From assembly GCA_014055525.1 (NCBI GenBank), contig WIAH01000005.1, positions 124,001-188,000 of the forward strand: a stretch of 64,000 nucleotides of DNA, written 5' to 3'. The notes below the pieces were generated by a model. It was not told the origin of the DNA. It saw only the letters and a list, made by a program, of their open reading frames with translations, and did no database searches. Each line of letters starts with the position of its first letter. Within the stretch, counting starts at the first letter, position 1. The stretch comes from Nitrospira sp. CR1.3 (lineage in GTDB: Bacteria > Nitrospirota > Nitrospiria > Nitrospirales > Nitrospiraceae). The translations under genes were made by a program, and so were the position numbers. Positions 1 to 64,000 of the stretch are shown one piece after another.

Positions 1-141
1 CCGACGCAACTGTTGACGCTGGCGATCGAAGGGATGCTCCCCAAGACGCCGCTCGGCAAACACATGGCAAAGAAGCTGCGCGTGTACGCAGGAACCGCCC
101 ATCCGCACCAGGCGCAGCAACCTGAACCGATTACACTCTAA
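1..141 (+). CDS. rplM: 50S ribosomal protein L13, C-terminal part
   Basis: The first 46 codons of the window, open at the left edge and ending in TAA, read as the C-terminus of L13. The [20 protein letters not shown] stretch and the [11 protein letters not shown] tail are typical of the family. L13 is an early assembly protein of the large ribosomal subunit. It sits 31 bp ahead of rpsI, the usual rplM-rpsI transcription unit. The start lies outside the window. Confidence 0.93.
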
Positions 142-172
142 TTCGATAGGCCGACGAGGGAGGAAGAATAGA

Positions 173-571
173 ATGGCAGCAGCAGCAGCAACTCAATATG
201 CAACGGGACGAAGGAAGTGCGCGATCGCGAGGGCCTGGGTCACCGGCACGTCGGGCGATATCACGATCAACGATCAGCCGCTCGAAAAGGCATTCCCCCG
301 TTTAACTCTCAGACAGATTATTCAACTGCCTCTCGAACTAGCCGGCGTGTCCGGAAAATTTTCGATCAAGGCGACCGTGCACGGCGGCGGACCGACGGGG
401 CAAGCAGGCGCGCTCCGACATGCGATCGCCAGAGCGTTGGTGGGCTTGAGCCAGCCGCTTCGGGCGCCGTTGAAGAAGGAAGGCTTGCTCACACGCGATT
501 CTCGCGTGAAAGAACGGAAGAAATACGGCCAGAAGGGCGCGCGAAAGCGGTTCCAGTACTCGAAGCGCTAA
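173..571 (+). CDS. rpsI: 30S ribosomal protein S9
   Basis: This 132-residue protein has the normal S9 length. It carries the N-terminal ATGRRKCAIARAWV motif, the central GGGPTGQAGALRHAIARAL motif and the basic tail ending KRFQYSKR that reaches toward the P-site tRNA. A purine-rich GGGAGGAAG lies just upstream of the ATG. It forms an operon with rplM and is followed by an intrinsic terminator, so the unit ends here. Confidence 0.97.
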   Translation: MAAAAATQYATGRRKCAIARAWVTGTSGDITINDQPLEKAFPRLTLRQIIQLPLELAGVSGKFSIKATVHGGGPTGQAGALRHAIARALVGLSQPLRAPLKKEGLLTRDSRVKERKKYGQKGARKRFQYSKR

Positions 572-593
572 ACGCCGGAGCCGGCATCACCAG

Positions 594-623
594 AAGGGAA
601 GGCTCACGGCCTTCCCTTTTTTT
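594..623 (+). terminator. Rho-independent terminator after rpsI
   Basis: A 10-bp perfect stem (AAGGGAAGGC paired with GCCTTCCCTT, loop TCACG) runs into a T tract at 617-623. It lies 22 bp after the rpsI stop codon, separating the ribosomal unit from argC. Confidence 0.9.
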
Positions 624-703
624 ATGTCCGCAGCTATAAGAATGACCGCGTGACGGGCGAGATACGCGAGACGAGCGCGACTTGCACAGGAGACGATCGA
701 GCA

Positions 704-1768
704 ATGAAGAAGATTCGAGTCGCCATAGCGGGGGCCAGCGGCTATGCCGGTGCGGAACTCGTCCGTCTCGTCGTATCGCACCCGCATTTCGAATTGACTG
801 CCGTCACGTCGGAGAAATCAGCCGGAACGCCCCTGGCTACGATGTTCCCAAGCCTGACCGGACTCGTCTCGCTCTCGTTTCAAGCGCTCACCCCGGAAGC
901 GCTGCTGAACAATGCCGATGCCGTGTTTCTGGCTCTCCCCCACACAAAATCCCTGGATCCGGTCGCCGCCTGCATGACAACCGGCAAAGTCGTGGTCGAT
1001 CTGAGCGCGGACTACCGTCTCAAAGACCCGGCTGTGTATGAATCCTGGTACAAAACCTCTCATACCCACGCCGCGCTCTTGAAGGAAGCCGTGTACGGCC
1101 TTCCGGAACTCCATCGTGCTGCGATCTCAAGGAGCAAGCTCGTTGCCTCGCCCGGTTGTTATCCGACCGCCGCGATACTGCAGCTGGCGCCCTTATTCGC
1201 AAACGATCTGGTCCAGCCTGATACCGTCGTGATCGATGCCAAATCCGGCATCTCTGGTGCCGGACGAAGTCCGGCGCTGCCTTACCATTTCCCTGAGGCG
1301 CATGAATCGTTGGAGCCGTACAAGATCGGCTCGCACAGACACATTCCCGAGATCGAGCAGGAGTTGGGCCGATTGCGCTCACGCCAATCGAAGGAAAACG
1401 GCGGGACGCCCTCCGTCGCCTTTACTCCGCATTTGGTTCCAATGAACCGCGGCATTCTGAGTACGGCCTACTGCCGCCTGAAGAATCCGGTGGCGCTCCC
1501 CGAATTGCGCGCGCTGTATCGCGCTTTCTATAAAGGTGAGCGTTTCGTCAGGCTCTATGAGGATGTCGTCCCGAACCCCCGTTACATCAAGGGGTCAAAT
1601 TACTGCGACATCGGCGTCTATACCGATCAGCGGGCCGGTTGGGTGGTGACCGTTGCTGCCGTGGACAATCTGGTCAAGGGCGCGGCTGGCCAGGCCGTCC
1701 AGGCGATGAATCTTATGCTCGGGCTTCCCGAAGAAACCGGCCTGACCGCTCCTGCCGCATACCCCTAA
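704..1768 (+). CDS. argC: N-acetyl-gamma-glutamyl-phosphate reductase
   Basis: This 354-residue enzyme carries out the NADPH-dependent reduction of N-acetylglutamyl phosphate in arginine synthesis. The N-terminal Rossmann motif GASGYAGAEL and the catalytic cysteine in SPGCYPTAA (about residue 150) are intact. I chose the ATG at 704 over the longer frame from 650 because it is preceded by AGGAG and begins directly with MKKIRVAIAGASG. argJ follows after 27 bp, so the two are probably co-transcribed. Confidence 0.96.
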   Translation: MKKIRVAIAGASGYAGAELVRLVVSHPHFELTAVTSEKSAGTPLATMFPSLTGLVSLSFQALTPEALLNNADAVFLALPHTKSLDPVAACMTTGKVVVDLSADYRLKDPAVYESWYKTSHTHAALLKEAVYGLPELHRAAISRSKLVASPGCYPTAAILQLAPLFANDLVQPDTVVIDAKSGISGAGRSPALPYHFPEAHESLEPYKIGSHRHIPEIEQELGRLRSRQSKENGGTPSVAFTPHLVPMNRGILSTAYCRLKNPVALPELRALYRAFYKGERFVRLYEDVVPNPRYIKGSNYCDIGVYTDQRAGWVVTVAAVDNLVKGAAGQAVQAMNLMLGLPEETGLTAPAAYP

Positions 1769-1795
1769 CCCACCTCCGACACCGGCGTTCCCTCT

Positions 1796-3019
1796 ATGCC
1801 AAAATCTCAGACAGCTTTTCAGCATGGACGCGGCGTCACAGTCCCTCTCGGCTTTAAAGCGTCCGGCATCCATTGCGGAATCAAGAAACCGGGGTTGCTT
1901 GATCTGGCTCTGGTCGTTTCTGCGCAGCCAGGTCCGGTCGCCGGGGTCTTTACACGAAACCAGGTGGTCGCCGCGCCGGTCCTCCTTGATCGTCGGCACT
2001 TGCGCCATGGCGTTGGGCGCGCGATTCTCATCAACAGCGGGAACGCAAACGCCTGCACCGGAGAAGCGGGCCTGGCTGCCGCCCGAGAAACCGCGGCGCT
2101 TGTGGCGCGCCACCTGCGCATCCCCACTCAGGAAGTATTCATCGGTTCAACCGGCGTAATCGGCCGGAGGTTGCCGGTGGAACGAATCGTACGAGGCATT
2201 CCGCAGTTGCTCGAACGACTCAGCGATCGCGGGGGATTGTCGGCCGCCCGAGCGATCATGACGACCGACCTTCGCCCCAAAACGGTCGCTCACCGAGAAC
2301 GGATCAATGGAAGAATCGTGACGATCGGCGGCATGGCCAAAGGATCAGGAATGATCCACCCCGACATGGCCACCATGCTAGCGTACCTGACCACCGATGC
2401 GTCGATCACGAAACTGGCGTTGCAGAAGGCTTTGTCGGCAGCGGTGAACGAATCGTTCAACTGCATCTCGGTCGACGGCGACACCAGCACCAACGACACG
2501 GTGCTCTGCCTGGCCAATGGACTGGCCGAGAACCGCATCATCCGGGAAGGCACCGCAGCCTATCGTCGATTCGCTCGTCTCCTCACGGAGGTCTGCGAAA
2601 CGTTGGCTCTTGCCATTTGTCGGGACGGCGAAGGCGTGACGAAAGTGGTGAAGCTCGAAATTACCGGGGCTCGAACCGCGACGCAGGCCCGACAGATAGC
2701 CCGGACGATCGGCACGTCGAATCTCATCAAGACCGCCTTCTTCGGAGAGGATGCAAACTGGGGCCGTGTGATGGCAGCCATCGGCCGCGCGGGGGTTCCC
2801 ATTATCCCGTCGAGGGTCGCCGTCACATTTGGGGGAGTGGCCATGGTCAAGCATGGTGTGGGGTTGGGTCTCGCTGCCGAACGCCGCATCGCCGAGGTGT
2901 TCCGCCGGAAGGAATTCACGATCGGAGTGGATCTCGGACAAGGTAATCACCGGGCTCACCTGTGGACGACCGATTTGTCCTTTGAATATGTCCGGATCAA
3001 TGCAAGCTATCGATCCTAG
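1796..3019 (+). CDS. argJ: Bifunctional glutamate N-acetyltransferase / ornithine acetyltransferase
   Basis: This 407-residue ArgJ recycles acetyl groups in the cyclic arginine pathway. The autoproteolysis site is visible in HPDMATMLAYL, where the Thr (about residue 192) becomes the nucleophile of the beta chain. The GSTGVIG oxyanion region and the ANWGR motif near the C-terminus are also present. No strong ribosome-binding site precedes the ATG, which fits coupling to argC. Whether it can also make acetylglutamate de novo cannot be judged from sequence. Confidence 0.96.
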   Translation: MPKSQTAFQHGRGVTVPLGFKASGIHCGIKKPGLLDLALVVSAQPGPVAGVFTRNQVVAAPVLLDRRHLRHGVGRAILINSGNANACTGEAGLAAARETAALVARHLRIPTQEVFIGSTGVIGRRLPVERIVRGIPQLLERLSDRGGLSAARAIMTTDLRPKTVAHRERINGRIVTIGGMAKGSGMIHPDMATMLAYLTTDASITKLALQKALSAAVNESFNCISVDGDTSTNDTVLCLANGLAENRIIREGTAAYRRFARLLTEVCETLALAICRDGEGVTKVVKLEITGARTATQARQIARTIGTSNLIKTAFFGEDANWGRVMAAIGRAGVPIIPSRVAVTFGGVAMVKHGVGLGLAAERRIAEVFRRKEFTIGVDLGQGNHRAHLWTTDLSFEYVRINASYRS

Positions 3020-3042
3020 TGGGAAAGTCCGCAATTTCAATC

Positions 3043-3071
3043 TTGTAAAGCCGAGGACAATCTGCTAGTGT
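3043..3071 (+). promoter_or_regulatory. Candidate sigma70 promoter for rpsB operon
   Basis: TTGTAA at 3043-3048, a 17-bp spacer and TAGTGT at 3066-3071, preceded by TG as an extended -10. It lies about 175 bp upstream of rpsB in the gap after argJ. No start site has been mapped. Confidence 0.5.
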
Positions 3072-3245
3072 GCCAAGGCTCTGGAGCGCAAAGTCTTGAC
3101 TTCGTCACGCATAATCCTGTGCATGACGGACGCGCCATCAAATTTACAATCGACGCTCGTCGCGTCGCTTGGCTTGAGAATAAGGGGGCCGGTCCCCCTC
3201 GCCCGTTAAGCGGGTGCTCTGCAGGCCTTGAGGGGAGGTGAAGGC
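3072..3245 (+). promoter_or_regulatory. rpsB leader with two small hairpins
   Basis: The untranslated leader contains two neighbouring hairpins: GGGGG/CCCCC at 3184-3198 and CCCG/CGGG at 3202-3214. The strong ribosome-binding site GGGGAGGTGA follows. rpsB leaders often carry an S2-responsive element. I cannot confirm the consensus here, so a regulatory role is inference. Confidence 0.35.
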
Positions 3246-4019
3246 ATGGGAGTGATCGCGATCAAGGAACTGTTGGAAGCCGGGGTCCACTTCGGCCACC
3301 AGACCAACCGGTGGAATCCGAAGATGAAGAAGTTTCTCTTCGGAGAACGTAACGGCATTTATATCATCGACCTGCAGCAGACCGTGACTCGAATGGAAGA
3401 GGCCTATGCCTTCGTCCGCGACACCGTCGCCTCGGGGCAATCAGTCCTGTTCGTGGGCACCAAACGCCAGGCGGCAGAAATTCTTCAGGAAGAATCTCTG
3501 CGAGCCAACATGTTCTATGTCAATCAGCGCTGGCTCGGCGGGATGCTGACGAACTTCCAGACCATCCGCCGGAGCATCGACAAGATGAAGAAAATCGAAG
3601 GCATGCTCGCGGACCCCGCTCAGCACGGCCTGACGAAGAAGGAAATCTCCCAGAAACAGAAGGAGCTCGTGAAGCTTCAGAAGTTCCTGACCGGCATCAA
3701 GAACATGCGCGGCCTCCCGGGCGCTGTGTTCATTCTCGATACCAGAATCGAACGCATCGCCGTGCAGGAAGCGACGCGCCTGGACATCCCGGTCATCGCT
3801 ATCGTGGACAGCAACTGCGACCCCGACCACATCACCTACCCGATCCCGGGTAACGACGATGCGATCCGCTCCATCAAACTGATCACCTCGAAAATCGCCG
3901 AAGCCTGCATCGAAGGCAATCACCTGCGGACTCAGCGCGATGAAGCGGAATTTCAGTCAACCCCCGCGGGGGAAGATAAAGTCGGAGCCGCCACTCTGGC
4001 TGCTGCTCCCGCCTCCTAG
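3246..4019 (+). CDS. rpsB: 30S ribosomal protein S2
   Basis: This 257-residue protein starts [19 protein letters not shown] and contains RWNPKMKKF and [12 protein letters not shown], all hallmarks of S2. The ATG at 3246 is chosen because a strong GGGGAGGTGA lies just upstream; the in-frame TTG at 3228 overlaps that site. The Ala-rich tail is variable in the family. rpsB-tsf-pyrH-frr is a conserved translation operon. Confidence 0.97.
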
Positions 4020-4076
4020 GCGGCGACCACGCGCGTTCATCACTTTCTCACAGCTGCAACCAAAGGACTGTCTGGT

Positions 4077-4673
4077 ATGGCTGGATCAAGTCAACTCGTG
4101 AAGGAACTCAGGGAAAAAACGGGAGCCGGGATTCTCGATTGTCAGAAGGCGCTCCAGGAAAACGGAGACGACATCGACAAGGCCGTGGATTATCTGCGGC
4201 AGAAGGGCCTCGCCGCCGCCCAGAAGAAAGCAGGACGCGAAACGAATCAAGGGTTGATTCACGCCTATATCCACATGGGAGGCAAGATCGGCGTCCTGAT
4301 CGAAGTCAATTGCGAAACCGACTTTGTGGCCCGCAACGAAGAGTTCAAGGCCTTCGTCAACGACCTCGCGCTGCAAGTCGCGGCGGCGAAGCCGCAGTAC
4401 GTCAGGCGCGACGACGTGTCTCCCACGACCATCGACAAAGAACGGGCGATCTACGAGGGGCAGGCCAGGGAAATGGGCAAGCCGCCTGCCGCCTGGCCGA
4501 AGATCGTGGAGGGAAAGCTGGAAAAATTTTACCAGGAAAGCTGCCTGATGGAGCAGGCCTTTATCAAGGACCCCGCGGTCACGGTCAAGGATCTGCTCGC
4601 CCAGAAAATCGCCAAGATCGGCGAGAACATGAACATCCGGCGTTTTACCCGCTTTCAATTAGGCGAAGCATGA
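4077..4673 (+). CDS. tsf: Elongation factor Ts
   Basis: This 198-residue EF-Ts is the short form (the Thermus protein is of similar size) rather than the roughly 280-residue enterobacterial form. The N-terminal UBA-like domain ([18 protein letters not shown]) and the EF-Tu-contacting [10 protein letters not shown] motif are present. It catalyses GDP release from EF-Tu. Its TGA overlaps the ATG of pyrH (ATGA), so translation is probably coupled. Confidence 0.96.
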
Positions 4674-5395
4674 ACTCTGCCAAGTACCGGCGCATCCTCC
4701 TGAAAGTCAGCGGAGAGATGTTGGCCGGTGAGCAGGGATACGGCATTCAGCCTTCCGTCCTCGAAGGTCTCGCCTCGGAGATCGCGTCCGTCGTCGCGCT
4801 GGACATCGAAGTCGCCGTCGTCATCGGCGGCGGCAACATCTTTCGCGGGATTGCCGCCAGCGCCACCGGCATGGAACGGGCCTCGGCCGACTACATGGGC
4901 ATGCTGGCCACCGTCCTGAACGCCCTGGCTCTGCAGAACGCTCTGGAGCGCGCCGGAGTCATGACCCGCGTCCAATCCGCCATCGAGATGCGCCAGCTTG
5001 CGGAAGGGTACATTCGCCGGCGCGCCATCCGCCATCTCGAGAAGAAGCGGGTGGTAATTTTCGCAGGCGGGACCGGCAATCCCTACTTTTCGACCGATAC
5101 GGCCGCCGCGTTGCGGGCAATGGAGATCGGCGCCCAGGTGATCATGAAAGGCACGAAAGTCGACGGGATCTACGACGCCGATCCGGTCAAGAATCCGACG
5201 GCCAAGAAGTATCGCGACATCTCATTTCTGGCCATCCTGAATCAGAATCTCAAGGTCATGGACGCCACCGCGATCAGTCTCTGCATGGACAACAACCTGC
5301 CGCTGATCGTGTTCAATCTCAAGGAATCAGGGAACTTCAAACGCGTCGCCACCGGTGAGCCGATCGGCACGCTCGTCACCGGCGGCAGCCAATAA
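4670..5395 (+). CDS. pyrH: Uridylate kinase
   Basis: This 241-residue amino-acid-kinase-family enzyme phosphorylates UMP to UDP. The motifs [31 protein letters not shown] and [13 protein letters not shown] are those of bacterial PyrH. Start at 4670 is set by the ATGA overlap with tsf. A much longer upstream frame is only a shadow of tsf. Confidence 0.96.
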
Positions 5396-5411
5396 CCAAT
5401 TCGGAGCCGCT

Positions 5412-5975
5412 ATGTCAAACGCCGCTGCGATTCGCCAAACCGTGACGGGAAAGATGGAGTCCGCCCTCGAGCATCTCAAGCGGGACCTGGCAGGCCTGCG
5501 GACCGGTCGGGCCTCCGTCGCGCTATTGGACAATATCCGCGTAGACTATTATGGCACTATGACCCCGCTCAAGCAGGTCGCAAACCTGTCCACGCCGGAA
5601 GCGCGACTCATCACCATTCAGCCCTGGGAGCCCCAGCTCATCAAGGAAATCGAAAAAGCGCTCGCCCTGTCTGGACTCGGCGTGACGCCGTCGAACGACG
5701 GGAAGATGATTCGCGTTCCCCTGCCTCCCCTCACGGAAGAGCGACGGAAAGAGCTGACCAAAATCTGCAAGAAGCATGGTGAAGACACCAAAGTGCACGT
5801 GAGAGGGTTCCGACGGGATGCGAACGAAGAGTTGAAGAAACTGCAGAAAGATGCCAAATTGACCGAAGACGAGTTGCGCAAGTCCGAGGCTGAGATTCAG
5901 AAGCTGACGGACCAGTACACGCAGAAGATCGACGATGTCATCAAGAAAAAAGAGCAGGAAATTCTGGAAGTATGA
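5412..5975 (+). CDS. frr: Ribosome recycling factor
   Basis: This 187-residue protein has the standard RRF length. Family motifs include LRTGRAS, VDYYGT, PLPPLTEERRKEL and the RRDANEELKK helix. RRF splits post-termination ribosomes together with EF-G. The ATG at 5412 lies 16 bp after the pyrH stop; an in-frame start at 5355 would overlap pyrH and is rejected. Confidence 0.96.
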   Translation: MSNAAAIRQTVTGKMESALEHLKRDLAGLRTGRASVALLDNIRVDYYGTMTPLKQVANLSTPEARLITIQPWEPQLIKEIEKALALSGLGVTPSNDGKMIRVPLPPLTEERRKELTKICKKHGEDTKVHVRGFRRDANEELKKLQKDAKLTEDELRKSEAEIQKLTDQYTQKIDDVIKKKEQEILEV

Positions 5976-6023
5976 CCGCGCGGCTCTCTTCGACTCCCTG
6001 TCCGGCTAAGAACGACCCCGACC

Positions 6024-7145
6024 GTGCTCACGACCTACGCCCACGTCAACCTCGCCTCGCTCGTCCATAATCTTTCGCAGGTCAAGCGCTGTCTGTCCGG
6101 CTCATGCGAAATTCTGGCCATCGTGAAGGCCAACGCGTACGGGCACGGGGCGGCTGAGACCGCTCAGGCTCTCGTCCGTCACGACGTGACCAGACTTGCC
6201 GTCGTATCGGTCAAGGAAGGCCTGGCGCTGCGGGAGGCCGGAATCACGGCGGAGATTCTCGTCCTCGGAACGGTCTTCGACGAACAGATTCCCGATGCCT
6301 TGACTCACCGGTTGACTCCCGTGATCAGTGACCGGCAGAGACTGCCCGCGCTTGCCCGAGCCGCCACGGCCAGAAATACGTCCCTTCCCGTTCATTTGAA
6401 GCTCGATACGGGCATGGGGAGACTCGGGCTGTCGGCCGAAGAGATACCGTCGATCATTGAGTCCCTCCGGTCATGGAAGTCGCTGGCGGTCGAAGGTATG
6501 ATGACACACCTGGCCGACGCCGACGGGAAGACCTCAGACCATACGGATGAACAACTGGCGAGATTCCATGAAACGATCACCCTCCTGCAGCGGGGCGGTC
6601 TTCACATCCCGCTGATCCATGCCGCGAACAGCGCCGCGATCATCCGCTTTCCGCAGGCTCACTTCTCCTTGGTCCGTCCCGGAATCATGCTGTACGGATA
6701 CCATACGCTGCCAGCATCCGTTCCGGCGCCGAACCTTCAACCAGTACTCACGTTGCAGACCACCATCGCGCAGCTACGAACGGTCGAACCAGGCAGCGCC
6801 ATCAGTTACAACCGGACATTCGTCGCGACGCGAAAGACCAGGATCGCGGTCCTGCCCATCGGCTATGCCGACGGGTACAGCCGCCGCCTCTCGAACCGCG
6901 GAGCCGTTCTGATTCGCGGCAGACGCGCTCCGATCGTGGGCCTTGTCTGCATGGATATGACGATGGTCGACGTGACGGACATTTCCGCCGCTCAGGCCGG
7001 CGACGAAGTCATCTTGATCGGCCGGCAGGGCAACGAGGCAATCTGGGCTGACGAAGTGGCCGAATGGACCGGAACCATACCGTACGAGGTGCTGTGCGGG
7101 ATCGGACCGCGGGTGCCGAGAATCTATAGCTCCTGCTCCTCCTAA
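6024..7145 (+). CDS. alr: Alanine racemase
   Basis: This 373-residue fold-type III PLP enzyme makes D-alanine for peptidoglycan. The PLP lysine is in VKANAYGHGA, the second catalytic residue (Tyr) is in AISYNRTF, and the YADGYSR and CMDMTMVD blocks are intact. The start is a GTG 48 bp after frr. Its stop codon overlaps by three bases the stop codon of the convergent outer-membrane gene. Confidence 0.93.
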   Translation: MLTTYAHVNLASLVHNLSQVKRCLSGSCEILAIVKANAYGHGAAETAQALVRHDVTRLAVVSVKEGLALREAGITAEILVLGTVFDEQIPDALTHRLTPVISDRQRLPALARAATARNTSLPVHLKLDTGMGRLGLSAEEIPSIIESLRSWKSLAVEGMMTHLADADGKTSDHTDEQLARFHETITLLQRGGLHIPLIHAANSAAIIRFPQAHFSLVRPGIMLYGYHTLPASVPAPNLQPVLTLQTTIAQLRTVEPGSAISYNRTFVATRKTRIAVLPIGYADGYSRRLSNRGAVLIRGRRAPIVGLVCMDMTMVDVTDISAAQAGDEVILIGRQGNEAIWADEVAEWTGTIPYEVLCGIGPRVPRIYSSCSS

Positions 7146-8593
7146 AACAGCATGCGAACGGAAACGCCCCCGGTCTGCAGCGTCGTTTTGTAGGTTCCAT
7201 CGACGGTAGGATTGCGATTGCCGGTGATCGTGCGACCCTCGTACAGCGAGGCTTGGTACGAGAGATCGAGGCCGATGGCTTTGGTTTTGACTGTTCCCAC
7301 CCCGACGTTTCCGCAGCGCAATAATCCCAGCAGCATTCCTCCTTCGTTACACAGGAATCCGATTCCTCCACCAACAATGTGGACATCGGCGGACGGAATT
7401 CCCGGATCAAACGACGCGTCGGGCATCTGCGTTTGTTGATTGGTGTAGCCGGCTCGCAGCGCTACTTCCCACGCGGGCAGAGAGTCGATCGCTAGCCATT
7501 TGTACTCTGTGCCGACCATCACCGCGCAGGTGTTCCGCCAGTTCAGCGGTTGTGGAATTGTCGCTCCGTTCGCCAATTGCACGTCGAGATTGCGGAAGGA
7601 TTTCCACCCGACATAATCGACATCCAGCTCCAGCTTCCACTCGCGCTCGATTGTCCTCTGCGGCCAGATGGCGATCGCGCCGGTGAATATTTGTGGTAGA
7701 ACTAGCGTCGCCTTTGCATCAGATACCTTGGCTCCGTTCGCCAGCAACGCTCCGGTGAGATGCATCGTGGCCTGACTTCGGTACACGAAGCCGATGTTGG
7801 CAATGGCTTTGCCGTCGACGTTCCGGAGCGCGGTATACAAGAGACTCGCGTTAAAGCCGGCCGCTGTGTCGCTGCCGAACAGCTCAACCCTTGACCCGGG
7901 GGGAATTCCCAATCCACCGGGCCAGATCGATTGCCGCTCGACCTGCCCCTCTCCGACCAATCCCGAAAACGTGTAGATGTCAGCGCCTAATCCGAGAGAC
8001 AGATTTTTGGTCAATTGATAGGCCAGCGTTGGCTTGATATCCAACAGCGGCAGTGTGTTGAAAATTGTCGCGGTTCGGAAGGGGCCATCGGCCGGCCATC
8101 GTGTCAAGGAGCCGAAGGGCGAGGTGAGCCCGATGCCGGCCGTAAGCGCGCCTAACGAGGCAATCCCCACATCTTTCAGATTGGCCGTAAGGTAGAGATG
8201 GGCCGGCGGAGGCCAGGCGAGACTGCCGTTACGGTCCCCGGTCGCAGTGAGGCCGGTCGGTCCCGTGAAATGCGTGGTCCCGCCGGACAACAGTAGACCC
8301 GCCATTATCTCCATCCCGCGCAATTGAGTAAGGCCCGCAGGATTGTAATGAACGGCCGAAGGATCGTCCGCCTGGGCGGCAAAGGCATTGCCCATGCCAG
8401 AAGCTGCAGTCCCCTGCCCCTGAATGCGAGGTACCTGTCCCCAAGCTGGCTGCGATAGTAGGACCCCGAGGCACATGCCGGCTATCACGCAGGCTGTCAC
8501 GTGAATGTCTCTCGCTCTTGGCCTGCTTCCCTTTGTGTTTATGATTGGCTGTACCGGATTGGGGGCATTCTTCCGTTCGACGATCCAACTCAT
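7142..8593 (-). CDS. FadL/TodX-family outer membrane channel
   Basis: This 483-residue protein has an N-terminal export signal (hydrophobic VTACVIAGMCLGVLLS then AWGQ) after an unusually long basic leader. The mature N-terminus has QGQGTAASGMGNAFAA and VHYNPAGL, typical of the FadL hatch region. The rest alternates as beta strands, ending in phenylalanine as outer-membrane barrels do. Family members import long-chain fatty acids or aromatics; the substrate here is unknown. Its ATG overlaps the stop of the upstream sensor kinase (ATGA). Confidence 0.8.
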   Translation of the reverse strand: MSWIVERKNAPNPVQPIINTKGSRPRARDIHVTACVIAGMCLGVLLSQPAWGQVPRIQGQGTAASGMGNAFAAQADDPSAVHYNPAGLTQLRGMEIMAGLLLSGGTTHFTGPTGLTATGDRNGSLAWPPPAHLYLTANLKDVGIASLGALTAGIGLTSPFGSLTRWPADGPFRTATIFNTLPLLDIKPTLAYQLTKNLSLGLGADIYTFSGLVGEGQVERQSIWPGGLGIPPGSRVELFGSDTAAGFNASLLYTALRNVDGKAIANIGFVYRSQATMHLTGALLANGAKVSDAKATLVLPQIFTGAIAIWPQRTIEREWKLELDVDYVGWKSFRNLDVQLANGATIPQPLNWRNTCAVMVGTEYKWLAIDSLPAWEVALRAGYTNQQTQMPDASFDPGIPSADVHIVGGGIGFLCNEGGMLLGLLRCGNVGVGTVKTKAIGLDLSYQASLYEGRTITGNRNPTVDGTYKTTLQTGGVSVRMLF

Positions 8594-11280
8594 CCACAGG
8601 CTCCCCGATCCACCGTTTCCACCGCGCCGAACCAGGCATCTACGACCTGCTCCAGCTCACCTGCATCGAACGGCTTCAATAGGTAGGCCTGTGCCCCCAT
8701 GCCGATCGCCCGGATGGCGGAATCCTTTCCCCCGGAGGCGGTGACCATGACGATCGGAATCTGTTGATCCCTCTGCCTGATTCGCTTCAGCACCTCCATT
8801 CCGTCGATCGACGGAATGCCGATATCCAGAATCATCCCCGAAAAGCTCTGGTCGCGAACAGCTTCGACCGCCCGCAGTCCGTCGCTCTCCATCCGGACCT
8901 CATAGCCCTTGGCACGGAGGCGGTCCTCCAGCAACTGACGGATATCCGCATCGTCATCCACCACGAGGACCGGCGCGATCCGGTTGGCCGGTCCTCGTGA
9001 ACAGGCCTCCACCGGAGCCCGTAAAGGAAGGGTCACGGACAGTTCGGCTCCTCCCTCCTGTCCGGTCCGAGCCTCAATAGTTCCTCCGTGCAGATCGACC
9101 AAGGTGCGGACGATCGAAAGCCCCAGCCCCAATCCCTTGGTTCCTGTTCGAGCCTTCAGTTTGAAAAACGGATCGAAGACCTTGTCGCTGAACTCGGAAG
9201 GAATCCCAGGTCCCGTGTCGAGCACCGATATGCCGGCGGCGCGCTGGCTCTCCTGTTTCACGCTTACGGTGATCCGGCCGGATTCCGGCGTGAATTTCAC
9301 CGCGTTTTGGACAAGATTCGTGACAATCTGGAAGAGACGGTCCCGGTCCGCCCAGACGATCAGGGGCGTGGAAGGATACCGGGCTTCCAACTGCTGGTGT
9401 TTCGCCTGAGCCAGCGGGCGCAGTTGCTCGACGGCATCGGCGACGGCCTGCGCCAGATCGATTTCGGATGGAGCCAGCTCCAATCGCCCGGTTTGAATTC
9501 TCGTGCGATCCAGCAAGTCTTCGATCATGCGGATCAACCGCTCGGAATTCTCCAGCACGCGGGACAAATATCGCTGCTGTTTGACGTTCACCGGGCCGGT
9601 CAATCCGTCCAGCATGTTCTGAAGAAACCCCTTGATCGAAGTCAGCGGAGTCTTCAATTCGTGCGACACGTGGGACAGAAACTGCGACCGCAGGCGATCC
9701 GCCTGTTCCAGCTCGGCCGTGCGTTCCCGGACCTTGGCTTCCAAACCGACGTTGAGCTCCTCGATCTGCTGATAGGCGGCCGCATTGTCGAGCGCGCCGG
9801 CCACCTGATGCGCGAACGTCATCAGCAGCTCGAGATCTTCGAGAGTCAAACAATGCTCCTGCGCCCGATCCACCGTCAGGCTGCCGAGAACTCGGTCTTT
9901 CGTCTTCAAGGGCACGACCATGAACGCTTTGGCTCCGGTCAGCAACGCCAACTGCCTGGTCACGGGATGCAGACGATCCCACCAGGCGCGGATGTCGCCG
10001 ATCAGGAGCGGTTTCCCCTGCACTAACACCGTCCCCTCCGGGCAGTCCGGATCGGACAAAGGAATGACGCTGGATCGTGCAAAGGCCGCCACTTCCTCAG
10101 ACACTCCGACAAGTCTTGCATCTTTGACAGCCTGCTGTTGCGGATCGTAAAAGGAGATCATGGCCCGATCGAAGTGCAGATCCCTGGTCAAGGTTTCCAA
10201 CACCTGTTGCAACAAGGCCTCTCGATCAAGCATGGAACTGAACAAGAGGCCGGCACGGTGCAGGACCATGAGATGGTTGACCTTCCGCCGCAATTCGACC
10301 CTTGTCTGTTCCTGTTCCAGATAGGCTTCCCGCAGTTCTTCGTGGCGCGACTCAACGTCGGCGATCTGCTCTTTAATCAGCTTCTCCCGGCGCCGGCTTT
10401 CCCTGTGAAGCCGCCGGTTGATGAGTGTCCCGGACAGGAGAATCGGTACCAGCCCGGTCAGCACCGCCTCGCCCGCAGTCATCGCCGGAAAGAAAAGACG
10501 CACGGAGGCGGCCGTGATGACCCCGGAAGCCGCACCCCATACATGCCAGGCGATGTGACGGTCGGATTGCGGCTGCCATCGGACCTCCCATTCGCAATAA
10601 TCGTCGCCGCGCACGATGCAGGCCCGGTCGGTTACCGTGGAAGGAGGAAGCTGATGGAGCCTCAAGGGAACCATGGCGATCCGTCCCTTCGCCGACTCAC
10701 AGATCTGCGCCACGCAGGCTCTGCGATAGGGACCGAATTGCTCATACACTCGATCGGTCAGGCGCAGACGGAGCACCGCCGAGGATTCCGTGACATCGAT
10801 CACCGAACAGTCCAGGCCCTTGGCAAACTTCTGCGCATAGTAGGGATACATGCGGTGGACCTGCGAAAGACTGAACGGCCGGCCCAAAGCCTGGATCAGC
10901 GGCGAGATATGCTTCTCCCGCCCCACGTTCAGATAAAAGGCGGGATCTCCCGACAACTGCCGGCAGAATTCTCGAAGATATGACGTGAACTCATAGGAAT
11001 AGCTGTTCCAGACATTCTTCAATTGTTCGGGGGTGACATGGTGCGCGGGGTCACGCACCCGGTCGTTGAGAAGACGGCACAGTTCGGCGGTGGTCTTGGC
11101 GGCAGTTTCGGCGCCCTCTCTCCGGCCGAGCCATTCTTCCAGATATTCCACATTGTCACGGATGACGATGCCGCTCACATCCCGCACGCGTTCGCCGCGT
11201 CCATCGATGCCGAACGGCACGAACTGCATGAACCTCCGTTCGAGAATCGTCTGGTCCTGGGGAAAAAGCTCCTGCATCAT
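8590..11280 (-). CDS. Hybrid sensor histidine kinase with receiver domain
   Basis: This 896-residue protein has several domains in order. An N-terminal sensor of about 235 residues resembles V4R/heme-NO-binding-type domains (CIVRGDDYCEW). Next come a hydrophobic segment (about 243-290), a coiled coil, a GAF domain (about 345-500) and HisKA with the phospho-His in SHELKTPL (about residue 538). The ATPase domain has TGPGIPSEF and GLGLGLSIV. A C-terminal receiver has its phospho-Asp in MILDIGIPSIDG (about 817). No output domain is visible, so it may act through a phosphorelay. Translational overlap with the FadL-like gene suggests linked expression. Confidence 0.9.
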   Translation of the reverse strand: MMQELFPQDQTILERRFMQFVPFGIDGRGERVRDVSGIVIRDNVEYLEEWLGRREGAETAAKTTAELCRLLNDRVRDPAHHVTPEQLKNVWNSYSYEFTSYLREFCRQLSGDPAFYLNVGREKHISPLIQALGRPFSLSQVHRMYPYYAQKFAKGLDCSVIDVTESSAVLRLRLTDRVYEQFGPYRRACVAQICESAKGRIAMVPLRLHQLPPSTVTDRACIVRGDDYCEWEVRWQPQSDRHIAWHVWGAASGVITAASVRLFFPAMTAGEAVLTGLVPILLSGTLINRRLHRESRRREKLIKEQIADVESRHEELREAYLEQEQTRVELRRKVNHLMVLHRAGLLFSSMLDREALLQQVLETLTRDLHFDRAMISFYDPQQQAVKDARLVGVSEEVAAFARSSVIPLSDPDCPEGTVLVQGKPLLIGDIRAWWDRLHPVTRQLALLTGAKAFMVVPLKTKDRVLGSLTVDRAQEHCLTLEDLELLMTFAHQVAGALDNAAAYQQIEELNVGLEAKVRERTAELEQADRLRSQFLSHVSHELKTPLTSIKGFLQNMLDGLTGPVNVKQQRYLSRVLENSERLIRMIEDLLDRTRIQTGRLELAPSEIDLAQAVADAVEQLRPLAQAKHQQLEARYPSTPLIVWADRDRLFQIVTNLVQNAVKFTPESGRITVSVKQESQRAAGISVLDTGPGIPSEFSDKVFDPFFKLKARTGTKGLGLGLSIVRTLVDLHGGTIEARTGQEGGAELSVTLPLRAPVEACSRGPANRIAPVLVVDDDADIRQLLEDRLRAKGYEVRMESDGLRAVEAVRDQSFSGMILDIGIPSIDGMEVLKRIRQRDQQIPIVMVTASGGKDSAIRAIGMGAQAYLLKPFDAGELEQVVDAWFGAVETVDRGACG

Positions 11281-11634
11281 GGTAATACTTCTGATTCCTA
11301 CTTCCTGTTTCTAGGCATTCTGCCCCGCCCATTCACTTCAGAACAGAGCCCTTTCTCTCTATGGAACTAGAGCCGTTTGGCCGGGTCGACGTGATCCAAT
11401 GAGCATGATGCCGAGTTGCCATTCCGTGATTGCGCCGTGAGCGGAGAAGGCAAATGACATACCGCCATCCGAGGCGTCCTCTGAGATTGAAGAAACCGCG
11501 TGAATGTTGGTGTAACCAGACCTCAGGAAGGCTGGAAGAAACGACTCATCAAACAAACAAGTATTGGATGGGATACAAGTTGAAGAAAAAAAGATACGGG
11601 AGAGTGGCTTCGCGAGACGGCAGGAACAGCCTAC
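11281..11634. other. Gene-free stretch
   Basis: About 350 bp upstream of the sensor kinase. Short open frames exist on both strands, but none has a convincing start, composition or family resemblance. The kinase promoter presumably lies here; I see no clear -35/-10 pair. Confidence 0.4.
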
Positions 11635-11943
11635 TTATTTTTTTATGGATCTTTTCAATCGGCGCTCCACACTCTGCACTTTGCTTGAGAGCCGACCTGA
11701 ATGCCCTTTGCGAAAATCAATTTTGATCGAACAGGAAATCCGGTTGCAATCCTGTTTCATTCGCGCGTAACACTTCTTCACCACCGCCATCACCTCGTCC
11801 CAGTCGCCCTCCAGCACGGTCCCCATGGGATTGAGCCGATAGGCCACGCCGCTCTTGTCGATAATATCGAGCGAGCGGGCCACATATTTCCCGACACTCT
11901 CGCCCTTTCCCAACGGAGACATGCTGAATTCCAGCAAAATCAT
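11635..11943 (-). CDS. MTH1187 / UPF0045 family thiamine-binding-type protein
   Basis: This 102-residue protein starts MILLEFSMSPLGKGESVGKY and contains the YRLNPMGTVLEGDWDEVM block typical of UPF0045, small tetrameric proteins some of which bind thiamine or its precursors. The C-terminus is strongly basic. It lies 17 bp downstream of the siroheme synthase gene on the same strand, so the two are likely co-transcribed. The physiological ligand is unknown. Confidence 0.8.
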   Translation of the reverse strand: MILLEFSMSPLGKGESVGKYVARSLDIIDKSGVAYRLNPMGTVLEGDWDEVMAVVKKCYARMKQDCNRISCSIKIDFRKGHSGRLSSKVQSVERRLKRSIKK

Positions 11944-11960
11944 CGCGTCATGCTCCTTGA

Positions 11961-12614
11961 TTACGACTGTGCAGTGCTGCCCGCTTTCTCCCCGGCCCGT
12001 TGCTCAACCCAGACTTTCGGATACTGGACCTTTCCCAACAATCGGAATCCGTCAAGGGCCTCGCGTAGGAGCGTCCTGCGTTTCTCCACATCCGGCTCCG
12101 CCGCCTTCGCCTGCTCGCGCAACTGTCCCAGCCACTCCACGAACAAAGCGAACTCGCCGTCGAGAATCCGCTCCAGATCTTCCTTCATGAACCCCGACAA
12201 GGCCGGAGCGACCCCGCTCGTGCTGATGGCCACCCGGACATGTCCCGTCTCGACAACGGCCGGCATGATCACGTTGGAAGCCTCCGGCTGGTCGACGGAC
12301 CACAACAGAAACTTCTTTTCCCTGGCCTTGGCCAAGAGCGAACGTGAAAAATCACGGTCACCGCGAACCAGATTCAGCACCAGGACCGCGCTTTCCAGAT
12401 CTGCCTCGCGGAAATGCCGTCCGCGATGCAGCACCTTGGCCGCAGCGGCCAACTGCTTCAAGTTATCGTGCAATGTCGGAGCCACCACAATCACTTTGGC
12501 GCCGGCATCCAACAAGCGTTGCGTCTTTTCCGCCGCCTCCTCGTCCCCCCCGAGGACCAACACGGGGTAGCCTCTGACATCGAGAGACAAGGGAAAACCA
12601 GGGTTCGCCGCCAT
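11961..12614 (-). CDS. Precorrin-2 dehydrogenase / sirohydrochlorin ferrochelatase (siroheme synthase N-domain)
   Basis: This 217-residue protein matches the CysG N-terminal/Met8p family. It has an NAD-binding Rossmann segment (VLVLGGDEEAAEKTQRL), then VDQPEASNVIMPAVV and TSGVAPALSGFMKEDLE. It oxidises precorrin-2 and may insert iron to form siroheme for sulfite or nitrite reductases. The start at 12614 is chosen for its clear GGAGGA site; a longer frame lacks one. There is no methyltransferase domain, so SUMT would be encoded elsewhere. Confidence 0.87.
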   Translation of the reverse strand: MAANPGFPLSLDVRGYPVLVLGGDEEAAEKTQRLLDAGAKVIVVAPTLHDNLKQLAAAAKVLHRGRHFREADLESAVLVLNLVRGDRDFSRSLLAKAREKKFLLWSVDQPEASNVIMPAVVETGHVRVAISTSGVAPALSGFMKEDLERILDGEFALFVEWLGQLREQAKAAEPDVEKRRTLLREALDGFRLLGKVQYPKVWVEQRAGEKAGSTAQS

Positions 12615-12738
12615 GTGTATTCCTCCAATATGGACAGAGCAGCATAATACAACAGACTCTTTTCCACCGTAAACCTGCCCTCCCCTTTTTCCACCCGGCT
12701 CGGTATAATGCGCCCCGCGCACGATCAGGCACGCGGCA

Positions 12739-12806
12739 GGCTAAGGTTGAGGCTGAGGTTACAACAAGGATTTCGCTCGACCTTAACCTGAACCTCAACC
12801 TCGATC
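12739..12806. repeat. AAGGTTGAGG-type inverted repeat, copy 1
   Basis: Arms ggctaaggttgaggctga (left) and ccttaacctgaacctcaacc (right) form a purine/pyrimidine inverted repeat. It sits in the divergent region between the siroheme gene and the CcmI-like gene. Related copies occur at 19962-20038 and 21567-21596. Confidence 0.65.
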
Positions 12807-12823
12807 TCGGGGGGAGATGGTCT

Positions 12824-13276
12824 ATGGCAGGATTCACAGCCAAATCGATCGGCATGGCAGGCAGCATCATTGGCCTCGCCGCTATCGCGGCCTGGCTCGG
12901 CCTTGCCCACAGTTGCGATCCTCAGACAGGTGAAGCAGTGATCGCCGGACGAGTGGTCATCGCTCCGGACCTGGCCAATCAAGTGCGGTCGACCGATGTG
13001 CTCTTTGTCATTGTGCGTCGACCAGGAGGGACTCCGAGACCGGTCGCCGCGAAACGGATCGAGCGCCCGGCGTTTCCCGTCGCGTTCGAGATCACGAATG
13101 CCGATGTCATGGTGCAGGGATCCGAACTACGGGGAATGGTGGATGTGATCGCCAGGCTGGACCGGGATGGTCAGGCGGGCCCGGCGCAGCCGGGCGACAT
13201 CGAAGGCCGCTACGCGAAGAACCCGACGCTCCCGGGCGGCCGCGATTTGGAGATTACGTTGGATAAGGTGCATTGA
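12824..13276 (+). CDS. Orphan CcmI/CycH C-terminal-like periplasmic domain
   Basis: This 150-residue protein has an N-terminal hydrophobic segment (about residues 10-29, ending in HSC, possibly a lipobox-like signal). A single domain follows, matching the C-terminal part of cytochrome c biogenesis protein CcmI: VIAPDLANQVRSTDVLFVIV, a GGTPRPVAAKRI strand and PGDIEG. CcmI normally has TPR repeats before this domain; they are absent. A role in apocytochrome handling is inference. The start follows GGGGGAGATGGTCT. Confidence 0.6.
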   Translation: MAGFTAKSIGMAGSIIGLAAIAAWLGLAHSCDPQTGEAVIAGRVVIAPDLANQVRSTDVLFVIVRRPGGTPRPVAAKRIERPAFPVAFEITNADVMVQGSELRGMVDVIARLDRDGQAGPAQPGDIEGRYAKNPTLPGGRDLEITLDKVH

Positions 13277-13324
13277 GACGATAGTGCTGAGTCCTAAAAC
13301 CCTCAGCACTCATGTCGCAGCACT

Positions 13325-13870
13325 TCATGGCCCTGAGGGGTCGGCATCCAACTCCATATTCCAGTAAAGGTAGTCCCGCCAGCTTTCCGGCGTATTTCTG
13401 ATTCCAATGGTAATCGTGACGATGGGACTCCAGCGCGGCTTCACCGGCCGCTTCGTCAACCGCATGCCCGCTTCATCCGGCGTGCGGCCGCTCTTCCGGT
13501 TGTTGCAACGCCAGCAGGCCGTGACGATATTCTCCCAGGTCTTCCGCCCGCCCTTGGCGATAGGCACGACGTGGTCGAACGTCAATTCCTCGGTCCTGTA
13601 CTTGGTCCGGCAATATTGGCAGGTGTAGCCGTCTCTGGTGAAGATATTGATGCGGGAGAACTTGACCGCCCGATGGCTGTCTTTCAGCCGGACCAGCTTG
13701 AGCAGGCGCATGACCGACGGCAGCTTGAACGAGATCGACACGCCGTGGACTTCGCGGTCGTACACTTCAAGAACTTCGACTTTTCCTTGCCAGAGGAGCG
13801 CGATCGCTTTTTGCCAATGGACGACACGCAGGGGTTCATAGGTAGAGTTGAGCAGGAGGGTCATTTCCAT
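13325..13870 (-). CDS. HNH endonuclease family protein
   Basis: This 181-residue protein has an HNH core around DHVVPIAKGGRKTWENIV, with two CxxC zinc pairs (CQYC and CWRC) bracketing it. The N-terminal TLLLNSTYEPLRVVHWQKAI is typical of the common stand-alone chromosomal HNH proteins, whose role is not established. No intein, intron or phage context surrounds it. Confidence 0.85.
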   Translation of the reverse strand: MEMTLLLNSTYEPLRVVHWQKAIALLWQGKVEVLEVYDREVHGVSISFKLPSVMRLLKLVRLKDSHRAVKFSRINIFTRDGYTCQYCRTKYRTEELTFDHVVPIAKGGRKTWENIVTACWRCNNRKSGRTPDEAGMRLTKRPVKPRWSPIVTITIGIRNTPESWRDYLYWNMELDADPSGP

Positions 13871-14031
13871 TCGGAAACCTCATTCCCAACCGAGGCTCCT
13901 TCTCTGAGAGGGCCTTCTATCGGTCTGGGTACGCTCCGCTATTTCTATGCCATAAGGCGCGCCGTAAATCAAGCTGCGCGCGGTTCTCAGATGGTTCGGC
14001 CGATTCCGTCCCGTCGAAGAAAGCAGGATCG

Positions 14032-14364
14032 ATGTCGGCCTTCGTAACGGTGGCGACGGTCGATCAGATTCCGCCTGGAACAGGCCGAACCGTGGAGGTT
14101 CACGGTGTCTGGATCGCGCTGTTCAACGTGGGCGGCGTCTATTATGCGGTGGACAACACCTGCCCCCACGCGGGAGGTCCGCTCGGTGAAGGACACCTGA
14201 CCGATGAGGTCGTTGAATGTCCCTGGCACGGGTGGTCGTTCAATGTGCGGACCGGAGAACGGTCCGGCAATCCCAACATCACCGTCGCCTGTTGTCCGGT
14301 GAAGGTAGAGGGCAACGAGGTGCAGGTGGCGTTGCCGCCTGAACTCGAGAGGTATCGTTCATAA
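14032..14364 (+). CDS. Rieske [2Fe-2S] protein (NirD/ferredoxin type)
   Basis: This 110-residue soluble protein has both Rieske cluster motifs: CPHAGGPL (CxH) and CPWHGWSF (CxxH). Length and layout match small Rieske ferredoxins and assimilatory nitrite reductase small subunits. No large reductase subunit is adjacent, so its partner is unknown. There is no signal peptide, implying a cytoplasmic electron-transfer role. Confidence 0.88.
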   Translation: MSAFVTVATVDQIPPGTGRTVEVHGVWIALFNVGGVYYAVDNTCPHAGGPLGEGHLTDEVVECPWHGWSFNVRTGERSGNPNITVACCPVKVEGNEVQVALPPELERYRS

Positions 14365-14373
14365 ATCGGGGGG

Positions 14374-14859
14374 CTATGTCGCGCCGGGAAACTGTGGAAC
14401 CGCCGGGCCTGCCGGCGCGACCGGATCCGGCTCCTTCGGCGTCACGCCGTCGGCCGGCAACGACGCCGCATTGATTTTCTTCAACGACAAATTGGCGTGC
14501 CAGATAAACTCGCGCTCGAACCACTGCCCTCCGACCCCCTGATCGCGGAGTTGCACACGAATTTCATAGAGGTCCCCGTCGACCTGCTTGACCCGCCACT
14601 CGCCGAGCCTGGCGTTCAGGCCGCGCTCCTTCATCGACCGCACATGGTCTGTCATGGCCTGCAGGATCGTCGGATAGCCCAGCGCCCGGTGAGTCTGGAC
14701 CAGCGCCAGCGCATCGGCGCCCCGCCGGTCGAGCATCGGGTTGATCGTCGGAGGCTTGGTCCAGACGAGATAGACCACGCCCAACAGCAGGACTACGACG
14801 ACGGCGTAGTGAATGCTCTTGACCATGGAGGTTGGCATCTTAGAAAGCGCGTGCGTCAT
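14374..14859 (-). CDS. Membrane-anchored hypothetical protein
   Basis: This protein has up to 161 residues. One N-terminal transmembrane helix (SIHYAVVVVLLLGVVYLVW) is followed by a soluble domain containing WRVKQVDGDLYEIRVQLRDQG and a Pro-rich tail. The ATG at 14826 (MVKSIHYAV) is an equally good start. I do not recognise a family. Its last codons coincide with a sequence resembling the intergenic repeat described elsewhere. Confidence 0.6.
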   Translation of the reverse strand: MTHALSKMPTSMVKSIHYAVVVVLLLGVVYLVWTKPPTINPMLDRRGADALALVQTHRALGYPTILQAMTDHVRSMKERGLNARLGEWRVKQVDGDLYEIRVQLRDQGVGGQWFEREFIWHANLSLKKINAASLPADGVTPKEPDPVAPAGPAVPQFPGAT

Positions 14860-15040
14860 TCGTCAATGGCCATGCATCAACTACAGAATCAACGATCCTG
14901 CTCTTATCTCGGTTGACGTATGACGATTGGCGGCTACCCGGCCGTCACACGATGTCGCATGCCGGCTTGTGCCGCGAAAACCCAGTATGTTAGAAGAATG
15001 ACCCGGGCAACGACACGAAACATGAGGCAAACGAGTATCC

Positions 15041-15484
15041 ATGAAGTTCTTTCTCTACGGCGATAATCTCAATCCGGCCCAACTCAAACGGCGGGCTCCG
15101 GAGCACCAATTCCTGATGCTGGCCACGCTCCCTGAGCACCAGATTCAATTCTGCCGGTGGTCGTCGCAATGGCGATGCGGACTGGCCAGTGTGGTACCTT
15201 CGCCGGGAGAGCAAGTTTGGGGCGCAGTGTTCGAGGTCACAGACGAAGATCTCAAGCTGTTGGATCAGTTCGAGGACGACGTGCCGCAGGGCGCCTATCG
15301 CCACGTTCAGGTGACGGTGCTCAGCGAGGCGGGAGAAAAGATCCTCGTGACCACCTACGCCACTACACCGATCGGAAAATTCAAACCCAAGGACCATTAT
15401 CTCGATTGGGTCATCAAGGGTCTCAAGCATTGGAAGTTCCCGGAAGCATGCATCGAAGAGTGGCAGTCGTACCGACCCAAATAA
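15041..15484 (+). CDS. Gamma-glutamylcyclotransferase-like protein
   Basis: This 147-residue protein has the GGCT/AIG2-type fold. The N-terminal substrate loop reads LYGDNLNPAQL where YGSN is usual, and LLDQFEDDVPQGAYRHV carries the acidic region with the family's catalytic Glu. Such proteins cleave gamma-glutamyl peptides or act on related amides; the true substrate is unknown. Confidence 0.7.
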   Translation: MKFFLYGDNLNPAQLKRRAPEHQFLMLATLPEHQIQFCRWSSQWRCGLASVVPSPGEQVWGAVFEVTDEDLKLLDQFEDDVPQGAYRHVQVTVLSEAGEKILVTTYATTPIGKFKPKDHYLDWVIKGLKHWKFPEACIEEWQSYRPK

Positions 15485-15499
15485 CGGAGATCAGAGAGC

Positions 15500-15596
15500 G
15501 TATGGCTAATGGCCTATGGCACAAGCGAAATGGAGGGGTAAATGCTTCCATCCGATCACGTGCTATAAGACATACGCTATAAGCTATTTGGCACTT
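15500..15596. repeat. Imperfect intergenic inverted repeat
   Basis: The segment gcgtatggctaatggcctat near 15499-15518 and its approximate reverse complement near 15571-15593 (gctataagacatacgctata) can fold into a long imperfect hairpin ahead of the ferredoxin gene. No function is assigned. Confidence 0.4.
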
Positions 15597-15614
15597 ACCG
15601 AAGAAGGAGACCGC

Positions 15615-15941
15615 ATGCCGAAGCCGAAATATCACATCGTCGTCTGCACCAATGCCCGGCCACCCGGTCATCCCAAACCGTCATGCGGGAACCAGGGTTC
15701 GGCCCAATTGCTCATGGCCTTCAATATGGGGCTGATGCAGCGTGGCGTGATGCCGGGGGAAGTGCTCGTCACCGGTTCATCCTGTCTCGGCCCCTGCGAA
15801 CAGGGACCGACCGTCGTCGTGTATCCGGAGGGAACTTGGTACTCCAAAGTCACGGAAGCGGACGTGGCAACGATCCTCGACGACCACATCAAGGGCGGCA
15901 AGCCGGCAGAGAAGCTGAATCCGGACGCCGTCTGGAAATAA
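15615..15941 (+). CDS. Thioredoxin-like [2Fe-2S] ferredoxin
   Basis: This 108-residue protein has four cysteines in the thioredoxin-fold ferredoxin arrangement: CTNARPPGHPKPSCG near the N-terminus and CLGPCEQGPTVVVYPEG in the middle. These belong to the (2Fe-2S) ferredoxin-domain family related to NuoE. The ATG at 15615 is preceded by AAGGAG. It is probably a soluble electron carrier with no obvious partner nearby. Confidence 0.87.
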   Translation: MPKPKYHIVVCTNARPPGHPKPSCGNQGSAQLLMAFNMGLMQRGVMPGEVLVTGSSCLGPCEQGPTVVVYPEGTWYSKVTEADVATILDDHIKGGKPAEKLNPDAVWK

Positions 15942-15976
15942 CTATTGAAGAAAGAATTGAATCAATCCTTCTGTTG

Positions 15977-16098
15977 AGGATGCTCAAAATGGTCTTGTAG
16001 CGAGGCCGCAGCAAGCGAAGTCCCGAATCGTACGTTTCTCGGTACGTTGAGGGTCTGAGCGATGCGAGAACGAAGCTACAAGCCATTTTCAGCATCCT
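15977..16098. repeat. Large 122-bp imperfect palindrome, copy A
   Basis: The outer arms AGGATGCT/AGCATCCT continue through AAAATGG/CCATTTT and TTGTAGC/GCTACAA, with a central part containing GAGGCCGCAGCAAGCGAAG and GGTACGTTGAGGGTCTGAGC. A related element lies at 60182-60307. From memory, similar palindromes are scattered through Nitrospira genomes, but this was not checked. Confidence 0.75.
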
Positions 16099-16106
16099 TT
16101 ACCGAT

Positions 16107-16619
16107 ATGAGTAGCCAAGCCGCCGATGAACATAAAGCCCACGCCCCTCGGAAGGTCGGCTGCATGGTCATCACTTGTAGCGACACCCGCACCAGAGAAA
16201 CCGACACCAGCGGGTACCGCATCATGCATATGCTCAAGGATGCCGGCCATTCCGTCGTCGACTATTACATCGTCAAGGACGAGCCGGCCAAGATCAAAGC
16301 CAAGATCAAGGCAGGTATCGCGAACAAGAGGATTCAAGCCATCATCATCAACGGCGGGACAGGGATTTCCCGAAGAGATTCGACGTTCGAGGCTGTGAAT
16401 GCCATGCTGGAGAAACGGCTCGATGGATTCGGAGAGGTGTTCCGCTACCTGACCTATCAGGAGATCGGCTCACCGGCCATCATGAGCCGAGCAACGGCCG
16501 GCATCATCAAAGGGCGCGTCCTCTTCTCAACTCCCGGTTCAGAAAACGCCGTCCGTCTCGCGATGGAAAAACTCATCCTCCCCGAACTCGGCCACCTGGT
16601 CAAAGAACTCACCAAATAG
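16107..16619 (+). CDS. moaB: MoaB/Mog family molybdenum cofactor protein
   Basis: This 170-residue protein matches the MoaB/Mog family that adenylylates molybdopterin before metal insertion. GCMVITCSDTR, the INGGTGISRRDSTFEAV nucleotide/pterin-binding block and SRATAGIIKGRVLFSTPGS are all present. The start at 16107 avoids running into the upstream palindrome. Molybdoenzymes are expected in such organisms; a sulfite-oxidase-type protein is encoded at 34.5 kb. Confidence 0.88.
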   Translation: MSSQAADEHKAHAPRKVGCMVITCSDTRTRETDTSGYRIMHMLKDAGHSVVDYYIVKDEPAKIKAKIKAGIANKRIQAIIINGGTGISRRDSTFEAVNAMLEKRLDGFGEVFRYLTYQEIGSPAIMSRATAGIIKGRVLFSTPGSENAVRLAMEKLILPELGHLVKELTK

Positions 16620-16628
16620 CATGAGCAG

Positions 16629-17066
16629 TCAGTCCTGACCGATCTTCGGTTCGGAGTAATCCATCGCCGGACTGATGTTCGACTGCGCGTAGCGCTTGTA
16701 GAACAACAGTAGGTCCCGTACCGACACGACGCCGATAATTTCTCCGCCGCGCGTCACGCCGAGATGGCGCACGCCGAGGTCGCCCATCATGTCCTGGGCG
16801 TCATCAACGGTCCGGCTCCCTTCGATCGTGCAAATGGGGGTGGTCATGATTTTCTCGACTGTCAGCTTGCCGAGCGGCTTGCCGCTGGAGACGGCACGCC
16901 TGACGATGTCGGTGTCGGTCACGATGCCGACCAGCTTCTTCCCCTTTTTGATGAACAACGACCCCACTCGCGCCGTCTTCATCATCTTGGCCGCACTCAT
17001 TACCGACGTCCCGGGACCGACAGACTTCGGCTGTTTCGTCATAATGCGCCCCACCGTGTTCGGCAT
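16629..17066 (-). CDS. CBS-domain-pair protein
   Basis: This 145-residue protein consists of two CBS motifs: VGRIMTKQPKSVGPGTSV with GIVTDTDIVRR, then VEKIMTTPICTIEGSRTV with GVVSVRDLLLFY. Such stand-alone pairs bind adenine nucleotides and act as energy or ionic sensors; the partner is unknown. The ATG at 17066 follows a GGAGGGGGAG site. It is convergent with moaB. Confidence 0.88.
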   Translation of the reverse strand: MPNTVGRIMTKQPKSVGPGTSVMSAAKMMKTARVGSLFIKKGKKLVGIVTDTDIVRRAVSSGKPLGKLTVEKIMTTPICTIEGSRTVDDAQDMMGDLGVRHLGVTRGGEIIGVVSVRDLLLFYKRYAQSNISPAMDYSEPKIGQD

Positions 17067-17114
17067 GCTCCCCCTCCCCTTGTCACGCCTTGCGCGCGCC
17101 AGCAATCGTTTTGT

Positions 17115-18146
17115 TCAAAGTACCGTCAGCACGATCTTACCAAAAAATTTCCGGCTGAGCAGCTGTTCCTGCGCAGCCCTCGCCTCTCTGAGCGGATAGG
17201 TCCGATCGATCACGGGCTTGAGCCTCCCCTGCCCGAACAGCTCTGCCGCGTTGACCAACTCGGCGCGGGTGCCCATATAGGAACCCTTGATCGTGAATTG
17301 ACGAGAATAGACATAACGGAGATCCAGCTTGACCTCCGCGCCGGTCGTCGCTCCGCAGGTAATCAACCGGCCACCCTTGGCAAGCGACGCGAGGCAGCTG
17401 TCCCAGACCTCCGGTCCGATATGCTCGATCACCACGTCGACCCCCCGCCCCTCGGTCAGCAGCTTCACTCTTTCCGCTACTTTTTCGCGGCTATGGTTGA
17501 TGACCGCATGGGCGCCGAGCAACACGGCTTTCGGAATCTTGTCGTCCGTCCCCACGGTCGTGATCACTCTGGCTCCGGCCAGATGCGCCATCTGCACCGC
17601 AATACTCCCGACGCCGCTGCCGGCCCCCATCACCAGTACGATTTCGCCGTGCTTGAGCTGCGCCAGGCTAAACAACATGTGTGACGCGGTGACGGACACA
17701 AGCGGAAAGGCCGCCGCCTGCTCGAACGACAGATTGCCGGGAATCGGCAGCACATTGCGGAAGGGAACCTTCACGTACTCGGCATAGCCGCCTTGCGTCA
17801 TGGCGCCGATCAACGCATAGGAACGGCAGAAGTTGTCCCGCCCGGCCAGGCATTCGTGGCACCGCCAGCAGCTCAGGCCCGGCGAGATGAACACCCGATC
17901 TCCCGCCGTCACGCCCTGAGCCGGATCGCCGACAGCTTCCACCTCGCCGGCGATATCGGATCCAGACACATGGGGGAGCGGCATCGGATAGGCCGGATTG
18001 CCCTGCCTGATCCAGATATCCAGATGGTTCAGCGCGCAGGCCCTGACGCGAACCAGCACCTCTTCGTGACCGATGACCGGCTTCGGCACCTCCTCGTAGC
18101 TCAGCTTCTCCGGCCCGCCATGCTCACGAAAAAGAACGGCTTTCAT
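17115..18146 (-). CDS. Zinc-type alcohol dehydrogenase / quinone oxidoreductase-like
   Basis: This 343-residue MDR-superfamily protein has a GroES-like N-terminal domain (HVSGSDIAGEVEAVG). Structural-zinc cysteines are in CWRCHECLAGRDNFC. The Rossmann domain has VMGAGSGVGSIAVQMAHLAG. Presence of the structural zinc lobe separates it from zinc-free QOR enzymes. Substrate unknown; NAD(P)H-dependent. Confidence 0.87.
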   Translation of the reverse strand: MKAVLFREHGGPEKLSYEEVPKPVIGHEEVLVRVRACALNHLDIWIRQGNPAYPMPLPHVSGSDIAGEVEAVGDPAQGVTAGDRVFISPGLSCWRCHECLAGRDNFCRSYALIGAMTQGGYAEYVKVPFRNVLPIPGNLSFEQAAAFPLVSVTASHMLFSLAQLKHGEIVLVMGAGSGVGSIAVQMAHLAGARVITTVGTDDKIPKAVLLGAHAVINHSREKVAERVKLLTEGRGVDVVIEHIGPEVWDSCLASLAKGGRLITCGATTGAEVKLDLRYVYSRQFTIKGSYMGTRAELVNAAELFGQGRLKPVIDRTYPLREARAAQEQLLSRKFFGKIVLTVL

Positions 18147-18157
18147 GTGCCTCAGAC

Positions 18158-18221
18158 GGTTCTAGGTTCTCCGTGCTGCGTTCGAAGTTATCCGAACACG
18201 GAGAACCCAGAACTTAGAACC
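18158..18221. repeat. Strong intergenic hairpin
   Basis: Arms GGTTCTAGGTTCTCCGTG and CACGGAGAACCcagaactt followed by AGAACC form a long near-perfect inverted repeat. The loop itself contains a TTCG/CGAA pairing. It lies between two minus-strand genes, downstream of the PhzF gene's neighbour start. It may end transcription or be a dispersed repeat. Confidence 0.6.
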
Positions 18222-18225
18222 GACG

Positions 18226-19158
18226 TTAGAAGTTCAACGTTCCTTCAACGACCATCACGCACTGCCCGCCGACCTTGACGGTCTGTATCGCATCATCATC
18301 CGACTCGACCTGCACAAGAATCCGTGAAGGGCGATCGATCTCATATCCCTGCTCAATGACGATCTCGGTCATCGGACCGACGTCGACGACGCCGTTTTGC
18401 ACCAGATAGGCTCCCAGCGCTCCACCGGCGCTCCCTGTCGCAGGATCTTCGGGGATCCCGATCGAGGGCGCGAACATCCTGGCATGGACCGTGGCAAATG
18501 TTTCGACCGTCACCGTCGTGAAAACCATAATGCCGTTGGCCCCGAACCGGCGGCACAGATGCATGATTGCCGATGGATCTGGTGTAATGGACCGTACCGC
18601 CGTCAGGGTTCTCACCGGAACAATGAGAACCGGCAGGCCGGTCGAGACCACTTGCAGAGGCCACTTGGCATCCGCGATCACATGCTTGGAAATGCCGAGG
18701 GCGCTGGCTACCAGATAGAGGTCTTCGGTGTCCTCGATCGACTCCAGAAATTGCGGCGCAGGCTGGGTCATGACCACTCGCGTGACCCGACCGTCGCGCA
18801 CATGCAGATCGACCGGGAAGAGCCCGATGTTACACTCCTGCACCACGCGCGTCACCGGTTCGGGAGTGGCAATGAAGCCGAGCTGCGCGAGGACATGCAT
18901 GGTGCCCACGACCGGGTGGCCGGCGAAGGGAATCTCCTGTGTCGGGGTAAAGATGCGGAGCCGCACGACGGCGGCGGGATCGCTCGGCGGGAACACGAAC
19001 ACGGTTTCGGACAGGTTCATCTCCCTGGCAATCTGCTGGAGCTCATCGTCGGAGAGTCCTTTGGCATCGGGAAACACGGCGACCGGGTTGCCGCCGAACG
19101 GCTGGCTCGTAAACACATCGGCTTGATAGAACTTCAGCGAGCGGGGCTTAGGCTCCAT
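18226..19158 (-). CDS. PhzF-family isomerase/epimerase
   Basis: This 310-residue protein of the diaminopimelate-epimerase fold has the N-terminal FYQADVFTSQPFGGNPVAV, the catalytic Glu in NLSETVFV, the GHPVVGTMH loop and the late DPATGSAGGALGAYL motif of PhzF proteins. Family members isomerise small hydroxy/amino acids, and phenazine synthesis applies only to PhzF itself. No phenazine genes are nearby. Start at 19158 is the ATG that gives the typical N-terminus. Confidence 0.88.
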   Translation of the reverse strand: MEPKPRSLKFYQADVFTSQPFGGNPVAVFPDAKGLSDDELQQIAREMNLSETVFVFPPSDPAAVVRLRIFTPTQEIPFAGHPVVGTMHVLAQLGFIATPEPVTRVVQECNIGLFPVDLHVRDGRVTRVVMTQPAPQFLESIEDTEDLYLVASALGISKHVIADAKWPLQVVSTGLPVLIVPVRTLTAVRSITPDPSAIMHLCRRFGANGIMVFTTVTVETFATVHARMFAPSIGIPEDPATGSAGGALGAYLVQNGVVDVGPMTEIVIEQGYEIDRPSRILVQVESDDDAIQTVKVGGQCVMVVEGTLNF

Positions 19159-19301
19159 AGATAAGCGGCACTCTAGGTCAGGGCGTGACTCACTGTCAAA
19201 CACCTGCCCAGAGCTTGGATTACAACGCCTGCGCTTGACTTGATTTCATTGCGGGGCTTATTCTCTCAGGGTTAATCTAGAAACGCGCGTGTGAGACGCG
19301 T

Positions 19302-19961
19302 ATGGCCCGCCAACTCGAATTGAGCGTCCGGCCTATCTTCTCGACACCCCTCCTGGTGTTCTCTGTCCCCGAGTGTCATCAAATCAATAATGAATTGAAA
19401 CCTGCGGTTCTCGCTCACGAAACGTCTCAACTGCCTTATGCAGACCGTGAGGTGATAGGGTGGTCCTCTCCGCACGACTTGTCCATGATGGAATGGGCCG
19501 GTAAGCCTCTCGCTCAGCTATTCGAATCAGTCACCCAGGTCGCGACTCTGGCGACGGAATTTTCCGAACGGAGCGGCAAGCCGGCACAGCATCCCAGCTG
19601 GCAGGTGGTGGAGATCTGGTCCAATGTGCAACGAAACGGAGGAACCAACGGATACCACGCTCATCCTGGTTCCTTCTGGTCCGGTGTGTATTATGTGGAT
19701 GTGGGCGACATCTCCGATTCGCAAGACATGGGCGGGGAATTGCAGCTCTTCGACCCTCGCGGCTGTCTTCCCCGGATGCTCGCGCCGTATCTGCGGTACT
19801 CGCTTCCGGAGTTGCACGACGCCGGCAATACGATCTCGTTTACGCCGACCACCGGTCAATGTGTCCTGTTTCCCGGTTGGCAGTTTCACGCCGTGGCCCC
19901 CTATAGGGGCGTGAATCCCCGCGTCAGCATCGCCTTCAATCTCGACCCTGTCATTAAGTAG
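19302..19961 (+). CDS. TIGR02466-type putative 2OG-Fe(II) oxygenase
   Basis: This 219-residue protein resembles the TIGR02466 family (double-stranded beta-helix). Candidate iron ligands are in GYHAHPGSFWSGVYYV and the distal FPGWQFHAVAPYRG, followed by VNPRVSIAFNL, which would hold the 2-oxoglutarate-binding Arg. Substrate unknown. It is convergent with the radical SAM gene, separated only by a long inverted repeat. Confidence 0.72.
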   Translation: MARQLELSVRPIFSTPLLVFSVPECHQINNELKPAVLAHETSQLPYADREVIGWSSPHDLSMMEWAGKPLAQLFESVTQVATLATEFSERSGKPAQHPSWQVVEIWSNVQRNGGTNGYHAHPGSFWSGVYYVDVGDISDSQDMGGELQLFDPRGCLPRMLAPYLRYSLPELHDAGNTISFTPTTGQCVLFPGWQFHAVAPYRGVNPRVSIAFNLDPVIK

Positions 19962-20038
19962 AAGGCTCAAGGTTGAGGTTGAGGTCGAGCGCGGAAAAGC
20001 CCCAAAACTGACTCAATCTCAGCCTTAACCTCAACCTT
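19962..20038. repeat. AAGGTTGAGG-type inverted repeat, copy 2
   Basis: The left arm includes aaggttgaggttgaggtcga and the right arm includes cagccttaacctcaacctt. It fills the gap between two convergent genes and could serve as a two-way terminator. It is the same family as 12739-12806 and 21567-21596. Confidence 0.65.
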
Positions 20039-20042
20039 GTTA

Positions 20043-21281
20043 CTATGCGGGGACGGGGAGGGATTCGTAGGACTGAACGAGCGGATTCCCCACATAGTCT
20101 TCCACGTAATTCTTCAAGAGGCAGTTCCGCCAGAGCAGCTTATTAGCGAATCGGGTGTCGATCTTGTGCAGGATGGTCACCTTGACGCCGGTTTTCCTCG
20201 TGAACTGCTCAGGCGTTACGCCGCCGATGTCCGTATACATGCCGCGACCGGACTGCATCATGCATTTCGGAACATGAATGCGCTTCTGGGTCGTCATCCT
20301 TCTGGCAATGTCGTCAAACGTCAGCAGCACGGAACAGTCGGAGTCACCTCCCAGCGTGGCGTTCGGCACCATCAGGAACCTGGCCCGATTCTTCCGGTAC
20401 ATGTTCAGGACTTTGTAGACGCTCTTCGCCATCACCACCGTATCCCGCCTCTCCAACTCCAATGAATCGAAGGCACTCACGATCCGCTTCCGGTTCATGA
20501 AGGCGGTGATCGGCGCCTCGGTCTGGATGGTCTGCACATTCGGCAGACCCTTGTCGTACAGACGACGGGCTTCATCCGGCAGATACTTTCTCCCCTGCCG
20601 CATGAGCTCCGCCGCCGGCTCCTTGATTCCGCGCACCGGCGTGAGGCAACCCATCCACAACACGCACTTCTGATTCACCGCAGAGATGGCCTCGGCATCC
20701 TTCGACATCGTATGCGCGTCGAACGCATAGAAATTCGCCGAGGAGACGGCCGGACCGTCCAACACTTTCATGAGGTGCTTGACCGACGGCGCATGGGGCA
20801 TCAGCCGCTGCCGGTAGTCGCTGAGCGTAATCACCGACAGCTCGAAGTTGATCCGGCCCGGATACCGCGCAGCCAGGGCGTGAATCTTCGGCACCTGCAC
20901 GTAGCCGACCGTGAAGAACGTGATGTTCTTGTCCGTCGAAGTCAGAAAATCCTCGACCCATTCCATGGCCTTGGGATGGAGAAACAGGTCGGTCCACTCC
21001 ATGTACTCGTTGCCGCCCAGACACCAGAACTGCATCGGATCGGTCGGCTTGTTATTGATGTAGTCGAGGATGAACTTCCAGTCTTCGTCCGTCGTTTTTG
21101 GAGGATCGAGCGTCTCGCGGTAGGAATGGTCGATCTCGTAGCAGAACTCGCACTTCACCGGACAGGTTTTGCCGAGACTGATGGGAATCTTCCCGCCCTC
21201 CAGTTCCCGGATCAGGACGTCGCGGTAATCTTTGTTCTTGAAGATGGGAGGCGCCTGGAGAATCGGCAGTTGCGTCTGCAT
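20043..21281 (-). CDS. Radical SAM protein of unknown function
   Basis: This 412-residue protein has the cluster motif CPVKCEFCYE (CxxxCxxC) near residue 39 and a glycine-rich WCLGGNEYMEW strand for SAM binding. There is no B12-binding domain. The C-terminal part contains further cysteines (for example KCMMQSGRGMY) but no clear SPASM pattern. Start at 21281 is the ATG; an upstream in-frame GTG at 21314 is less likely. It is transcribed in the same direction as two large radical SAM genes upstream. Confidence 0.82.
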   Translation of the reverse strand: MQTQLPILQAPPIFKNKDYRDVLIRELEGGKIPISLGKTCPVKCEFCYEIDHSYRETLDPPKTTDEDWKFILDYINNKPTDPMQFWCLGGNEYMEWTDLFLHPKAMEWVEDFLTSTDKNITFFTVGYVQVPKIHALAARYPGRINFELSVITLSDYRQRLMPHAPSVKHLMKVLDGPAVSSANFYAFDAHTMSKDAEAISAVNQKCVLWMGCLTPVRGIKEPAAELMRQGRKYLPDEARRLYDKGLPNVQTIQTEAPITAFMNRKRIVSAFDSLELERRDTVVMAKSVYKVLNMYRKNRARFLMVPNATLGGDSDCSVLLTFDDIARRMTTQKRIHVPKCMMQSGRGMYTDIGGVTPEQFTRKTGVKVTILHKIDTRFANKLLWRNCLLKNYVEDYVGNPLVQSYESLPVPA

Positions 21282-21316
21282 TGACAGCCTTATCAGAAAC
21301 TTGTCAGACTCCACGC

Positions 21317-21574
21317 ATGGATGAAGATGCGATCCATAAGGAGGTGGCCCACGCGCTGGAGATACTGGGGCTCACGCTTCCGACGACCCAGGAAGATCTC
21401 GAACGGGCCAGGCGGGTGCAGCTCCATACGTGGAATCCGGCCCGCTACGCCAATCTGACGAACAACCCCCATCAGTACATGAAGAACTACAACAAGGCCG
21501 AAGAGATGACGAAGAAGATTGAAGCGGCCTACAGTCTCCTCAGCGCCACCCTCGTGCCCGACACTGAAGGCTAA
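21317..21574 (+). CDS. Small J-domain-like protein lacking HPD
   Basis: This protein of about 85 residues follows the J-domain pattern: an ALEILGLTLPTTQEDLERA helix, then HTWNPARYANL where DnaJ proteins have WHPDRF, then AEEMTKKIEAAYSLL. The catalytic HPD is replaced by NPA, so DnaK stimulation is not expected. An in-frame ATG at 21281 would add 12 residues. It sits on the opposite strand between two radical SAM genes, and its gene end overlaps an inverted repeat. Confidence 0.62.
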   Translation: MDEDAIHKEVAHALEILGLTLPTTQEDLERARRVQLHTWNPARYANLTNNPHQYMKNYNKAEEMTKKIEAAYSLLSATLVPDTEG

Positions 21575-21596
21575 GGTCAACCTTAGCCTCAACCTT
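21567..21596. repeat. AAGGTTGAGG-type inverted repeat, copy 3
   Basis: AAGGCTAAGG and CCTTAGCCT flank a 4-nt centre, followed by a second caacctt. It covers the junction of two convergent genes, overlapping the stop of the J-like gene. Confidence 0.6.
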
Positions 21597-21598
21597 CT

Positions 21599-23551
21599 TC
21601 ACCCCACCCCGTGACTGACCACGCGACTCATCCCCTCTTTGCCGTCTTCACCCTCCCCCATCGAAACCGGCCACGTGACCAATCCCGACACGCTGTCGGA
21701 TGATCCCACCGTCTGCCGTTGCGCATAGATTTGCGGCAGCTTGTTCGTCCCGAACTTGGAGATGTAGAGGAAGACGTGCTCGCGGGCGTTCACGCGCACC
21801 GCCCAGGGCTGAAAGTCGTTCTTGTAGAACTCCTCGCAGAGCTGCATGGCATCCATGCAGGAGATACCCACCGGCTCGTTCAGCGTGTAATAGTAATCCA
21901 GCGGCAGGTCGTACTCCTCCTGTTTGTGGATCGTGATGCCGAACTTGTCGGGGTTACGCACCATCGGCGTGTGCCGGTAGGCGACGAAGTAGAACAGCTC
22001 CACCGAGTGGATCACCGGCTGGTTGTCGAGCACGAACTGCCTGGTCTCCAACGCCTCGTCCCGCGTCTCGCCGGGGAAGCCGTAGAAGGCCATCACGTGG
22101 TTCCAGATGCCCGCCTTCGCCGCCTGATGGAGATTGTTCTCAATCACGCTCTTCTTGGCATGCTTGTCCATCAGATTCAACACCCGCTCGTTCGCCGACT
22201 CCATACCATAATAGAGGGTGCAGCAGCCGGCCTTGGCGGCCAGGTCCCAGACGGCCTGATCCTGCAAGGTTTCTTCGAAGCGGATCAGCGTCGTCCATTT
22301 GATCCCGACGTTCTGATCCACCAAGAGCTGCGACACCCTCTTGAAAAGGGCTGGAGGATAGGATTCGTCGCTGAAGAGAAAGTGCCGGCACTGGTACTTG
22401 TCCCGTAGCGCCTTCACCTGCTCGACGACCAACTGCGCCGTCATGCCGCGGTACTGGTCGAAGTAGCCCTGGCCGTGATCGCAAAAGGTGCAGCGGCCCC
22501 AGTAGCAGCCGCGCGTCGCAAGATAGGGAATGATCCGCTCCGGGACAAAATAATGATCCAGCGGAAAGCCGTCGAAGTCAGGGACCGGCAGTGCCGTCGT
22601 CTTCTCCGTATAGACTTCCTTGCTCACATGGACGCCGCTCGCATCGCGGCACATGAGGTTCGGCACGGAGGCAAGGTCCCGCTGGCCGTTCAAGGCTTCG
22701 ATGAGCCAAAGCAGCGCATGCTCGCCTTCGTAGAGGATCGCCGAATCGAAGACCTCCGTGAAGAACCGCTCGTGGTGCGGCAGCTCTTCCTGCAATCTGG
22801 TGATGACGTTGCCACCGACCACCACGTGAATGTTCGGGAAGGTCTCCTTGATCATTCGACAGAACGTCAGCCCCGCGATCAGCTGCATCTGCGTGCCGAT
22901 GGAAACGCCGACCACATCCGGCTTTTCCTTGCTGACGGAGGGCAGGACGAGTTGATTGCAGATGTCGCGGTAGATGTTCACCTGCTCGTCGTCCAGACAG
23001 GCGAAGAGTTCCTTGGAGACGCCGGGCCGGTAGCCGAGGTTGCTTTCCATCGGATAGAACACGAGCGAGGCCGGGTAGTAGGCGGCGGAAATGTACTGCA
23101 TCGCCTCGCGGAAGGTATTGAGCGCACGTTCCAGCTTGTCGGCCTGGTAAAACCGTTCGCCGCGCACGACGTTCTTGGCGTCTTCAGCGCGCGACGCGAG
23201 ATCGAAGACGTCGAGCGTCATGACCTGTTCGAGCACGGACAGCTGACCGGCCTCCTGGTCCGTCAACTCCCCCCGCTTTTCTTTCATCTGCAGCGCCTTC
23301 AGCTGCATCGACTGTCTGGCCCTGATCCAAATCAAGAATTCCGTGGTGAAGAAGTGGTCGTACATCTCGATGTTGACGTCGCGCTGGATGACAGTATGCC
23401 CGGCCTGCCGCAGCACGGCGGTCAACGACGGCAGCGCCAAATAGGGCGCGGTCGGCACCCACTCGGGCGGAAACAGAAGCATGACCTTCGACGTTTTTCG
23501 GTCTTCTTTCTTGATCGGGGTCAAGCCGTCGATTTGAAGCAGTTCGCTCAT
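21599..23551 (-). CDS. B12-binding-domain radical SAM protein (paralogue 1)
   Basis: This 650-residue protein has an N-terminal cobalamin-binding-type Rossmann region (KVMLLFPPEWVPTAPYLAL to VGVSIGTQMQLIAGL and VVVGGNVITRL). The radical SAM core has the cluster motif CYWGRCTFCDHG near residue 349, plus FSDESYPP and YYGMESANERVL. The classical DxHxxG cobalamin motif is not seen (RDVNIEMYD occupies the place). Class-B enzymes of this type methylate or rearrange unreactive carbons; the substrate here is unknown. The C-terminal tail after residue 610 is low-complexity and variable. Confidence 0.87.
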   Translation of the reverse strand: MSELLQIDGLTPIKKEDRKTSKVMLLFPPEWVPTAPYLALPSLTAVLRQAGHTVIQRDVNIEMYDHFFTTEFLIWIRARQSMQLKALQMKEKRGELTDQEAGQLSVLEQVMTLDVFDLASRAEDAKNVVRGERFYQADKLERALNTFREAMQYISAAYYPASLVFYPMESNLGYRPGVSKELFACLDDEQVNIYRDICNQLVLPSVSKEKPDVVGVSIGTQMQLIAGLTFCRMIKETFPNIHVVVGGNVITRLQEELPHHERFFTEVFDSAILYEGEHALLWLIEALNGQRDLASVPNLMCRDASGVHVSKEVYTEKTTALPVPDFDGFPLDHYFVPERIIPYLATRGCYWGRCTFCDHGQGYFDQYRGMTAQLVVEQVKALRDKYQCRHFLFSDESYPPALFKRVSQLLVDQNVGIKWTTLIRFEETLQDQAVWDLAAKAGCCTLYYGMESANERVLNLMDKHAKKSVIENNLHQAAKAGIWNHVMAFYGFPGETRDEALETRQFVLDNQPVIHSVELFYFVAYRHTPMVRNPDKFGITIHKQEEYDLPLDYYYTLNEPVGISCMDAMQLCEEFYKNDFQPWAVRVNAREHVFLYISKFGTNKLPQIYAQRQTVGSSDSVSGLVTWPVSMGEGEDGKEGMSRVVSHGVG

Positions 23552-23560
23552 TTCTTACCT

Positions 23561-23652
23561 GGGGACTGTCGCCCTTCCGATTGGCGACTGTCCCAGTTCT
23601 AAAAATCTTTTTTAACCGGGACAGCACCGGGCAAGGCCCGGAGCCAGTCCCC
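23561..23652. repeat. Intergenic inverted repeats with GGGGACTGTC ends
   Basis: GGGGACTGTCGCC (23561-23573) pairs with GGCGACTGTCCC-type sequence just after it. A second hairpin, GGGACAGCACCGGGC with GCCCGGAGCCAGTCCC, follows to 23652. The hairpins lie between the two B12-type radical SAM genes and may attenuate read-through or represent a dispersed palindromic repeat. Confidence 0.6.
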
Positions 23653-23662
23653 TACCAGTCCC

Positions 23663-25561
23663 CTACATTTTCCCCGCCAGCGTCGGCGTGATGCCAGCAA
23701 TTTTAGCGGCACTGTATTGAAGGTCGTTCAGTTTTTTGAGCCCGAACCGGCAGATATATAGGAAAATATATTCACGGATGTACAGGCGCAGGTCCCAGCC
23801 CGAATAGTGGTTCCGTTCGAATTCCTGGAACACCCGCTCCGCCTCCTCGATGCTCATCCCATTGGTCACGGTGAAATAGTAGTCCAGCGCCAGGTCCCAC
23901 TCGGGGTTCTTGTAGGCCGTCACGCCCCAGCGCTCCGGATGCTTGGCCACGGGATTGTGTCGGCCGAGATCGAAGGTGCCGAAGCCGAGGGAATGGACAT
24001 AGTCCTTGTTCTGCTCCAGGAACTGCACAGATTGCCAGGCTTCCTCTTTCGTCTCACCGGGGAAGCCGAAGAAGCCCATGCAATGGTTCCAGATGCCGGC
24101 GTCGGCCGTCAGCTTGAGATGCTTTGTCATGATCTCCGTCGTCGTCGCCTTATCCATCAGTTGCAGCACACGCTCGACGCCGGACTCGTAGCCGAAGTGG
24201 AGATAGCGGCAACCGGAGTTCTTCGCATCTTCCCAGACTGCGTCTTCCAGCAGGCTCTTCTCGAACCGCATGTGCGTCGTCCAGAAGATGTCCATCTTGC
24301 TTTCAACCAAGCCTCGCGCCAGCTTGCGGAAGAGCGCCGGAGGATAGGATTCGTCGGTGAAGTGGAAATGTCGGACGCCGTACTTGTCGCGCAGATATTT
24401 GATGTCCGCCAGCACGTCCTGGATCTTCTTCGACCGGTAGCCGGCCGTATAGCCCTCGCCATGGTCGCAGAACTCGCAGCGGCCCCAGTAGCAGCCGCGA
24501 GTCGCCAGGTACGGGAGCACGTTCGTCGGCACGAAATACTTCGAGAGCGGCAGGCCGTCGAAGTCCGGGGGCGGCAGCTCCGCCATGTCCTCGGCATAGC
24601 TCAAGGGCGACTCATGGACGCCCTTGGCATCCTTATAAATGGTGTTGGGCACGCCACTGAGGTCCCGCTTGGCCCCCACCGCCTCGACCAGCTGCAAGAA
24701 AGCCGTCTCCCCTTCGTAGACCACGGCACTGTCGAAGAATTGAAACAGCGGCGATTGGGACAGCACATCGCGCAGCCTGGTCACCGTGTTGCCGCCGATC
24801 GTGACGTGGATGTGGGGAAACTGCTGCTTGATGAGGGCGCAGAAGGTCATGGAGGAGAAGATCTGCTGCTGGAGCACGATCGAGATGCCGACCACGTCGG
24901 GTTTCTCCGCTTCGAGCACCGGCTTCACGATCTGATCGAACACGTCGCGGTAGACGTTGACCTGCTCGTCGTTCACAGCGTCGATCACGTCGTTCGACGC
25001 ATAGACCTTGTAGGACAGGTCGGTCTCCATCGGCGGCATGCAAATGCGGGCAGGCGCATAGACCAGCGAAATGGTCTGCGTGACTTCGCGGAAGACTTGA
25101 ATGGCCCACTCTAACCGGTCGATATCGTAGAAGGTTTCTCCGCGGACGATTGCCTTCGCCTTCTCCGCCTTCTTGATCAGCTCGTCAATGCGCTGGCGAG
25201 TCACATCGCAGAGCGCCAGCTGAACATCCATCTCATAGTCGGTCAGGTCGCGCTTGTTGGAGAGCTTGCGGAGACGGTCGAGCTGCTGTGGGACCTTGCG
25301 CAGGACTTTCTTCAAGAAATCCTCGCTGAAGTACCAGTCCCACATCTCGAGGTTGACGTCTTTCTGGATGACGGTGTGGCCGGCTTTGCGGAGGACAGAG
25401 GTGAGGGAAGGAAGGCTGAGATAGGGTTCGGAGGGGAACCAGTCGGGCGGGAAGATGAGCATGACCTTCATCTTCCGGCCGCTGGACTCGAATGAGGCTT
25501 TTCGATGCAGCTGGATCAACTCATCGGAGGCCCGTTGACCCTTGGAATACTCGATCCGCAT
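23663..25561 (-). CDS. B12-binding-domain radical SAM protein (paralogue 2)
   Basis: This 632-residue paralogue of the gene immediately downstream shares the same plan: KVMLIFPPDWFPSEPYLSLP, QKDVNLEMWDW, VGISIVLQQQIF, the radical SAM motif CYWGRCEFCDHG near residue 355, FTDESYPPALF and HFGYESGVERVL. The ATG at 25561 gives MRIEYSKGQR and is preceded by GGGGAGGA; a longer frame to 25759 starts in Pro-rich, unlikely sequence. The pair probably arose by tandem duplication and may act on the same or successive substrates. Confidence 0.87.
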   Translation of the reverse strand: MRIEYSKGQRASDELIQLHRKASFESSGRKMKVMLIFPPDWFPSEPYLSLPSLTSVLRKAGHTVIQKDVNLEMWDWYFSEDFLKKVLRKVPQQLDRLRKLSNKRDLTDYEMDVQLALCDVTRQRIDELIKKAEKAKAIVRGETFYDIDRLEWAIQVFREVTQTISLVYAPARICMPPMETDLSYKVYASNDVIDAVNDEQVNVYRDVFDQIVKPVLEAEKPDVVGISIVLQQQIFSSMTFCALIKQQFPHIHVTIGGNTVTRLRDVLSQSPLFQFFDSAVVYEGETAFLQLVEAVGAKRDLSGVPNTIYKDAKGVHESPLSYAEDMAELPPPDFDGLPLSKYFVPTNVLPYLATRGCYWGRCEFCDHGEGYTAGYRSKKIQDVLADIKYLRDKYGVRHFHFTDESYPPALFRKLARGLVESKMDIFWTTHMRFEKSLLEDAVWEDAKNSGCRYLHFGYESGVERVLQLMDKATTTEIMTKHLKLTADAGIWNHCMGFFGFPGETKEEAWQSVQFLEQNKDYVHSLGFGTFDLGRHNPVAKHPERWGVTAYKNPEWDLALDYYFTVTNGMSIEEAERVFQEFERNHYSGWDLRLYIREYIFLYICRFGLKKLNDLQYSAAKIAGITPTLAGKM

Positions 25562-25774
25562 ACTGGCCTGAATCCTCCCCGGAAATTGGCCCAAACTGCT
25601 AGAAAGCCAATGGGTTAGCCCAGGAAATTGATATTGTACGGGGGGTGGAGAAGGAGATGCAAGCGGGAGGGGATGGGAAGCCCACGCTGCTTTCGCTAAG
25701 CCTGTGTCTTGTTGGCCGCCGTCGGCGTCGCGACCGCTCGGCTGCGGAACTTGTTCCATCCATGCTACGCAGAT

Positions 25775-25879
25775 GGAACTGCGAACAGTCCTCGCCGCCT
25801 ATAAAGCTGGGACGCGGTCGCCACTTGACGGCGGAAACACAAGCCACAATGGCCGCGAAAGCAGCGGGGACTCCCCTAC
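25775..25879 (+). ncRNA. Tandem structured element, unit 1 (candidate riboswitch-like RNA)
   Basis: Starts GGAACTGCGAACAG, in which ACTG/CAGT closes a CGAA loop. It continues through CTGGGACGCGG, GGAAACACAAGCCACAATGG and CCGCGAAAGC, ending GGGGACTCCCC. The same ordered blocks recur in unit 2, 143 bp downstream. A-rich unpaired stretches suggest the + strand is the RNA strand. The GAAA-loop/GGACGC features faintly recall GEMM-type c-di-GMP riboswitches, but I cannot confirm the class. Confidence 0.4.
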
Positions 25880-25917
25880 TGGGACGGTGGAGTGAAAGGA
25901 GTAGGCAAAGCTTGAAT

Positions 25918-26024
25918 GGAACTGCGGACAGCGCCGCGACCTGCGAAACGCAGGACGCTTCAGCTCGACACCAGGAGAAACGCAAGCCCCAAAGCCGCGA
26001 AGGCTGCCAGGTCTCCCCTCCCCG
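25918..26024 (+). ncRNA. Tandem structured element, unit 2 (candidate riboswitch-like RNA)
   Basis: Starts GGAACTGCGGACAG. It contains a perfect CCTGCG-AAA-CGCAGG hairpin followed by GACGC, then GGAGAAACGCAAGCCCCAAA and AGCCGCGAAGGCTG, closing with GGTCTCCCCTCCCC. GGAGA and TCTCC can pair. It aligns block by block with unit 1. The nearest downstream + strand gene is the DUF4136 lipoprotein at 26368. Confidence 0.4.
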
Positions 26025-26246
26025 TACATTCAAGAAGGAAAGGAGAAAGAAGGCACTTCCGCTGCGTGCGTTCGGGCGCCCAGACGAGCGCCACCCGATC
26101 CATTTATAAAGCGTAGACAACAAGCTCGATGTCCCCCAGACAGCCAGATCGTCCTCCCACCTATTTTCCCAAGATTCCACCTAAGCATATTTGACTTCCA
26201 TAATTAACAGGATGCGGGGAGACGCACATTTCAAGGGATTAACATC

Positions 26247-26284
26247 TATGTTCAGCTCACTCGAATATGTTCAGCTCACTCGAA
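26247..26284. repeat. Perfect 19-bp tandem duplication
   Basis: tatgttcagctcactcgaa occurs twice in direct succession (26247-26265 and 26266-26284), about 85 bp before the DUF4136 gene start. It could be a duplicated operator or simple slippage. Confidence 0.8.
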
Positions 26285-26367
26285 CTGCTGGTTTCCAGAA
26301 GTGACTTGGTATATGTTCTGAGCCTGCAGTTTCTGAACAAGACTTCATAGTGGGGAGGAGACGTACG

Positions 26368-26874
26368 GTGAACATTAGATTGCTGATCCTGTGGCTGGCG
26401 CTAGGGCTCCTCGCCGCCGGAGGCTGCTCGAAGGTGAAGGCGATGTACGAGGATAAGAGGTACGAGATCAAGGTACGCACGAATTTCGACGAGTCCGTCG
26501 ACTTCTCTTCGTTTCATACCTTTGCCCATTCCGGGATGACGGACAGAGGGCGAAAGATCGCGGCCACTGACAACAAATCGCCTTTGAGGATGAGGATCAA
26601 GGAAATCGTCAACAAGCAACTCGTCGCCAAGGAACTTCGGCAAGTTGGCTTGGAAGACCGCCCGGACCTGCTGGTGGACTTATTATTCGGCATGATGGAT
26701 GCCGATAAGTATCAGGAAGCCACCTTGGTAGTAAATCTGGCTGAATCGTCGAAAAAGAAGCGGGTGTGGCAGGCCGTGATCACCGAAACGGTGGGAGAGA
26801 GCCTGGAGAAGAACTTTGAATCGGTCGACAAGGGAGTCGCCAAGGCATTCAAAGACTATCCTCCGGCCAAGTGA
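26368..26874 (+). CDS. DUF4136-type lipoprotein
   Basis: This 168-residue lipoprotein has the signal LLILWLALGLLAAGGC with a clear lipobox. The mature domain opens with YEIKVRTNFDESVDFSSFHTF, the hallmark of DUF4136. I chose the GTG at 26368 because GGGGAGGAG lies upstream; the GTG at 26350 overlaps that site. Function of the family is unknown; expected at the outer membrane. Confidence 0.82.
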   Translation: MNIRLLILWLALGLLAAGGCSKVKAMYEDKRYEIKVRTNFDESVDFSSFHTFAHSGMTDRGRKIAATDNKSPLRMRIKEIVNKQLVAKELRQVGLEDRPDLLVDLLFGMMDADKYQEATLVVNLAESSKKKRVWQAVITETVGESLEKNFESVDKGVAKAFKDYPPAK

Positions 26875-26921
26875 ATCAGAAAGGGGATAGGCTACTTTTC
26901 TGAATCGCAAAAACCGCAGGA

Positions 26922-26946
26922 ACCATTTCCCGGCGCGGGGAGTTCC
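26922..26946 (+). repeat. Directional intergenic repeat, copy 1
   Basis: ACCATTTCCCGGCGCGGGG then AGTTCC, 47 bp after the DUF4136 stop. This copy has an upstream extension AGGCTACTTTTCTGA (26889-26903) shared with the copy at 42981. Confidence 0.8.
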
Positions 26947-26956
26947 AGGCGCTAAC

Positions 26957-27568
26957 TCAAAACACGTAGCCGACCTCGATCACATACAGGTCGATCCCAA
27001 GGGACTGAGAACCGTACACGCCGGCGTCTGAGAGGTGCTGAAACCGAAACCCAGCGAATGCGTGAGAGAAGGGACGGATTTCAATCGCACTGGTCAGTGC
27101 AAGTTGGACATGCCCCCCAAAGTCCTGGGTGCCATATGTATCGCGACTGAGGAACCCGAGACCGACCCCCACATCGATCGATACAAGTCCCTTCCAGCCC
27201 GTTAAGGCCACAGTAGGCTCGACTATCGCGAGCAGCCCGGTACTCCCTGCAGCAGAGAGAGCCCCGGCGCTCCCAATCAATCTTGTCTCCACACCCCAAG
27301 GACTTTCGCCCAGCGGCCATGACCAAGGAAGCCTGGCGGTCGCGGCTACGTCCACCAGTTCAAAGGTTTCTGTCTGCCGCTTTCCCAAAAGCGGCTCACT
27401 TCTGCTGAACCCGTAGCGTGGACCAATGCTCAAAAGTGTCGTATCGCCGGCGATGCTGTGATTCGGGATGAAGAGGATCAGCCCGAGAACGGCGAATCGA
27501 AGCGACCAGGCGTGAATGGTCGATCGCGTTCGGAATCTCTCTCTTCCTAGATGTTTGGCTGTTTTCAC
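26957..27568 (-). CDS. PagL-like lipid A 3-O-deacylase family protein
   Basis: This 203-residue secreted protein has an N-terminal signal (FAVLGLILFIPNHSIAG) and a barrel-like body. The C-terminus carries FRFQHLSDAGVYGSQS, matching the His-x-Ser catalytic site of PagL/acyloxyacyl hydrolases, and ends in phenylalanine. PagL trims lipid A in the outer membrane. The catalytic acidic residue is not certain here. Confidence 0.7.
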   Translation of the reverse strand: MKTAKHLGRERFRTRSTIHAWSLRFAVLGLILFIPNHSIAGDTTLLSIGPRYGFSRSEPLLGKRQTETFELVDVAATARLPWSWPLGESPWGVETRLIGSAGALSAAGSTGLLAIVEPTVALTGWKGLVSIDVGVGLGFLSRDTYGTQDFGGHVQLALTSAIEIRPFSHAFAGFRFQHLSDAGVYGSQSLGIDLYVIEVGYVF

Positions 27569-27663
27569 TCAATCGAGAGGCGACAACTACTGGGCCAATA
27601 TCCACCGTGACATGAACATGTTTTACACGTACAAATGGTGATTGACCACTGAATTACACATAG

Positions 27664-27687
27664 TCATTTCGCGGCGCGCGGCAAGCC
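27664..27687 (+). repeat. Directional intergenic repeat, copy 2
   Basis: CATTTCGCGGCGCGCGGCAAGCC (27665-27687) lies between two minus-strand genes but is still oriented on the + strand. Confidence 0.75.
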
Positions 27688-27689
27688 AG

Positions 27690-28283
27690 CTAGCTCCGCT
27701 TGTGATAGGTCGGCGGGACCCAAGGATAGAGGCGCGGAATCCACAAGGCTAGGAGTGTTGCCATCGCTAAAGCACCGATCACCCCGACGATGAATTGCGT
27801 CCATGTAGTTGGCTTCATGACACCGAGCGACATAATGAGCAAGAGCATCGGAATGTCCAAGAAATGCGTGAAGGTTGGGACGTGTTCTTGCCTGGCGTGG
27901 CTGAGTTCAGGCGTCACACTTCCTTGCGCCAAGGCCTCGTTGGTGAGGCGGCGGAGTCGCATAAAGTAGAGTCGCGTGACGGTGTTCCCTTCGACGAATT
28001 CAATCGCAAACAAGATAATCATCCCCGCCAGCCACGGATGTTGCATGAATCCCCACCCGCCCCACATCTCCACCGTCATCCACGCGCCTGATGCGAACAG
28101 GATGATGGCACCAGGCACCACGACGCCGTCGTAGAAGACGGCGATGTTTCTCACCGCTTCTGCGAAAAAGGTGAGATCGCGCACCTTCCGCGACCGCATG
28201 TCTGAAATCCACACACCGATTAGCCCCGCACCCATGAGCATCAAGCCGATTAAATGGGCATATTGCAGCAATGAATAGATCAT
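27690..28283 (-). CDS. DUF2269-like integral membrane protein
   Basis: This 197-residue protein has about four transmembrane helices (LLQYAHLIGLMLMGAGLIGV, VVPGAIILFASGAWM, LAGMIILFAIEFVEG, FIVGVIGALAMATLLALWI). The arrangement and the early His in a membrane helix recall DUF2269 proteins. Function unknown. The stop lies 2 bp after a directional repeat copy. Confidence 0.6.
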   Translation of the reverse strand: MIYSLLQYAHLIGLMLMGAGLIGVWISDMRSRKVRDLTFFAEAVRNIAVFYDGVVVPGAIILFASGAWMTVEMWGGWGFMQHPWLAGMIILFAIEFVEGNTVTRLYFMRLRRLTNEALAQGSVTPELSHARQEHVPTFTHFLDIPMLLLIMSLGVMKPTTWTQFIVGVIGALAMATLLALWIPRLYPWVPPTYHKRS

Positions 28284-28343
28284 GACGGCAGAGTATGGGC
28301 TTATTCAGGTCAGAAGAACAGCGCGAAAGCAATGGCATCGAAA

Positions 28344-28368
28344 ACGGTTTCGCGGGGCGTGGCCGGAC
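28344..28368 (+). repeat. Directional intergenic repeat, copy 3
   Basis: ACGGTTTCGCGGGGCGTGGC then CGGAC, in the divergent gap between the DUF2269-like gene and the small secreted-protein gene. Confidence 0.65.
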
Positions 28369-28525
28369 AGTTCTATCTCCGGCATTTCAACTGGACGCTT
28401 TCCATTTCATTCACTGCACGGGTCTCAAGATTGAGCATCCGCTAAAACTTCCAGCCCTATTGACTCGCAGATATCAAACGCCTACTCTTTCGCCCAACGT
28501 TGCCCCTTCATGAAAGGAGTGAGTC

Positions 28526-28825
28526 ATGACTCAACGAAATTTCCATTGGGTGCACGGAATGGGTTTGATGGCCACGGTGTTTGCCCTTTCTGTTCTGGTC
28601 ACCACTGCTGGCCTGCAATGGATATCAGTGCCTGCCTACGCCACTGAACGGGGAAAGGACCGGAGGGAAGCACGGGATACGCGACAGGAGGGCCGTGAGG
28701 AAGCCAGGGAGCAAAAGAAGGAGTGCAAGGAGGCGGACGATAAGAGCCGTGCAGAATGTCGCCATGAAAAACGAGAGACCAAGGAGGAGGCACGCGACGC
28801 TGCCAAGGACATCAAGCGAAAATAA
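28526..28825 (+). CDS. Small secreted, highly charged protein
   Basis: This 99-residue protein has a signal peptide (LMATVFALSVLVTTAGL then VPAYA). A mature part of about 60 residues is almost entirely Lys, Arg, Glu, Asp and Ala with two Cys (KKECKE and AECRHEK). It should be a periplasmic alpha-helix or coiled coil. The ATG follows GAAAGGAGTGAGTC. No family recognised. Confidence 0.7.
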   Translation: MTQRNFHWVHGMGLMATVFALSVLVTTAGLQWISVPAYATERGKDRREARDTRQEGREEAREQKKECKEADDKSRAECRHEKRETKEEARDAAKDIKRK

Positions 28826-28867
28826 TCACCGGAGAAGAAAAGGGTTCGGGAGTCTTTGTTGGCCGAG

Positions 28868-28892
28868 ATTATTTCGCGGCGCGTGGCGGGCC
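28868..28892 (+). repeat. Directional intergenic repeat, copy 4
   Basis: ATTATTTCGCGGCGCGTGGC then GGGCC, 42 bp after the preceding stop codon. Confidence 0.8.
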
Positions 28893-29029
28893 AATCCATT
28901 CCTCACCGGCTCTGCCCTTGTCCCTCACCTTCCCGATCTCGTTCACTTGACACCACACCACTCACAGCCTAGCTTTTGACCTGTTCAAGAGCGCCCCGAA
29001 GAAAAAGTGAAAAGAAGAAGAGGTGACGC

Positions 29030-29494
29030 ATGAGGTTCCTTCAAGGGTTGCTGAGCGGTCTCGTTTGCATGGGCCTAACGATTGCGACCGTCCTTCCAGG
29101 GACAGCTCACGCAGAAACCAATGTGGTGACAAAGCCCAGCAACTATTCTGTCTCCGAAACAATCAACCGGATCGAGAAGGCGGTCACGGCGAAAGGAATG
29201 CAGATCTTTGCCCGTATCGATCATGCCGGAGAAGCGAAGAAAGTGGGATTGGCCATGAAACCCACCGAGTTACTCATTTTCGGTAACCCGAAAGGTGGGA
29301 CCGCTCTGATGGTGGCCAAACGTACAGCAGCCATTGACCTCCCCATGAAAGCGCTGGCATGGGAAGACGAGAATGGCAACGTGTGGCTCACGTACAACTC
29401 TCCCGAGCTTCTGCACGAGCGACACGGCGTGCCAACGGAGCTCACATCCAAACTCGATCCGGTTGGTAAGTTACTGGAAGCGGCGATAGAGTAG
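29030..29494 (+). CDS. Periplasmic DUF302 protein
   Basis: This 154-residue protein has a signal peptide (LLSGLVCMGLTIATVLPGTAHA) and a DUF302 domain: VSETINRIEKAVTAKGMQIFA, then KPTELLIFGNPKGGTALM and WEDENGNVWLTYNSPELL. DUF302 proteins bind small ligands but no general function is established. The start follows AGAAGAGGTGACGC. Confidence 0.87.
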   Translation: MRFLQGLLSGLVCMGLTIATVLPGTAHAETNVVTKPSNYSVSETINRIEKAVTAKGMQIFARIDHAGEAKKVGLAMKPTELLIFGNPKGGTALMVAKRTAAIDLPMKALAWEDENGNVWLTYNSPELLHERHGVPTELTSKLDPVGKLLEAAIE

Positions 29495-29495
29495 C

Positions 29496-29520
29496 ACCAT
29501 TTCGCGGCGCGTGACGGGCC
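29496..29520 (+). repeat. Directional intergenic repeat, copy 5
   Basis: ACCATTTCGCGGCGCGTGAC then GGGCC, beginning one base after the DUF302 stop codon. Confidence 0.85.
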
Positions 29521-29585
29521 GGAGCTATCTCGCTAGCTTATCTTTCCCATTGACGGATACCACATGACTCTGGGACCATGGCGCC

Positions 29586-29816
29586 GTGCATTTCGAGTTA
29601 GTCGGCCCAATCTCGCAGATTGAAACATTTGCGGTTGGGTCTCGAATCCGCGAGATCGCTAGGCTTCGAAAGTTCTATGGCAGAGCTAGGTGGCGAAAGA
29701 GGAAGGGTATCGCAAAAGTTCGACTTGCTGATGGTTCCGTTCACCTTGCTGAAATTCACTGGTATGAGGCAACAGGCATAGGCCGGAAGGAATACAAGAT
29801 CAAGCGACTCTTCTAA
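29586..29816 (+). CDS. Small basic hypothetical protein, first of a pair
   Basis: This 76-residue protein starts at a GTG (no strong ribosome-binding site visible). It is rich in Arg/Lys, with ARLRKFYGRARWRKRKGIAKV and a WYEATGIGRKEYKIK end. The last 20 residues suggest an SH3-like or beta-rich fold. I recall similar small proteins in accessory DNA but cannot name a family. It ends 8 bp before the next gene, so the two are likely co-translated. Confidence 0.6.
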   Translation: MHFELVGPISQIETFAVGSRIREIARLRKFYGRARWRKRKGIAKVRLADGSVHLAEIHWYEATGIGRKEYKIKRLF

Positions 29817-29824
29817 GGACACCC

Positions 29825-30061
29825 ATGCCAAAACCAAAACTCGTTGCTTCCCGGTTTGTCATATGTATCGATAATAAAGGTTACAATGCTTCTCTTGAAA
29901 AACGAAAAATCTATGTTTCCCTATCTGACGCAACGGCGCTAAAACATGGTCAGATCAGGGTCATCGACGAATCAGGAGAAGACTACCTTTTTCCGAAGAG
30001 CCTCTTTCTACGCATCACTATACCTGCATCGCTGCGCAAAGCGATCCTCAAAGCCGCTTAA
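29825..30061 (+). CDS. Small hypothetical protein, second of a pair
   Basis: This 78-residue protein (RFVICIDNKGYNASLEKRKI, then VIDESGEDYLFPKSLFLRITIP) is predicted to be all-beta. Its composition resembles SH3-like cassette proteins. Starts 8 bp after its partner. The base composition is less GC-rich than flanking genes, a hint of transfer. Function unknown; a toxin-antitoxin role is possible but unsupported. Confidence 0.6.
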   Translation: MPKPKLVASRFVICIDNKGYNASLEKRKIYVSLSDATALKHGQIRVIDESGEDYLFPKSLFLRITIPASLRKAILKAA

Positions 30062-30082
30062 CAAAGCGTCGACCGGACTGAA

Positions 30083-30107
30083 ACCATTTCGCGGCGCGTG
30101 GCAGGCC
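30083..30107 (+). repeat. Directional intergenic repeat, copy 6
   Basis: ACCATTTCGCGGCGCGTGGC then AGGCC, 21 bp after the stop of the small gene pair. GAAACC and GGTTTC flank this copy as inverted hexamers. Confidence 0.85.
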
Positions 30108-30286
30108 GGCGGTTTCTGACTCTCCCTTTTTCCAAGTCTCAAGGATTTCTTGCTTCAGTTACGGGGTGATGGATATGCCTCCGCTTTTCCAGTAGACTCC
30201 TTTCCCACGACATGGTGAACCCCGCATAGGCCAGTGATTTCGATGCAATTGCCGCCCTCAACCTTGAGGCGTACCGGAAGTTCCCT

Positions 30287-30931
30287 ATGAGCCTGATTCG
30301 CCAGGCATGCGTTGCGACGGTTGTGCTCGTGACGATAGCCGCCATAGCTCAGCCGGTTCATCCCGCCGGCGGAGGTCAGACGAAGTTCCAGCGTATACCG
30401 ACGCAGTACATCGCGGCGTTGGGCGATCCAGGTGCGATCTCCGGGAGCGGCGCGCAATCGTGGGGTCTATGGCCTCTAGACCCGGGGCCTCGGGGCGTCG
30501 AGCTGAAGCACTATCAACGGTTGAAGGATGCAGGTGGCGTTGCCCCAGCGCGCTGGAAATTCGACGGCACGGACTGGTGGCTGGAGGAACACGGCTTGAT
30601 CATGGAGCAGCCGACCTTTCCGCTCCCTCCCGGCAAATACCTGGTCACGGGCGCCCGCGACGTGACGGCTGTGCTGACCATTCATCCCGCCGACCGGAAT
30701 GGCGACAGACGCTGGGATCTCGATAAAGGCGCGACGCTCTACGACGTGACGCACCTGGCTTGCCGCTCCGCGCGCTATAGACCGGCAGCGGTTGGCGGTG
30801 CGTGCTCGCCGGCCAACGCGCAGAAGACCGCGTTTCCGGTTGCGCCAGGGGGAGCGATGCCTCCGGTCGAGGGTTGCACGAAGCAGGACTATGCGGTGCT
30901 CATCGTGATCGGCGTGGGCGTGGAAGACTGA
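30287..30931 (+). CDS. Secreted hypothetical protein
   Basis: This 214-residue protein has a signal peptide (ACVATVVLVTIAAIAQPVHPA). The mature sequence includes FQRIPTQYIAALGDPGAISG, WGLWPLDPGPRGVEL and CTKQDYAVLIVIGVGVED, with three Cys. It looks like a small periplasmic protein family of unknown function. Confidence 0.68.
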   Translation: MSLIRQACVATVVLVTIAAIAQPVHPAGGGQTKFQRIPTQYIAALGDPGAISGSGAQSWGLWPLDPGPRGVELKHYQRLKDAGGVAPARWKFDGTDWWLEEHGLIMEQPTFPLPPGKYLVTGARDVTAVLTIHPADRNGDRRWDLDKGATLYDVTHLACRSARYRPAAVGGACSPANAQKTAFPVAPGGAMPPVEGCTKQDYAVLIVIGVGVED

Positions 30932-31512
30932 ACGCCGGTAACGACGGACGAGACTGAGAAAACGGCGTCAGGAACCAATCGCGGCGCGGGGCGGGGCGGA
31001 CCTGATCGCCTGCAGTTCCATTCAACGTCTTCCATGAGTGTAACGGGCAGGACGGACCCCCTGATACGCTATCAGCGGGCGACTCAGTCCAAGCCGGTTT
31101 CTACGCTTCCGCACAAGTCCAGCGCATAGGGGACATTCTTGTCGACGAGAACTGCGCTCGCTAACACCTATGGGATTGCATTCTGTCCCGCTGCATAGTT
31201 GTTGTTGGCCCGACCAGGTTGACGCATTTGGTAGCAGGTCCAATTCCGAAGATTAGTATCGGTGTGCCGCTCGGTCGTTTCATTGGTCGGCCTTCATCAC
31301 TGCATAGCGGACCGGCCTCTTCGCATACGTATCTTTCAGAATACACTCCTACAGAGCGCCGAAACATCATCCATTCAAATTTCAAGAACTTGCGAACCAA
31401 GTCACCTGGGGATGAACGGCATGAGGCTTGCTGATCTTTTTCCCCTCATCACAGAAAGGACATGCCAAATGGTGCGGCTTGCACAGATTTGTGGGAGAAA
31501 TTGGGGTGAGGG
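30932..31512. other. Gene-poor stretch upstream of the tail-sheath remnant
   Basis: About 580 bp with one repeat copy (30974-30997) and only short open frames of unconvincing composition. It may be decayed accessory or prophage sequence, since a tail-sheath fragment follows directly. Confidence 0.4.
30974..30997 (+). repeat. Directional intergenic repeat, copy 7
   Basis: ACCAATCGCGGCGCGGGGC then GGGGC, one base shorter than the consensus, 42 bp after the preceding stop codon. Confidence 0.7.
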
Positions 31513-31917
31513 ATGAGGATGAATCGAGTCGTGTGCGTCGAAGAATTGAGTGTCGTCTTCAATACGAATCCGACCGTGGACTGGAGCCTCACACCACGTC
31601 TGTTCAAGAACTGGTGCTGCACAGAGCTCCAATGGGTCGCGCATGAGCCGTCAAACTCCCCGCGACTCTGGGACAAAGTCGCACGACATGTGCAGGGATA
31701 TTTGGGCGTGTTATGGGTCACCGGTGCCTTGCCGGGTGAGTGTCCACGAGAGGCGTATCGTGTGACCTGCGACCAGACCACCATGACCGATAGGGAGATT
31801 GACGCCGGCCATGTTGTTTGTCAGGTTGGCCTCGCCGCTGACAGGCCGTCGGAGTTCACCTACTACCGCATTCGGATACGGCTCCAATCCCTCGGCAAAC
31901 CGCTCGCTGTCGCATGA
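31513..31917 (+). pseudogene. Phage tail sheath protein, C-terminal remnant
   Basis: This open frame of 134 codons matches the end of contractile-tail sheath proteins: RLFKNWCCTELQWVAHEP, LWDKVARHVQGYLGVLW, then GALPGECPREAYRVTCDQTT and MTDREIDAGHVVCQVGLA, closing PSEFTYYRIRI. Full sheath proteins are several hundred residues, so most of the N-terminal part is missing. No tube, baseplate or terminase gene is next to it. It reads as a prophage or contractile-injection-system fossil. Confidence 0.7.
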
Positions 31918-32210
31918 GCCGTCGCTCAGCAACGCTCGGTGCAGCCCAATTGCCCACAATTCTCTTCTTGCTCCGGCGCTCGGCCCAGGTTCGCTCCAAC
32001 TATCTGCCTCCCGTGAGGCCAACCTCTCTAACCTGTTAAGCCAAGCTGCGTGAGCAGCGCCGCCTCTAGACTGTGTGTTTGCCAGCTTGAATGTGTCAAA
32101 CGGATCAACTTGCGAATGCGATTGAGGATGTCCCGAGCCGTCTTTCATTCCCTCAGAGAACGCAGGCGTCAATCAGTCGAGTCTTTCCACCCTCAACCCC
32201 GGAGGATTCT
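31918..32210. other. Non-coding stretch after the sheath remnant
   Basis: About 290 bp without a supported gene. Overlapping open frames on both strands have no recognisable product. Confidence 0.35.
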
Positions 32211-32636
32211 GTGAAATGTCCCGAATGCATGATGGATAACGCGAACGAAGCAAGGCTCTGTAAGTATTGCAATCTGCATTTTGCAACACGTACCCGGTCC
32301 AAGCCCATCGGTGCTGGCTCTGTCGGGAATTACTTCGGATTCAGGCAGATGGTTACGCCATTTTGGATTCAAATCTCCCATATTCTTGGTATCACCCTCA
32401 TTGTGATGGTGGCGGCGGTGGCCATCGCCTTTCCGTACCTCTTTGCCACTGCCTCCGTCGAAGACCTTTGGGTTCGGGTAGGCGGGATTCTCCTTCTGCT
32501 GGTGGGGAATCTGATCTGGCGTGTGCTGTGTGAGGGGGCGATTGTCGTCTTTCGGATGTATTCGCTCCTGATGAGCCTAGACGATCGGGCCCGCTGGATC
32601 GGTGAAATGGAGGCGGTGCACCAGTATCGGAGATGA
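32211..32636 (+). CDS. Zinc-ribbon DUF4282 membrane protein
   Basis: This 141-residue protein opens with a zinc ribbon (CPECMMDN with CKYCNLHF, two CxxC pairs). Two membrane helices of a DUF4282 domain follow: ISHILGITLIVMVAAVAIAF and VGGILLLLVGNLIWRVLC, then EGAIVVFRMYSLLMSL. The GTG at 32211 is chosen for GGAGG 7 bp upstream and because it starts right at the zinc ribbon. Function unknown. Confidence 0.75.
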   Translation: MKCPECMMDNANEARLCKYCNLHFATRTRSKPIGAGSVGNYFGFRQMVTPFWIQISHILGITLIVMVAAVAIAFPYLFATASVEDLWVRVGGILLLLVGNLIWRVLCEGAIVVFRMYSLLMSLDDRARWIGEMEAVHQYRR

Positions 32637-32673
32637 AGACACTTGGTCTAGGAAAATAGAAACGGTCTCAGGA

Positions 32674-32698
32674 ACCGTTTCCCGGCGCATGGCAGATC
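32674..32698 (+). repeat. Directional intergenic repeat, copy 8
   Basis: ACCGTTTCCCGGCGCATGGC then AGATC, 37 bp after the preceding stop codon and preceded by GGTCTCAGGA. Confidence 0.75.
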
Positions 32699-32709
32699 TG
32701 GTTGATCTA

Positions 32710-32772
32710 GGTTATTTGGTTCATTTGGTTGGTTTCGTCCCGCACCAAAGACACCAAACAAACAAAATAACC
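32710..32772. repeat. Inverted repeat of TTTGGTT units
   Basis: ggttatttggttcatttggt on the left and caaacaaacaaaataacc on the right form an AT-rich hairpin between converging genes. It could act as a bidirectional terminator. Confidence 0.6.
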
Positions 32773-32809
32773 CAGCCAACTATCTGTTGTAGGCGCGTGA
32801 CAGGAAGGG

Positions 32810-33091
32810 CTACCGGAAAATGAGCCAAGACACGTAGAAGATCAAGAGGGCCACGATGGGAAGAAGGACGAAGAGGGTTTTGCGGGCGACCGCCATCATC
32901 TGCGCGCCCTTCTCTTGGATGTTTTCAGCACGATCTTGAATCCGTTCGTGTCGTTCGGTCTGTCTTTGCACAAGCGCAAACTGCTCACGCTGAAGCGCCA
33001 AGGCCTCCGCTTGACGATCCAATTGTCGCTTTTGGTTGTCGCGTATCTCTTTGAGAAGTGACCCGAGTTGCTGAACCTCTTCCTCGTTCAT
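32810..33091 (-). CDS. Small tail-anchored coiled-coil protein
   Basis: This 93-residue protein has a Gln/Arg/Glu-rich coiled coil (about residues 8-65) followed by one C-terminal transmembrane helix (TLFVLLPIVALLIFYVSWLIF). The ATG at 33091 follows GGAGGA. No signal peptide; probably tail-anchored in the inner membrane facing the cytoplasm. Family not recognised. Confidence 0.65.
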   Translation of the reverse strand: MNEEEVQQLGSLLKEIRDNQKRQLDRQAEALALQREQFALVQRQTERHERIQDRAENIQEKGAQMMAVARKTLFVLLPIVALLIFYVSWLIFR

Positions 33092-33404
33092 GACCGTCCT
33101 CCACACCGTCGGTTCAAGTCTACGGCTCAAGTCTACCGTTGATCTGTCCGCCGTCAACTCTTGCGGGGCCCTCGTGTCCCCCTATTGAGGTGTCCGTCAA
33201 ACTCGGGCCAGTTCACCCTGTCCCCTTAAATGGGGGTCACGGGCAAGCGCCAAAGGCTCTATAAAAGCCCGCATTTCGACTCATCTCTTGCGCTTACTTG
33301 GCTTCCCTCCTGGAATTTGACTCGTCTCGGGGGCTTCTATGTCCTCGTTCCCACCCTACCTTTGGTCAGGATGTTTCCGACAGACCAGGAGTTATACTTT
33401 GCCT
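33092..33404. other. Gene-free stretch
   Basis: About 310 bp between divergent genes. A CCCCTTAAATGGGG hairpin-like palindrome near 33220 is the only notable structure. Promoters for both neighbours are presumably here. Confidence 0.4.
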
Positions 33405-34298
33405 ATGATGATTGGAGTCATCCGGTATCGCGCCTTAGTGATCTCTCTCGTTCTAGCATTGGCCGCTAGCGCGAGCGGATGTTCTATCGTAATGGCGCTT
33501 AGCGGGCATAAGGACCCGAATCTCTCGGCATTTCACGTCGGCTCCACGAAGGAAGAGGTCGAGTTCCAATTGGGTCCACCGAAAGAGACATATCCGACCG
33601 ATTACGGCGCGCGGACCGATTTCTATGAGTATGAAGTGAACAACGAGCCCAGCGGCGCGCGGGCCGTGATGTACCTGATCTACGACGTATTCACGTTCGG
33701 CATTTCCGAGGTCGTCTTTACCGCGGCTGAATTGATGACTGGCGAGAAAAAACGGCTCCCGGTCTATTATGGAGCCGATGGTCGGGTCGCCGGCATTAAT
33801 GAAACAGCTCCCGAGACACCCGCCATGCCAGTGGCAATCATCGGGCAGTTGAGGAGACCGGAATTCGTCCAAGCACTGATAAAGGATCTCACCTCGCAAT
33901 TGTCTATCGGCATCAAAGAACGAGGCGTCAATCGGATCGCCATCCTGCCGCTGGCCGATGCCGCGCAACGTACTGACACGCCGGTGGGCAATCATCTCAC
34001 GGACAAGTTGACCAACGAGTTCTACCGAACGGGATCCTTGACGGTGATCGAACGGCCGCAATTGCAAAAGGTCACCGACGAATTGAGTCTGACGGCGCGA
34101 GGAGCTTTTGACGACACTTCCGTGAAGAGGATCGGCGGACTGCTGGGAGTCGATGCCGTCGTGATGGGGAGCTACACGGAAGTCGGCTCAGAGACGGTCG
34201 AGGTCAATGCAAGAGTCGTCAAGGTTGAAACAGCCGAAATTGCCGGAGTCGGCACGGTCCACATTCCGCGCACTGCAGTTGAACGGCTAATACAATAG
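33405..34298 (+). CDS. FlgO-domain lipoprotein
   Basis: This protein of about 297 residues has a lipoprotein signal (ALVISLVLALAASASGC). The N-terminal half (FHVGSTKEEVEFQLGPPKET) resembles SmpA/BamE-like proteins. The C-terminal half (RIAILPLADAAQ, then FYRTGSLTVIERPQLQKV and LGVDAVVMGSYTEVG) fits the FlgO/CsgG-like fold, seen in proteins that associate with the outer membrane. Fusion of the two modules is unusual but each is only weakly recognised. Start at 33405 is chosen to place the signal peptide at the N-terminus. Confidence 0.65.
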   Translation: MMIGVIRYRALVISLVLALAASASGCSIVMALSGHKDPNLSAFHVGSTKEEVEFQLGPPKETYPTDYGARTDFYEYEVNNEPSGARAVMYLIYDVFTFGISEVVFTAAELMTGEKKRLPVYYGADGRVAGINETAPETPAMPVAIIGQLRRPEFVQALIKDLTSQLSIGIKERGVNRIAILPLADAAQRTDTPVGNHLTDKLTNEFYRTGSLTVIERPQLQKVTDELSLTARGAFDDTSVKRIGGLLGVDAVVMGSYTEVGSETVEVNARVVKVETAEIAGVGTVHIPRTAVERLIQ

Positions 34299-34525
34299 AA
34301 GCGATGCTAGATTGATCTCCCGCCAGCATCCTGGTCCTTCCCGGCGCCCTGTTGCTGCTCTTCAGCGGAACCTGGGACAAGAAAACTGAAAAAGAATATG
34401 GTCTCTCTCGCCCCCTTCTCGTTCGGACAAGGAGTCGAGAGGGCCACTGCCGGTACCGGCCCGCCTTTGCGTCCCCGCGCTCAACTTCTGGCCCTCCGAC
34501 AACCCTCCGCCGAGGCCCGGTGTCT

Positions 34526-35743
34526 TCAGGCGATCCGGATCCGACGGGTGATCTGTCCGTTGCTCTCCCAGTAAGTGTGTTTCTTCGTCAGCAGCGGATC
34601 ATCCGCCGCGGGTTGTATGTCTCCCTCTCTGGCGATGGCACGAGACGTAATCGTGTGCTCGCCCGGCGTGGCATCCGTCCACTCGAGATTCCAGAATTTC
34701 CACGCAAAGCTCTGCTCTTTCCCACGAGTGATCGTCGCCGGTCTCCAGGGTCCGTTATCCACGCGAACCTCGATCCGGTCGATTGGTCCTCCCCAGGCCG
34801 CGCCCTCGATCCGGTAGCTGCCGCCTTGCGAGGTGACGCGCGCCGCGATGGATTTGATCCGCGCCCGTCCCACGACCTTTTGCGTCCAGACCGTGCCCCC
34901 GCCGGATTGCGGCTCCTCGCGAATCGTCACATAGTCCCGCGTCATGAACCGGCCAGCCCACCGCGTCTCCATGACCTCAATCCGTGACAGCCATTTCACG
35001 TTCGCCACCCCGTACCAGCCCGGCACAATGAGCCGGATCGGATACCCGTGCTGAGGCGGCAACGGTTCGCCGTTCATCTCGTAGCACAGCAGGACTTCTG
35101 GCCGCGTGGCGTCCGACACCGATAGGCTTCGGCTGAACTGCTGGCTCATCTTGACGTTCCGGACTTCTTCTTCTCCCGCATCGGCGCCGAAGAAGACGAC
35201 TTCGATGCCCTCCGGTCTGAGACCGGCCTCCTGGAGGAGCGGGACGAGCGGCGTGCCGGCCCATTTCGCCGTGCCGATGCCGCCTGTAAACCAGTCAAAC
35301 CCGTGATTTCCCGCGCATTCGATGGTGAACACCACTTCCTGGCGAGGACGCCGCTTCAACTCGGCCAGCGTGTAGACCTTTGGATTCCGGACCAGTCCAG
35401 TGATCTCAAGCCGATACTCCTCGGGACGGATCACCGGACGATTGTAATGGCTCACGCTGAAAAACTGATCGTTCGGCGTGATCCATTCGTTCAGGGCCTG
35501 CCAATCCATCCGGTTCAGTTCGCCGTACGCCTTCACGGCGGCCTCCGGAGCCGCAGGCGGCCGGTCCAGAAACGGGATGACCTGCCCGTCTTCAGCCGCA
35601 CCGGCCAGCTGCGCGAAGTGCGCAGGATCCATCATCGCCAGAAGGGCCAGTGCGGATCCTCCCTTGACCAGAAAATCCCGGCGAGACAGGCCGGTATCGC
35701 GCAGCAGCTCCCTATCTCTCGTGCTTTCATTCCCTGATGCCAT
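34526..35743 (-). CDS. Sulfite-oxidase-family molybdopterin protein, Tat-exported
   Basis: This 405-residue protein has a twin-arginine signal (SRRDFLVKGGSALALLAM). The sulfite oxidase Moco domain has its molybdenum-ligating Cys in TIECAGNHG and HGYPIRLIVPGWYG. The C-terminal dimerisation domain (about 290-400) includes EGAAWGGPIDRIEVRVDNGPW. There is no cytochrome b5 domain. It probably oxidises sulfite or a related compound in the periplasm and passes electrons to an unidentified carrier. Confidence 0.9.
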   Translation of the reverse strand: MASGNESTRDRELLRDTGLSRRDFLVKGGSALALLAMMDPAHFAQLAGAAEDGQVIPFLDRPPAAPEAAVKAYGELNRMDWQALNEWITPNDQFFSVSHYNRPVIRPEEYRLEITGLVRNPKVYTLAELKRRPRQEVVFTIECAGNHGFDWFTGGIGTAKWAGTPLVPLLQEAGLRPEGIEVVFFGADAGEEEVRNVKMSQQFSRSLSVSDATRPEVLLCYEMNGEPLPPQHGYPIRLIVPGWYGVANVKWLSRIEVMETRWAGRFMTRDYVTIREEPQSGGGTVWTQKVVGRARIKSIAARVTSQGGSYRIEGAAWGGPIDRIEVRVDNGPWRPATITRGKEQSFAWKFWNLEWTDATPGEHTITSRAIAREGDIQPAADDPLLTKKHTYWESNGQITRRIRIA

Positions 35744-35786
35744 GGTTTCCCTCCTTTCAGTTGCAGCATTGGTTGAGATTCGTGCG

Positions 35787-36608
35787 TTACGCGCGCGTGC
35801 CGATGACTTCTAGATACTCGGCGAACACGGTCGTGGTGTCGCGTCCGCCCCGGTTCTGCGCGGCCCAGAGGTCGACCAGTTCCCGGCAGAGCCGATCTTG
35901 ACCTTCCGCATCGAGCGCGGCGAAGGCCTGGTTGGTCGGTCCATAATAGAGACGGAAGAACTCGACTACCTCCGCCGGCGGAAAAGGATAGCTGAACGTG
36001 TAGGCCCGCCTGGTCATCCGCAGGTCGGACAATCCCTTTCCGAGTCGCTCCCGGACCGTGGGCTCGTCACCCCACAACGTCGGCGACGGCATGCCGGACG
36101 GCGCAATGAATTTCGCGACGGTCCTGAACATCTGCCCGACAAATCCCTGCGAGGTCCAGTTCGCCATCGCCACGGTTCCTCCCGGCGTACAGACGCGCAA
36201 GAGTTCGTGCGCGACCAGGTCCGGCCTTGGCGCGAACATGGCGCCAATCAAACTCACCACTACATCGAATGCGCCATCTTCAAATGGAAGGGCCTCCGCG
36301 TCCGCTTGTTCGAATGAAGCGCGCAGGCCCTCAGCTTTCGCGCGCGCTCGGGCGCGCTCCACCCAGTTGTCGGCAATGTCCACGCCGGTGACCTCCAACC
36401 CGTCCTTGGCTGCCATGAGCGCGAGTTGACCGGAGCCGCAACCGACATCCAGCAACCTGGATCCGGGCGCAATTGTGAGCCGCTCATAAAACTCTCGCGC
36501 GCCGCCTTCCATGTAGCGGGAGAACCGATCGTAATCCCCTGCCGTCCAGATCTTCCTGAGACGGGCCTTCAGGCTGTCCGTTTCCGAGAGCACCGCGTTG
36601 GTCACCAT
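35787..36608 (-). CDS. Class I SAM-dependent methyltransferase
   Basis: This 273-residue protein has motif I LLDVGCGSGQLAL, the acidic GVDIADNWVERAR and ALPFEDGAFDVVVS, typical of UbiE/methyltransf_11 proteins. Substrate unknown. It lies upstream of the sulfite-oxidase-type gene on the same strand and is divergent from an AraC regulator, which may control both. Confidence 0.87.
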   Translation of the reverse strand: MVTNAVLSETDSLKARLRKIWTAGDYDRFSRYMEGGAREFYERLTIAPGSRLLDVGCGSGQLALMAAKDGLEVTGVDIADNWVERARARAKAEGLRASFEQADAEALPFEDGAFDVVVSLIGAMFAPRPDLVAHELLRVCTPGGTVAMANWTSQGFVGQMFRTVAKFIAPSGMPSPTLWGDEPTVRERLGKGLSDLRMTRRAYTFSYPFPPAEVVEFFRLYYGPTNQAFAALDAEGQDRLCRELVDLWAAQNRGGRDTTTVFAEYLEVIGTRA

Positions 36609-36807
36609 GGTCTGCCTCCTTGAGTGGGTGGTTGACGCCGTGGCGCTGCGTGCCGCGTCGTATCTGCCTCCACTATACGGAGCCGACCGCTCGGCGCCTT
36701 ATCCGCGCGTCTGGCTCTCTTATCAGGAGGATGCTAAGCTATCTCGTCATTTAGCCGAGCGTCCGGCCCGCTTAGCAGACGCGTCGTTCCCGCAGGGGGA
36801 GTCCGCG

Positions 36808-37827
36808 ATGGATGTGCTCTCTGAAGTGCTCAAGGCCGTGAAACTCGACGGCGCGGTGTTCTTCAACGGCGAATTCTCGGCGCCATGGTGTATGCGGGAA
36901 CCGGACTCCTGCACCATGGCGTCATATCTCTCCGCCCATTCCAGCCATGTGATAATTTTTCATCTCCTTACCGAGGGGCGTGGCCATGCCCGCATCGAGC
37001 ACGACGGCCGCCCGATTCCCCTGGTGGCCGGCGACATCGTCATGTTTCCCCACGGCGACGCGCACCTGATGGGGAACGGCCCTCCCGTGACACCGGTCGA
37101 CGGTTCCAAGCAACTTCAGCTGGCCCTTGCCGATCGACGGGTGCTGTCACAATGTGGCGGAGGCGGAGAACTCACCAAACTGATCTGCGGCTACCTGACC
37201 TGCGACCCTCAATTGAGCCGGGTGTTCCTGGCCGGGCTGCCCTCGATCGTCAAGATCAACATCCGCGACAACGGGTCGGGGCGATGGCTGGAAGACACCC
37301 TCCGCTACTCGGTCGACCATGCCGAAGCGTCCGGCCCTGGTGGCGCGGCTGTCGTCGCGAAATTGTCGGAAGTGTTGTTCGTGGAAACGCTGCGGCGATA
37401 CATTGCGCAGTTGCCGCGGACCCAGACCGGGTGGCTCGCCGGCGTGCGCGACCAGGAGGTGGGAAAATCGTTGGCACTGCTGCATCGACAACCAGCCAGG
37501 CCTTGGACTATCGCCGCGCTCGCCGGCGAAGTCGGTGTGTCTCGCTCCGTGCTGGCTGAACGGTTCCGGCACTACCTGTCAGACACCCCCATCGGATACC
37601 TGACGCGCTGGAGGCTGCAACTGGCCGCCCGGCTGTTCGCGTCCACGTCCAAGAGCGTCGCCGAAGTCGCCGGAGAGGTCGGCTATGAATCCGAGCCTTC
37701 GTTTAATCGCGCGTTCAAACGGGAGTTCGGTCTCCCGCCGGCCCGCTTCCGCAGCCAGGCACGATCCCCGCGCCCCGGCGCCGCCTCGCAGCAGGCCTCC
37801 CGCACCAGACGCCGCACACCAGCCTGA
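36808..37827 (+). CDS. AraC-family regulator with cupin sensor domain
   Basis: This 339-residue protein has an N-terminal cupin-type ligand domain (IIFHLLTEGRGHARIEHDG and VAGDIVMFPHGDAHLM). Two C-terminal helix-turn-helix motifs follow (ALAGEVGVSRSVLAERFRHY and VAGEVGYESEPSFNRAFKR). ATG at 36808 follows GGGGGAG. The about 200-bp divergent gap to the methyltransferase gene should hold its operators. Ligand unknown. Confidence 0.88.
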   Translation: MDVLSEVLKAVKLDGAVFFNGEFSAPWCMREPDSCTMASYLSAHSSHVIIFHLLTEGRGHARIEHDGRPIPLVAGDIVMFPHGDAHLMGNGPPVTPVDGSKQLQLALADRRVLSQCGGGGELTKLICGYLTCDPQLSRVFLAGLPSIVKINIRDNGSGRWLEDTLRYSVDHAEASGPGGAAVVAKLSEVLFVETLRRYIAQLPRTQTGWLAGVRDQEVGKSLALLHRQPARPWTIAALAGEVGVSRSVLAERFRHYLSDTPIGYLTRWRLQLAARLFASTSKSVAEVAGEVGYESEPSFNRAFKREFGLPPARFRSQARSPRPGAASQQASRTRRRTPA

Positions 37828-37869
37828 ACATCTCCATTTCGTGTCAGGGGAAAGTAACCTGTGCCAGAA

Positions 37870-37894
37870 ACCATTTCCCGGCGCGTGGCTGGTC
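37870..37894 (+). repeat. Directional intergenic repeat, copy 9
   Basis: ACCATTTCCCGGCGCGTGGC then TGGTC, 42 bp after the AraC gene stop codon. Confidence 0.85.
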
Positions 37895-38071
37895 GCAGGC
37901 CTCTCGTCTCCACGTCATCCTCTCCCCTCGCCGCCTGACTCAGTGAGTCCCTGACCACGCCTTGGACCGCCCCGGTCGATTCGAGCCGGTTGCATAGGCT
38001 TTGGACCGAAGCCACTATAATGAGCAGGAGGATGAGTAGTTGACATCGATGTCCTGGATCAGAGAAGACTG

Positions 38072-38488
38072 ATGCGTATGCGCAAGAGGATTTTCAGTTT
38101 TGTCGACTCGGTAATGGCTGTGTTTTTGTGCCTCTGTTGTTCCGGTTGCCTGGCCCTGGCGGTCGGCGCAGCAGGTGGAGCAGCCGGGGCAATCTATGTC
38201 ATGGGCAAGTTGAAGGACGAGGTTAACTACCCAGTGCCCGTTGTGCGTGAGGCGACAGTTGCCGCAATGAATGACTTGGGATTGAAGCTCTCGGAAGACA
38301 AAACCGACAAGTTGACCGCTCATATGGAATCATCGTTCTCGGATGGGACACGTATCTGGATTGACCTGGAGTCGCTTTCAGATTCCAGATGCCAGATCAC
38401 GATTCGCGTAGGGATTACAGGTGACGAGGTCCGGTCGAGGAAAATCTACGACACGATCAAGCAGCATCTTCCCCGCCCTCAGACCTGA
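38072..38488 (+). CDS. DUF3568-type lipoprotein
   Basis: This 138-residue lipoprotein has the signal VMAVFLCLCCSGCLALAVG (lipobox near residues 22-26). A DUF3568 domain follows: AAGGAAGAIYVMGKLKDEV, then VREATVAAMNDLGLKLSEDK and IRVGITGDEVRSRKIYDTI. Family function unknown; outer-membrane location expected. Confidence 0.78.
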   Translation: MRMRKRIFSFVDSVMAVFLCLCCSGCLALAVGAAGGAAGAIYVMGKLKDEVNYPVPVVREATVAAMNDLGLKLSEDKTDKLTAHMESSFSDGTRIWIDLESLSDSRCQITIRVGITGDEVRSRKIYDTIKQHLPRPQT

Positions 38489-38524
38489 GAAGAAGAGAGC
38501 GGGGCTGGGGAAAATTTGTCGAGC

Positions 38525-38548
38525 ACCATTTCCAGGCGGAGGGCAGAC
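38525..38548 (+). repeat. Directional intergenic repeat, copy 10
   Basis: ACCATTTCCAGGCGGAGGGC then AGAC, a diverged copy 36 bp after the DUF3568 lipoprotein stop. Confidence 0.65.
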
Positions 38549-38612
38549 AATGGCTCTTGAGCAAGAGCCCCTCGCTCCTCGTTAATTGCTCCCCTGTGAG
38601 TGCGAATCGCGG

Positions 38613-38743
38613 GTGGAGCCCCACGGCTTGACAGCCGTGGTCCCTCTCTGGTGTCTTCGGCGGAACCCGCCGAAGCGTGTCCTCCTTCGCCAAGGCTTCG
38701 GAGGACACCCGTTGCGCGTTCCTCCACGGCTTAACAGCCGTGG
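38613..38743. repeat. Cluster of four perfect hairpins
   Basis: In order: CCACGGCT-TGAC-AGCCGTGG (38621-38640), CTTCGGCGG-AAC-CCGCCGAAG (38655-38675), GTGTCCTCC...GGAGGACAC (38677-38708) and CCACGGCT-TAAC-AGCCGTGG (38724-38743). The first, with flanks (38613-38645), is identical over 33 bp to 53984-54016. It resembles a REP/BIME-type mosaic. Confidence 0.8.
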
Positions 38744-38820
38744 CTTCCTGCGCAGGCGGGTGAACACAAATTGGCAAGCGGCATCAACGTCCTGATGCCG
38801 CACAATGACCGGCATACGGG

Positions 38821-39039
38821 ATGGGGCCAGATGACAACGGCGGGGCGATGACCGTCTTGGATTGGATCAGGATTGCCCAAGATTGCAAAGCCGCGGGCTG
38901 TTCGGACTGGGTGCTCAATAGCAACACCACCTTTGACTTGAATCCATCGTCGATGATGAGTCAGGTCGGAGTGATCGCGCAAGAGGCGATTGATCAAATC
39001 GGCGCGGCCCTGGCCTCCACATCGCGCGAGCGTCGGTAG
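38821..39039 (+). CDS. Doubtful small open frame
   Basis: A 72-codon frame containing VLDWIRIAQDCKAAGCSDWV and MMSQVGVIAQEAIDQIGAAL, with protein-like composition but no ribosome-binding site. It may be the tail of a broken gene interrupted by the hairpin cluster just upstream. Confidence 0.25.
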   Translation: MGPDDNGGAMTVLDWIRIAQDCKAAGCSDWVLNSNTTFDLNPSSMMSQVGVIAQEAIDQIGAALASTSRERR

Positions 39040-39320
39040 CCCCGGCAAATCCGCAGGTGATCTTGGCGCACCTTCTGTCGGCAATATCCTACGAAGGGCC
39101 CACAATACAAACCTACACTTCACCAGTTCGAAACAATCATGCTTCTCGCCTAACTGTCCCCATATTCAGAGGATAGTACCTCACGTTCTCTGCACAACTT
39201 GGCATGATGATTGCTGGATCGTTGTCCGCATTGATCCAAACCATTCAAGGGACAAGGATGGTCAGAACCCTCCTGCCTGAGCGCTCATCCATCTAATCGC
39301 ATATTGACAAGAGCCTTAAC
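39040..39320. other. Gene-free stretch
   Basis: About 280 bp with lower GC content than surroundings; no gene, hairpin or repeat recognised. Confidence 0.4.
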
Positions 39321-40809
39321 GTGCCTTCTCGAATACAGCATGCTTGTTTTCTCGTCAGCCTGGCTTACTGTGCTCTCGCGATCCTCTCATCAACGGGACT
39401 CGCACAGACCGCGCCGGCCTCCGGACCGCTGCGCGTTCACCAAACGAACCCCCGGTACTTTGTGGATCCCAGCGGGAAGGCTGTTTACCTCACTGGATCT
39501 CATGTGTGGAACAACCTTCAAGACGGAAATGGGGTTGCGTTCAACTTCACCAACTATTTGAATGTGCTGAAGAACAATAATCAGAACTTCATCCGTTTGT
39601 GGGTCTCTGAAACGCCTGCCGCCGATGTAGGTCTCAATCCGGCACCCGGCTGGAACGGTGCATCTCCATGGTACCATTCGGCTTCCCCGCTCCCCTATGC
39701 GCGCACAGGCACAGGAACCGCGGCGGACGGCAAGGCCAAATTCGATGTGAATCAATGGAATCAAACCTACTTCGATCGCTTGCGCGCGCGTGGTGGCTGC
39801 TCGCGACCAAGGCATTTATGTCGGGATCATGCTTTTTAATTCCTGGTCGGCTGTCAATCATGCCGACCTTCACCCAGGGCGAAACGTCTGGCGGTATCAT
39901 CCATTTCATCCGAACAACAACACCAGTGGGATCAGTGGTGATCCCAACGGGAACGGCGATGGTGAAGAAACGCATGCTCTTCAAGCCGCTGCGATCACCC
40001 TGATCCAGGATGCCTATGTGCGCAAAGTGATCGACACAGTCAATGATCTCGACAATGTCATCTATGAAATCTCCGGCGGAGACTCCTCGGGAGATCCATC
40101 TTGGCAATATCATATGATCAACATCATCAAAGACTACGAAGCAGGCAAACCGAAGCAGCACCCCATCGGGATGACAAGCGGATCAAATAGCGCGCTCTTG
40201 TCGCAGCCCGGGAACTGGATGTCCATGGCCGGCGTGGACTACGATAACCCGGCAGATCCTTACGCCAATAACCCACCTACCGCAGACGGCACTCGTGTGA
40301 ACCTATTGGATACGGATCACATCGGGTACATGATGTTTCGCGACGATGCTGCCTTCAGCCGCGCATGGGTCTGGAAGAGCTTTCTGCGAGGTCATCATAC
40401 GCTGATGATGGAAGACCTTGGATCGAACCCTGGCTGGATTAGCGGAAGAGCCGCCATGGGACATACAAGGACTTATGCGACTCGCATGAATCTCGGCTCA
40501 ATGACGCCCCAGAGTAACCTCTCAAGCACCGGGTATTGCCTGGCCCACATCGGGAATGAATATCTCGTCTACCAAGGTGGGAGCGGAGCCTTTTCCGTCA
40601 ATCTAGCTGGGAACTCCTACGCGTACGAATGGTTTAATCCCAATACCGGCGCCATTGCGACAACCGGGACCGTCGGAGCATCCGGAGGCAGCCAAACCTT
40701 CACCCCGCCATTTCAAGGTCCTGCGGTGCTCTATCTGAAAGTATCTGGACTCGCGCCTTCGTCTCCCCCTTCATCTGAAGGTACCGCAACAGCGGCGGTT
40801 TCCTATCAG

Positions 40810-41265
40810 GCCTCGGCCAACTTTTCCGGTATCCAAGGGCAAGGCGGCTGGTATTACCAGGATTCGCAGGGGCGCCTCATGACCTACAATGCAAGCGGTG
40901 GCTACTGGCAGGGGGCTGAGACCTACCTGCGCCTCTGGAACAGTAGTGCCCACCCCGGTTCCGCCGCCGACGCCGTTCGGCGCTGGGTTGCCCCCAGTGC
41001 CGGCACGGTGCGCATCACGGGGAAAGTGGCTGATGGCGATGTGTCGGGCGGGGGCGGGATCACCGCGCTCATTCGCCTTGGCTCGACTGTTCTGTGGCAG
41101 CAGGCGGTGGCAAACGGCAATACCGCCGGCGTCACGTTCGACGTGACCACGGCGGTCTCGGCCGGTACGGCGATTGACTTCGTCATCAATCGAGGGGCCG
41201 ACGGCACCAATGCGAACGACACAACGAACTTCAATCCCCTCATCACCTACGTCGGGGCCGCATCA
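40810..41265 (+). repeat. 456-bp internal duplication, copy A
   Basis: It encodes the module starting ASANFSGIQGQGGWYYQDSQ. By eye it differs from copy B by only two synonymous bases (ggg/gga, tac/tat) and lies exactly 528 bp upstream of it. The linkers between copies are Pro/Ala/Ser-rich. Confidence 0.9.
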
Positions 41266-41337
41266 ACGCCGGCGGCGGCGGAATCCCCTTCTCCAGTAGC
41301 CCCAGCAAGTCCTCCTGAAACTGCGACGTCATACGGC

Positions 41338-41793
41338 GCCTCGGCCAACTTTTCCGGTATCCAAGGACAAGGCGGCTGGTATTATCAGGATTCGCAGGGG
41401 CGCCTCATGACCTACAATGCAAGCGGTGGCTACTGGCAGGGGGCTGAGACCTACCTGCGCCTCTGGAACAGTAGTGCCCACCCCGGTTCCGCCGCCGACG
41501 CCGTTCGGCGCTGGGTTGCCCCCAGTGCCGGCACGGTGCGCATCACGGGGAAAGTGGCTGATGGCGATGTGTCGGGCGGGGGCGGGATCACCGCGCTCAT
41601 TCGCCTTGGCTCGACTGTTCTGTGGCAGCAGGCGGTGGCAAACGGCAATACCGCCGGCGTCACGTTCGACGTGACCACGGCGGTCTCGGCCGGTACGGCG
41701 ATTGACTTCGTCATCAATCGAGGGGCCGACGGCACCAATGCGAACGACACAACGAACTTCAATCCCCTCATCACCTACGTCGGGGCCGCATCA
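41338..41793 (+). repeat. 456-bp internal duplication, copy B
   Basis: Second copy of the module, in frame with copy A and followed by the fibronectin type III domain. Near-identity implies a very recent duplication or ongoing gene conversion. Confidence 0.9.
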
Positions 41794-42104
41794 GCGCCGC
41801 CGCCCTCAGGGTATACTGTAACATTGTCCTGGACTGCAAACTCTGAGCCGGATCTCTCAGGTTATCGAGTTTATCAACGCGCGGCATCAGGAACGTATGG
41901 GACGCCCATTTCCATTGGCAAGGTCACGACTCATGTCGCAACTAATCTCGTGTCTGGAACTCGATACTATTTCAGGCTAACGTCCGTAGACACGTCGGGA
42001 AATGAGAGCGTTCCATCAGCCGAAGTCACCATACTCAAGTAGTGGCTTCAGGATTTCAATGGACGCAAGCTCCCTCTGAGGGGCCTCCTCAAATTCTGCA
42101 ATCC

Positions 42105-42128
42105 CGCATTTCCCGGCGGGAGGCGGTC
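42105..42128 (+). repeat. Directional intergenic repeat, copy 11
   Basis: CGCATTTCCCGGCGGGAGGC then GGTC, 62 bp after the stop of the glycosidase-like gene. Confidence 0.7.
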
Positions 42129-42246
42129 TGGCGCTTACCTCCTCCACCCACCGATCAATCCGATTATTTCAGACGGGGGCGATTTTTCCGTTAAGCGTCC
42201 TGTAGAATGTGGCCGAGTCTGAGGCTCTTGATCTGGAGGACGCTTG

Positions 42247-42456
42247 ATGCCCACCCCGAAACCCATCACGGAACGGATTCTCGAATTCCTGCGATGTTCC
42301 CATGAATGTGACTTTGAAGCCTTGGTGACCCGCTATCCGGAATTTACCTGGAACGAGATCTATCTCGAAGTCTCCCGCTTGCAAAGGCATGGGCTGGTGA
42401 CAGTAAGGAGAGGCGTGGGAATTTTTACTATCAGACAATCCCCTGCTCTGCCATAA
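42247..42456 (+). CDS. Small winged-helix-like protein
   Basis: This 69-residue protein looks like a single winged-helix fold: ITERILEFLRCSHECDFEAL, WNEIYLEVSRLQRHGLVTVR, then a GVGIFTIR wing. GGAGG precedes the ATG at 42247. The layout resembles the protein at 51414-51647. A DNA-binding role is inferred from fold only. Confidence 0.65.
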   Translation: MPTPKPITERILEFLRCSHECDFEALVTRYPEFTWNEIYLEVSRLQRHGLVTVRRGVGIFTIRQSPALP

Positions 42457-42471
42457 GTCGCCCCAATGGCC

Positions 42472-42492
42472 TGTCCTGAGCCAGTCGAAGGG
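42472..42492. repeat. Short CCTGAGCCAGTCGAAGG motif
   Basis: The sequence tgtcctgagccagtcgaagg lies just after the winged-helix gene. Closely similar motifs are, from memory, scattered in many bacterial genomes as repeats; only one copy was noticed here. Confidence 0.35.
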
Positions 42493-42669
42493 TGGCAGTC
42501 GCCATCTTCCTCGCCATCCCTCATACTCAGCGTGAACCCCAACTCACGCGGCTAGATACATTCTGAGCTTTACAGTAGACTTCCTGGCGAAGATCTCGCT
42601 TGTCGCGGAGCACTGCACCTTGTCCGGATTCGCAAGTACCTGTCGAACCGGAATGATGAGGGAGAATGC

Positions 42670-42936
42670 ATGAGACGTCTCGGAATGAGTCTGATAATGG
42701 GGCTTCTGATCTTGCACACATTCGCGGCTTGTGAACGACAAAGCCCACCCCCGAAACCGATCGGATCGGCCACCAATAAGCATGTGGAGGAAGCGCCCGT
42801 TCCACCCTCTCGCCGGGACGCGGACGCGATGATTCAGAACATGAAGGCACCCATGAATGACGCTCGACGAGCGGAGGACGTCATCAAAGGGGCAGCGGAT
42901 CGCACACGTCAGCAATCGGATCAGGCTAACCCGTGA
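42670..42936 (+). CDS. Small lipoprotein
   Basis: This 88-residue protein has a lipoprotein signal (LIMGLLILHTFAAC) and a hydrophilic Pro-rich then helical mature part. The ATG follows GAGGGAGAATGC. No family recognised; an outer-membrane-attached helper is plausible. Confidence 0.68.
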   Translation: MRRLGMSLIMGLLILHTFAACERQSPPPKPIGSATNKHVEEAPVPPSRRDADAMIQNMKAPMNDARRAEDVIKGAADRTRQQSDQANP

Positions 42937-42980
42937 AAAAGAGAGCAGGCTACTTTTCTCAGCTGCTAACAGGACTCAAA

Positions 42981-43005
42981 ACCATTTCCCGGCGCGTGGC
43001 GGGTC
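42981..43005 (+). repeat. Directional intergenic repeat, copy 12
   Basis: ACCATTTCCCGGCGCGTGGC then GGGTC, with the upstream extension AGGCTACTTTTCT (42947-42959) shared with copy 1. It starts 44 bp after the small lipoprotein stop. Confidence 0.85.
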
Positions 43006-43172
43006 TGCGCCTTTCTCTTCATCCAGCCCACGTCGCACACCACGATAGACCCGGACGACGATAAAACGTACAATGGCCTCGGTTCGTCTCGTATCCTGCC
43101 GTATCAAGTCGTCATCCGTTTCTGGGCATCACCTTGGCCAGCGAGGATAGGCCCGCGCCCCGGGGAGCACCT

Positions 43173-44612
43173 ATGCAAAAGACTCGTATTATCTGCACGA
43201 TCGGCCCGGCCACGGAATCATACGAGATGTTGCAGAAGCTGTACGAGGCCGGAATGAATATCGCGCGACTGAACATGTCCCACGGCGACCACGACTCCCA
43301 CGCCAAGGTCATTCAGCACATCAAGACACTCAACAAGAAGGTCAAGTTTCCCATCGCTATCCTACTGGATACGCAAGGCCCGTCGATTCGCACCGGGAAC
43401 CTCTCCAATGAGCTCGATCTGCGGCAGGGCGCCATCGTCTCCGTCAGCACGCGCGGGCCGATGGACGTTGAAGAGAGCTCCATCCACATCGACTATGAGG
43501 ACTTGCTTGAGCAGGTCAACGTCGGGGACAAGATCACCGTGGATAACGGACTGATCAATTTGGAGGTGTTGGAGAAGCACGAGCGCGTCATGCAGTGCCG
43601 CGTCTTGGACGGTGGCCTCCTGAAGAGCAAGCGCCACGTCAATCTCCCGGGTATCCGGGTCAATCTGCCAGCGATTACGCACAAGGACACCAAGGATATC
43701 CTGTTCGGCCTGGAACGGGATGTGGACTTCATCGCGCTTTCCTTCGTACGTGAAGCCGCGGATATTCAGCAACTCAAGGCCCTCATGGGTGAAAAGGTCG
43801 GGAGGGTGAAGATTGTCGCAAAGATCGAGGACCAGGAAGGCGTTCGCAACCTGGCAGAGATCATCAAGGAGTCTGATGGCATTATGGTCGCGCGTGGAGA
43901 TCTGGGTGTGGAGATCAACATCGAGGATCTACCGAATGTCCAGCGCACGATCGTGCAACTCTGTGCCGAACACGGAAAGCGGGTGATCGTCGCAACCCAT
44001 CTGCTCGAATCCATGATCCACAATCCGCACCCCACTCGCGCCGAGGTCACCGACGTGGCCAACGCGATCTATGAAGAAGTCGATGCCGTCATGCTGTCCG
44101 GGGAAACCACAGTCGGGAAGTATCCGGTGAAATGTGTCGAATACCTGCGCAAGATCGCGCTGAAATCCGAGACGATCCCCGGGTTGCGGTTTGCGACACA
44201 ATTGCGTGACGCGGGAAATAAACAGCAGTTGGCGGCGGCGGCCGTTCAGCTCGCCGAGGGGGTGAACGCCAAGGGAATCGTCGTGATCACCAGACGGGGA
44301 CTCATGGCCGATCTCGTCGCAAACTGCCGTCCTTTCTCTACCAACATCTACGCTTTTACCAACATGAGCCAACCGCGACGGACCATGATGCTCAACCGTG
44401 GTGTCCTTCCTTTCAAGATCGATTTCAGTTCGGACCCTGAGAAGACCCTGCAGACGGCATTCCGGATTTTGAAGGACCGAGAACAGTTTCAGGTTGGAGA
44501 CAAGGTCGTGATTATTTCGGACGTCCTGGCCCAGCAACGGGTCGATTCGATTCAGATACGTGACGTCCCCTCGGACGACATCCCGCTCGAACCAACACAC
44601 GAGCCACGATGA
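43173..44612 (+). CDS. pyk: Pyruvate kinase
   Basis: This 479-residue enzyme makes pyruvate and ATP from phosphoenolpyruvate in lower glycolysis. TRIICTIGPAT, ARLNMSHGDH, the MVARGDLGVEI active-site loop and VMLSGETTVGKYP are intact, with the C-terminal allosteric domain present. ATG at 43173 follows GGGGAG; the frame extends upstream to 43134 without a better start. It is a core enzyme placed inside the repeat-rich region and itself followed by a repeat copy. Confidence 0.96.
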   Translation: MQKTRIICTIGPATESYEMLQKLYEAGMNIARLNMSHGDHDSHAKVIQHIKTLNKKVKFPIAILLDTQGPSIRTGNLSNELDLRQGAIVSVSTRGPMDVEESSIHIDYEDLLEQVNVGDKITVDNGLINLEVLEKHERVMQCRVLDGGLLKSKRHVNLPGIRVNLPAITHKDTKDILFGLERDVDFIALSFVREAADIQQLKALMGEKVGRVKIVAKIEDQEGVRNLAEIIKESDGIMVARGDLGVEINIEDLPNVQRTIVQLCAEHGKRVIVATHLLESMIHNPHPTRAEVTDVANAIYEEVDAVMLSGETTVGKYPVKCVEYLRKIALKSETIPGLRFATQLRDAGNKQQLAAAAVQLAEGVNAKGIVVITRRGLMADLVANCRPFSTNIYAFTNMSQPRRTMMLNRGVLPFKIDFSSDPEKTLQTAFRILKDREQFQVGDKVVIISDVLAQQRVDSIQIRDVPSDDIPLEPTHEPR

Positions 44613-44652
44613 GCTAACCCCAGTTTCGAGGACGTTCGCAAAGGAGGCACAA

Positions 44653-44677
44653 CCCATTTCACGGCGCGTGGCAGGGC
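44653..44677 (+). repeat. Directional intergenic repeat, copy 13
   Basis: CCCATTTCACGGCGCGTGGC then AGGGC, 40 bp after the pyruvate kinase stop codon. This shows the element is not confined to accessory genes. The remainder of the gap to 44886 holds nothing else recognised. Confidence 0.8.
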
Positions 44678-44886
44678 CGAGAGCACCGGTCTCAGCAGAT
44701 TCCAGCTCTCGATACCATCATCGACAACGAGAATGGATGCTTTCAAGGATACCTGACAGCCTGCCGTCCTCTAGCCAGGAAGAGGTACCTCGAAAGTGGT
44801 GCGACAAGACCAAAGGGAACATTTGGCATTCCCCGGTGGGAGCGAGGGTAGAGGACCGAATTCTTAGACCCACTCGCGAGGGGAAT

Positions 44887-45279
44887 TTACCGGCGGAGCT
44901 GGGCCAGCACTGCTCCACTGTCCCAGTAGGCCCATAACGTCGTGATGCGGCCCGCCTCGTTAAACTCAAATACGTCGATGCCGACCACCTCCACAGGCTT
45001 CTGATTTTTCCCGATGGCTTTACCCTGAAAGCCAACCGCTGCGCGATTACTCGCCATATATACCGAGTCCGCTTGGATGTGAACTTCCTGGACCGCGTGC
45101 GCAATGACACCAAAGAAGTCTCGTAAGGCGTCAGCGCCTTGGCGCGGCGTGCTCCCGTAAGGATCATGCACCACCGCATTCTCGGCGAAACAGGCCACAT
45201 ATGCAGAAGGATCGAGACTGGTCCAAGCCGCAAAGTAGCGGTCGACTGCGTCACGCATCTGTTCCGACGAAAGAGACAT
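44887..45279 (-). CDS. SnoaL-like / NTF2-fold protein
   Basis: This 130-residue protein of the cone-shaped NTF2-like fold shows RDAVDRYFAAWTSLDPSAYV, FAENAVVHDPYG and FEFNEAGRITTLWAYWD, as in SnoaL/SgcJ-type proteins. Many are isomerases or hydrolases but the active-site residues vary. No partner gene suggests a substrate. Confidence 0.78.
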   Translation of the reverse strand: MSLSSEQMRDAVDRYFAAWTSLDPSAYVACFAENAVVHDPYGSTPRQGADALRDFFGVIAHAVQEVHIQADSVYMASNRAAVGFQGKAIGKNQKPVEVVGIDVFEFNEAGRITTLWAYWDSGAVLAQLRR

Positions 45280-45437
45280 AGCCCGCTGATGACAGTACCG
45301 ATCGCCCCTTTGGCTCTCTGAAGCATCTTGATATTAGTATGTCAGACGTACTTTCGCAACGCTCAGAACGCTTAAATCGTTTATCCCCAGCCTTGAGATG
45401 AAATATGTGTGACCGGAGTGCGTGGAATGTACGTGTC

Positions 45438-46076
45438 TTACTGAGGTTTCAACAGCCAGACATTCTCTTTGGCGGCGACTTTTCCCTTCAATCCACCAGC
45501 GACATCTGTGCTCGTAACAAGCGTCACATCATAGCTCGCTGCGTACTGTCGATGGACTTCCTCGCGACTTACGGAAAACGGTGGGCCTTCCTTCAAGCTT
45601 TGATCGTACTCATAGGAAATCAACAACTGAGGAGCCCTACCAGTAATCTCCGTCAGATGCGCTGTATATCGGTTGCGCATTTCTCCGGGTAAGGCCACTA
45701 ACGCGGCCCTGTCATAGATCGCATCGACCGGGCCAAGCATTTTTCTCGACAGCGCAAAGATATCGCCAACAAAGATGTCGAGATTGTTTGCACTCCACTG
45801 TTCGAGTTCGCCGACTCTCAATATTTCTGGTTGCACTCCCAGTTCCATGAATAATTGCTCGATGGCGAGTTGACTCAATTCGGCTCCAGCCACCAGGCAG
45901 CCTTTGGAGAGCAGCCAAGAGATATCAAGCGTCTTGCCGCACAACGGGACAAAGATACGCCTCCCCTTCGCCAGAGAAAGCTCGCGAAAATGTTTGACCA
46001 GAAGTGGGTTGGCCTGGCTTTCGTGGAAGCCGATTTCATTCTTCTCCCACCGTTGGTGCCAGAAAGTTGGGTCCAT
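45438..46076 (-). CDS. Thiopurine S-methyltransferase family protein
   Basis: This 212-residue protein has the TPMT N-terminus (FWHQRWEKNEIGFHES) and the SAM pocket (FVPLCGKTLDISWLLSKGC with VAGAELSQLAIEQLF). A late DAIYDRAALVALP is also typical. In bacteria this family methylates thiols or oxyanions such as tellurite/selenite; the specificity is not determined here. Confidence 0.88.
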   Translation of the reverse strand: MDPTFWHQRWEKNEIGFHESQANPLLVKHFRELSLAKGRRIFVPLCGKTLDISWLLSKGCLVAGAELSQLAIEQLFMELGVQPEILRVGELEQWSANNLDIFVGDIFALSRKMLGPVDAIYDRAALVALPGEMRNRYTAHLTEITGRAPQLLISYEYDQSLKEGPPFSVSREEVHRQYAASYDVTLVTSTDVAGGLKGKVAAKENVWLLKPQ

Positions 46077-46444
46077 TATAAATTCCGTTCACCTCTTAGG
46101 TGAGGAAGTCATTTCAAGAGCGAGGGTCCGCCTTCGAACACGGGAGAAGCCATGGGAGGGTATCATCTATGACTTCTGCTCAGCAATCGACAGGAATGGC
46201 CGTGTTCTCTGCCAATGTTCCCTGTGTAACAAAAACAATTCCATCATTTCAGGTTCCTTCCTTGAATCTGTTCTGATTCAGATTGGTTGTATCATGTAGA
46301 TCCAAGTCATGACTTCCGACACAGCTGTCATGGGGCTTGGCGGACCTGCTCGTTCAGCCCCTCGCCGCCCTCTCGGATACTCCCGCCTCACGCGGCGATC
46401 GACACCACTGGTTACTGAATCAACCGAGGAATACAATCCTAGCT
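46077..46444. other. Gene-free stretch
   Basis: About 370 bp between divergent genes. Short overlapping frames have no recognisable product; no strong hairpin or repeat copy seen. Confidence 0.4.
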
Positions 46445-46843
46445 ATGAGCGCCACACATCTACGTGCGGGTCTGACCATTCAGGTGATTTCTCTGCTCTG
46501 CGTCGCGCTTCTCATGGCCGGATGCGAATCAGAACGAGACCGCTTGATGAAGGAAAAGTATCCTATCTATCCCGATCATATCAAACGAGCCGTAGACCAT
46601 AGCTACGCCGTACGAGGGATGGATCACGAACAGGTCTATCTGGCGTTCGGAGAGCCCATCTGCAAGAGAACTATTGAACAGAACGGAAAGCCGGTGGAAG
46701 TATGGTTGTATCCTCCAGGAGGACGGGACCCCTGCATCACTGCTGAGTTTCGGGTGTTTTTCGAGAAGGGCGTGGTATCAGAATGGGTCAAATCGAACGA
46801 AGTCCCTCGCTTCATGGATCCGCCTGGCGGGGTCCCTCCCTGA
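46445..46843 (+). CDS. Small lipoprotein with conserved Cys and Pro-Gly loop
   Basis: This 132-residue protein has the lipoprotein signal TIQVISLLCVALLMAGC. The mature part (VRGMDHEQVYLAFGEPICKR, then VWLYPPGGRDPC) resembles the SmpA/OmlA fold, whose first strand has a similar MTxEQVxxxxGxP pattern. The ATG at 46445 places the signal correctly. Its role is unknown. Confidence 0.65.
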   Translation: MSATHLRAGLTIQVISLLCVALLMAGCESERDRLMKEKYPIYPDHIKRAVDHSYAVRGMDHEQVYLAFGEPICKRTIEQNGKPVEVWLYPPGGRDPCITAEFRVFFEKGVVSEWVKSNEVPRFMDPPGGVPP

Positions 46844-46876
46844 GTCTCAGCGAACCAGGCTCCATACTCTCCTCGG

Positions 46877-46916
46877 CTTCGCCATGGATCTGCCGATGCG
46901 AAAAAGCAGAATGGCC
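46877..46916. repeat. CTTCGCCAT-type repeat, copy 1
   Basis: cttcgccatggatctgccga followed by tgcgaaaaagcagaatggcc, similar over about 40 bp to 49774-49815. Confidence 0.6.
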
Positions 46917-46943
46917 TGGTTGTAGACGTGAACCGTCCTTTCG

Positions 46944-47330
46944 CTAGCGTTCTGGCTGGAATGCGCGTGTATTGCGATCGCGATCGCTGATGATGAGTGA
47001 GGGATTTCCCCGATCGTCGACGCTCAAAACCAAGAGCGTTCTCCCGTCCTCGTCCCGCACGGCCAGGCCTGTTTCGCGGGCTATGCCCATCCACACGCCG
47101 CGGGTATCGGTCTCATCGCTGAGTTGGAGGTAGGGTTGCGCGTCAGCAGAGAAGCCCAACCTGGCTCTCGTCCGCCCTTGCGCGTCGATTAATTGGAATT
47201 GCTGGGCACGTACGACCACATCTGATTGTTGCGCAATGCTGGGCGTTCCCGTGACGAATGACACGGCAAACCCGCCCATTGCACCGGCGATCAAGCTGAC
47301 CAGCGCCATTCCATATGTCCTCTGATTCAT
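46944..47330 (-). CDS. Exported hypothetical protein
   Basis: This 128-residue protein has an N-terminal hydrophobic anchor (ALVSLIAGAMGGFAVSFVTG). A repetitive beta-rich part follows: AQQFQLIDAQGRTRARLGF, AVRDEDGRTLLVLSVDDRG and PSLIISDRDRN. The D-x-x-G-x pattern recurs about every 25-30 residues, suggesting short beta-repeats. Function unknown. Confidence 0.62.
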   Translation of the reverse strand: MNQRTYGMALVSLIAGAMGGFAVSFVTGTPSIAQQSDVVVRAQQFQLIDAQGRTRARLGFSADAQPYLQLSDETDTRGVWMGIARETGLAVRDEDGRTLLVLSVDDRGNPSLIISDRDRNTRAFQPER

Positions 47331-47515
47331 GCCCCCACCTCCTTCGATAGCGATGCCTCAAGTAGATCAAGGAGGGCCATTTTAGTGAGCCGCCTTCGAG
47401 GATGCAAGAACCGGGGAATGAATATGGACCGAGACAGGTTGAAAGAGTAGAGTATCCCTGGTTTCCAGCTGTCGATCCGACATCGCGCCGCTAGTCTGTG
47501 AGGAGGGACAAGCTC

Positions 47516-48520
47516 ATGTGGAAAACACCCGCGTCAATAGCCGCGCTGACTATCGTCTTGATGCTCCCTAGCTCTGGAGTCGCTCAAGAGGCGCCGGCAA
47601 ATCAGAAATCGCTGGCTGAACAACTGGTGGACGCCTTCAATGCCGTGTTCGGAGCCCATCCCGGAATGCGCGCCAATCACCCGAAGGGCGTCGTCTTGGA
47701 AGGGACGTTCACGCCGAGTTCCTCGGCGGCGTCCGTCAGTAAGGCCGCTCACCTGAAAAAGCAAAAGAAGCCGATTCCGGTGACCGTCCGGTTTTCGGCC
47801 GGGTCGGGCTTGCCGACCGTGCCCGACACCAATGAGATGCCGCGCGGGATGGCCGTGAAGTTCAGCCTTCCAGACGGAACGAAGACTGATCTCGTCGTGC
47901 TGTCCTATAACGGCTTCCCCGTGGCCACAGCGGAAGAGTTCAGAGATTTTCTCCTCGCCATCGCGGCGAGCGGACCAGATGCGCCAAAACCGACCGCCAT
48001 TGAAAAGTTCCTGAGCGCCCATCCGGCGGCAAAAACGTTCGTGGAGACCCCCAAGCCGCCGCCGGCGAGCTATGCGACGCTCCCCTATTTCGGGATCAAC
48101 GCGTTCAAGTTCACCAACTCGAAAGGAGGCACCACGCTCGCTCGTTATCAGCTACAGCCTCTGGCCGGCGCCCAGTACCTCACCAAAGAACAGGCCTCTG
48201 CGAAGGGGCCCGATTTTCTAACTGATGAGATTCGCGATCGGGTTCGCCGCGGTCCCGTCAAGTTCAAGCTGCTCGCGCAGGTTGCCGAACCGGAGGACAA
48301 GATCGATGATCCGACGATTGCGTGGCCGGATACCAGGAAGAAAATCGAATTGGGCACGATCAGCATCACCAAGGCGGTCGCAGACAGCCAAGCCGCGGAA
48401 AAGAAATTGCTGTTCGTGCCGGGAGCGTTGACTTCCGGCATCGAGGCAGCCGACCCGATGATTGCCGCCCGGTCGGCGGCCTATATCGTGTCCCTGTCTC
48501 GTCGTGCCCAGGGACAGTGA
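47516..48520 (+). CDS. Secreted catalase-related peroxidase (SrpA-like)
   Basis: This 334-residue protein has a signal peptide (IAALTIVLMLPSSGVAQ). The catalase fold is short form: AHPGMRANHPKGVVLEGTF carries the distal His, VRFSAGSGLPTVPDTNEMPR and MAVKFSL follow, and RSAAYIVSLSRR holds the proximal heme Tyr. These heme peroxidases lack the extra domains of true catalases. ATG at 47516 follows GAGGAGGG; a frame to 47498 is less likely. Probable periplasmic peroxide defence. Confidence 0.87.
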   Translation: MWKTPASIAALTIVLMLPSSGVAQEAPANQKSLAEQLVDAFNAVFGAHPGMRANHPKGVVLEGTFTPSSSAASVSKAAHLKKQKKPIPVTVRFSAGSGLPTVPDTNEMPRGMAVKFSLPDGTKTDLVVLSYNGFPVATAEEFRDFLLAIAASGPDAPKPTAIEKFLSAHPAAKTFVETPKPPPASYATLPYFGINAFKFTNSKGGTTLARYQLQPLAGAQYLTKEQASAKGPDFLTDEIRDRVRRGPVKFKLLAQVAEPEDKIDDPTIAWPDTRKKIELGTISITKAVADSQAAEKKLLFVPGALTSGIEAADPMIAARSAAYIVSLSRRAQGQ

Positions 48521-48539
48521 CTAAGGAACGGCATCAGGG

Positions 48540-48564
48540 CGCATTTCCCGACGGGTGGCTGGAT
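48540..48564 (+). repeat. Directional intergenic repeat, copy 14
   Basis: CGCATTTCCCGACGGGTGGC then TGGAT, 19 bp after the catalase-like gene stop. Confidence 0.7.
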
Positions 48565-48644
48565 TGTGGCCTCCGCACGAGATAGACCTTCTTCAGAAAT
48601 CCGGCACCTCACATTCTCTCGCCCATCGATCTGACCCATGATAG

Positions 48645-49694
<1,050 letters not shown>

Positions 49695-49715
49695 CCTTCC
49701 TCGCGAGGCCGAGGG

Positions 49716-49737
49716 CCGCATCGCGTGGAGGGCAGTC
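49716..49737 (+). repeat. Possible degenerate copy of the directional repeat
   Basis: ccgcatcgcgtggagggcagtc after the adenine deaminase gene aligns only partly with the consensus. Treat as doubtful. Confidence 0.3.
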
Positions 49738-49773
49738 AGCGTTCCTCGATGTCCCGCGACTGACCCTCGTCTA

Positions 49774-49815
49774 CTTCGCCATAGATCTACCCGCTTCGAA
49801 AAAGTAGAATGTTCC
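49774..49815. repeat. CTTCGCCAT-type repeat, copy 2
   Basis: cttcgccatagatctacccg followed by cttcgaaaaagtagaatgtt. Aligns with 46877-46916. The CGAAAAAG centre and ATAGATCT part are the best-conserved. Confidence 0.6.
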
Positions 49816-49912
49816 GGCTTCGGTACAGCTGAGCTGAATCAGTAGAATAGCCGCGTTGTATTTCGATCATCGCTGAAATCTTGCGAACTCAGGATCCTTT
49901 GGAGTTTTTATC

Positions 49913-50647
49913 ATGACATTCAATGGCACCTATGTCGTCATCACTCTTCTGGATGTCAACGACAGGCAAGACATCGACGATCGAGCGGAAAGTCGCAGCT
50001 ACATCGTCGCGGACCGGAAGTCCGGCAAGGCAATCATCATCGATGCGGTGATTGAAAATGTTGATCGAGATCTGCGGACAATCAAGGAGCTGGGCCTCAC
50101 ACTCGCATTTGCCGTCGAAACGCACATCCATGCAGACCACATCACCGGAGCCTCGATGATCAAGGATCGCAGCGGAGCGCAGATCGTCTACGGCGGAGGA
50201 GCGGAATGCGTCGTGATCGGCGCCGACCTGTTCCTCCATGACGGGAAGGACCTTCACTTCGGCAATACCGTCATGAAGGCGCTTGCCACGCCAGGCCATA
50301 CAGACAGTTGCACCAGCTATGTTCTCCCCGGGGCAGTGTTCACTGGTGATGCCATGTTCATACGAGGCAATGGCCGGACTGATTTTCAGGGCGGCTCGCC
50401 GGAGAAGCTGTTCGACTCAGTCCGCAACAAGCTGTTTGCATTGCCCGATGACACGATCGTCTATCCCGGCCACGACTATAACGGCAGGGTGTCTTCCACG
50501 GTCGGCGAGGAAAAGCAATTCAACGAGCGCCTGAAGCTGTCGATCACGAAGGCCGCGTTTGTCGAGATCATGAACAACAGGAAGACGCCCCGCCCAGCGA
50601 AGATGGATATCGCCATCCCCGCTAACATGAAGGCGGGGCGCTCATAG
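49913..50647 (+). CDS. Metallo-beta-lactamase-fold hydrolase (persulfide dioxygenase/GloB-like)
   Basis: This 244-residue protein has metal-ligand motif ETHIHADHITGA, then ATPGHTDSCTSYVLP and FTGDAMFIRG, closing VYPGHDYNGRVSS. Spacing matches ETHE1/Blh-type persulfide dioxygenases and glyoxalase II. No rhodanese domain or partner gene lies beside it, so persulfide oxidation is the favoured but unproven role. Confidence 0.85.
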   Translation: MTFNGTYVVITLLDVNDRQDIDDRAESRSYIVADRKSGKAIIIDAVIENVDRDLRTIKELGLTLAFAVETHIHADHITGASMIKDRSGAQIVYGGGAECVVIGADLFLHDGKDLHFGNTVMKALATPGHTDSCTSYVLPGAVFTGDAMFIRGNGRTDFQGGSPEKLFDSVRNKLFALPDDTIVYPGHDYNGRVSSTVGEEKQFNERLKLSITKAAFVEIMNNRKTPRPAKMDIAIPANMKAGRS

Positions 50648-50692
50648 TTTCCCCCGTCACCTCATTCACCCTTTGCTTTTTGGGAGGACACC

Positions 50693-50986
50693 ATGGCGAC
50701 ATATCTCATGCTCCTCAACTGGACGGATCAGGGCATCAAGAACGTCAAGGAGTCGCCGAAGCGATTGGACGCGGCAAGAAAGCTGGCCAAAGACCTGGGC
50801 GGCGAGATCAAGACCGTCTATATGACGCAAGGAAACATCGATCTTGCTCTCATTGCCGAGTTGCCCAATGACGAGAAACTGGCAACCTTCGTGTTGAAAC
50901 TCGGCTCCTTGGGAAATGTGAGGACCACCACGCTCAAGGCCTACACCGAGGAGGAATACCGGAAGATCATCGGCGGCCTCGACTGA
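50693..50986 (+). CDS. GYD-domain protein
   Basis: This 97-residue dimeric ferredoxin-like-fold protein of the GYD family contains MATYLMLLNWTDQGIKNVKE, LGGEIKTVYMTQGNIDLALI and TTTLKAYTEEEYRKIIGGL. Function unknown. It lies 45 bp downstream of the metallo-hydrolase gene, probably in the same operon. Confidence 0.87.
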   Translation: MATYLMLLNWTDQGIKNVKESPKRLDAARKLAKDLGGEIKTVYMTQGNIDLALIAELPNDEKLATFVLKLGSLGNVRTTTLKAYTEEEYRKIIGGLD

Positions 50987-51073
50987 AGCCGCTTGCAGGC
51001 CGGACAGACCCGTGCTCCTGAGCCGGCGGGGACAAACGAGAACCTTCATGTTTATCAAAGGGGGGACAGGACT

Positions 51074-51259
51074 ATGCGTTTCGTGAAGGTCAAGGACGAA
51101 GAACGTGCCGGCGAAGTGGCGATTAATCTCGACCTCGTCCGGGAAGCTCACTACGGAGGAGGACTGTTGCACCTCTATTTCGAGCGCAGTGCCGCGGCGC
51201 AGGATGATATGACCTTTACCGGAGAGAACGCCCAGAAGATCTGGGCCGCGATGGGTTGA
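51074..51259 (+). CDS. Small protein of unknown function
   Basis: This 61-residue protein contains RFVKVKDEERAGEVAINLDL and EAHYGGGLLHLYFERSAAAQ, a pattern of two beta strands and a helix. ATG at 51074 follows GGGGGGACAGGACT. Possibly co-transcribed with the GYD gene. No family recognised. Confidence 0.6.
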   Translation: MRFVKVKDEERAGEVAINLDLVREAHYGGGLLHLYFERSAAAQDDMTFTGENAQKIWAAMG

Positions 51260-51296
51260 CAGATCCGACGCATCGCAGCGGAGAGCACGGTTTCGT

Positions 51297-51320
51297 GCAC
51301 ATTTCGCTGCGCGGAGCAGG
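51297..51320 (+). repeat. Diverged copy of the directional repeat
   Basis: GCACATTTCGCTGCGCGGAG then CAGG, 38 bp after the previous stop codon. It keeps the CATTTCG and GCGCG cores with several substitutions. Best regarded as a probable 15th copy. Confidence 0.5.
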
Positions 51321-51413
51321 AAGCTGGTCGATATCGTGTATTTGATTCGCTTCGGCTTCGGACCAAAGAAGCAAAACCAAGCGAACAGCCTTCTTTTTGG
51401 AGACCGGCCCGCG

Positions 51414-51647
51414 TCAGCGACGAAGCAGGCCGCCGATGGAGATTCGGTACTCACAGGGTCGAACGGGCGTCAGCGAGACCCTTCCGATTCGGCTGAGTCG
51501 GTCCACCGACATGAACACCTGTGCCCAGCCGATTCCCGTGAGCGTGCTGAGGCCGTCCATCGATTGTGCGCCTTTGCTCTTGAGCACACCGAGCATTCTT
51601 CGGTCGACCGCCTGGGGAGTGGTGAACGGTTGGTTGTGAGTTCTCAT
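51414..51647 (-). CDS. Small winged-helix-like protein
   Basis: This 77-residue protein is organised like the one at 42247: a first helix (RRMLGVLKSKGAQSMDGLST), a recognition helix (IGWAQVFMSVDRLSRIGRV) and a wing (PCEYRISIG). The ATG at 51647 follows GGAGGGG. Probably a small transcription regulator; target unknown. Confidence 0.65.
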   Translation of the reverse strand: MRTHNQPFTTPQAVDRRMLGVLKSKGAQSMDGLSTLTGIGWAQVFMSVDRLSRIGRVSLTPVRPCEYRISIGGLLRR

Positions 51648-51799
51648 GGTCCCCTCCGTGGAAACAGAAAGGTGAGAAGCATTGTGGCGGATACGTATGT
51701 ACATGCCTGTAAGTATGCGCGCTTCTTTCCTGCATGCAACGAATTCATGGAATTCTGCACAGGCTTTCTTCCGCCCCCTCAAGCCAGGAGAGGAGCGCC

Positions 51800-52276
51800 A
51801 TGAGCCATTGGCGGGACGCCGTCCGGGCGGCAACGCATGCCATCGGAGCGGCTATCCTGCTCCTGGGAACCGTGACGGGCTGTGATACCAATCGTGCTTC
51901 AGGGCCCTACTTCGACGACATCATCCATCCGCGTTTCGATGATACGGTCGTCTACTTTTATCGGGTAGCAGGGCCGGAGGTTCCGAAATCTTCGGATTGG
52001 ATTTACGCGTTCAATAAGACCATTCGTCTCGACGACGGCGGGTATACTTTCCAAGTTGTCCCACCTGGCCGCTACCTTATCTCGCTGTACTCAAAGGCCG
52101 ATGCCGACGATCTTTGGTTCGACTTGAAAGCTGGACAGACGGCCTTTTTCAAATGGGGCTACGTCAGTACGGGCGACAGGTACGGGTCGAAAGTTATCCC
52201 GGTCGATCAAACCCAGGCCCTGAAGGAATTGCCCAACTGTCGGCTCATGCAATTAGATCCTGGCGGCAGGCCCTAG
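51800..52276 (+). CDS. DUF2846-like lipoprotein
   Basis: This 158-residue lipoprotein has a signal (AIGAAILLLGTVTGC) and a mature domain with VVYFYRVAGPEVPKSSDWIY, LDDGGYTFQVVPPGRYLISL and AGQTAFFKWGYVS, typical of DUF2846 periplasmic proteins. AGGAGAGGAG precedes the ATG. Function unknown. Confidence 0.75.
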   Translation: MSHWRDAVRAATHAIGAAILLLGTVTGCDTNRASGPYFDDIIHPRFDDTVVYFYRVAGPEVPKSSDWIYAFNKTIRLDDGGYTFQVVPPGRYLISLYSKADADDLWFDLKAGQTAFFKWGYVSTGDRYGSKVIPVDQTQALKELPNCRLMQLDPGGRP

Positions 52277-52379
52277 GCTCCCCATAACAGCTCCGGCATA
52301 ATTGCGTAAATTCGAACATCTAGGTACCGAGCTATTCCCTTGACGCCCCTTTCCCCACTTCTGTAACCTTCCTGAACTC

Positions 52380-53834
52380 ATGAAACGGACCGGAGCGTGG
52401 ATACTGTTCGCTCTATTGAGCCTGATGCTCGGCTGCGAGTACGTCCGCCCCACCATGAACGCGCCGCTTCCCCGGTGGAATCCGGAGCACGGGTATCGCT
52501 TCGCTAATCTCCCACCTTCCGTGGGGAGCAACACAAACAGTCTCTTCGTGGTGGCCTCGTTCTCCGGCGGCGGCGCGCGGGCCTCGACGCTGGCCTATGG
52601 CGTGTTGCGTGAACTCGCCAGAACGCCGATCGTGTGGGAAGGCTATCGAAAGCGCCTCATCGACGAGCTCACCATCATCAATGCCCTGTCGGGCGGCAGC
52701 TTCACAGCCGCATACTACGCCCTGTATCACGACCGCATTTTTCATGACTTCGAGTATCGCTTTCTTCGAAAAGACTGGGAGAGCGAATTGCGCGGGCGGA
52801 TCCTCCGGTCCCCCAGCAATTGGGTCCGGCTCTGGTCTCCCTACTTCGGCCGCGCCCATATCTTTTCCGAACTCCTGGACGAGGCCCTGTTCGAAGGAGC
52901 CACGTTCAATGATCTCGTCTCCAGCGATCAGCGGCCGATCATCTTCATTCATGCTTCCGACATGGCCACCGTCTCTCGATTCGAATTCAATCAACGGCAG
53001 TTCGATCTGATCTGTTCCGACCTCAGCAAACTGCCGCTCTCCGTCGCAACCGCCTCTTCAAGCGCGCTCCCGCTGGTCCTCAGCCCCATCTCACTGAAGA
53101 ACTACGCCGGCCACTGTGGATTTCATCCGCCGTCGTACCTGACAGCGGAGAAGCACACGTCCTGGGGCCGTCGGCGCGCGACCGAGTTGCGATCGTACCT
53201 CGATTCCGAAAAGCGTCCGTACATCCATCTGTTGGACGGTGGGCTCGCCGACAACATCGGCATGCGCAGCGTGTTGGAGCTCTCCGCGCTCGTTGAGAAC
53301 CTCGAATCCTCGTTCGAAGTGCTTGGAGTCAAACAGATCCGAAAACTCGTTTACCTGATGGTGAGCGCCGAAACTCATCCGGATGTCAATCAGTACAAGC
53401 TGGATGAAATTCCCAGCCTCGAACGGGTGGTGAACGCCCTGGTCGACATCCCGATCAACCGGTATTCCGACGACACCTTCGAGCTGATGGGTCAGGCCGT
53501 CACGCAATGGCGGGCACAATTACGCCAGCGGGCTCGAACTGATACGAGCGTGTTCACGCCCGACGCCGATATTTACTTCATCAATGCCAGCTTGTCGGAG
53601 TTGGAGGACCCGGACGAGCAGGCGCGCCTCATGAAGATTCCTACGAATCTGGCGCTGACCGATGATCAGATCGACCACCTGCTCCTGGCCGCGTCCAAGC
53701 TCATCCGGAACGACAAAGATTTTCAACGGCTCCTGCGGGACTTGGAGGAGGAAGCCGCAAGAACTCCACTGATCTCGCAATCGGCGGATGCATTGCCGAA
53801 GGACAGCGCCGCTTCGCCCGGCCAGTTACCATAG
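52380..53834 (+). CDS. Patatin-like phospholipase lipoprotein
   Basis: This 484-residue protein has a lipoprotein signal (ILFALLSLMLGC). The patatin core has FSGGGARAST as the oxyanion loop, nucleophile Ser in NALSGGSFTAAYY and catalytic Asp in LLDGGLADNIG. The elbow reads A-L-S-G-G instead of the standard G-x-S-x-G, so the first Gly is Ala. Likely tethered to the outer membrane, acting on phospholipids. Confidence 0.84.
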   Translation: MKRTGAWILFALLSLMLGCEYVRPTMNAPLPRWNPEHGYRFANLPPSVGSNTNSLFVVASFSGGGARASTLAYGVLRELARTPIVWEGYRKRLIDELTIINALSGGSFTAAYYALYHDRIFHDFEYRFLRKDWESELRGRILRSPSNWVRLWSPYFGRAHIFSELLDEALFEGATFNDLVSSDQRPIIFIHASDMATVSRFEFNQRQFDLICSDLSKLPLSVATASSSALPLVLSPISLKNYAGHCGFHPPSYLTAEKHTSWGRRRATELRSYLDSEKRPYIHLLDGGLADNIGMRSVLELSALVENLESSFEVLGVKQIRKLVYLMVSAETHPDVNQYKLDEIPSLERVVNALVDIPINRYSDDTFELMGQAVTQWRAQLRQRARTDTSVFTPDADIYFINASLSELEDPDEQARLMKIPTNLALTDDQIDHLLLAASKLIRNDKDFQRLLRDLEEEAARTPLISQSADALPKDSAASPGQLP

Positions 53835-53866
53835 CCAAACAGGCCGAGGCGGCGAAACAGCGCGAA

Positions 53867-54016
53867 ATGCGGCGCACGAAGAGCGAGGCGGAGGCGAAGG
53901 CCAATGCCGAGATGAACAAGTACCTGACGGACGCGCAGCGGAAGGCCCTGGGTATGCCACCGGCCGGCGGTCCGGCGCCGAAAGTGGAGCCCCACGGCTT
54001 GACAGCCGTGGTCCCT
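53867..54016 (+). pseudogene. Helical coding remnant truncated at a hairpin repeat
   Basis: A frame in which KQREMRRTKSEAEAKANAEM and NKYLTDAQRKALGMPPAGG read as a plausible alpha-helical C-terminus. It is overrun by the 33-bp hairpin repeat (53984-54016) and then by the convergent CBS gene. It continues openly upstream into the patatin gene in a different frame. It may be a leftover of a displaced gene or simply chance. Confidence 0.3.
53984..54016. repeat. 33-bp hairpin repeat, second locus
   Basis: GTGGAGCC followed by the perfect hairpin CCACGGCT-TGAC-AGCCGTGG and TCCCT; identical to 38613-38645. Confidence 0.9.
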
Positions 54017-54051
54017 AAGGGCGCCCGTTGGCTTCAACGTAGAGCGGACAT

Positions 54052-54504
54052 TCAGCCCCGCATCGCCTTCTCGAAGAACAGCCCGCGGTTGATGTCGCCG
54101 ATACTGAGCATTCCGACCAGCAGACCCTTGTCGACAACGGGGATGCGCCGGAAGTTTTTGAGCCCCATGTACGAGGCCGCTTCCAGAATGGGATCGTGAG
54201 GCGCCACCGTAAGGGGGTTCCGGCTCATAATCTCTTCGACTTTTCTACCGAGCGCCTCGGGATAGCCCTCCTCCATCTCGACGAAATCCCGGCTGTGCAC
54301 GTTGTCGTGAATGTAGTCCCCAAGGTTGGGATAGAGCGGCAGCAGAACGTCGCGCAATGTGACCATCCCGATGAGCCTGGCCTCCCCCTCGACCACCGGG
54401 ATCGCTCCGCAGTTGCGGTTCATCATTTTCACCACCACCGACCGAACGGTATCAGTCTTTCTGGCGGTGACGAGCCCGGTTGACATGACTTCATGGACCA
54501 GCAT
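54052..54504 (-). CDS. CBS-domain-pair protein
   Basis: This 150-residue protein has two CBS motifs (MLVHEVMSTGLVTARKTDTV with GMVTLRDVLLPLY, then VEEIMSRNPLTVAPHDPILE with GMLSIGDINRGLF). ATG at 54504 follows GGAGG; longer frames upstream are not supported. It is a second stand-alone CBS protein in this window besides that at 16629. Confidence 0.87.
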   Translation of the reverse strand: MLVHEVMSTGLVTARKTDTVRSVVVKMMNRNCGAIPVVEGEARLIGMVTLRDVLLPLYPNLGDYIHDNVHSRDFVEMEEGYPEALGRKVEEIMSRNPLTVAPHDPILEAASYMGLKNFRRIPVVDKGLLVGMLSIGDINRGLFFEKAMRG

Positions 54505-54640
54505 GGCGGCCTCCTTGTCTTCAATACCGCGAACCGCTTCGGGTTGTCGAATCGTCCCCGCGTAAAACAGCACGGGCGACCCTGCAGCGTTAAAATGGAG
54601 AGGTCGCCCGTGAGTGGCGCTTGGGACGCCGAACGTTATG

Positions 54641-54670
54641 TTGTCTGTTGATTCTGAAGACCCGTACAAG
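54641..54670 (+). promoter_or_regulatory. Promoter-like pair upstream of the small RNA
   Basis: TTGTCT (54641-54646), 18-bp spacer, TACAAG (54665-54670). The -10 is weak, so this is only a candidate. Confidence 0.35.
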
Positions 54671-54679
54671 GATGGGGTC

Positions 54680-54831
54680 TCTGGCAGCTTGTCAGGGGAA
54701 GAACGACTTGATCCCAGGCGCTTGTGTTCCTCACGCTGGCCTGGGCTCTCCGCGATGGCTCATCGAACTTTCTGTTTCCCTTACGCGGGAAAGCGACAGC
54801 CGATGAAGAACCGGCTAGCGTGACTGACAAG
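54680..54831 (+). ncRNA. Candidate 6S-like small RNA
   Basis: The ends pair perfectly: CTTGTCAG (54688-54695) with CTGACAAG (54824-54831). Inside are CCCAGGC/GCCTGGG (54713-54719/54739-54745) and TTTCCC/GGGAAA (54775-54780/54787-54792). The segment GGGCTCTCCGCGATGGCTC loosely resembles the central part of proteobacterial 6S RNA. An intrinsic terminator follows directly. No protein is encoded. The 6S assignment is tentative; other structured RNAs are possible. Confidence 0.4.
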
Positions 54832-54833
54832 AT

Positions 54834-54860
54834 GCCCGCCCATGACTCGGCGGGCCTTTG
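54834..54860 (+). terminator. Intrinsic terminator hairpin
   Basis: GCCCGCC (54834-54840), loop catgactc, GGCGGGC (54849-54855), then CTTTGT. The T tract is short. Confidence 0.6.
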
Positions 54861-55188
54861 TGGTCCGGTGGATTCAGGTCTTCCATTTCCACCTTCTCCT
54901 TGATTCGGAATGACTGGAGGGGACCAGCCTTCGCACGCTTTTCCCTTTACGCCTCTTCGCTGAACCTGTCAACTGGGGGAATCAAGAAATTTTCTTGCGC
55001 TCCTCAGCATGACCCAGCATAACCCGTGCCATTGACTGGGCTCTTTGGTCTGTCTAGTCTATTTGGCAGTCCTGGTTCTGAGGACGAGATAAACGAAAGA
55101 GACGTGCGGAACCGGACAGAACAACAGTATCCGGAGGCGCGTCCATCGTCATGTCAACAAGCCCGAACCTTTAAGAGAGAGCATTATC

Positions 55189-55788
55189 ATGTCACGACGA
55201 TTGAGCCTCCCCTACGCGCTGTCGATCCTGTGCCTTGCTTTTTCCTCCTGCGCTGAGCTTGAGACTCCGGTCAACGGCTCCAGCAGCCAAAACCGTCACA
55301 ATGAGGACCAAGCGGCGGTAGTCGAACTCCGCAAGTCTGCCGAGGAAGGGAACGCGGATGCCCAAAACAAACTCGGCATGCTCTATAGTGAAGGCAGAGG
55401 CGTCCCCCAAGACTATGTGCAGGCGAAGCAATGGTTCGAAAAGGCCGCAGAGCAGGGTCACGCGGGGGCCCAGGTCAACCTCGGAACATTGTACTTTCAC
55501 GGGCACGGCGCTCCGGAAAGCGAGCAGATGGCGCTCTCCTGGTTCCGCCGGGCCGCAGACCAGAGGGATCCGCTTGCCTTTGCCAAACTCGGACTCATGT
55601 ATGCCCAAGGACGAGGCGTGCCCCAGGACTTTGTCCAGGCCCACATGTGGTACAACCTCTCGGCGGCGCACGGAGAGAAGCGGGCATCCGAGCTTCGCGA
55701 TACCTTGGCGAAGCAGATGACTCCGGCTCAGCTGGCCGAGGCGCAGAGACTGGCGCGGGAGTGGACGCCGAAACGGAAGCAGCTATGA
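55189..55788 (+). CDS. Sel1-repeat lipoprotein
   Basis: This 199-residue protein has a lipoprotein signal (ALSILCLAFSSC). About three Sel1/TPR-like repeats follow: ADAQNKLGMLYSEGRGVPQD, AGAQVNLGTLYFHGHGAP and LAFAKLGLMYAQGRGVPQD. A basic tail (LAREWTPKRKQL) follows. Sel1 proteins scaffold protein-protein contacts. The stop is 6 bp from that of the convergent gene. Confidence 0.85.
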   Translation: MSRRLSLPYALSILCLAFSSCAELETPVNGSSSQNRHNEDQAAVVELRKSAEEGNADAQNKLGMLYSEGRGVPQDYVQAKQWFEKAAEQGHAGAQVNLGTLYFHGHGAPESEQMALSWFRRAADQRDPLAFAKLGLMYAQGRGVPQDFVQAHMWYNLSAAHGEKRASELRDTLAKQMTPAQLAEAQRLAREWTPKRKQL

Positions 55789-55794
55789 ATGCGC

Positions 55795-56634
55795 TCACTC
55801 GGACTGATAGAGGCGCACAGCCTTGGCCAGGTTTTCCGGCGTGCCGATGTCGAGATGTGCGGCATCGGGGAATTTCACGCTTTGAATCGAGAGTCCCGCT
55901 TTCAGCGCGGCCTGCAATACGACGCCGACCGCCAGGTCGCCGCCCGGATCGTTGGCCTTGCTGGTCAAACGACCGAGATCACGCCTGGTGTCCTCGGCGC
56001 GGAGGTACCGGTGTAAGAACTCCGAGAAGAGCGGAGTCCAGACTGCAAAATCCCATCCGTACGTCAGCGTCGTAGCGGCCGGTTTCATGACGATGGCGCG
56101 GACCAAGCCGTCCTCTTCGGCATCGACCATATCCCAGCTCCGCGGATCTTCGACAGGGTGCAGGCCTAGAACGACATCAGCCCTCGTGTGTTCCTGCTTG
56201 CCGATCAATAGGCTGTAGGCGTCGCTCGGCCCGAATAAAATATCTGGAAATCCGAAAGCGATCCGGTACTGCGCCACAAAGGGATAGGCGCGATCGATGG
56301 TATCCGGCGGCCCGAGCGATCCGGGAATCACCACATAGGCGAGCGACATTCCGACCGCTTCTCCCTCTCGGAAATAGTTCGGGATGTCCCATTTCCCTTC
56401 CCGAATGACGAAGTAGGTTTTGGCAATGCCCGCGGCCCTGAATTTGTCCAAGAGATACTGCGCCGCAACCTTGGGTCTGGGAGTCCCGCTCCTTTCGTCT
56501 CTGCTGAAACCGACAGGAAACAGTTCCTTGCTGCAGGGAAAGGGCTGAAGCCGCTTGGCGAGACCGGCCGCCGGGACGAGTCCCACCACTTCGGGCAGGC
56601 CATTATGCGATCCGGCAAGTGAGGAAGCAGTCAT
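55795..56634 (-). CDS. Nucleotidyltransferase-like protein (sugar-1-phosphate type)
   Basis: This 279-residue protein has the NTP-transferase signature VVGLVPAAGLAKRLQPFPCS with KELFPVGF, then GFPDILFGPSDAYSLL and YGWDFAVWTP. The Gly-rich loop is GLVPAAGLAKRL in place of GxGTRL, so sugar-1-phosphate nucleotidyltransferase activity is likely but the specific sugar is unknown. No sugar biosynthesis cluster is attached. Confidence 0.78.
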   Translation of the reverse strand: MTASSLAGSHNGLPEVVGLVPAAGLAKRLQPFPCSKELFPVGFSRDERSGTPRPKVAAQYLLDKFRAAGIAKTYFVIREGKWDIPNYFREGEAVGMSLAYVVIPGSLGPPDTIDRAYPFVAQYRIAFGFPDILFGPSDAYSLLIGKQEHTRADVVLGLHPVEDPRSWDMVDAEEDGLVRAIVMKPAATTLTYGWDFAVWTPLFSEFLHRYLRAEDTRRDLGRLTSKANDPGGDLAVGVVLQAALKAGLSIQSVKFPDAAHLDIGTPENLAKAVRLYQSE

Positions 56635-56817
56635 CGGGGCAGCATTATCTCCGGTTTCTTCCTGAAAGCCAATACGATTGCGACCAGTGCCAGCCCGCCG
56701 TTGAATGAAATCCGGACAGCCTCCCCGCCTGGCCTTCCTTGACAGGGTTTTGCGCGGCTCGTAAGCTGCATTTGCCTGATCGCTCCCCTGTTTCCCAGCT
56801 TGCGAGGGGACTTTTCA

Positions 56818-58152
56818 ATGAAGGCCCTCGATAGCCGCTCCCATCGGCCGCCGCTTGCTCCGGTCGTCGCAACTCTGGCATTCCTCACCGCTCTATTGAC
56901 GGGAGGGCCTGCGGCGAGAGCCGAGCCGTTCGTCGTCCTCGCCACCTATGACGGCGTCATCAACCCGGTCTCCGCCGAATATCTCCATGATGCGCTCACC
57001 TCGGCCCAAGAGAGCGGGGCCCAGGCATTGATTATCCGCCTCAACACTCCCGGCGGCCTCGACAGCTCGATGCGGCTCATCATCAAAGACATCACCGGCG
57101 CCGCCGTTCCCGTGGTCGTCTACGTGGCTCCGTCCAGCGGACGGGCCGCCTCCGCCGGCGTCTTCATCACGCTCGCCGCGCATGTGGCGGCAATGGCTCC
57201 CGGAACAAATATCGGGGCCGCCCACCCCGTCGCCATGGGCGGGCAAGAAATGGACAAGGAGATGAAGGAAAAGGTCGAGAACGACTCTGTCGCCTATATC
57301 AAGTCGATCGCCGAGCAACGGAAACGGAACGCGGCCTGGGCGGAGGATGCGGTCCGCAAAAGCCTGTCCGTCACGGAGCGGGAGGCCTTGAAGTTGAAGA
57401 TCATCGATCTGGTCGTCGACGACGTGCCGGCCCTGCTGAAGCAATTGGACGGGCGCACCGTCACTCTTCAAACCGGCCAGGCGGTGTTGCGCACGGCAGC
57501 GGCGACCTTGCGCGAGTTCCCGATGGGGCTTCGCTTGGAATTTCTCAAGGCGCTTAGCGATCCGAACATCGCCTATCTCCTCATGACGATCGGCACCGTT
57601 GGACTCATGGCAGAGCTGTACAATCCCGGCGCGATTCTGCCGGGCATCGTCGGCGCCATCAGCCTGATCATGGCGTTCTATTCCTTCCAATCGCTCCCGG
57701 TGAATTATGCAGGCGTCCTGTTGTTTCTGCTCGGGATCGTCTTCTTCGTTTTGGAAGCCACCGTTACCAGTTACGGTTTGCTGGCCATCGGTGGAATTGT
57801 CTCGATGCTTCTCGGGTCGGTGATGCTGATCAAGACCGATGTCGAGTTCCTCCGGATTTCCTGGTCCGTCATCCTTCCGGTCGTGGGACTGGCCGCCCTC
57901 TTCTCGCTCTTGATCGTGGGGATGGGCGTCCGGGCCATGCGTCGCCCGCCGGCGACCGGCCGCGAGGAAATGGTCGGGCTCGTCGGGATCGTCAGGACGG
58001 CGCTGACTCCTCATGGACAAGTGGCCGTCCATGGAGAACTCTGGGAGGCAATCAGCGAGCACCCTCTCCAGCCGGGCGACGAAGCGGAAGTCACCAGCGT
58101 CGATGGCCTGCGTCTACGCGTCAAACCCCTCTCCGCACAGAAAGAGGTCTGA
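56818..58152 (+). CDS. NfeD-family membrane serine protease
   Basis: This 444-residue protein has a signal peptide ([20 protein letters not shown]) and a ClpP-like domain ([50 protein letters not shown] with the catalytic Ser). Four membrane helices follow, then a C-terminal OB-fold NfeD domain. It pairs with the stomatin gene 2 bp downstream, the standard NfeD-SPFH partnership in membrane quality control. Start at 56818 follows GAGGGG. Confidence 0.92.
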
Positions 58153-58153
58153 T

Positions 58154-58927
58154 ATGCTCTTTAGCCCGTTTGCGATCCTCATTCTCGGAGCCGTCCTCAT
58201 CCTGATGGGATTCAATGTCCTCAGGGAATACGAGCGCGGCGTGATCTTTCGGTGGGGCCGACTCGCCCGCGGACTCGTCGGCGGGAACGGTCCCGGCGTG
58301 GTGATCATCATCCCGTTCATCGACAAGCTGGTTCGCGTCAGTCTGCGGACTGTGGCCATGGACGTGCCTCCGCAGGATGTCATCACGAAGGACAACGTCA
58401 CCGTCAAGGTGAACGCGGTCATCTACTTCCGGGTCGTGGACCAGGAGCGGGCCATCATTCAGGTTGAAGACTATCTCTACGCCACCTCCATGATGTCTCA
58501 GACGACTCTCCGCAGCGTGCTGGGGCAGAGCCAGCTCGACGATCTGCTGTCGAAGCGCGAGCAGATCAATGCCGACCTGCAACGGATCATCGATCAGCAG
58601 ACGGAGCCCTGGGGTGTCAAAGTCACGGCTGTGGAAGTGAAGAACGTGGACCTGCCGCAGGAAATGCAACGGGCCATCGCGCGCCAGGCGGAAGCGGAGC
58701 GCGAACGCCGCGCCAAGATTATCCATGCCGAGGGGGAATTCGAAGCCTCCAGGCGTCTGGCCGACGCCGCCGATGTGATCAGTCGAAACCCGGCCGCGCT
58801 GCAGCTCCGCTACCTGCAGACGCTGGTCGAGATCGCGGCGGAGAAGAATTCGACGACCATCTTTCCGATCCCCATCGACACCATCGCCCCCTTCCTCAAA
58901 ACATTGGGCAGGCAGGCGGAACCGTAA
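58154..58927 (+). CDS. SPFH/stomatin-family membrane protein
   Basis: This 257-residue protein has one N-terminal membrane helix ([18 protein letters not shown]) followed by the SPFH domain: [38 protein letters not shown] and [21 protein letters not shown] coiled coil with [20 protein letters not shown] completes it. It follows the NfeD gene with a 1-bp gap and is its usual partner and substrate. Confidence 0.93.
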
Positions 58928-58991
58928 GGCGAAATGATGTTCGCCTATTGTATTCAGCCGCTGGAGGGGACGCAATCACAACCCCCCTCGG

Positions 58992-60170
58992 CTACCCGCC
59001 GGCGATTTCATGGTAGTACGCATCCAGCATCGCGGCGCGGGCCGGCTCGACAATCACCAGTTGACGCCGGTCGAACGTGTTGGCGCAGTAGAGATAGCGG
59101 CCTTCGTCCGATCGACCGAACTCCACGTGCAACTGCCGTCCGTCGGTCTCGGTTTTCGTGGTCTCCTTAACGATCGATCGATTATGCAGCCGTTGCCACG
59201 CTGCCTGCGCAGACGCGTGATGGTTCTCATAAAGCGGCTCGTCGCTGCCGGCGGCCGCCGGTTTTGTGACAGAGGGATTGAACGGCAGCCCTTCGTCAGG
59301 CTCTGGTGATTCGTCCCAGGCAAGCCTCTCCCGTCCTTCGTTTTTCATCAGATAAAACGGCCCGTCGTCGGCGATTTCCTCCACGAGTCGGTAACGGATC
59401 GGCTCGGGCTGTTCAACAAGTGAAAGCCCGCGGCCGGTCAATGCCCGCTGGAACGGCACTCGTCTGGACAGCTGCCGGGTTTTTTCAAACACGATCATGC
59501 GCCCAGGTGTCGAGAGCGCGGCGCAGAGTCGATCGAGCCGAGTTCCGATGCCCGTCCGCTCTTCGAACTGCGATTGCTGATGAACATCATGGGCCCGTTC
59601 GAACGTCGTCCAATCCCGACTCGGGAGGCCGGGATCCTGTTCGACCTGAACCAGCGCGTGGGTCGCAACGACAAGGTCAAACCGACCGGGTAGCGGCTCC
59701 CGCGCGACTTCCCGACAGTCAAAACGAAGATTCTCCAAGCCGAGAGCTTTCGCCTTGTCCTGCGCCTGCGAGATGGAGACAGCGGAGCGATCGACTCCGA
59801 CAAAGCGTATGTGTGGAAACCGCTTCGCGTAGAACGTGGTAAGGATGCCGACGCCGCAGCCGAAGTCGAGGACGGTCTGCGCGTCTGCGATTCGAGAGGC
59901 TACCAGCGACCCTATTGTGAGGTAATAGTCGTACCGCTGGCTGTAGAGAACCGGCAGGATGCGCGGATGGGCTGTGGCATCGTAAAAGGCGACTTCATCA
60001 GCCGCGGAACCCTGTCGTTTCCGCTCGACGTGGCCGTGAAGAGCTGAGAGTTCTTGCGCCGAAAGGAGCTGGCGTTGCCACTGAAAGTAGGCATCATCAC
60101 TGGTGAAGCGTCGAAGGCCCCAGGATTCGAGATGGGCGATGAGCGCTCGTTGCAACGAGTCACTGATCAT
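58992..60170 (-). CDS. Class I methyltransferase-domain protein
   Basis: This 392-residue protein has SAM motif VLDFGCGVGILTTFYAKRF, the acidic VGVDRSAVSISQAQDKAKAL and the post-motif FDLVVATHALVQVEQDP, preceded by an about 75-residue N-terminal helix-rich region. The C-terminal 150 residues (ending VIVEPARAAMLDAYYHEIAG) do not match a known domain to my eye. Substrate unknown. Confidence 0.8.
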   Translation of the reverse strand: MISDSLQRALIAHLESWGLRRFTSDDAYFQWQRQLLSAQELSALHGHVERKRQGSAADEVAFYDATAHPRILPVLYSQRYDYYLTIGSLVASRIADAQTVLDFGCGVGILTTFYAKRFPHIRFVGVDRSAVSISQAQDKAKALGLENLRFDCREVAREPLPGRFDLVVATHALVQVEQDPGLPSRDWTTFERAHDVHQQSQFEERTGIGTRLDRLCAALSTPGRMIVFEKTRQLSRRVPFQRALTGRGLSLVEQPEPIRYRLVEEIADDGPFYLMKNEGRERLAWDESPEPDEGLPFNPSVTKPAAAGSDEPLYENHHASAQAAWQRLHNRSIVKETTKTETDGRQLHVEFGRSDEGRYLYCANTFDRRQLVIVEPARAAMLDAYYHEIAGG

Positions 60171-60181
60171 CGATCCTCAAA

Positions 60182-60307
60182 GCGCCTGCTCAAAACGTTT
60201 TCCGGCAAGGCCGCAAGGAGCAAGGACCACGAGGCGTACGCAGTGAGGGTACGTTGAGTGATTCGAGCGACTGAGAACGCAGCCGGAGAGCGTTTTCAGC
60301 AGGCGTT
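60182..60307. repeat. Large imperfect palindrome, copy B
   Basis: Outer arms GCGCCTGCTCAAAACG and CGTTTTCAGCAGGCG with TTCCGGC/GCCGGA inside. The core CAAGGCCGCAAGGAGCAAGG and GGTACGTTGAGTGATTCGAG align with the copy at 15977-16098. Lies between two minus-strand genes. Confidence 0.75.
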
Positions 60308-61671
60308 CACGGTCGTTTCAGCATGATGGCATCAAAATACGTCTCCGGCACCGGATGCGGCAGACGCAATTGTCCGCTTCCGAACGCCACATACTTCTCG
60401 CAGGTCAATTGCTCCAGCCCGACCGGTCCCTTGGCGTGAATGCGCGATCCGCTGAGGCCGATGTCGGCGCCCAGGCCGAAACTGTCCCCGGCATTGAGCC
60501 GTGAAGACGCGTTGACCATGACGGTGCTCGCGTCGACTTCACGGGTAAACCGCATGGCGGAATCATAGTTGGTCGTGGCGATGATGGCGTTTTTGCAGGG
60601 TCCATGATCCGCAATGTGCTTCAAGGCCTCGTCGAGATTTGCCACCATCTTGACGGCCAGAACCGGAGATTGAAATTGCGTGCGCCAATCTTCCTCCATT
60701 GCCGGTTTGATCGAAGTATGCCCGCTCATCGCCATCTGTCCCATCAGCGCGATCGTCTTCGGACAGCCTCGCACCTCGATCTTGAATTCGTCGAGGAGCC
60801 GGTTGATCAGCGCCGCCAGGAACTGCCGGCCGATGACCTGCTGGACGAGCAACGTGTCGAGCGCATTGGCTGCTCCGGCGGATTGCGCTTTCGAGTTAAT
60901 GGTGATGTTCTGGGCCATCGGCATATCGGTATCGGCGTCCACATAGAGATGGGTCAGTCCCCCGTCGTGACAGAGCACCGGCATTCTGGCCCCTTCCAAC
61001 ACCGCCTTCCGCAGCCCGGCGCCGCCGCGAGGAATAATGGCGTCGAGACTTTTCACGGACCTGATCAGTTCAATCGCCACTTCCTTTTCCTGGCGCTCGA
61101 GCAGAACCCATGCCCCGGCCGGCACGCCGTCTTGCTCCGCGGCTTCCCGCAACCCCTTGCCGATGGCCTGATGAGTCAAGGCCCACTCAGGCGCCCCGCG
61201 AAACACGCAAGGATTGCCTGATTTCAGGCAGAGCGCAATCGATTCCACCGTCACGAGCGGCTTCATTTCGGAAATGACGCCGATCACTCCGATCGGGACG
61301 CGGACGCGGGATACTTGCAGACCATCCGGTCGCTCCCACCGGGACGTGACGGCCCCGACCGGGTCCGGCGAGTCCGCGATGGCGCGAAGTCGCTCCGCCA
61401 TCTCCTTGATGTCCTCCGCCTTCATCCTGACTCGCGCCACCGCCGCTTTCAGGCGGTTTTTGTCCGGCTCGCTCTCAAAAGCCTTCCCCAGGGCATCGAC
61501 ATCCTTTTCGTTGGCCGCCAGAATCGCGTCTTCATCCGCTGCAAGCCGATCCGCCATGGCGCGCAGCGCCTTGTCTTTGACGGGACCGGACAAAAGCGCG
61601 AGATGAGGAGCAATAGGTCGTATTTCTTTCAATAGTTTATCGAGATATATCTTAACCGGTACTTCAGGCAT
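60307..61671 (-). CDS. ProA-like protein lacking the catalytic cysteine
   Basis: This 454-residue protein has the ALDH fold of glutamate-5-semialdehyde dehydrogenase: VPIGVIGVISEMKPLVTVES, IIPRGGAGLRKAVLEGARMP and VNASSRLNAGDSFGLGADIG. At the position where ProA has GVCNA with the catalytic Cys, this reads SAGAANALDTLLVQQ, so Cys is Ala. The upstream VLRGG equivalent reads VFRGAPEW, also divergent. It may be a diverged paralogue without the reductase reaction, or use another residue. Annotating it proA outright would be unsafe. Confidence 0.85.
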   Translation of the reverse strand: MPEVPVKIYLDKLLKEIRPIAPHLALLSGPVKDKALRAMADRLAADEDAILAANEKDVDALGKAFESEPDKNRLKAAVARVRMKAEDIKEMAERLRAIADSPDPVGAVTSRWERPDGLQVSRVRVPIGVIGVISEMKPLVTVESIALCLKSGNPCVFRGAPEWALTHQAIGKGLREAAEQDGVPAGAWVLLERQEKEVAIELIRSVKSLDAIIPRGGAGLRKAVLEGARMPVLCHDGGLTHLYVDADTDMPMAQNITINSKAQSAGAANALDTLLVQQVIGRQFLAALINRLLDEFKIEVRGCPKTIALMGQMAMSGHTSIKPAMEEDWRTQFQSPVLAVKMVANLDEALKHIADHGPCKNAIIATTNYDSAMRFTREVDASTVMVNASSRLNAGDSFGLGADIGLSGSRIHAKGPVGLEQLTCEKYVAFGSGQLRLPHPVPETYFDAIMLKRP

Positions 61672-61787
61672 TGAGCACCTCGTGAGACGTGATCCGCGAT
61701 GTGAAACCAGCCCTCATAATTTTCTTTCCAACCAAACCGACTGCGGACTATAACACGCGATTTTTCCATCAGTAAACAGCCCCGCCT

Positions 61788-63071
61788 TTATGAGTCCGGC
61801 GACCTCCCTGTCCGCTTGAGCTCTTCATGCCTGGCCAGCAACCAGCCCAGCCAGGCCCAGATGCAGGCCAGTGGAACGAGGATCCAGGAAATCTGCGACG
61901 CGGAGAAACCCAGCGCCTTCACTCCATTCACGATCCACCCCGTCGCCGCATCGCCCCCGCGGGAAACCGCCGTATCGATGAAATTTTTCGCTTTGTATTT
62001 TTCTTCCCGGCTGACGACCGTGAACAGAACTTCTCTCGCCGGTTTCGAGACGGCATATTCGCCGACGCGACGAATAATCGTGAAGAGCACATAGCAGACC
62101 AACAAGGGCATCAGGCCGATCACGCCGAACCCGACGGCGCTGGCGAGCGGGAGGACGACGAGCGCCGACGCCAAGCCGAACCGGCCGATCATCTGGCTCG
62201 TGATGAACATTTGCGTCAGGAAGGTGATCACATTGACCGCCAGATCGATGGTCGCGAACAACCTGGTGCGCCCTTCCGGCGATTGAATCTGCTCGCTGAC
62301 GAGTCGGGCCTGTTCCAGATAGATGAAGGTCGCCGTGGTCGTCAGACAGAACAGATAGAGGCCGATGCCCAGCAGGTACGGCGACGCCATGACCAGACGA
62401 ATTCCAGCCCAGATACCTCCACCGATCGGTTCCCCCCGATGCAGGCTCCGGTGCCCCGGCTGCTCGCGCGACCAACGGTCGAGACGATGGATGCACCATC
62501 CGCACGCGCCGAGAAAACCCGCCGACACCAACATCAGGACGGGAACCGGCACGGCATAGGTCAATCCTGTCGTCAGCACCGGTCCGAACATCGCGCCGGT
62601 GCTGCCTCCCGCGGCGATGACGGCAAAGAGCCTGGCGCCCTGGGCCGGCGTGAACAGATCGGCCATGAAACTCCAGAAGACCGAGACGACAAAGAGATTG
62701 AACACGGACAGCCAGACGAAGAACATCCGCGCGATCCAATGCGGAGCCGCATGACTCGTCAGCAAGAGGAAAAAGCCGACGAGGTTGGCGCCGAAGAACG
62801 CATACACGCTCAGCAACAATCGCGCGCGTGGCGCGCGCGCCGAGAGATAGCCGAACAGCGGGGTCACCAGCAGCAACGTCACGAAGGTCGCGGTCATCAT
62901 CCAGGGAAGATGTTGCACGCCCCCTTCGATCGCCATCTCATCGCGGACCGGCCGGAGGATGTAGTAGCCGCAGAGCAAACAGAAGAAATACAGAAACGAC
63001 CAGGCCACCGGCGCGACTTCGCCCGGCTCGGCTCCGGTCAGGGTCTGAATCATCGCCCGAAGTTTCGTCAC
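61788..63071 (-). CDS. MFS/ATP:ADP-carrier-like transporter
   Basis: This 427-residue protein has about 12 membrane helices. The N-terminus ([20 protein letters not shown]) matches the TlcC/NTP-NDP antiporter-like group often annotated as MFS. Helices include [29 protein letters not shown] and [17 protein letters not shown]. Transport substrate unknown. Confidence 0.82.
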
Positions 63072-63174
63072 AGGCCGGCATCCTGACGGGCCCTCCCGCT
63101 CATGCGCAAGGAGAAAATTTCGCCATATCCCGATCTTGGACTTTTTGCGTGCGGCCCGTTATTGTAGGGACTCA

Positions 63175-64000
63175 ATGATGCCGGTGATCGATCTTCGCAG
63201 CGATACAGTGACCAAGCCGACAACGGCCATGCGGAAAGCCATGGCCCAGGCCGAGGTCGGCGACGATGTCTATGGAGAAGACCCCACCGTCAACAAGCTT
63301 CAGGACACCGCCGCCGCATTATTGGGGAAAAAGGCCGCGCTCTTCGTTCCATCCGGCACGATGGCCAATCAACTGGCGATCCGCGCGCAGACGCAGCCGG
63401 GCCAGGAAGTGATCGTGGAGAGCAAGGCCCATATCGTCCGCTACGAACAGGGCGCAGCCGGAGCGCTCGCTGGGGTGCAACTCCACTGGGTGGCCGGGGA
63501 GCGAGGCCTCATGGGAGTCGAGCAGGTCGAAGCCGCTATCCGGCCGAAAGATCCTCACACGATTCAGACCGCGCTCATCTGCATCGAGAACACCCATAAC
63601 AGCGGCGGCGGGACGATCTATCCGCTGGCGACGATTGAACGGATCAGGGCCGTCGCCTCCGCTCATCGCATCCCGATGCACTTGGACGGGGCCAGGCTGT
63701 TCAACGCGGTGACAGCCACAACGCTGCCGCCCGCTTCCTATGCCCAGCACTTCGAAACCGTCTCGCTCTGTCTCTCGAAAGGGTTGGGCGCGCCGGCCGG
63801 CTCGTTGCTGTTGAGCAACGACCTCGCGCTGATCGACAAAGCCAGACGGTTCCGCCGAATGTACGGCGGCGCCATGCGCCAGGCCGGTATTCTCGCGGCA
63901 GCCGGACTCTATGCGCTCGAGCATCACGTCGGCCGTCTGAAGATGGATCACGACAACGCGAAACGCCTCGCGCGACGGTTGCAGCAGATTCCCGCCGTGA
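63175..64000 (+). CDS. ltaE: Low-specificity L-threonine aldolase, 5' part
   Basis: This gene of at least 275 codons runs off the right edge. Motifs of the PLP fold-type I family are [46 protein letters not shown] and [17 protein letters not shown]. The PLP Lys is in [16 protein letters not shown]. Two in-frame ATGs occur at 63175 and 63178; either could start. It splits L-threonine to glycine and acetaldehyde. Confidence 0.9.

Follow-up and report, generated by a model that had tools for sequence, protein, structure and literature searches.

The closest described counterparts of the element analyzed here are the ERIC/IRU (RU-1) repeats of enterobacteria and the REP/BIME sequences associated with RAYT. 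ERIC/IRU repeats are dispersed imperfect palindromes of 100 to 200 bp that are intergenic and often intra-operonic; they form a stable stem-loop in the transcript, and their effect on the stability of the upstream transcript depends on orientation (PMC2229807). REPs are palindromic and extragenic, are often placed no more than 15 nt downstream of a stop codon (PMC12306157), and, according to the passage of that source citing Liang et al. (2015), reduce translation when they stand <16 nt from the stop codon. Other small interspersed structured repeats, each of one lineage, include CIR of Caulobacter, NEMIS/Correia of Neisseria, and RUP/BOX of pneumococci. For Nitrospira, one REP survey covers N. 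moscoviensis by REP counts only, and our search of the literature returned no description of a repeat such as the one reported below.

We describe a repeat family, not listed before, that is scattered through Nitrospira genomes (family 1). The feature under study, which almost certainly belongs to this dispersed and conserved family of hairpin repeats, lies in a window of 64,000 nucleotides from Nitrospira sp. CR1.3 (positions 124,001 to 188,000 of contig WIAH01000005.1), and coordinates below are those of the window unless a locus or contig is named. Family 1 resembles ERIC/IRU as a dispersed, imperfect, intergenic and often intra-operonic palindrome, a likeness in placement only; unlike ERIC/IRU, it measures ~200 nt rather than 127 bp, has zero sequence in common with those repeats, shows neither a conserved terminal repeat nor 5'-TA ends, is Y-shaped, and is all but restricted to the Nitrospira family. 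With REP/BIME it shares a palindromic form and an extragenic position close behind stop codons, but its ~200 nt contrast with 20 to 40 bp, and no constant GTAG/CGTC foot is evident by eye. None of the ten RAYT loci examined contains a family 1 copy; a REP/RAYT assignment is not supported by length, by the by-eye lack of a common foot tetranucleotide, or by these ten loci. A terminal repeat or TA target of the kind known from CIR, NEMIS/Correia, and RUP/BOX is not established for family 1, which was compared with those repeats by description, not by sequence.

A sequence-only reading of the window had proposed a structured, RNA-like element of unknown class at 25775 to 26024, built of two tandem units. 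The sequence blocks that it listed are all there: GGAACTGCGAACAG (25776) and GGAACTGCGGACAG (25919) stand 143 bp apart, and the ordered blocks GGACGC, AAACRCAAGCC, CCGCGAA, and CTCCCC are present, as is the CCTGCG-AAA-CGCAGG hairpin. The right boundary (~26024) was about correct, and the left one fell ~100 nt short, leaving the left arm (~25677 to 25760) outside. The locus is made up of the following features, the hairpin feet being estimated, with a precision of about 10 nt, from a profile of homologous copies, which both units match far beyond chance:

23663 to 25561, minus strand: B12-binding radical SAM gene, start at MRIEYSKG; a constant neighbor of the element in relatives.
25677 to 25874, plus strand: complete long-hairpin repeat (family 1, type A); profile match at 25684 to 25868 with E 7.5e-45, fold z of −6.55 as RNA and −6.39 as DNA, covariation over 33 copies.
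25675 to 25737, plus strand: left arm of the complete hairpin, outside the interval first proposed; inverted match to 25814 to 25876 at 76%.
25753 to 25779, plus strand: central hairpin, GTTCCATC-loop-GATGGAAC; its helix (number 8 of A4) is conserved more than any other.
25775 to 25876, plus strand: unit 1, the right arm of the complete hairpin.
25905 to 26010, plus strand: unit 2, right-half remnant of a second family 1 copy; profile positions 83 to 190 matched with E 3e-15.
26057 to 26097, plus strand: right half left over from a copy of family 3, a dispersed group of hairpins unrelated to family 1; E 4e-5, with full copies present in relatives.
26368 to 26874, plus strand: DUF4136 lipoprotein gene, not a conserved neighbor at orthologous loci.

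The complete repeat measures ~200 nt from foot to foot and folds into a Y whose elements are a long stem with bulges, the central hairpin, and a short hairpin at the side; the z values listed above are those of 25670 to 25885, and 0 of 200 shuffles equaled them. Unit 1 is the right arm of this hairpin, because adding ~100 nt upstream yields the strong fold together with the inverted match at 25675 to 25737, which was also seen in a search of the genome against itself. Unit 2 is oriented like the complete copy and lacks a left arm; it is a right-half remnant, because only one stretch of the profile is matched. When folded separately, the two units do no better than shuffles (z of −1.26 and −0.08, plus strand), and since the real fold needs the left arm and unit 2 lacks its own, the proposal of two tandem units gives way to one full element and one half copy. 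In the central-hairpin helix, 93% of cells are paired and eight of nine pairs show changes on both sides.

The window copy itself is not placed after a stop codon. The start of the radical-SAM gene lies beside the element at the orthologous loci of six genomes (G001, G002, G006, G021, G183, and G248), in which the gene on the other side varies, and the radical-SAM locus of G003 carries family 3 and half copies. The intergenic region 25561 to 26368 and its orthologous loci (L043, L044, L045, L049, L050, L089, and L090) contain several families of hairpins, joined in some of the genomes by toxin-antitoxin-type genes, so that this side of the radical-SAM gene looks like an accumulation site for hairpins. 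At such a site, where hairpins and toxin-antitoxin cargo come and go, the window copy may have no regulatory role. Elsewhere in the window, four other strong intergenic hairpins stand beside gene ends (60171 to 60306, 23552 to 23662, 19962 to 20042, and 18147 to 18225; z −4.6 to −5.4) and have no match to families 1 to 3, and the remaining intergenic regions are mostly free of strong hairpins. The stretch 38548 to 38767 (z −8.2) contains several short hairpins (CACGGCTTGACAGCCGTGG, GGCGGAACCCGCC) within a 2-kb region without a called gene.

Family 1 is widely distributed among the relatives of our strain. Of 246 genomes taken from the phylum, 43, including 41 from the same family, give matches to its covariance model (1 to 21 per positive genome); at E up to 0.1, the core model finds 9 matches in the strain itself, and G006 has 19 and G007 has 21. 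A DNA search of relatives returned matches in most same-family genomes, with a common core CTYGGCTGCGGAACTYGTTCC ... GGAACTTCGAACAGTCCTCGCC, and the exact core pattern, searched in GTDB, matches solely records or MAGs named Nitrospira, Nitrospirae, or Nitrospiraceae. No match was obtained among plasmids, phages, or viral contigs. The copies group by locus (14 changes versus 27.9 when shuffled) and hardly by genome (64 changes); the grouping by locus rather than by genome indicates that they are old and mostly vertically inherited. In an order-level relative (G041), 14 weak matches (E 0.008 to 0.1, including L069 and L082) cover mostly model positions 34 to 112 and perhaps represent a distinct repeat family whose core is similar.

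The placement of the copies is asymmetric. With gene starts taken from a simple custom gene caller, 49 of the 96 non-redundant copies begin, at the 5' foot, no more than 50 nt after a same-strand stop codon, 31 of these within 15 nt, as opposed to 3 copies in which the 3' foot faces an opposite-strand stop; among 20 further copies from two genomes, the corresponding counts are 9 and 0. About ten copies are antisense to both neighbors, all of them >50 nt from the gene at their 5' foot. Intra-operonic copies are numerous, standing 41 to 60 nt ahead of the next gene. The upstream genes identified by Pfam encode SAICAR synthetase (purC), S-adenosylhomocysteine hydrolase (ahcY), a TenA/PqqC-like protein, SecA, the SucC ATP-grasp/CoA-ligase pair, and a GATase_5 protein consistent with PurQ, and an ftsK-like gene was named by eye; family 1 hairpins separate genes of core operons, purC from purSQ and sucC from sucD.

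A gene's 3' end is a favored position beyond family 1. At the 3' end of purC, 25 genomes variously carry family 1, family 2 (GTGCTCGCAGAACGCGCAC...), family 3, other hairpins, or just a gap of 18 to 33 nt. Families 2 and 3 are dispersed as well, lie mostly after same-strand stops, and also occur beside the window's radical-SAM gene in relatives. The second family (~80 to 110 nt, GTGCTCGCAGAACGCGCAC...GTGCTCGTTCGATGCGCGCAG) is found downstream of purC in L163, L164, L166, L159, and others, and, in L029 and L032, next to the radical-SAM gene; its positions and orientation are those of the window family. Members of the third family (GTCGGCGAACAG...GCGCCCGTTCGCC..CACCCG; L110:5610-5706, L116:9973-10067, L150:2211-2307, and L149:964-1059) stand directly after stops on the gene's strand. 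Among relatives' loci, L117:689-764 matches Rfam RF00029, the catalytic domain of group II introns, with 51.9 bits.

Covariation shows that the fold is conserved. Family 1 comprises two subtypes, A and B, with a common core and a different outer half, for which RNAalifold with ribosum scoring, run on each apart, gave consensus structures of 70 and 61 pairs; default scoring of a mixed-subtype alignment gave 13 pairs only. In the alignment of 33 copies, 85.3% of the 2254 cells of the 70 pairs are paired, versus 33 to 45% when the partner strand is slid by 1 to 3 columns, and in that of 35 copies 87.5% of the 2077 cells of the 61 pairs, versus 33 to 38%; because the structures were taken from the same alignments, these percentages are biased toward them, a bias to which the excess of double changes is far less exposed. 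Changes on both sides occur in 54 of 70 and 51 of 61 pairs, respectively, and the covariation of 0.40 compares with 0.16 to 0.17 in shuffled alignments, none of 500 shuffles reaching 0.40. Conserved unpaired positions, the short side hairpin, and fixed mismatches are likewise retained across genera. The check suggested by the sequence-only reading, covariation in homologs, thus came out strongly positive, and coding potential, its alternative to structure, is unlikely, as single-base indels between orthologous copies break any shared frame.

As to strand, 79 full copies fold with a mean z of −5.2 in the sense direction and −5.7 in the opposite one. In a conserved sense RNA, G.U should be favored over A.C, and in the consensus pairs of the sense strand G.U and A.C occupy 77 and 140 cells in type A and 82 and 82 cells in type B (counts that ignore phylogeny); among single changes between related copies, A.C is at least as frequent as G.U. 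A conserved sense RNA fold is therefore not indicated, and the hairpin may act as DNA, on the other strand, or without strand preference.

Quite probably, family 1 is ERIC/REP-like rather than attC- or riboswitch-like. Family 1 also resembles integron attC sites: these too are folded, follow stop codons in gene orientation (49 versus 3 in family 1), and form same-orientation arrays with toxin-antitoxin cargo. Same-orientation copies of family 1 flank toxin-antitoxin-type genes: MazE/PIN behind secA, RelE/HTH, an HI1420-type antidote, and Fic. In G183, RelE/HTH stands between two copies of 93% identity, the identity extending from the hairpin foot to ~20 nt beyond the other foot, and at the same locus G014 has one copy and the right half of a second without cargo, a leftover as which, by analogy, the window's unit 2 is also best read. 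These arrays, and the absence of a G.U excess, which is what DNA should show, speak for a DNA-level recombination site, a single-stranded or cruciform hairpin used by a recombinase to move small toxin-antitoxin cassettes as in attC but in another family. We consider this unlikely: most copies lie behind housekeeping genes and are vertically inherited, and an associated recombinase was not found. A true attC is rejected, for family 1 is ~200 nt long, shows by eye no R'/R'' boxes (RYYYAAC ... GTTRRRY), its conserved GTT and AAC pointing inwards in the aligned copies (also by eye), and has zero matches in the IntI regions of the three genomes with IntI above the curated cut-off (G000, G183, and G017), where a pattern scan run near IntI did find canonical boxes and the IntI-adjacent attC sites are of the ordinary, short 56- to 78-bp GCCTAAC...GTTAGGC type. 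Our strain's own full-length integron integrase (L172, G000:C21:220478-221407) scores 452 bits to TIGR02249, and a canonical short attC lies ~2 kb from it (L189:2134-2191). That the hairpins are attachment sites of an integron-like, non-IntI system that recombines folded single-stranded DNA and moves toxin-antitoxin cassettes behind stops, with several unrelated hairpin families sharing sites, is a decidedly improbable extension of the same idea. Equally doubtful as the recombination site is a decayed MITE without function, whose arms would be kept complementary by templated arm-to-arm repair of a quasi-palindrome. Family 1 is indeed dispersed and palindromic, its outer stem varies completely between copies (whose divergence precludes a clean empty site), even close copies show double changes in excess, and insertion occurs at hot spots beside other hairpin families; however, arm-to-arm correction should erase the unpaired positions, side hairpin, and mismatches that persist over genera, and a common terminal sequence was not seen among the copies.

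Two further explanations concern the transcript. The sequence-only reading had favored tandem riboswitch aptamers in an RNA read toward the DUF4136 lipoprotein, and a riboswitch controlling that gene would account for the conserved, covarying fold and for the two similar blocks, with short motifs (GGACGC, AAGCC) resembling GEMM/c-di-GMP and glycine riboswitches. It is nevertheless scarcely credible. Rfam, including the GEMM and glycine models that were to be checked, returned zero matches to the window element at gathering thresholds and at E up to 10, and zero to copies at 15 other loci; unit 2 is the decayed half of a copy; relatives carry other genes on the lipoprotein side; and the plus strand has no excess of G.U over A.C. 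Unlike those riboswitches, moreover, family 1 is a dispersed repeat and not the 5' leader of one gene set, about half of its copies lying directly after the stops of many unrelated genes, and on these grounds the riboswitch class is not supported. The part of the earlier proposal that endures is a conserved structure without an Rfam class. An intrinsic transcription terminator would explain a strong hairpin after stops and is also very improbable, given that no T-run follows the hairpin, that the two terminator-like matches in 25500 to 26400 are both on the minus strand, and that many copies are intra-operonic, 41 to 60 nt before the next gene.

The window feature consists of one complete and one half copy of a ~200-nt, Y-shaped hairpin repeat. 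The reading that we prefer, and to which we give about an even chance, is that this repeat is an ERIC/REP-like palindrome that acts in cis at the 3' ends of genes. The placement and orientation of the copies, and hairpins kept over genus-level time, suggest such an action on transcripts: the copies stand mostly a few nucleotides after stops, in gene orientation, either within operons or at their ends. A hairpin of high stability in 3' or intercistronic RNA could alter ribosome release, mRNA decay, or read-through to the following gene. Against a cis effect stand the absent G.U preference, the antisense copies, and the window copy's position away from any stop. Judging from placement, an effect on expression at gene 3' ends could be the reason that the repeats are maintained, though we put this slightly below an even chance.

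A dispersed palindrome can, through its arms and leftovers, produce blocks that look like tandem riboswitches. Nitrospira hold a central place among nitrifiers and have seen little genetics, and lineage-wide, covarying hairpins of 200 nt that occupy the same 3' ends as unrelated hairpin families would be candidates for a general layer of expression control in these organisms, or for the trace of an unknown recombination system.
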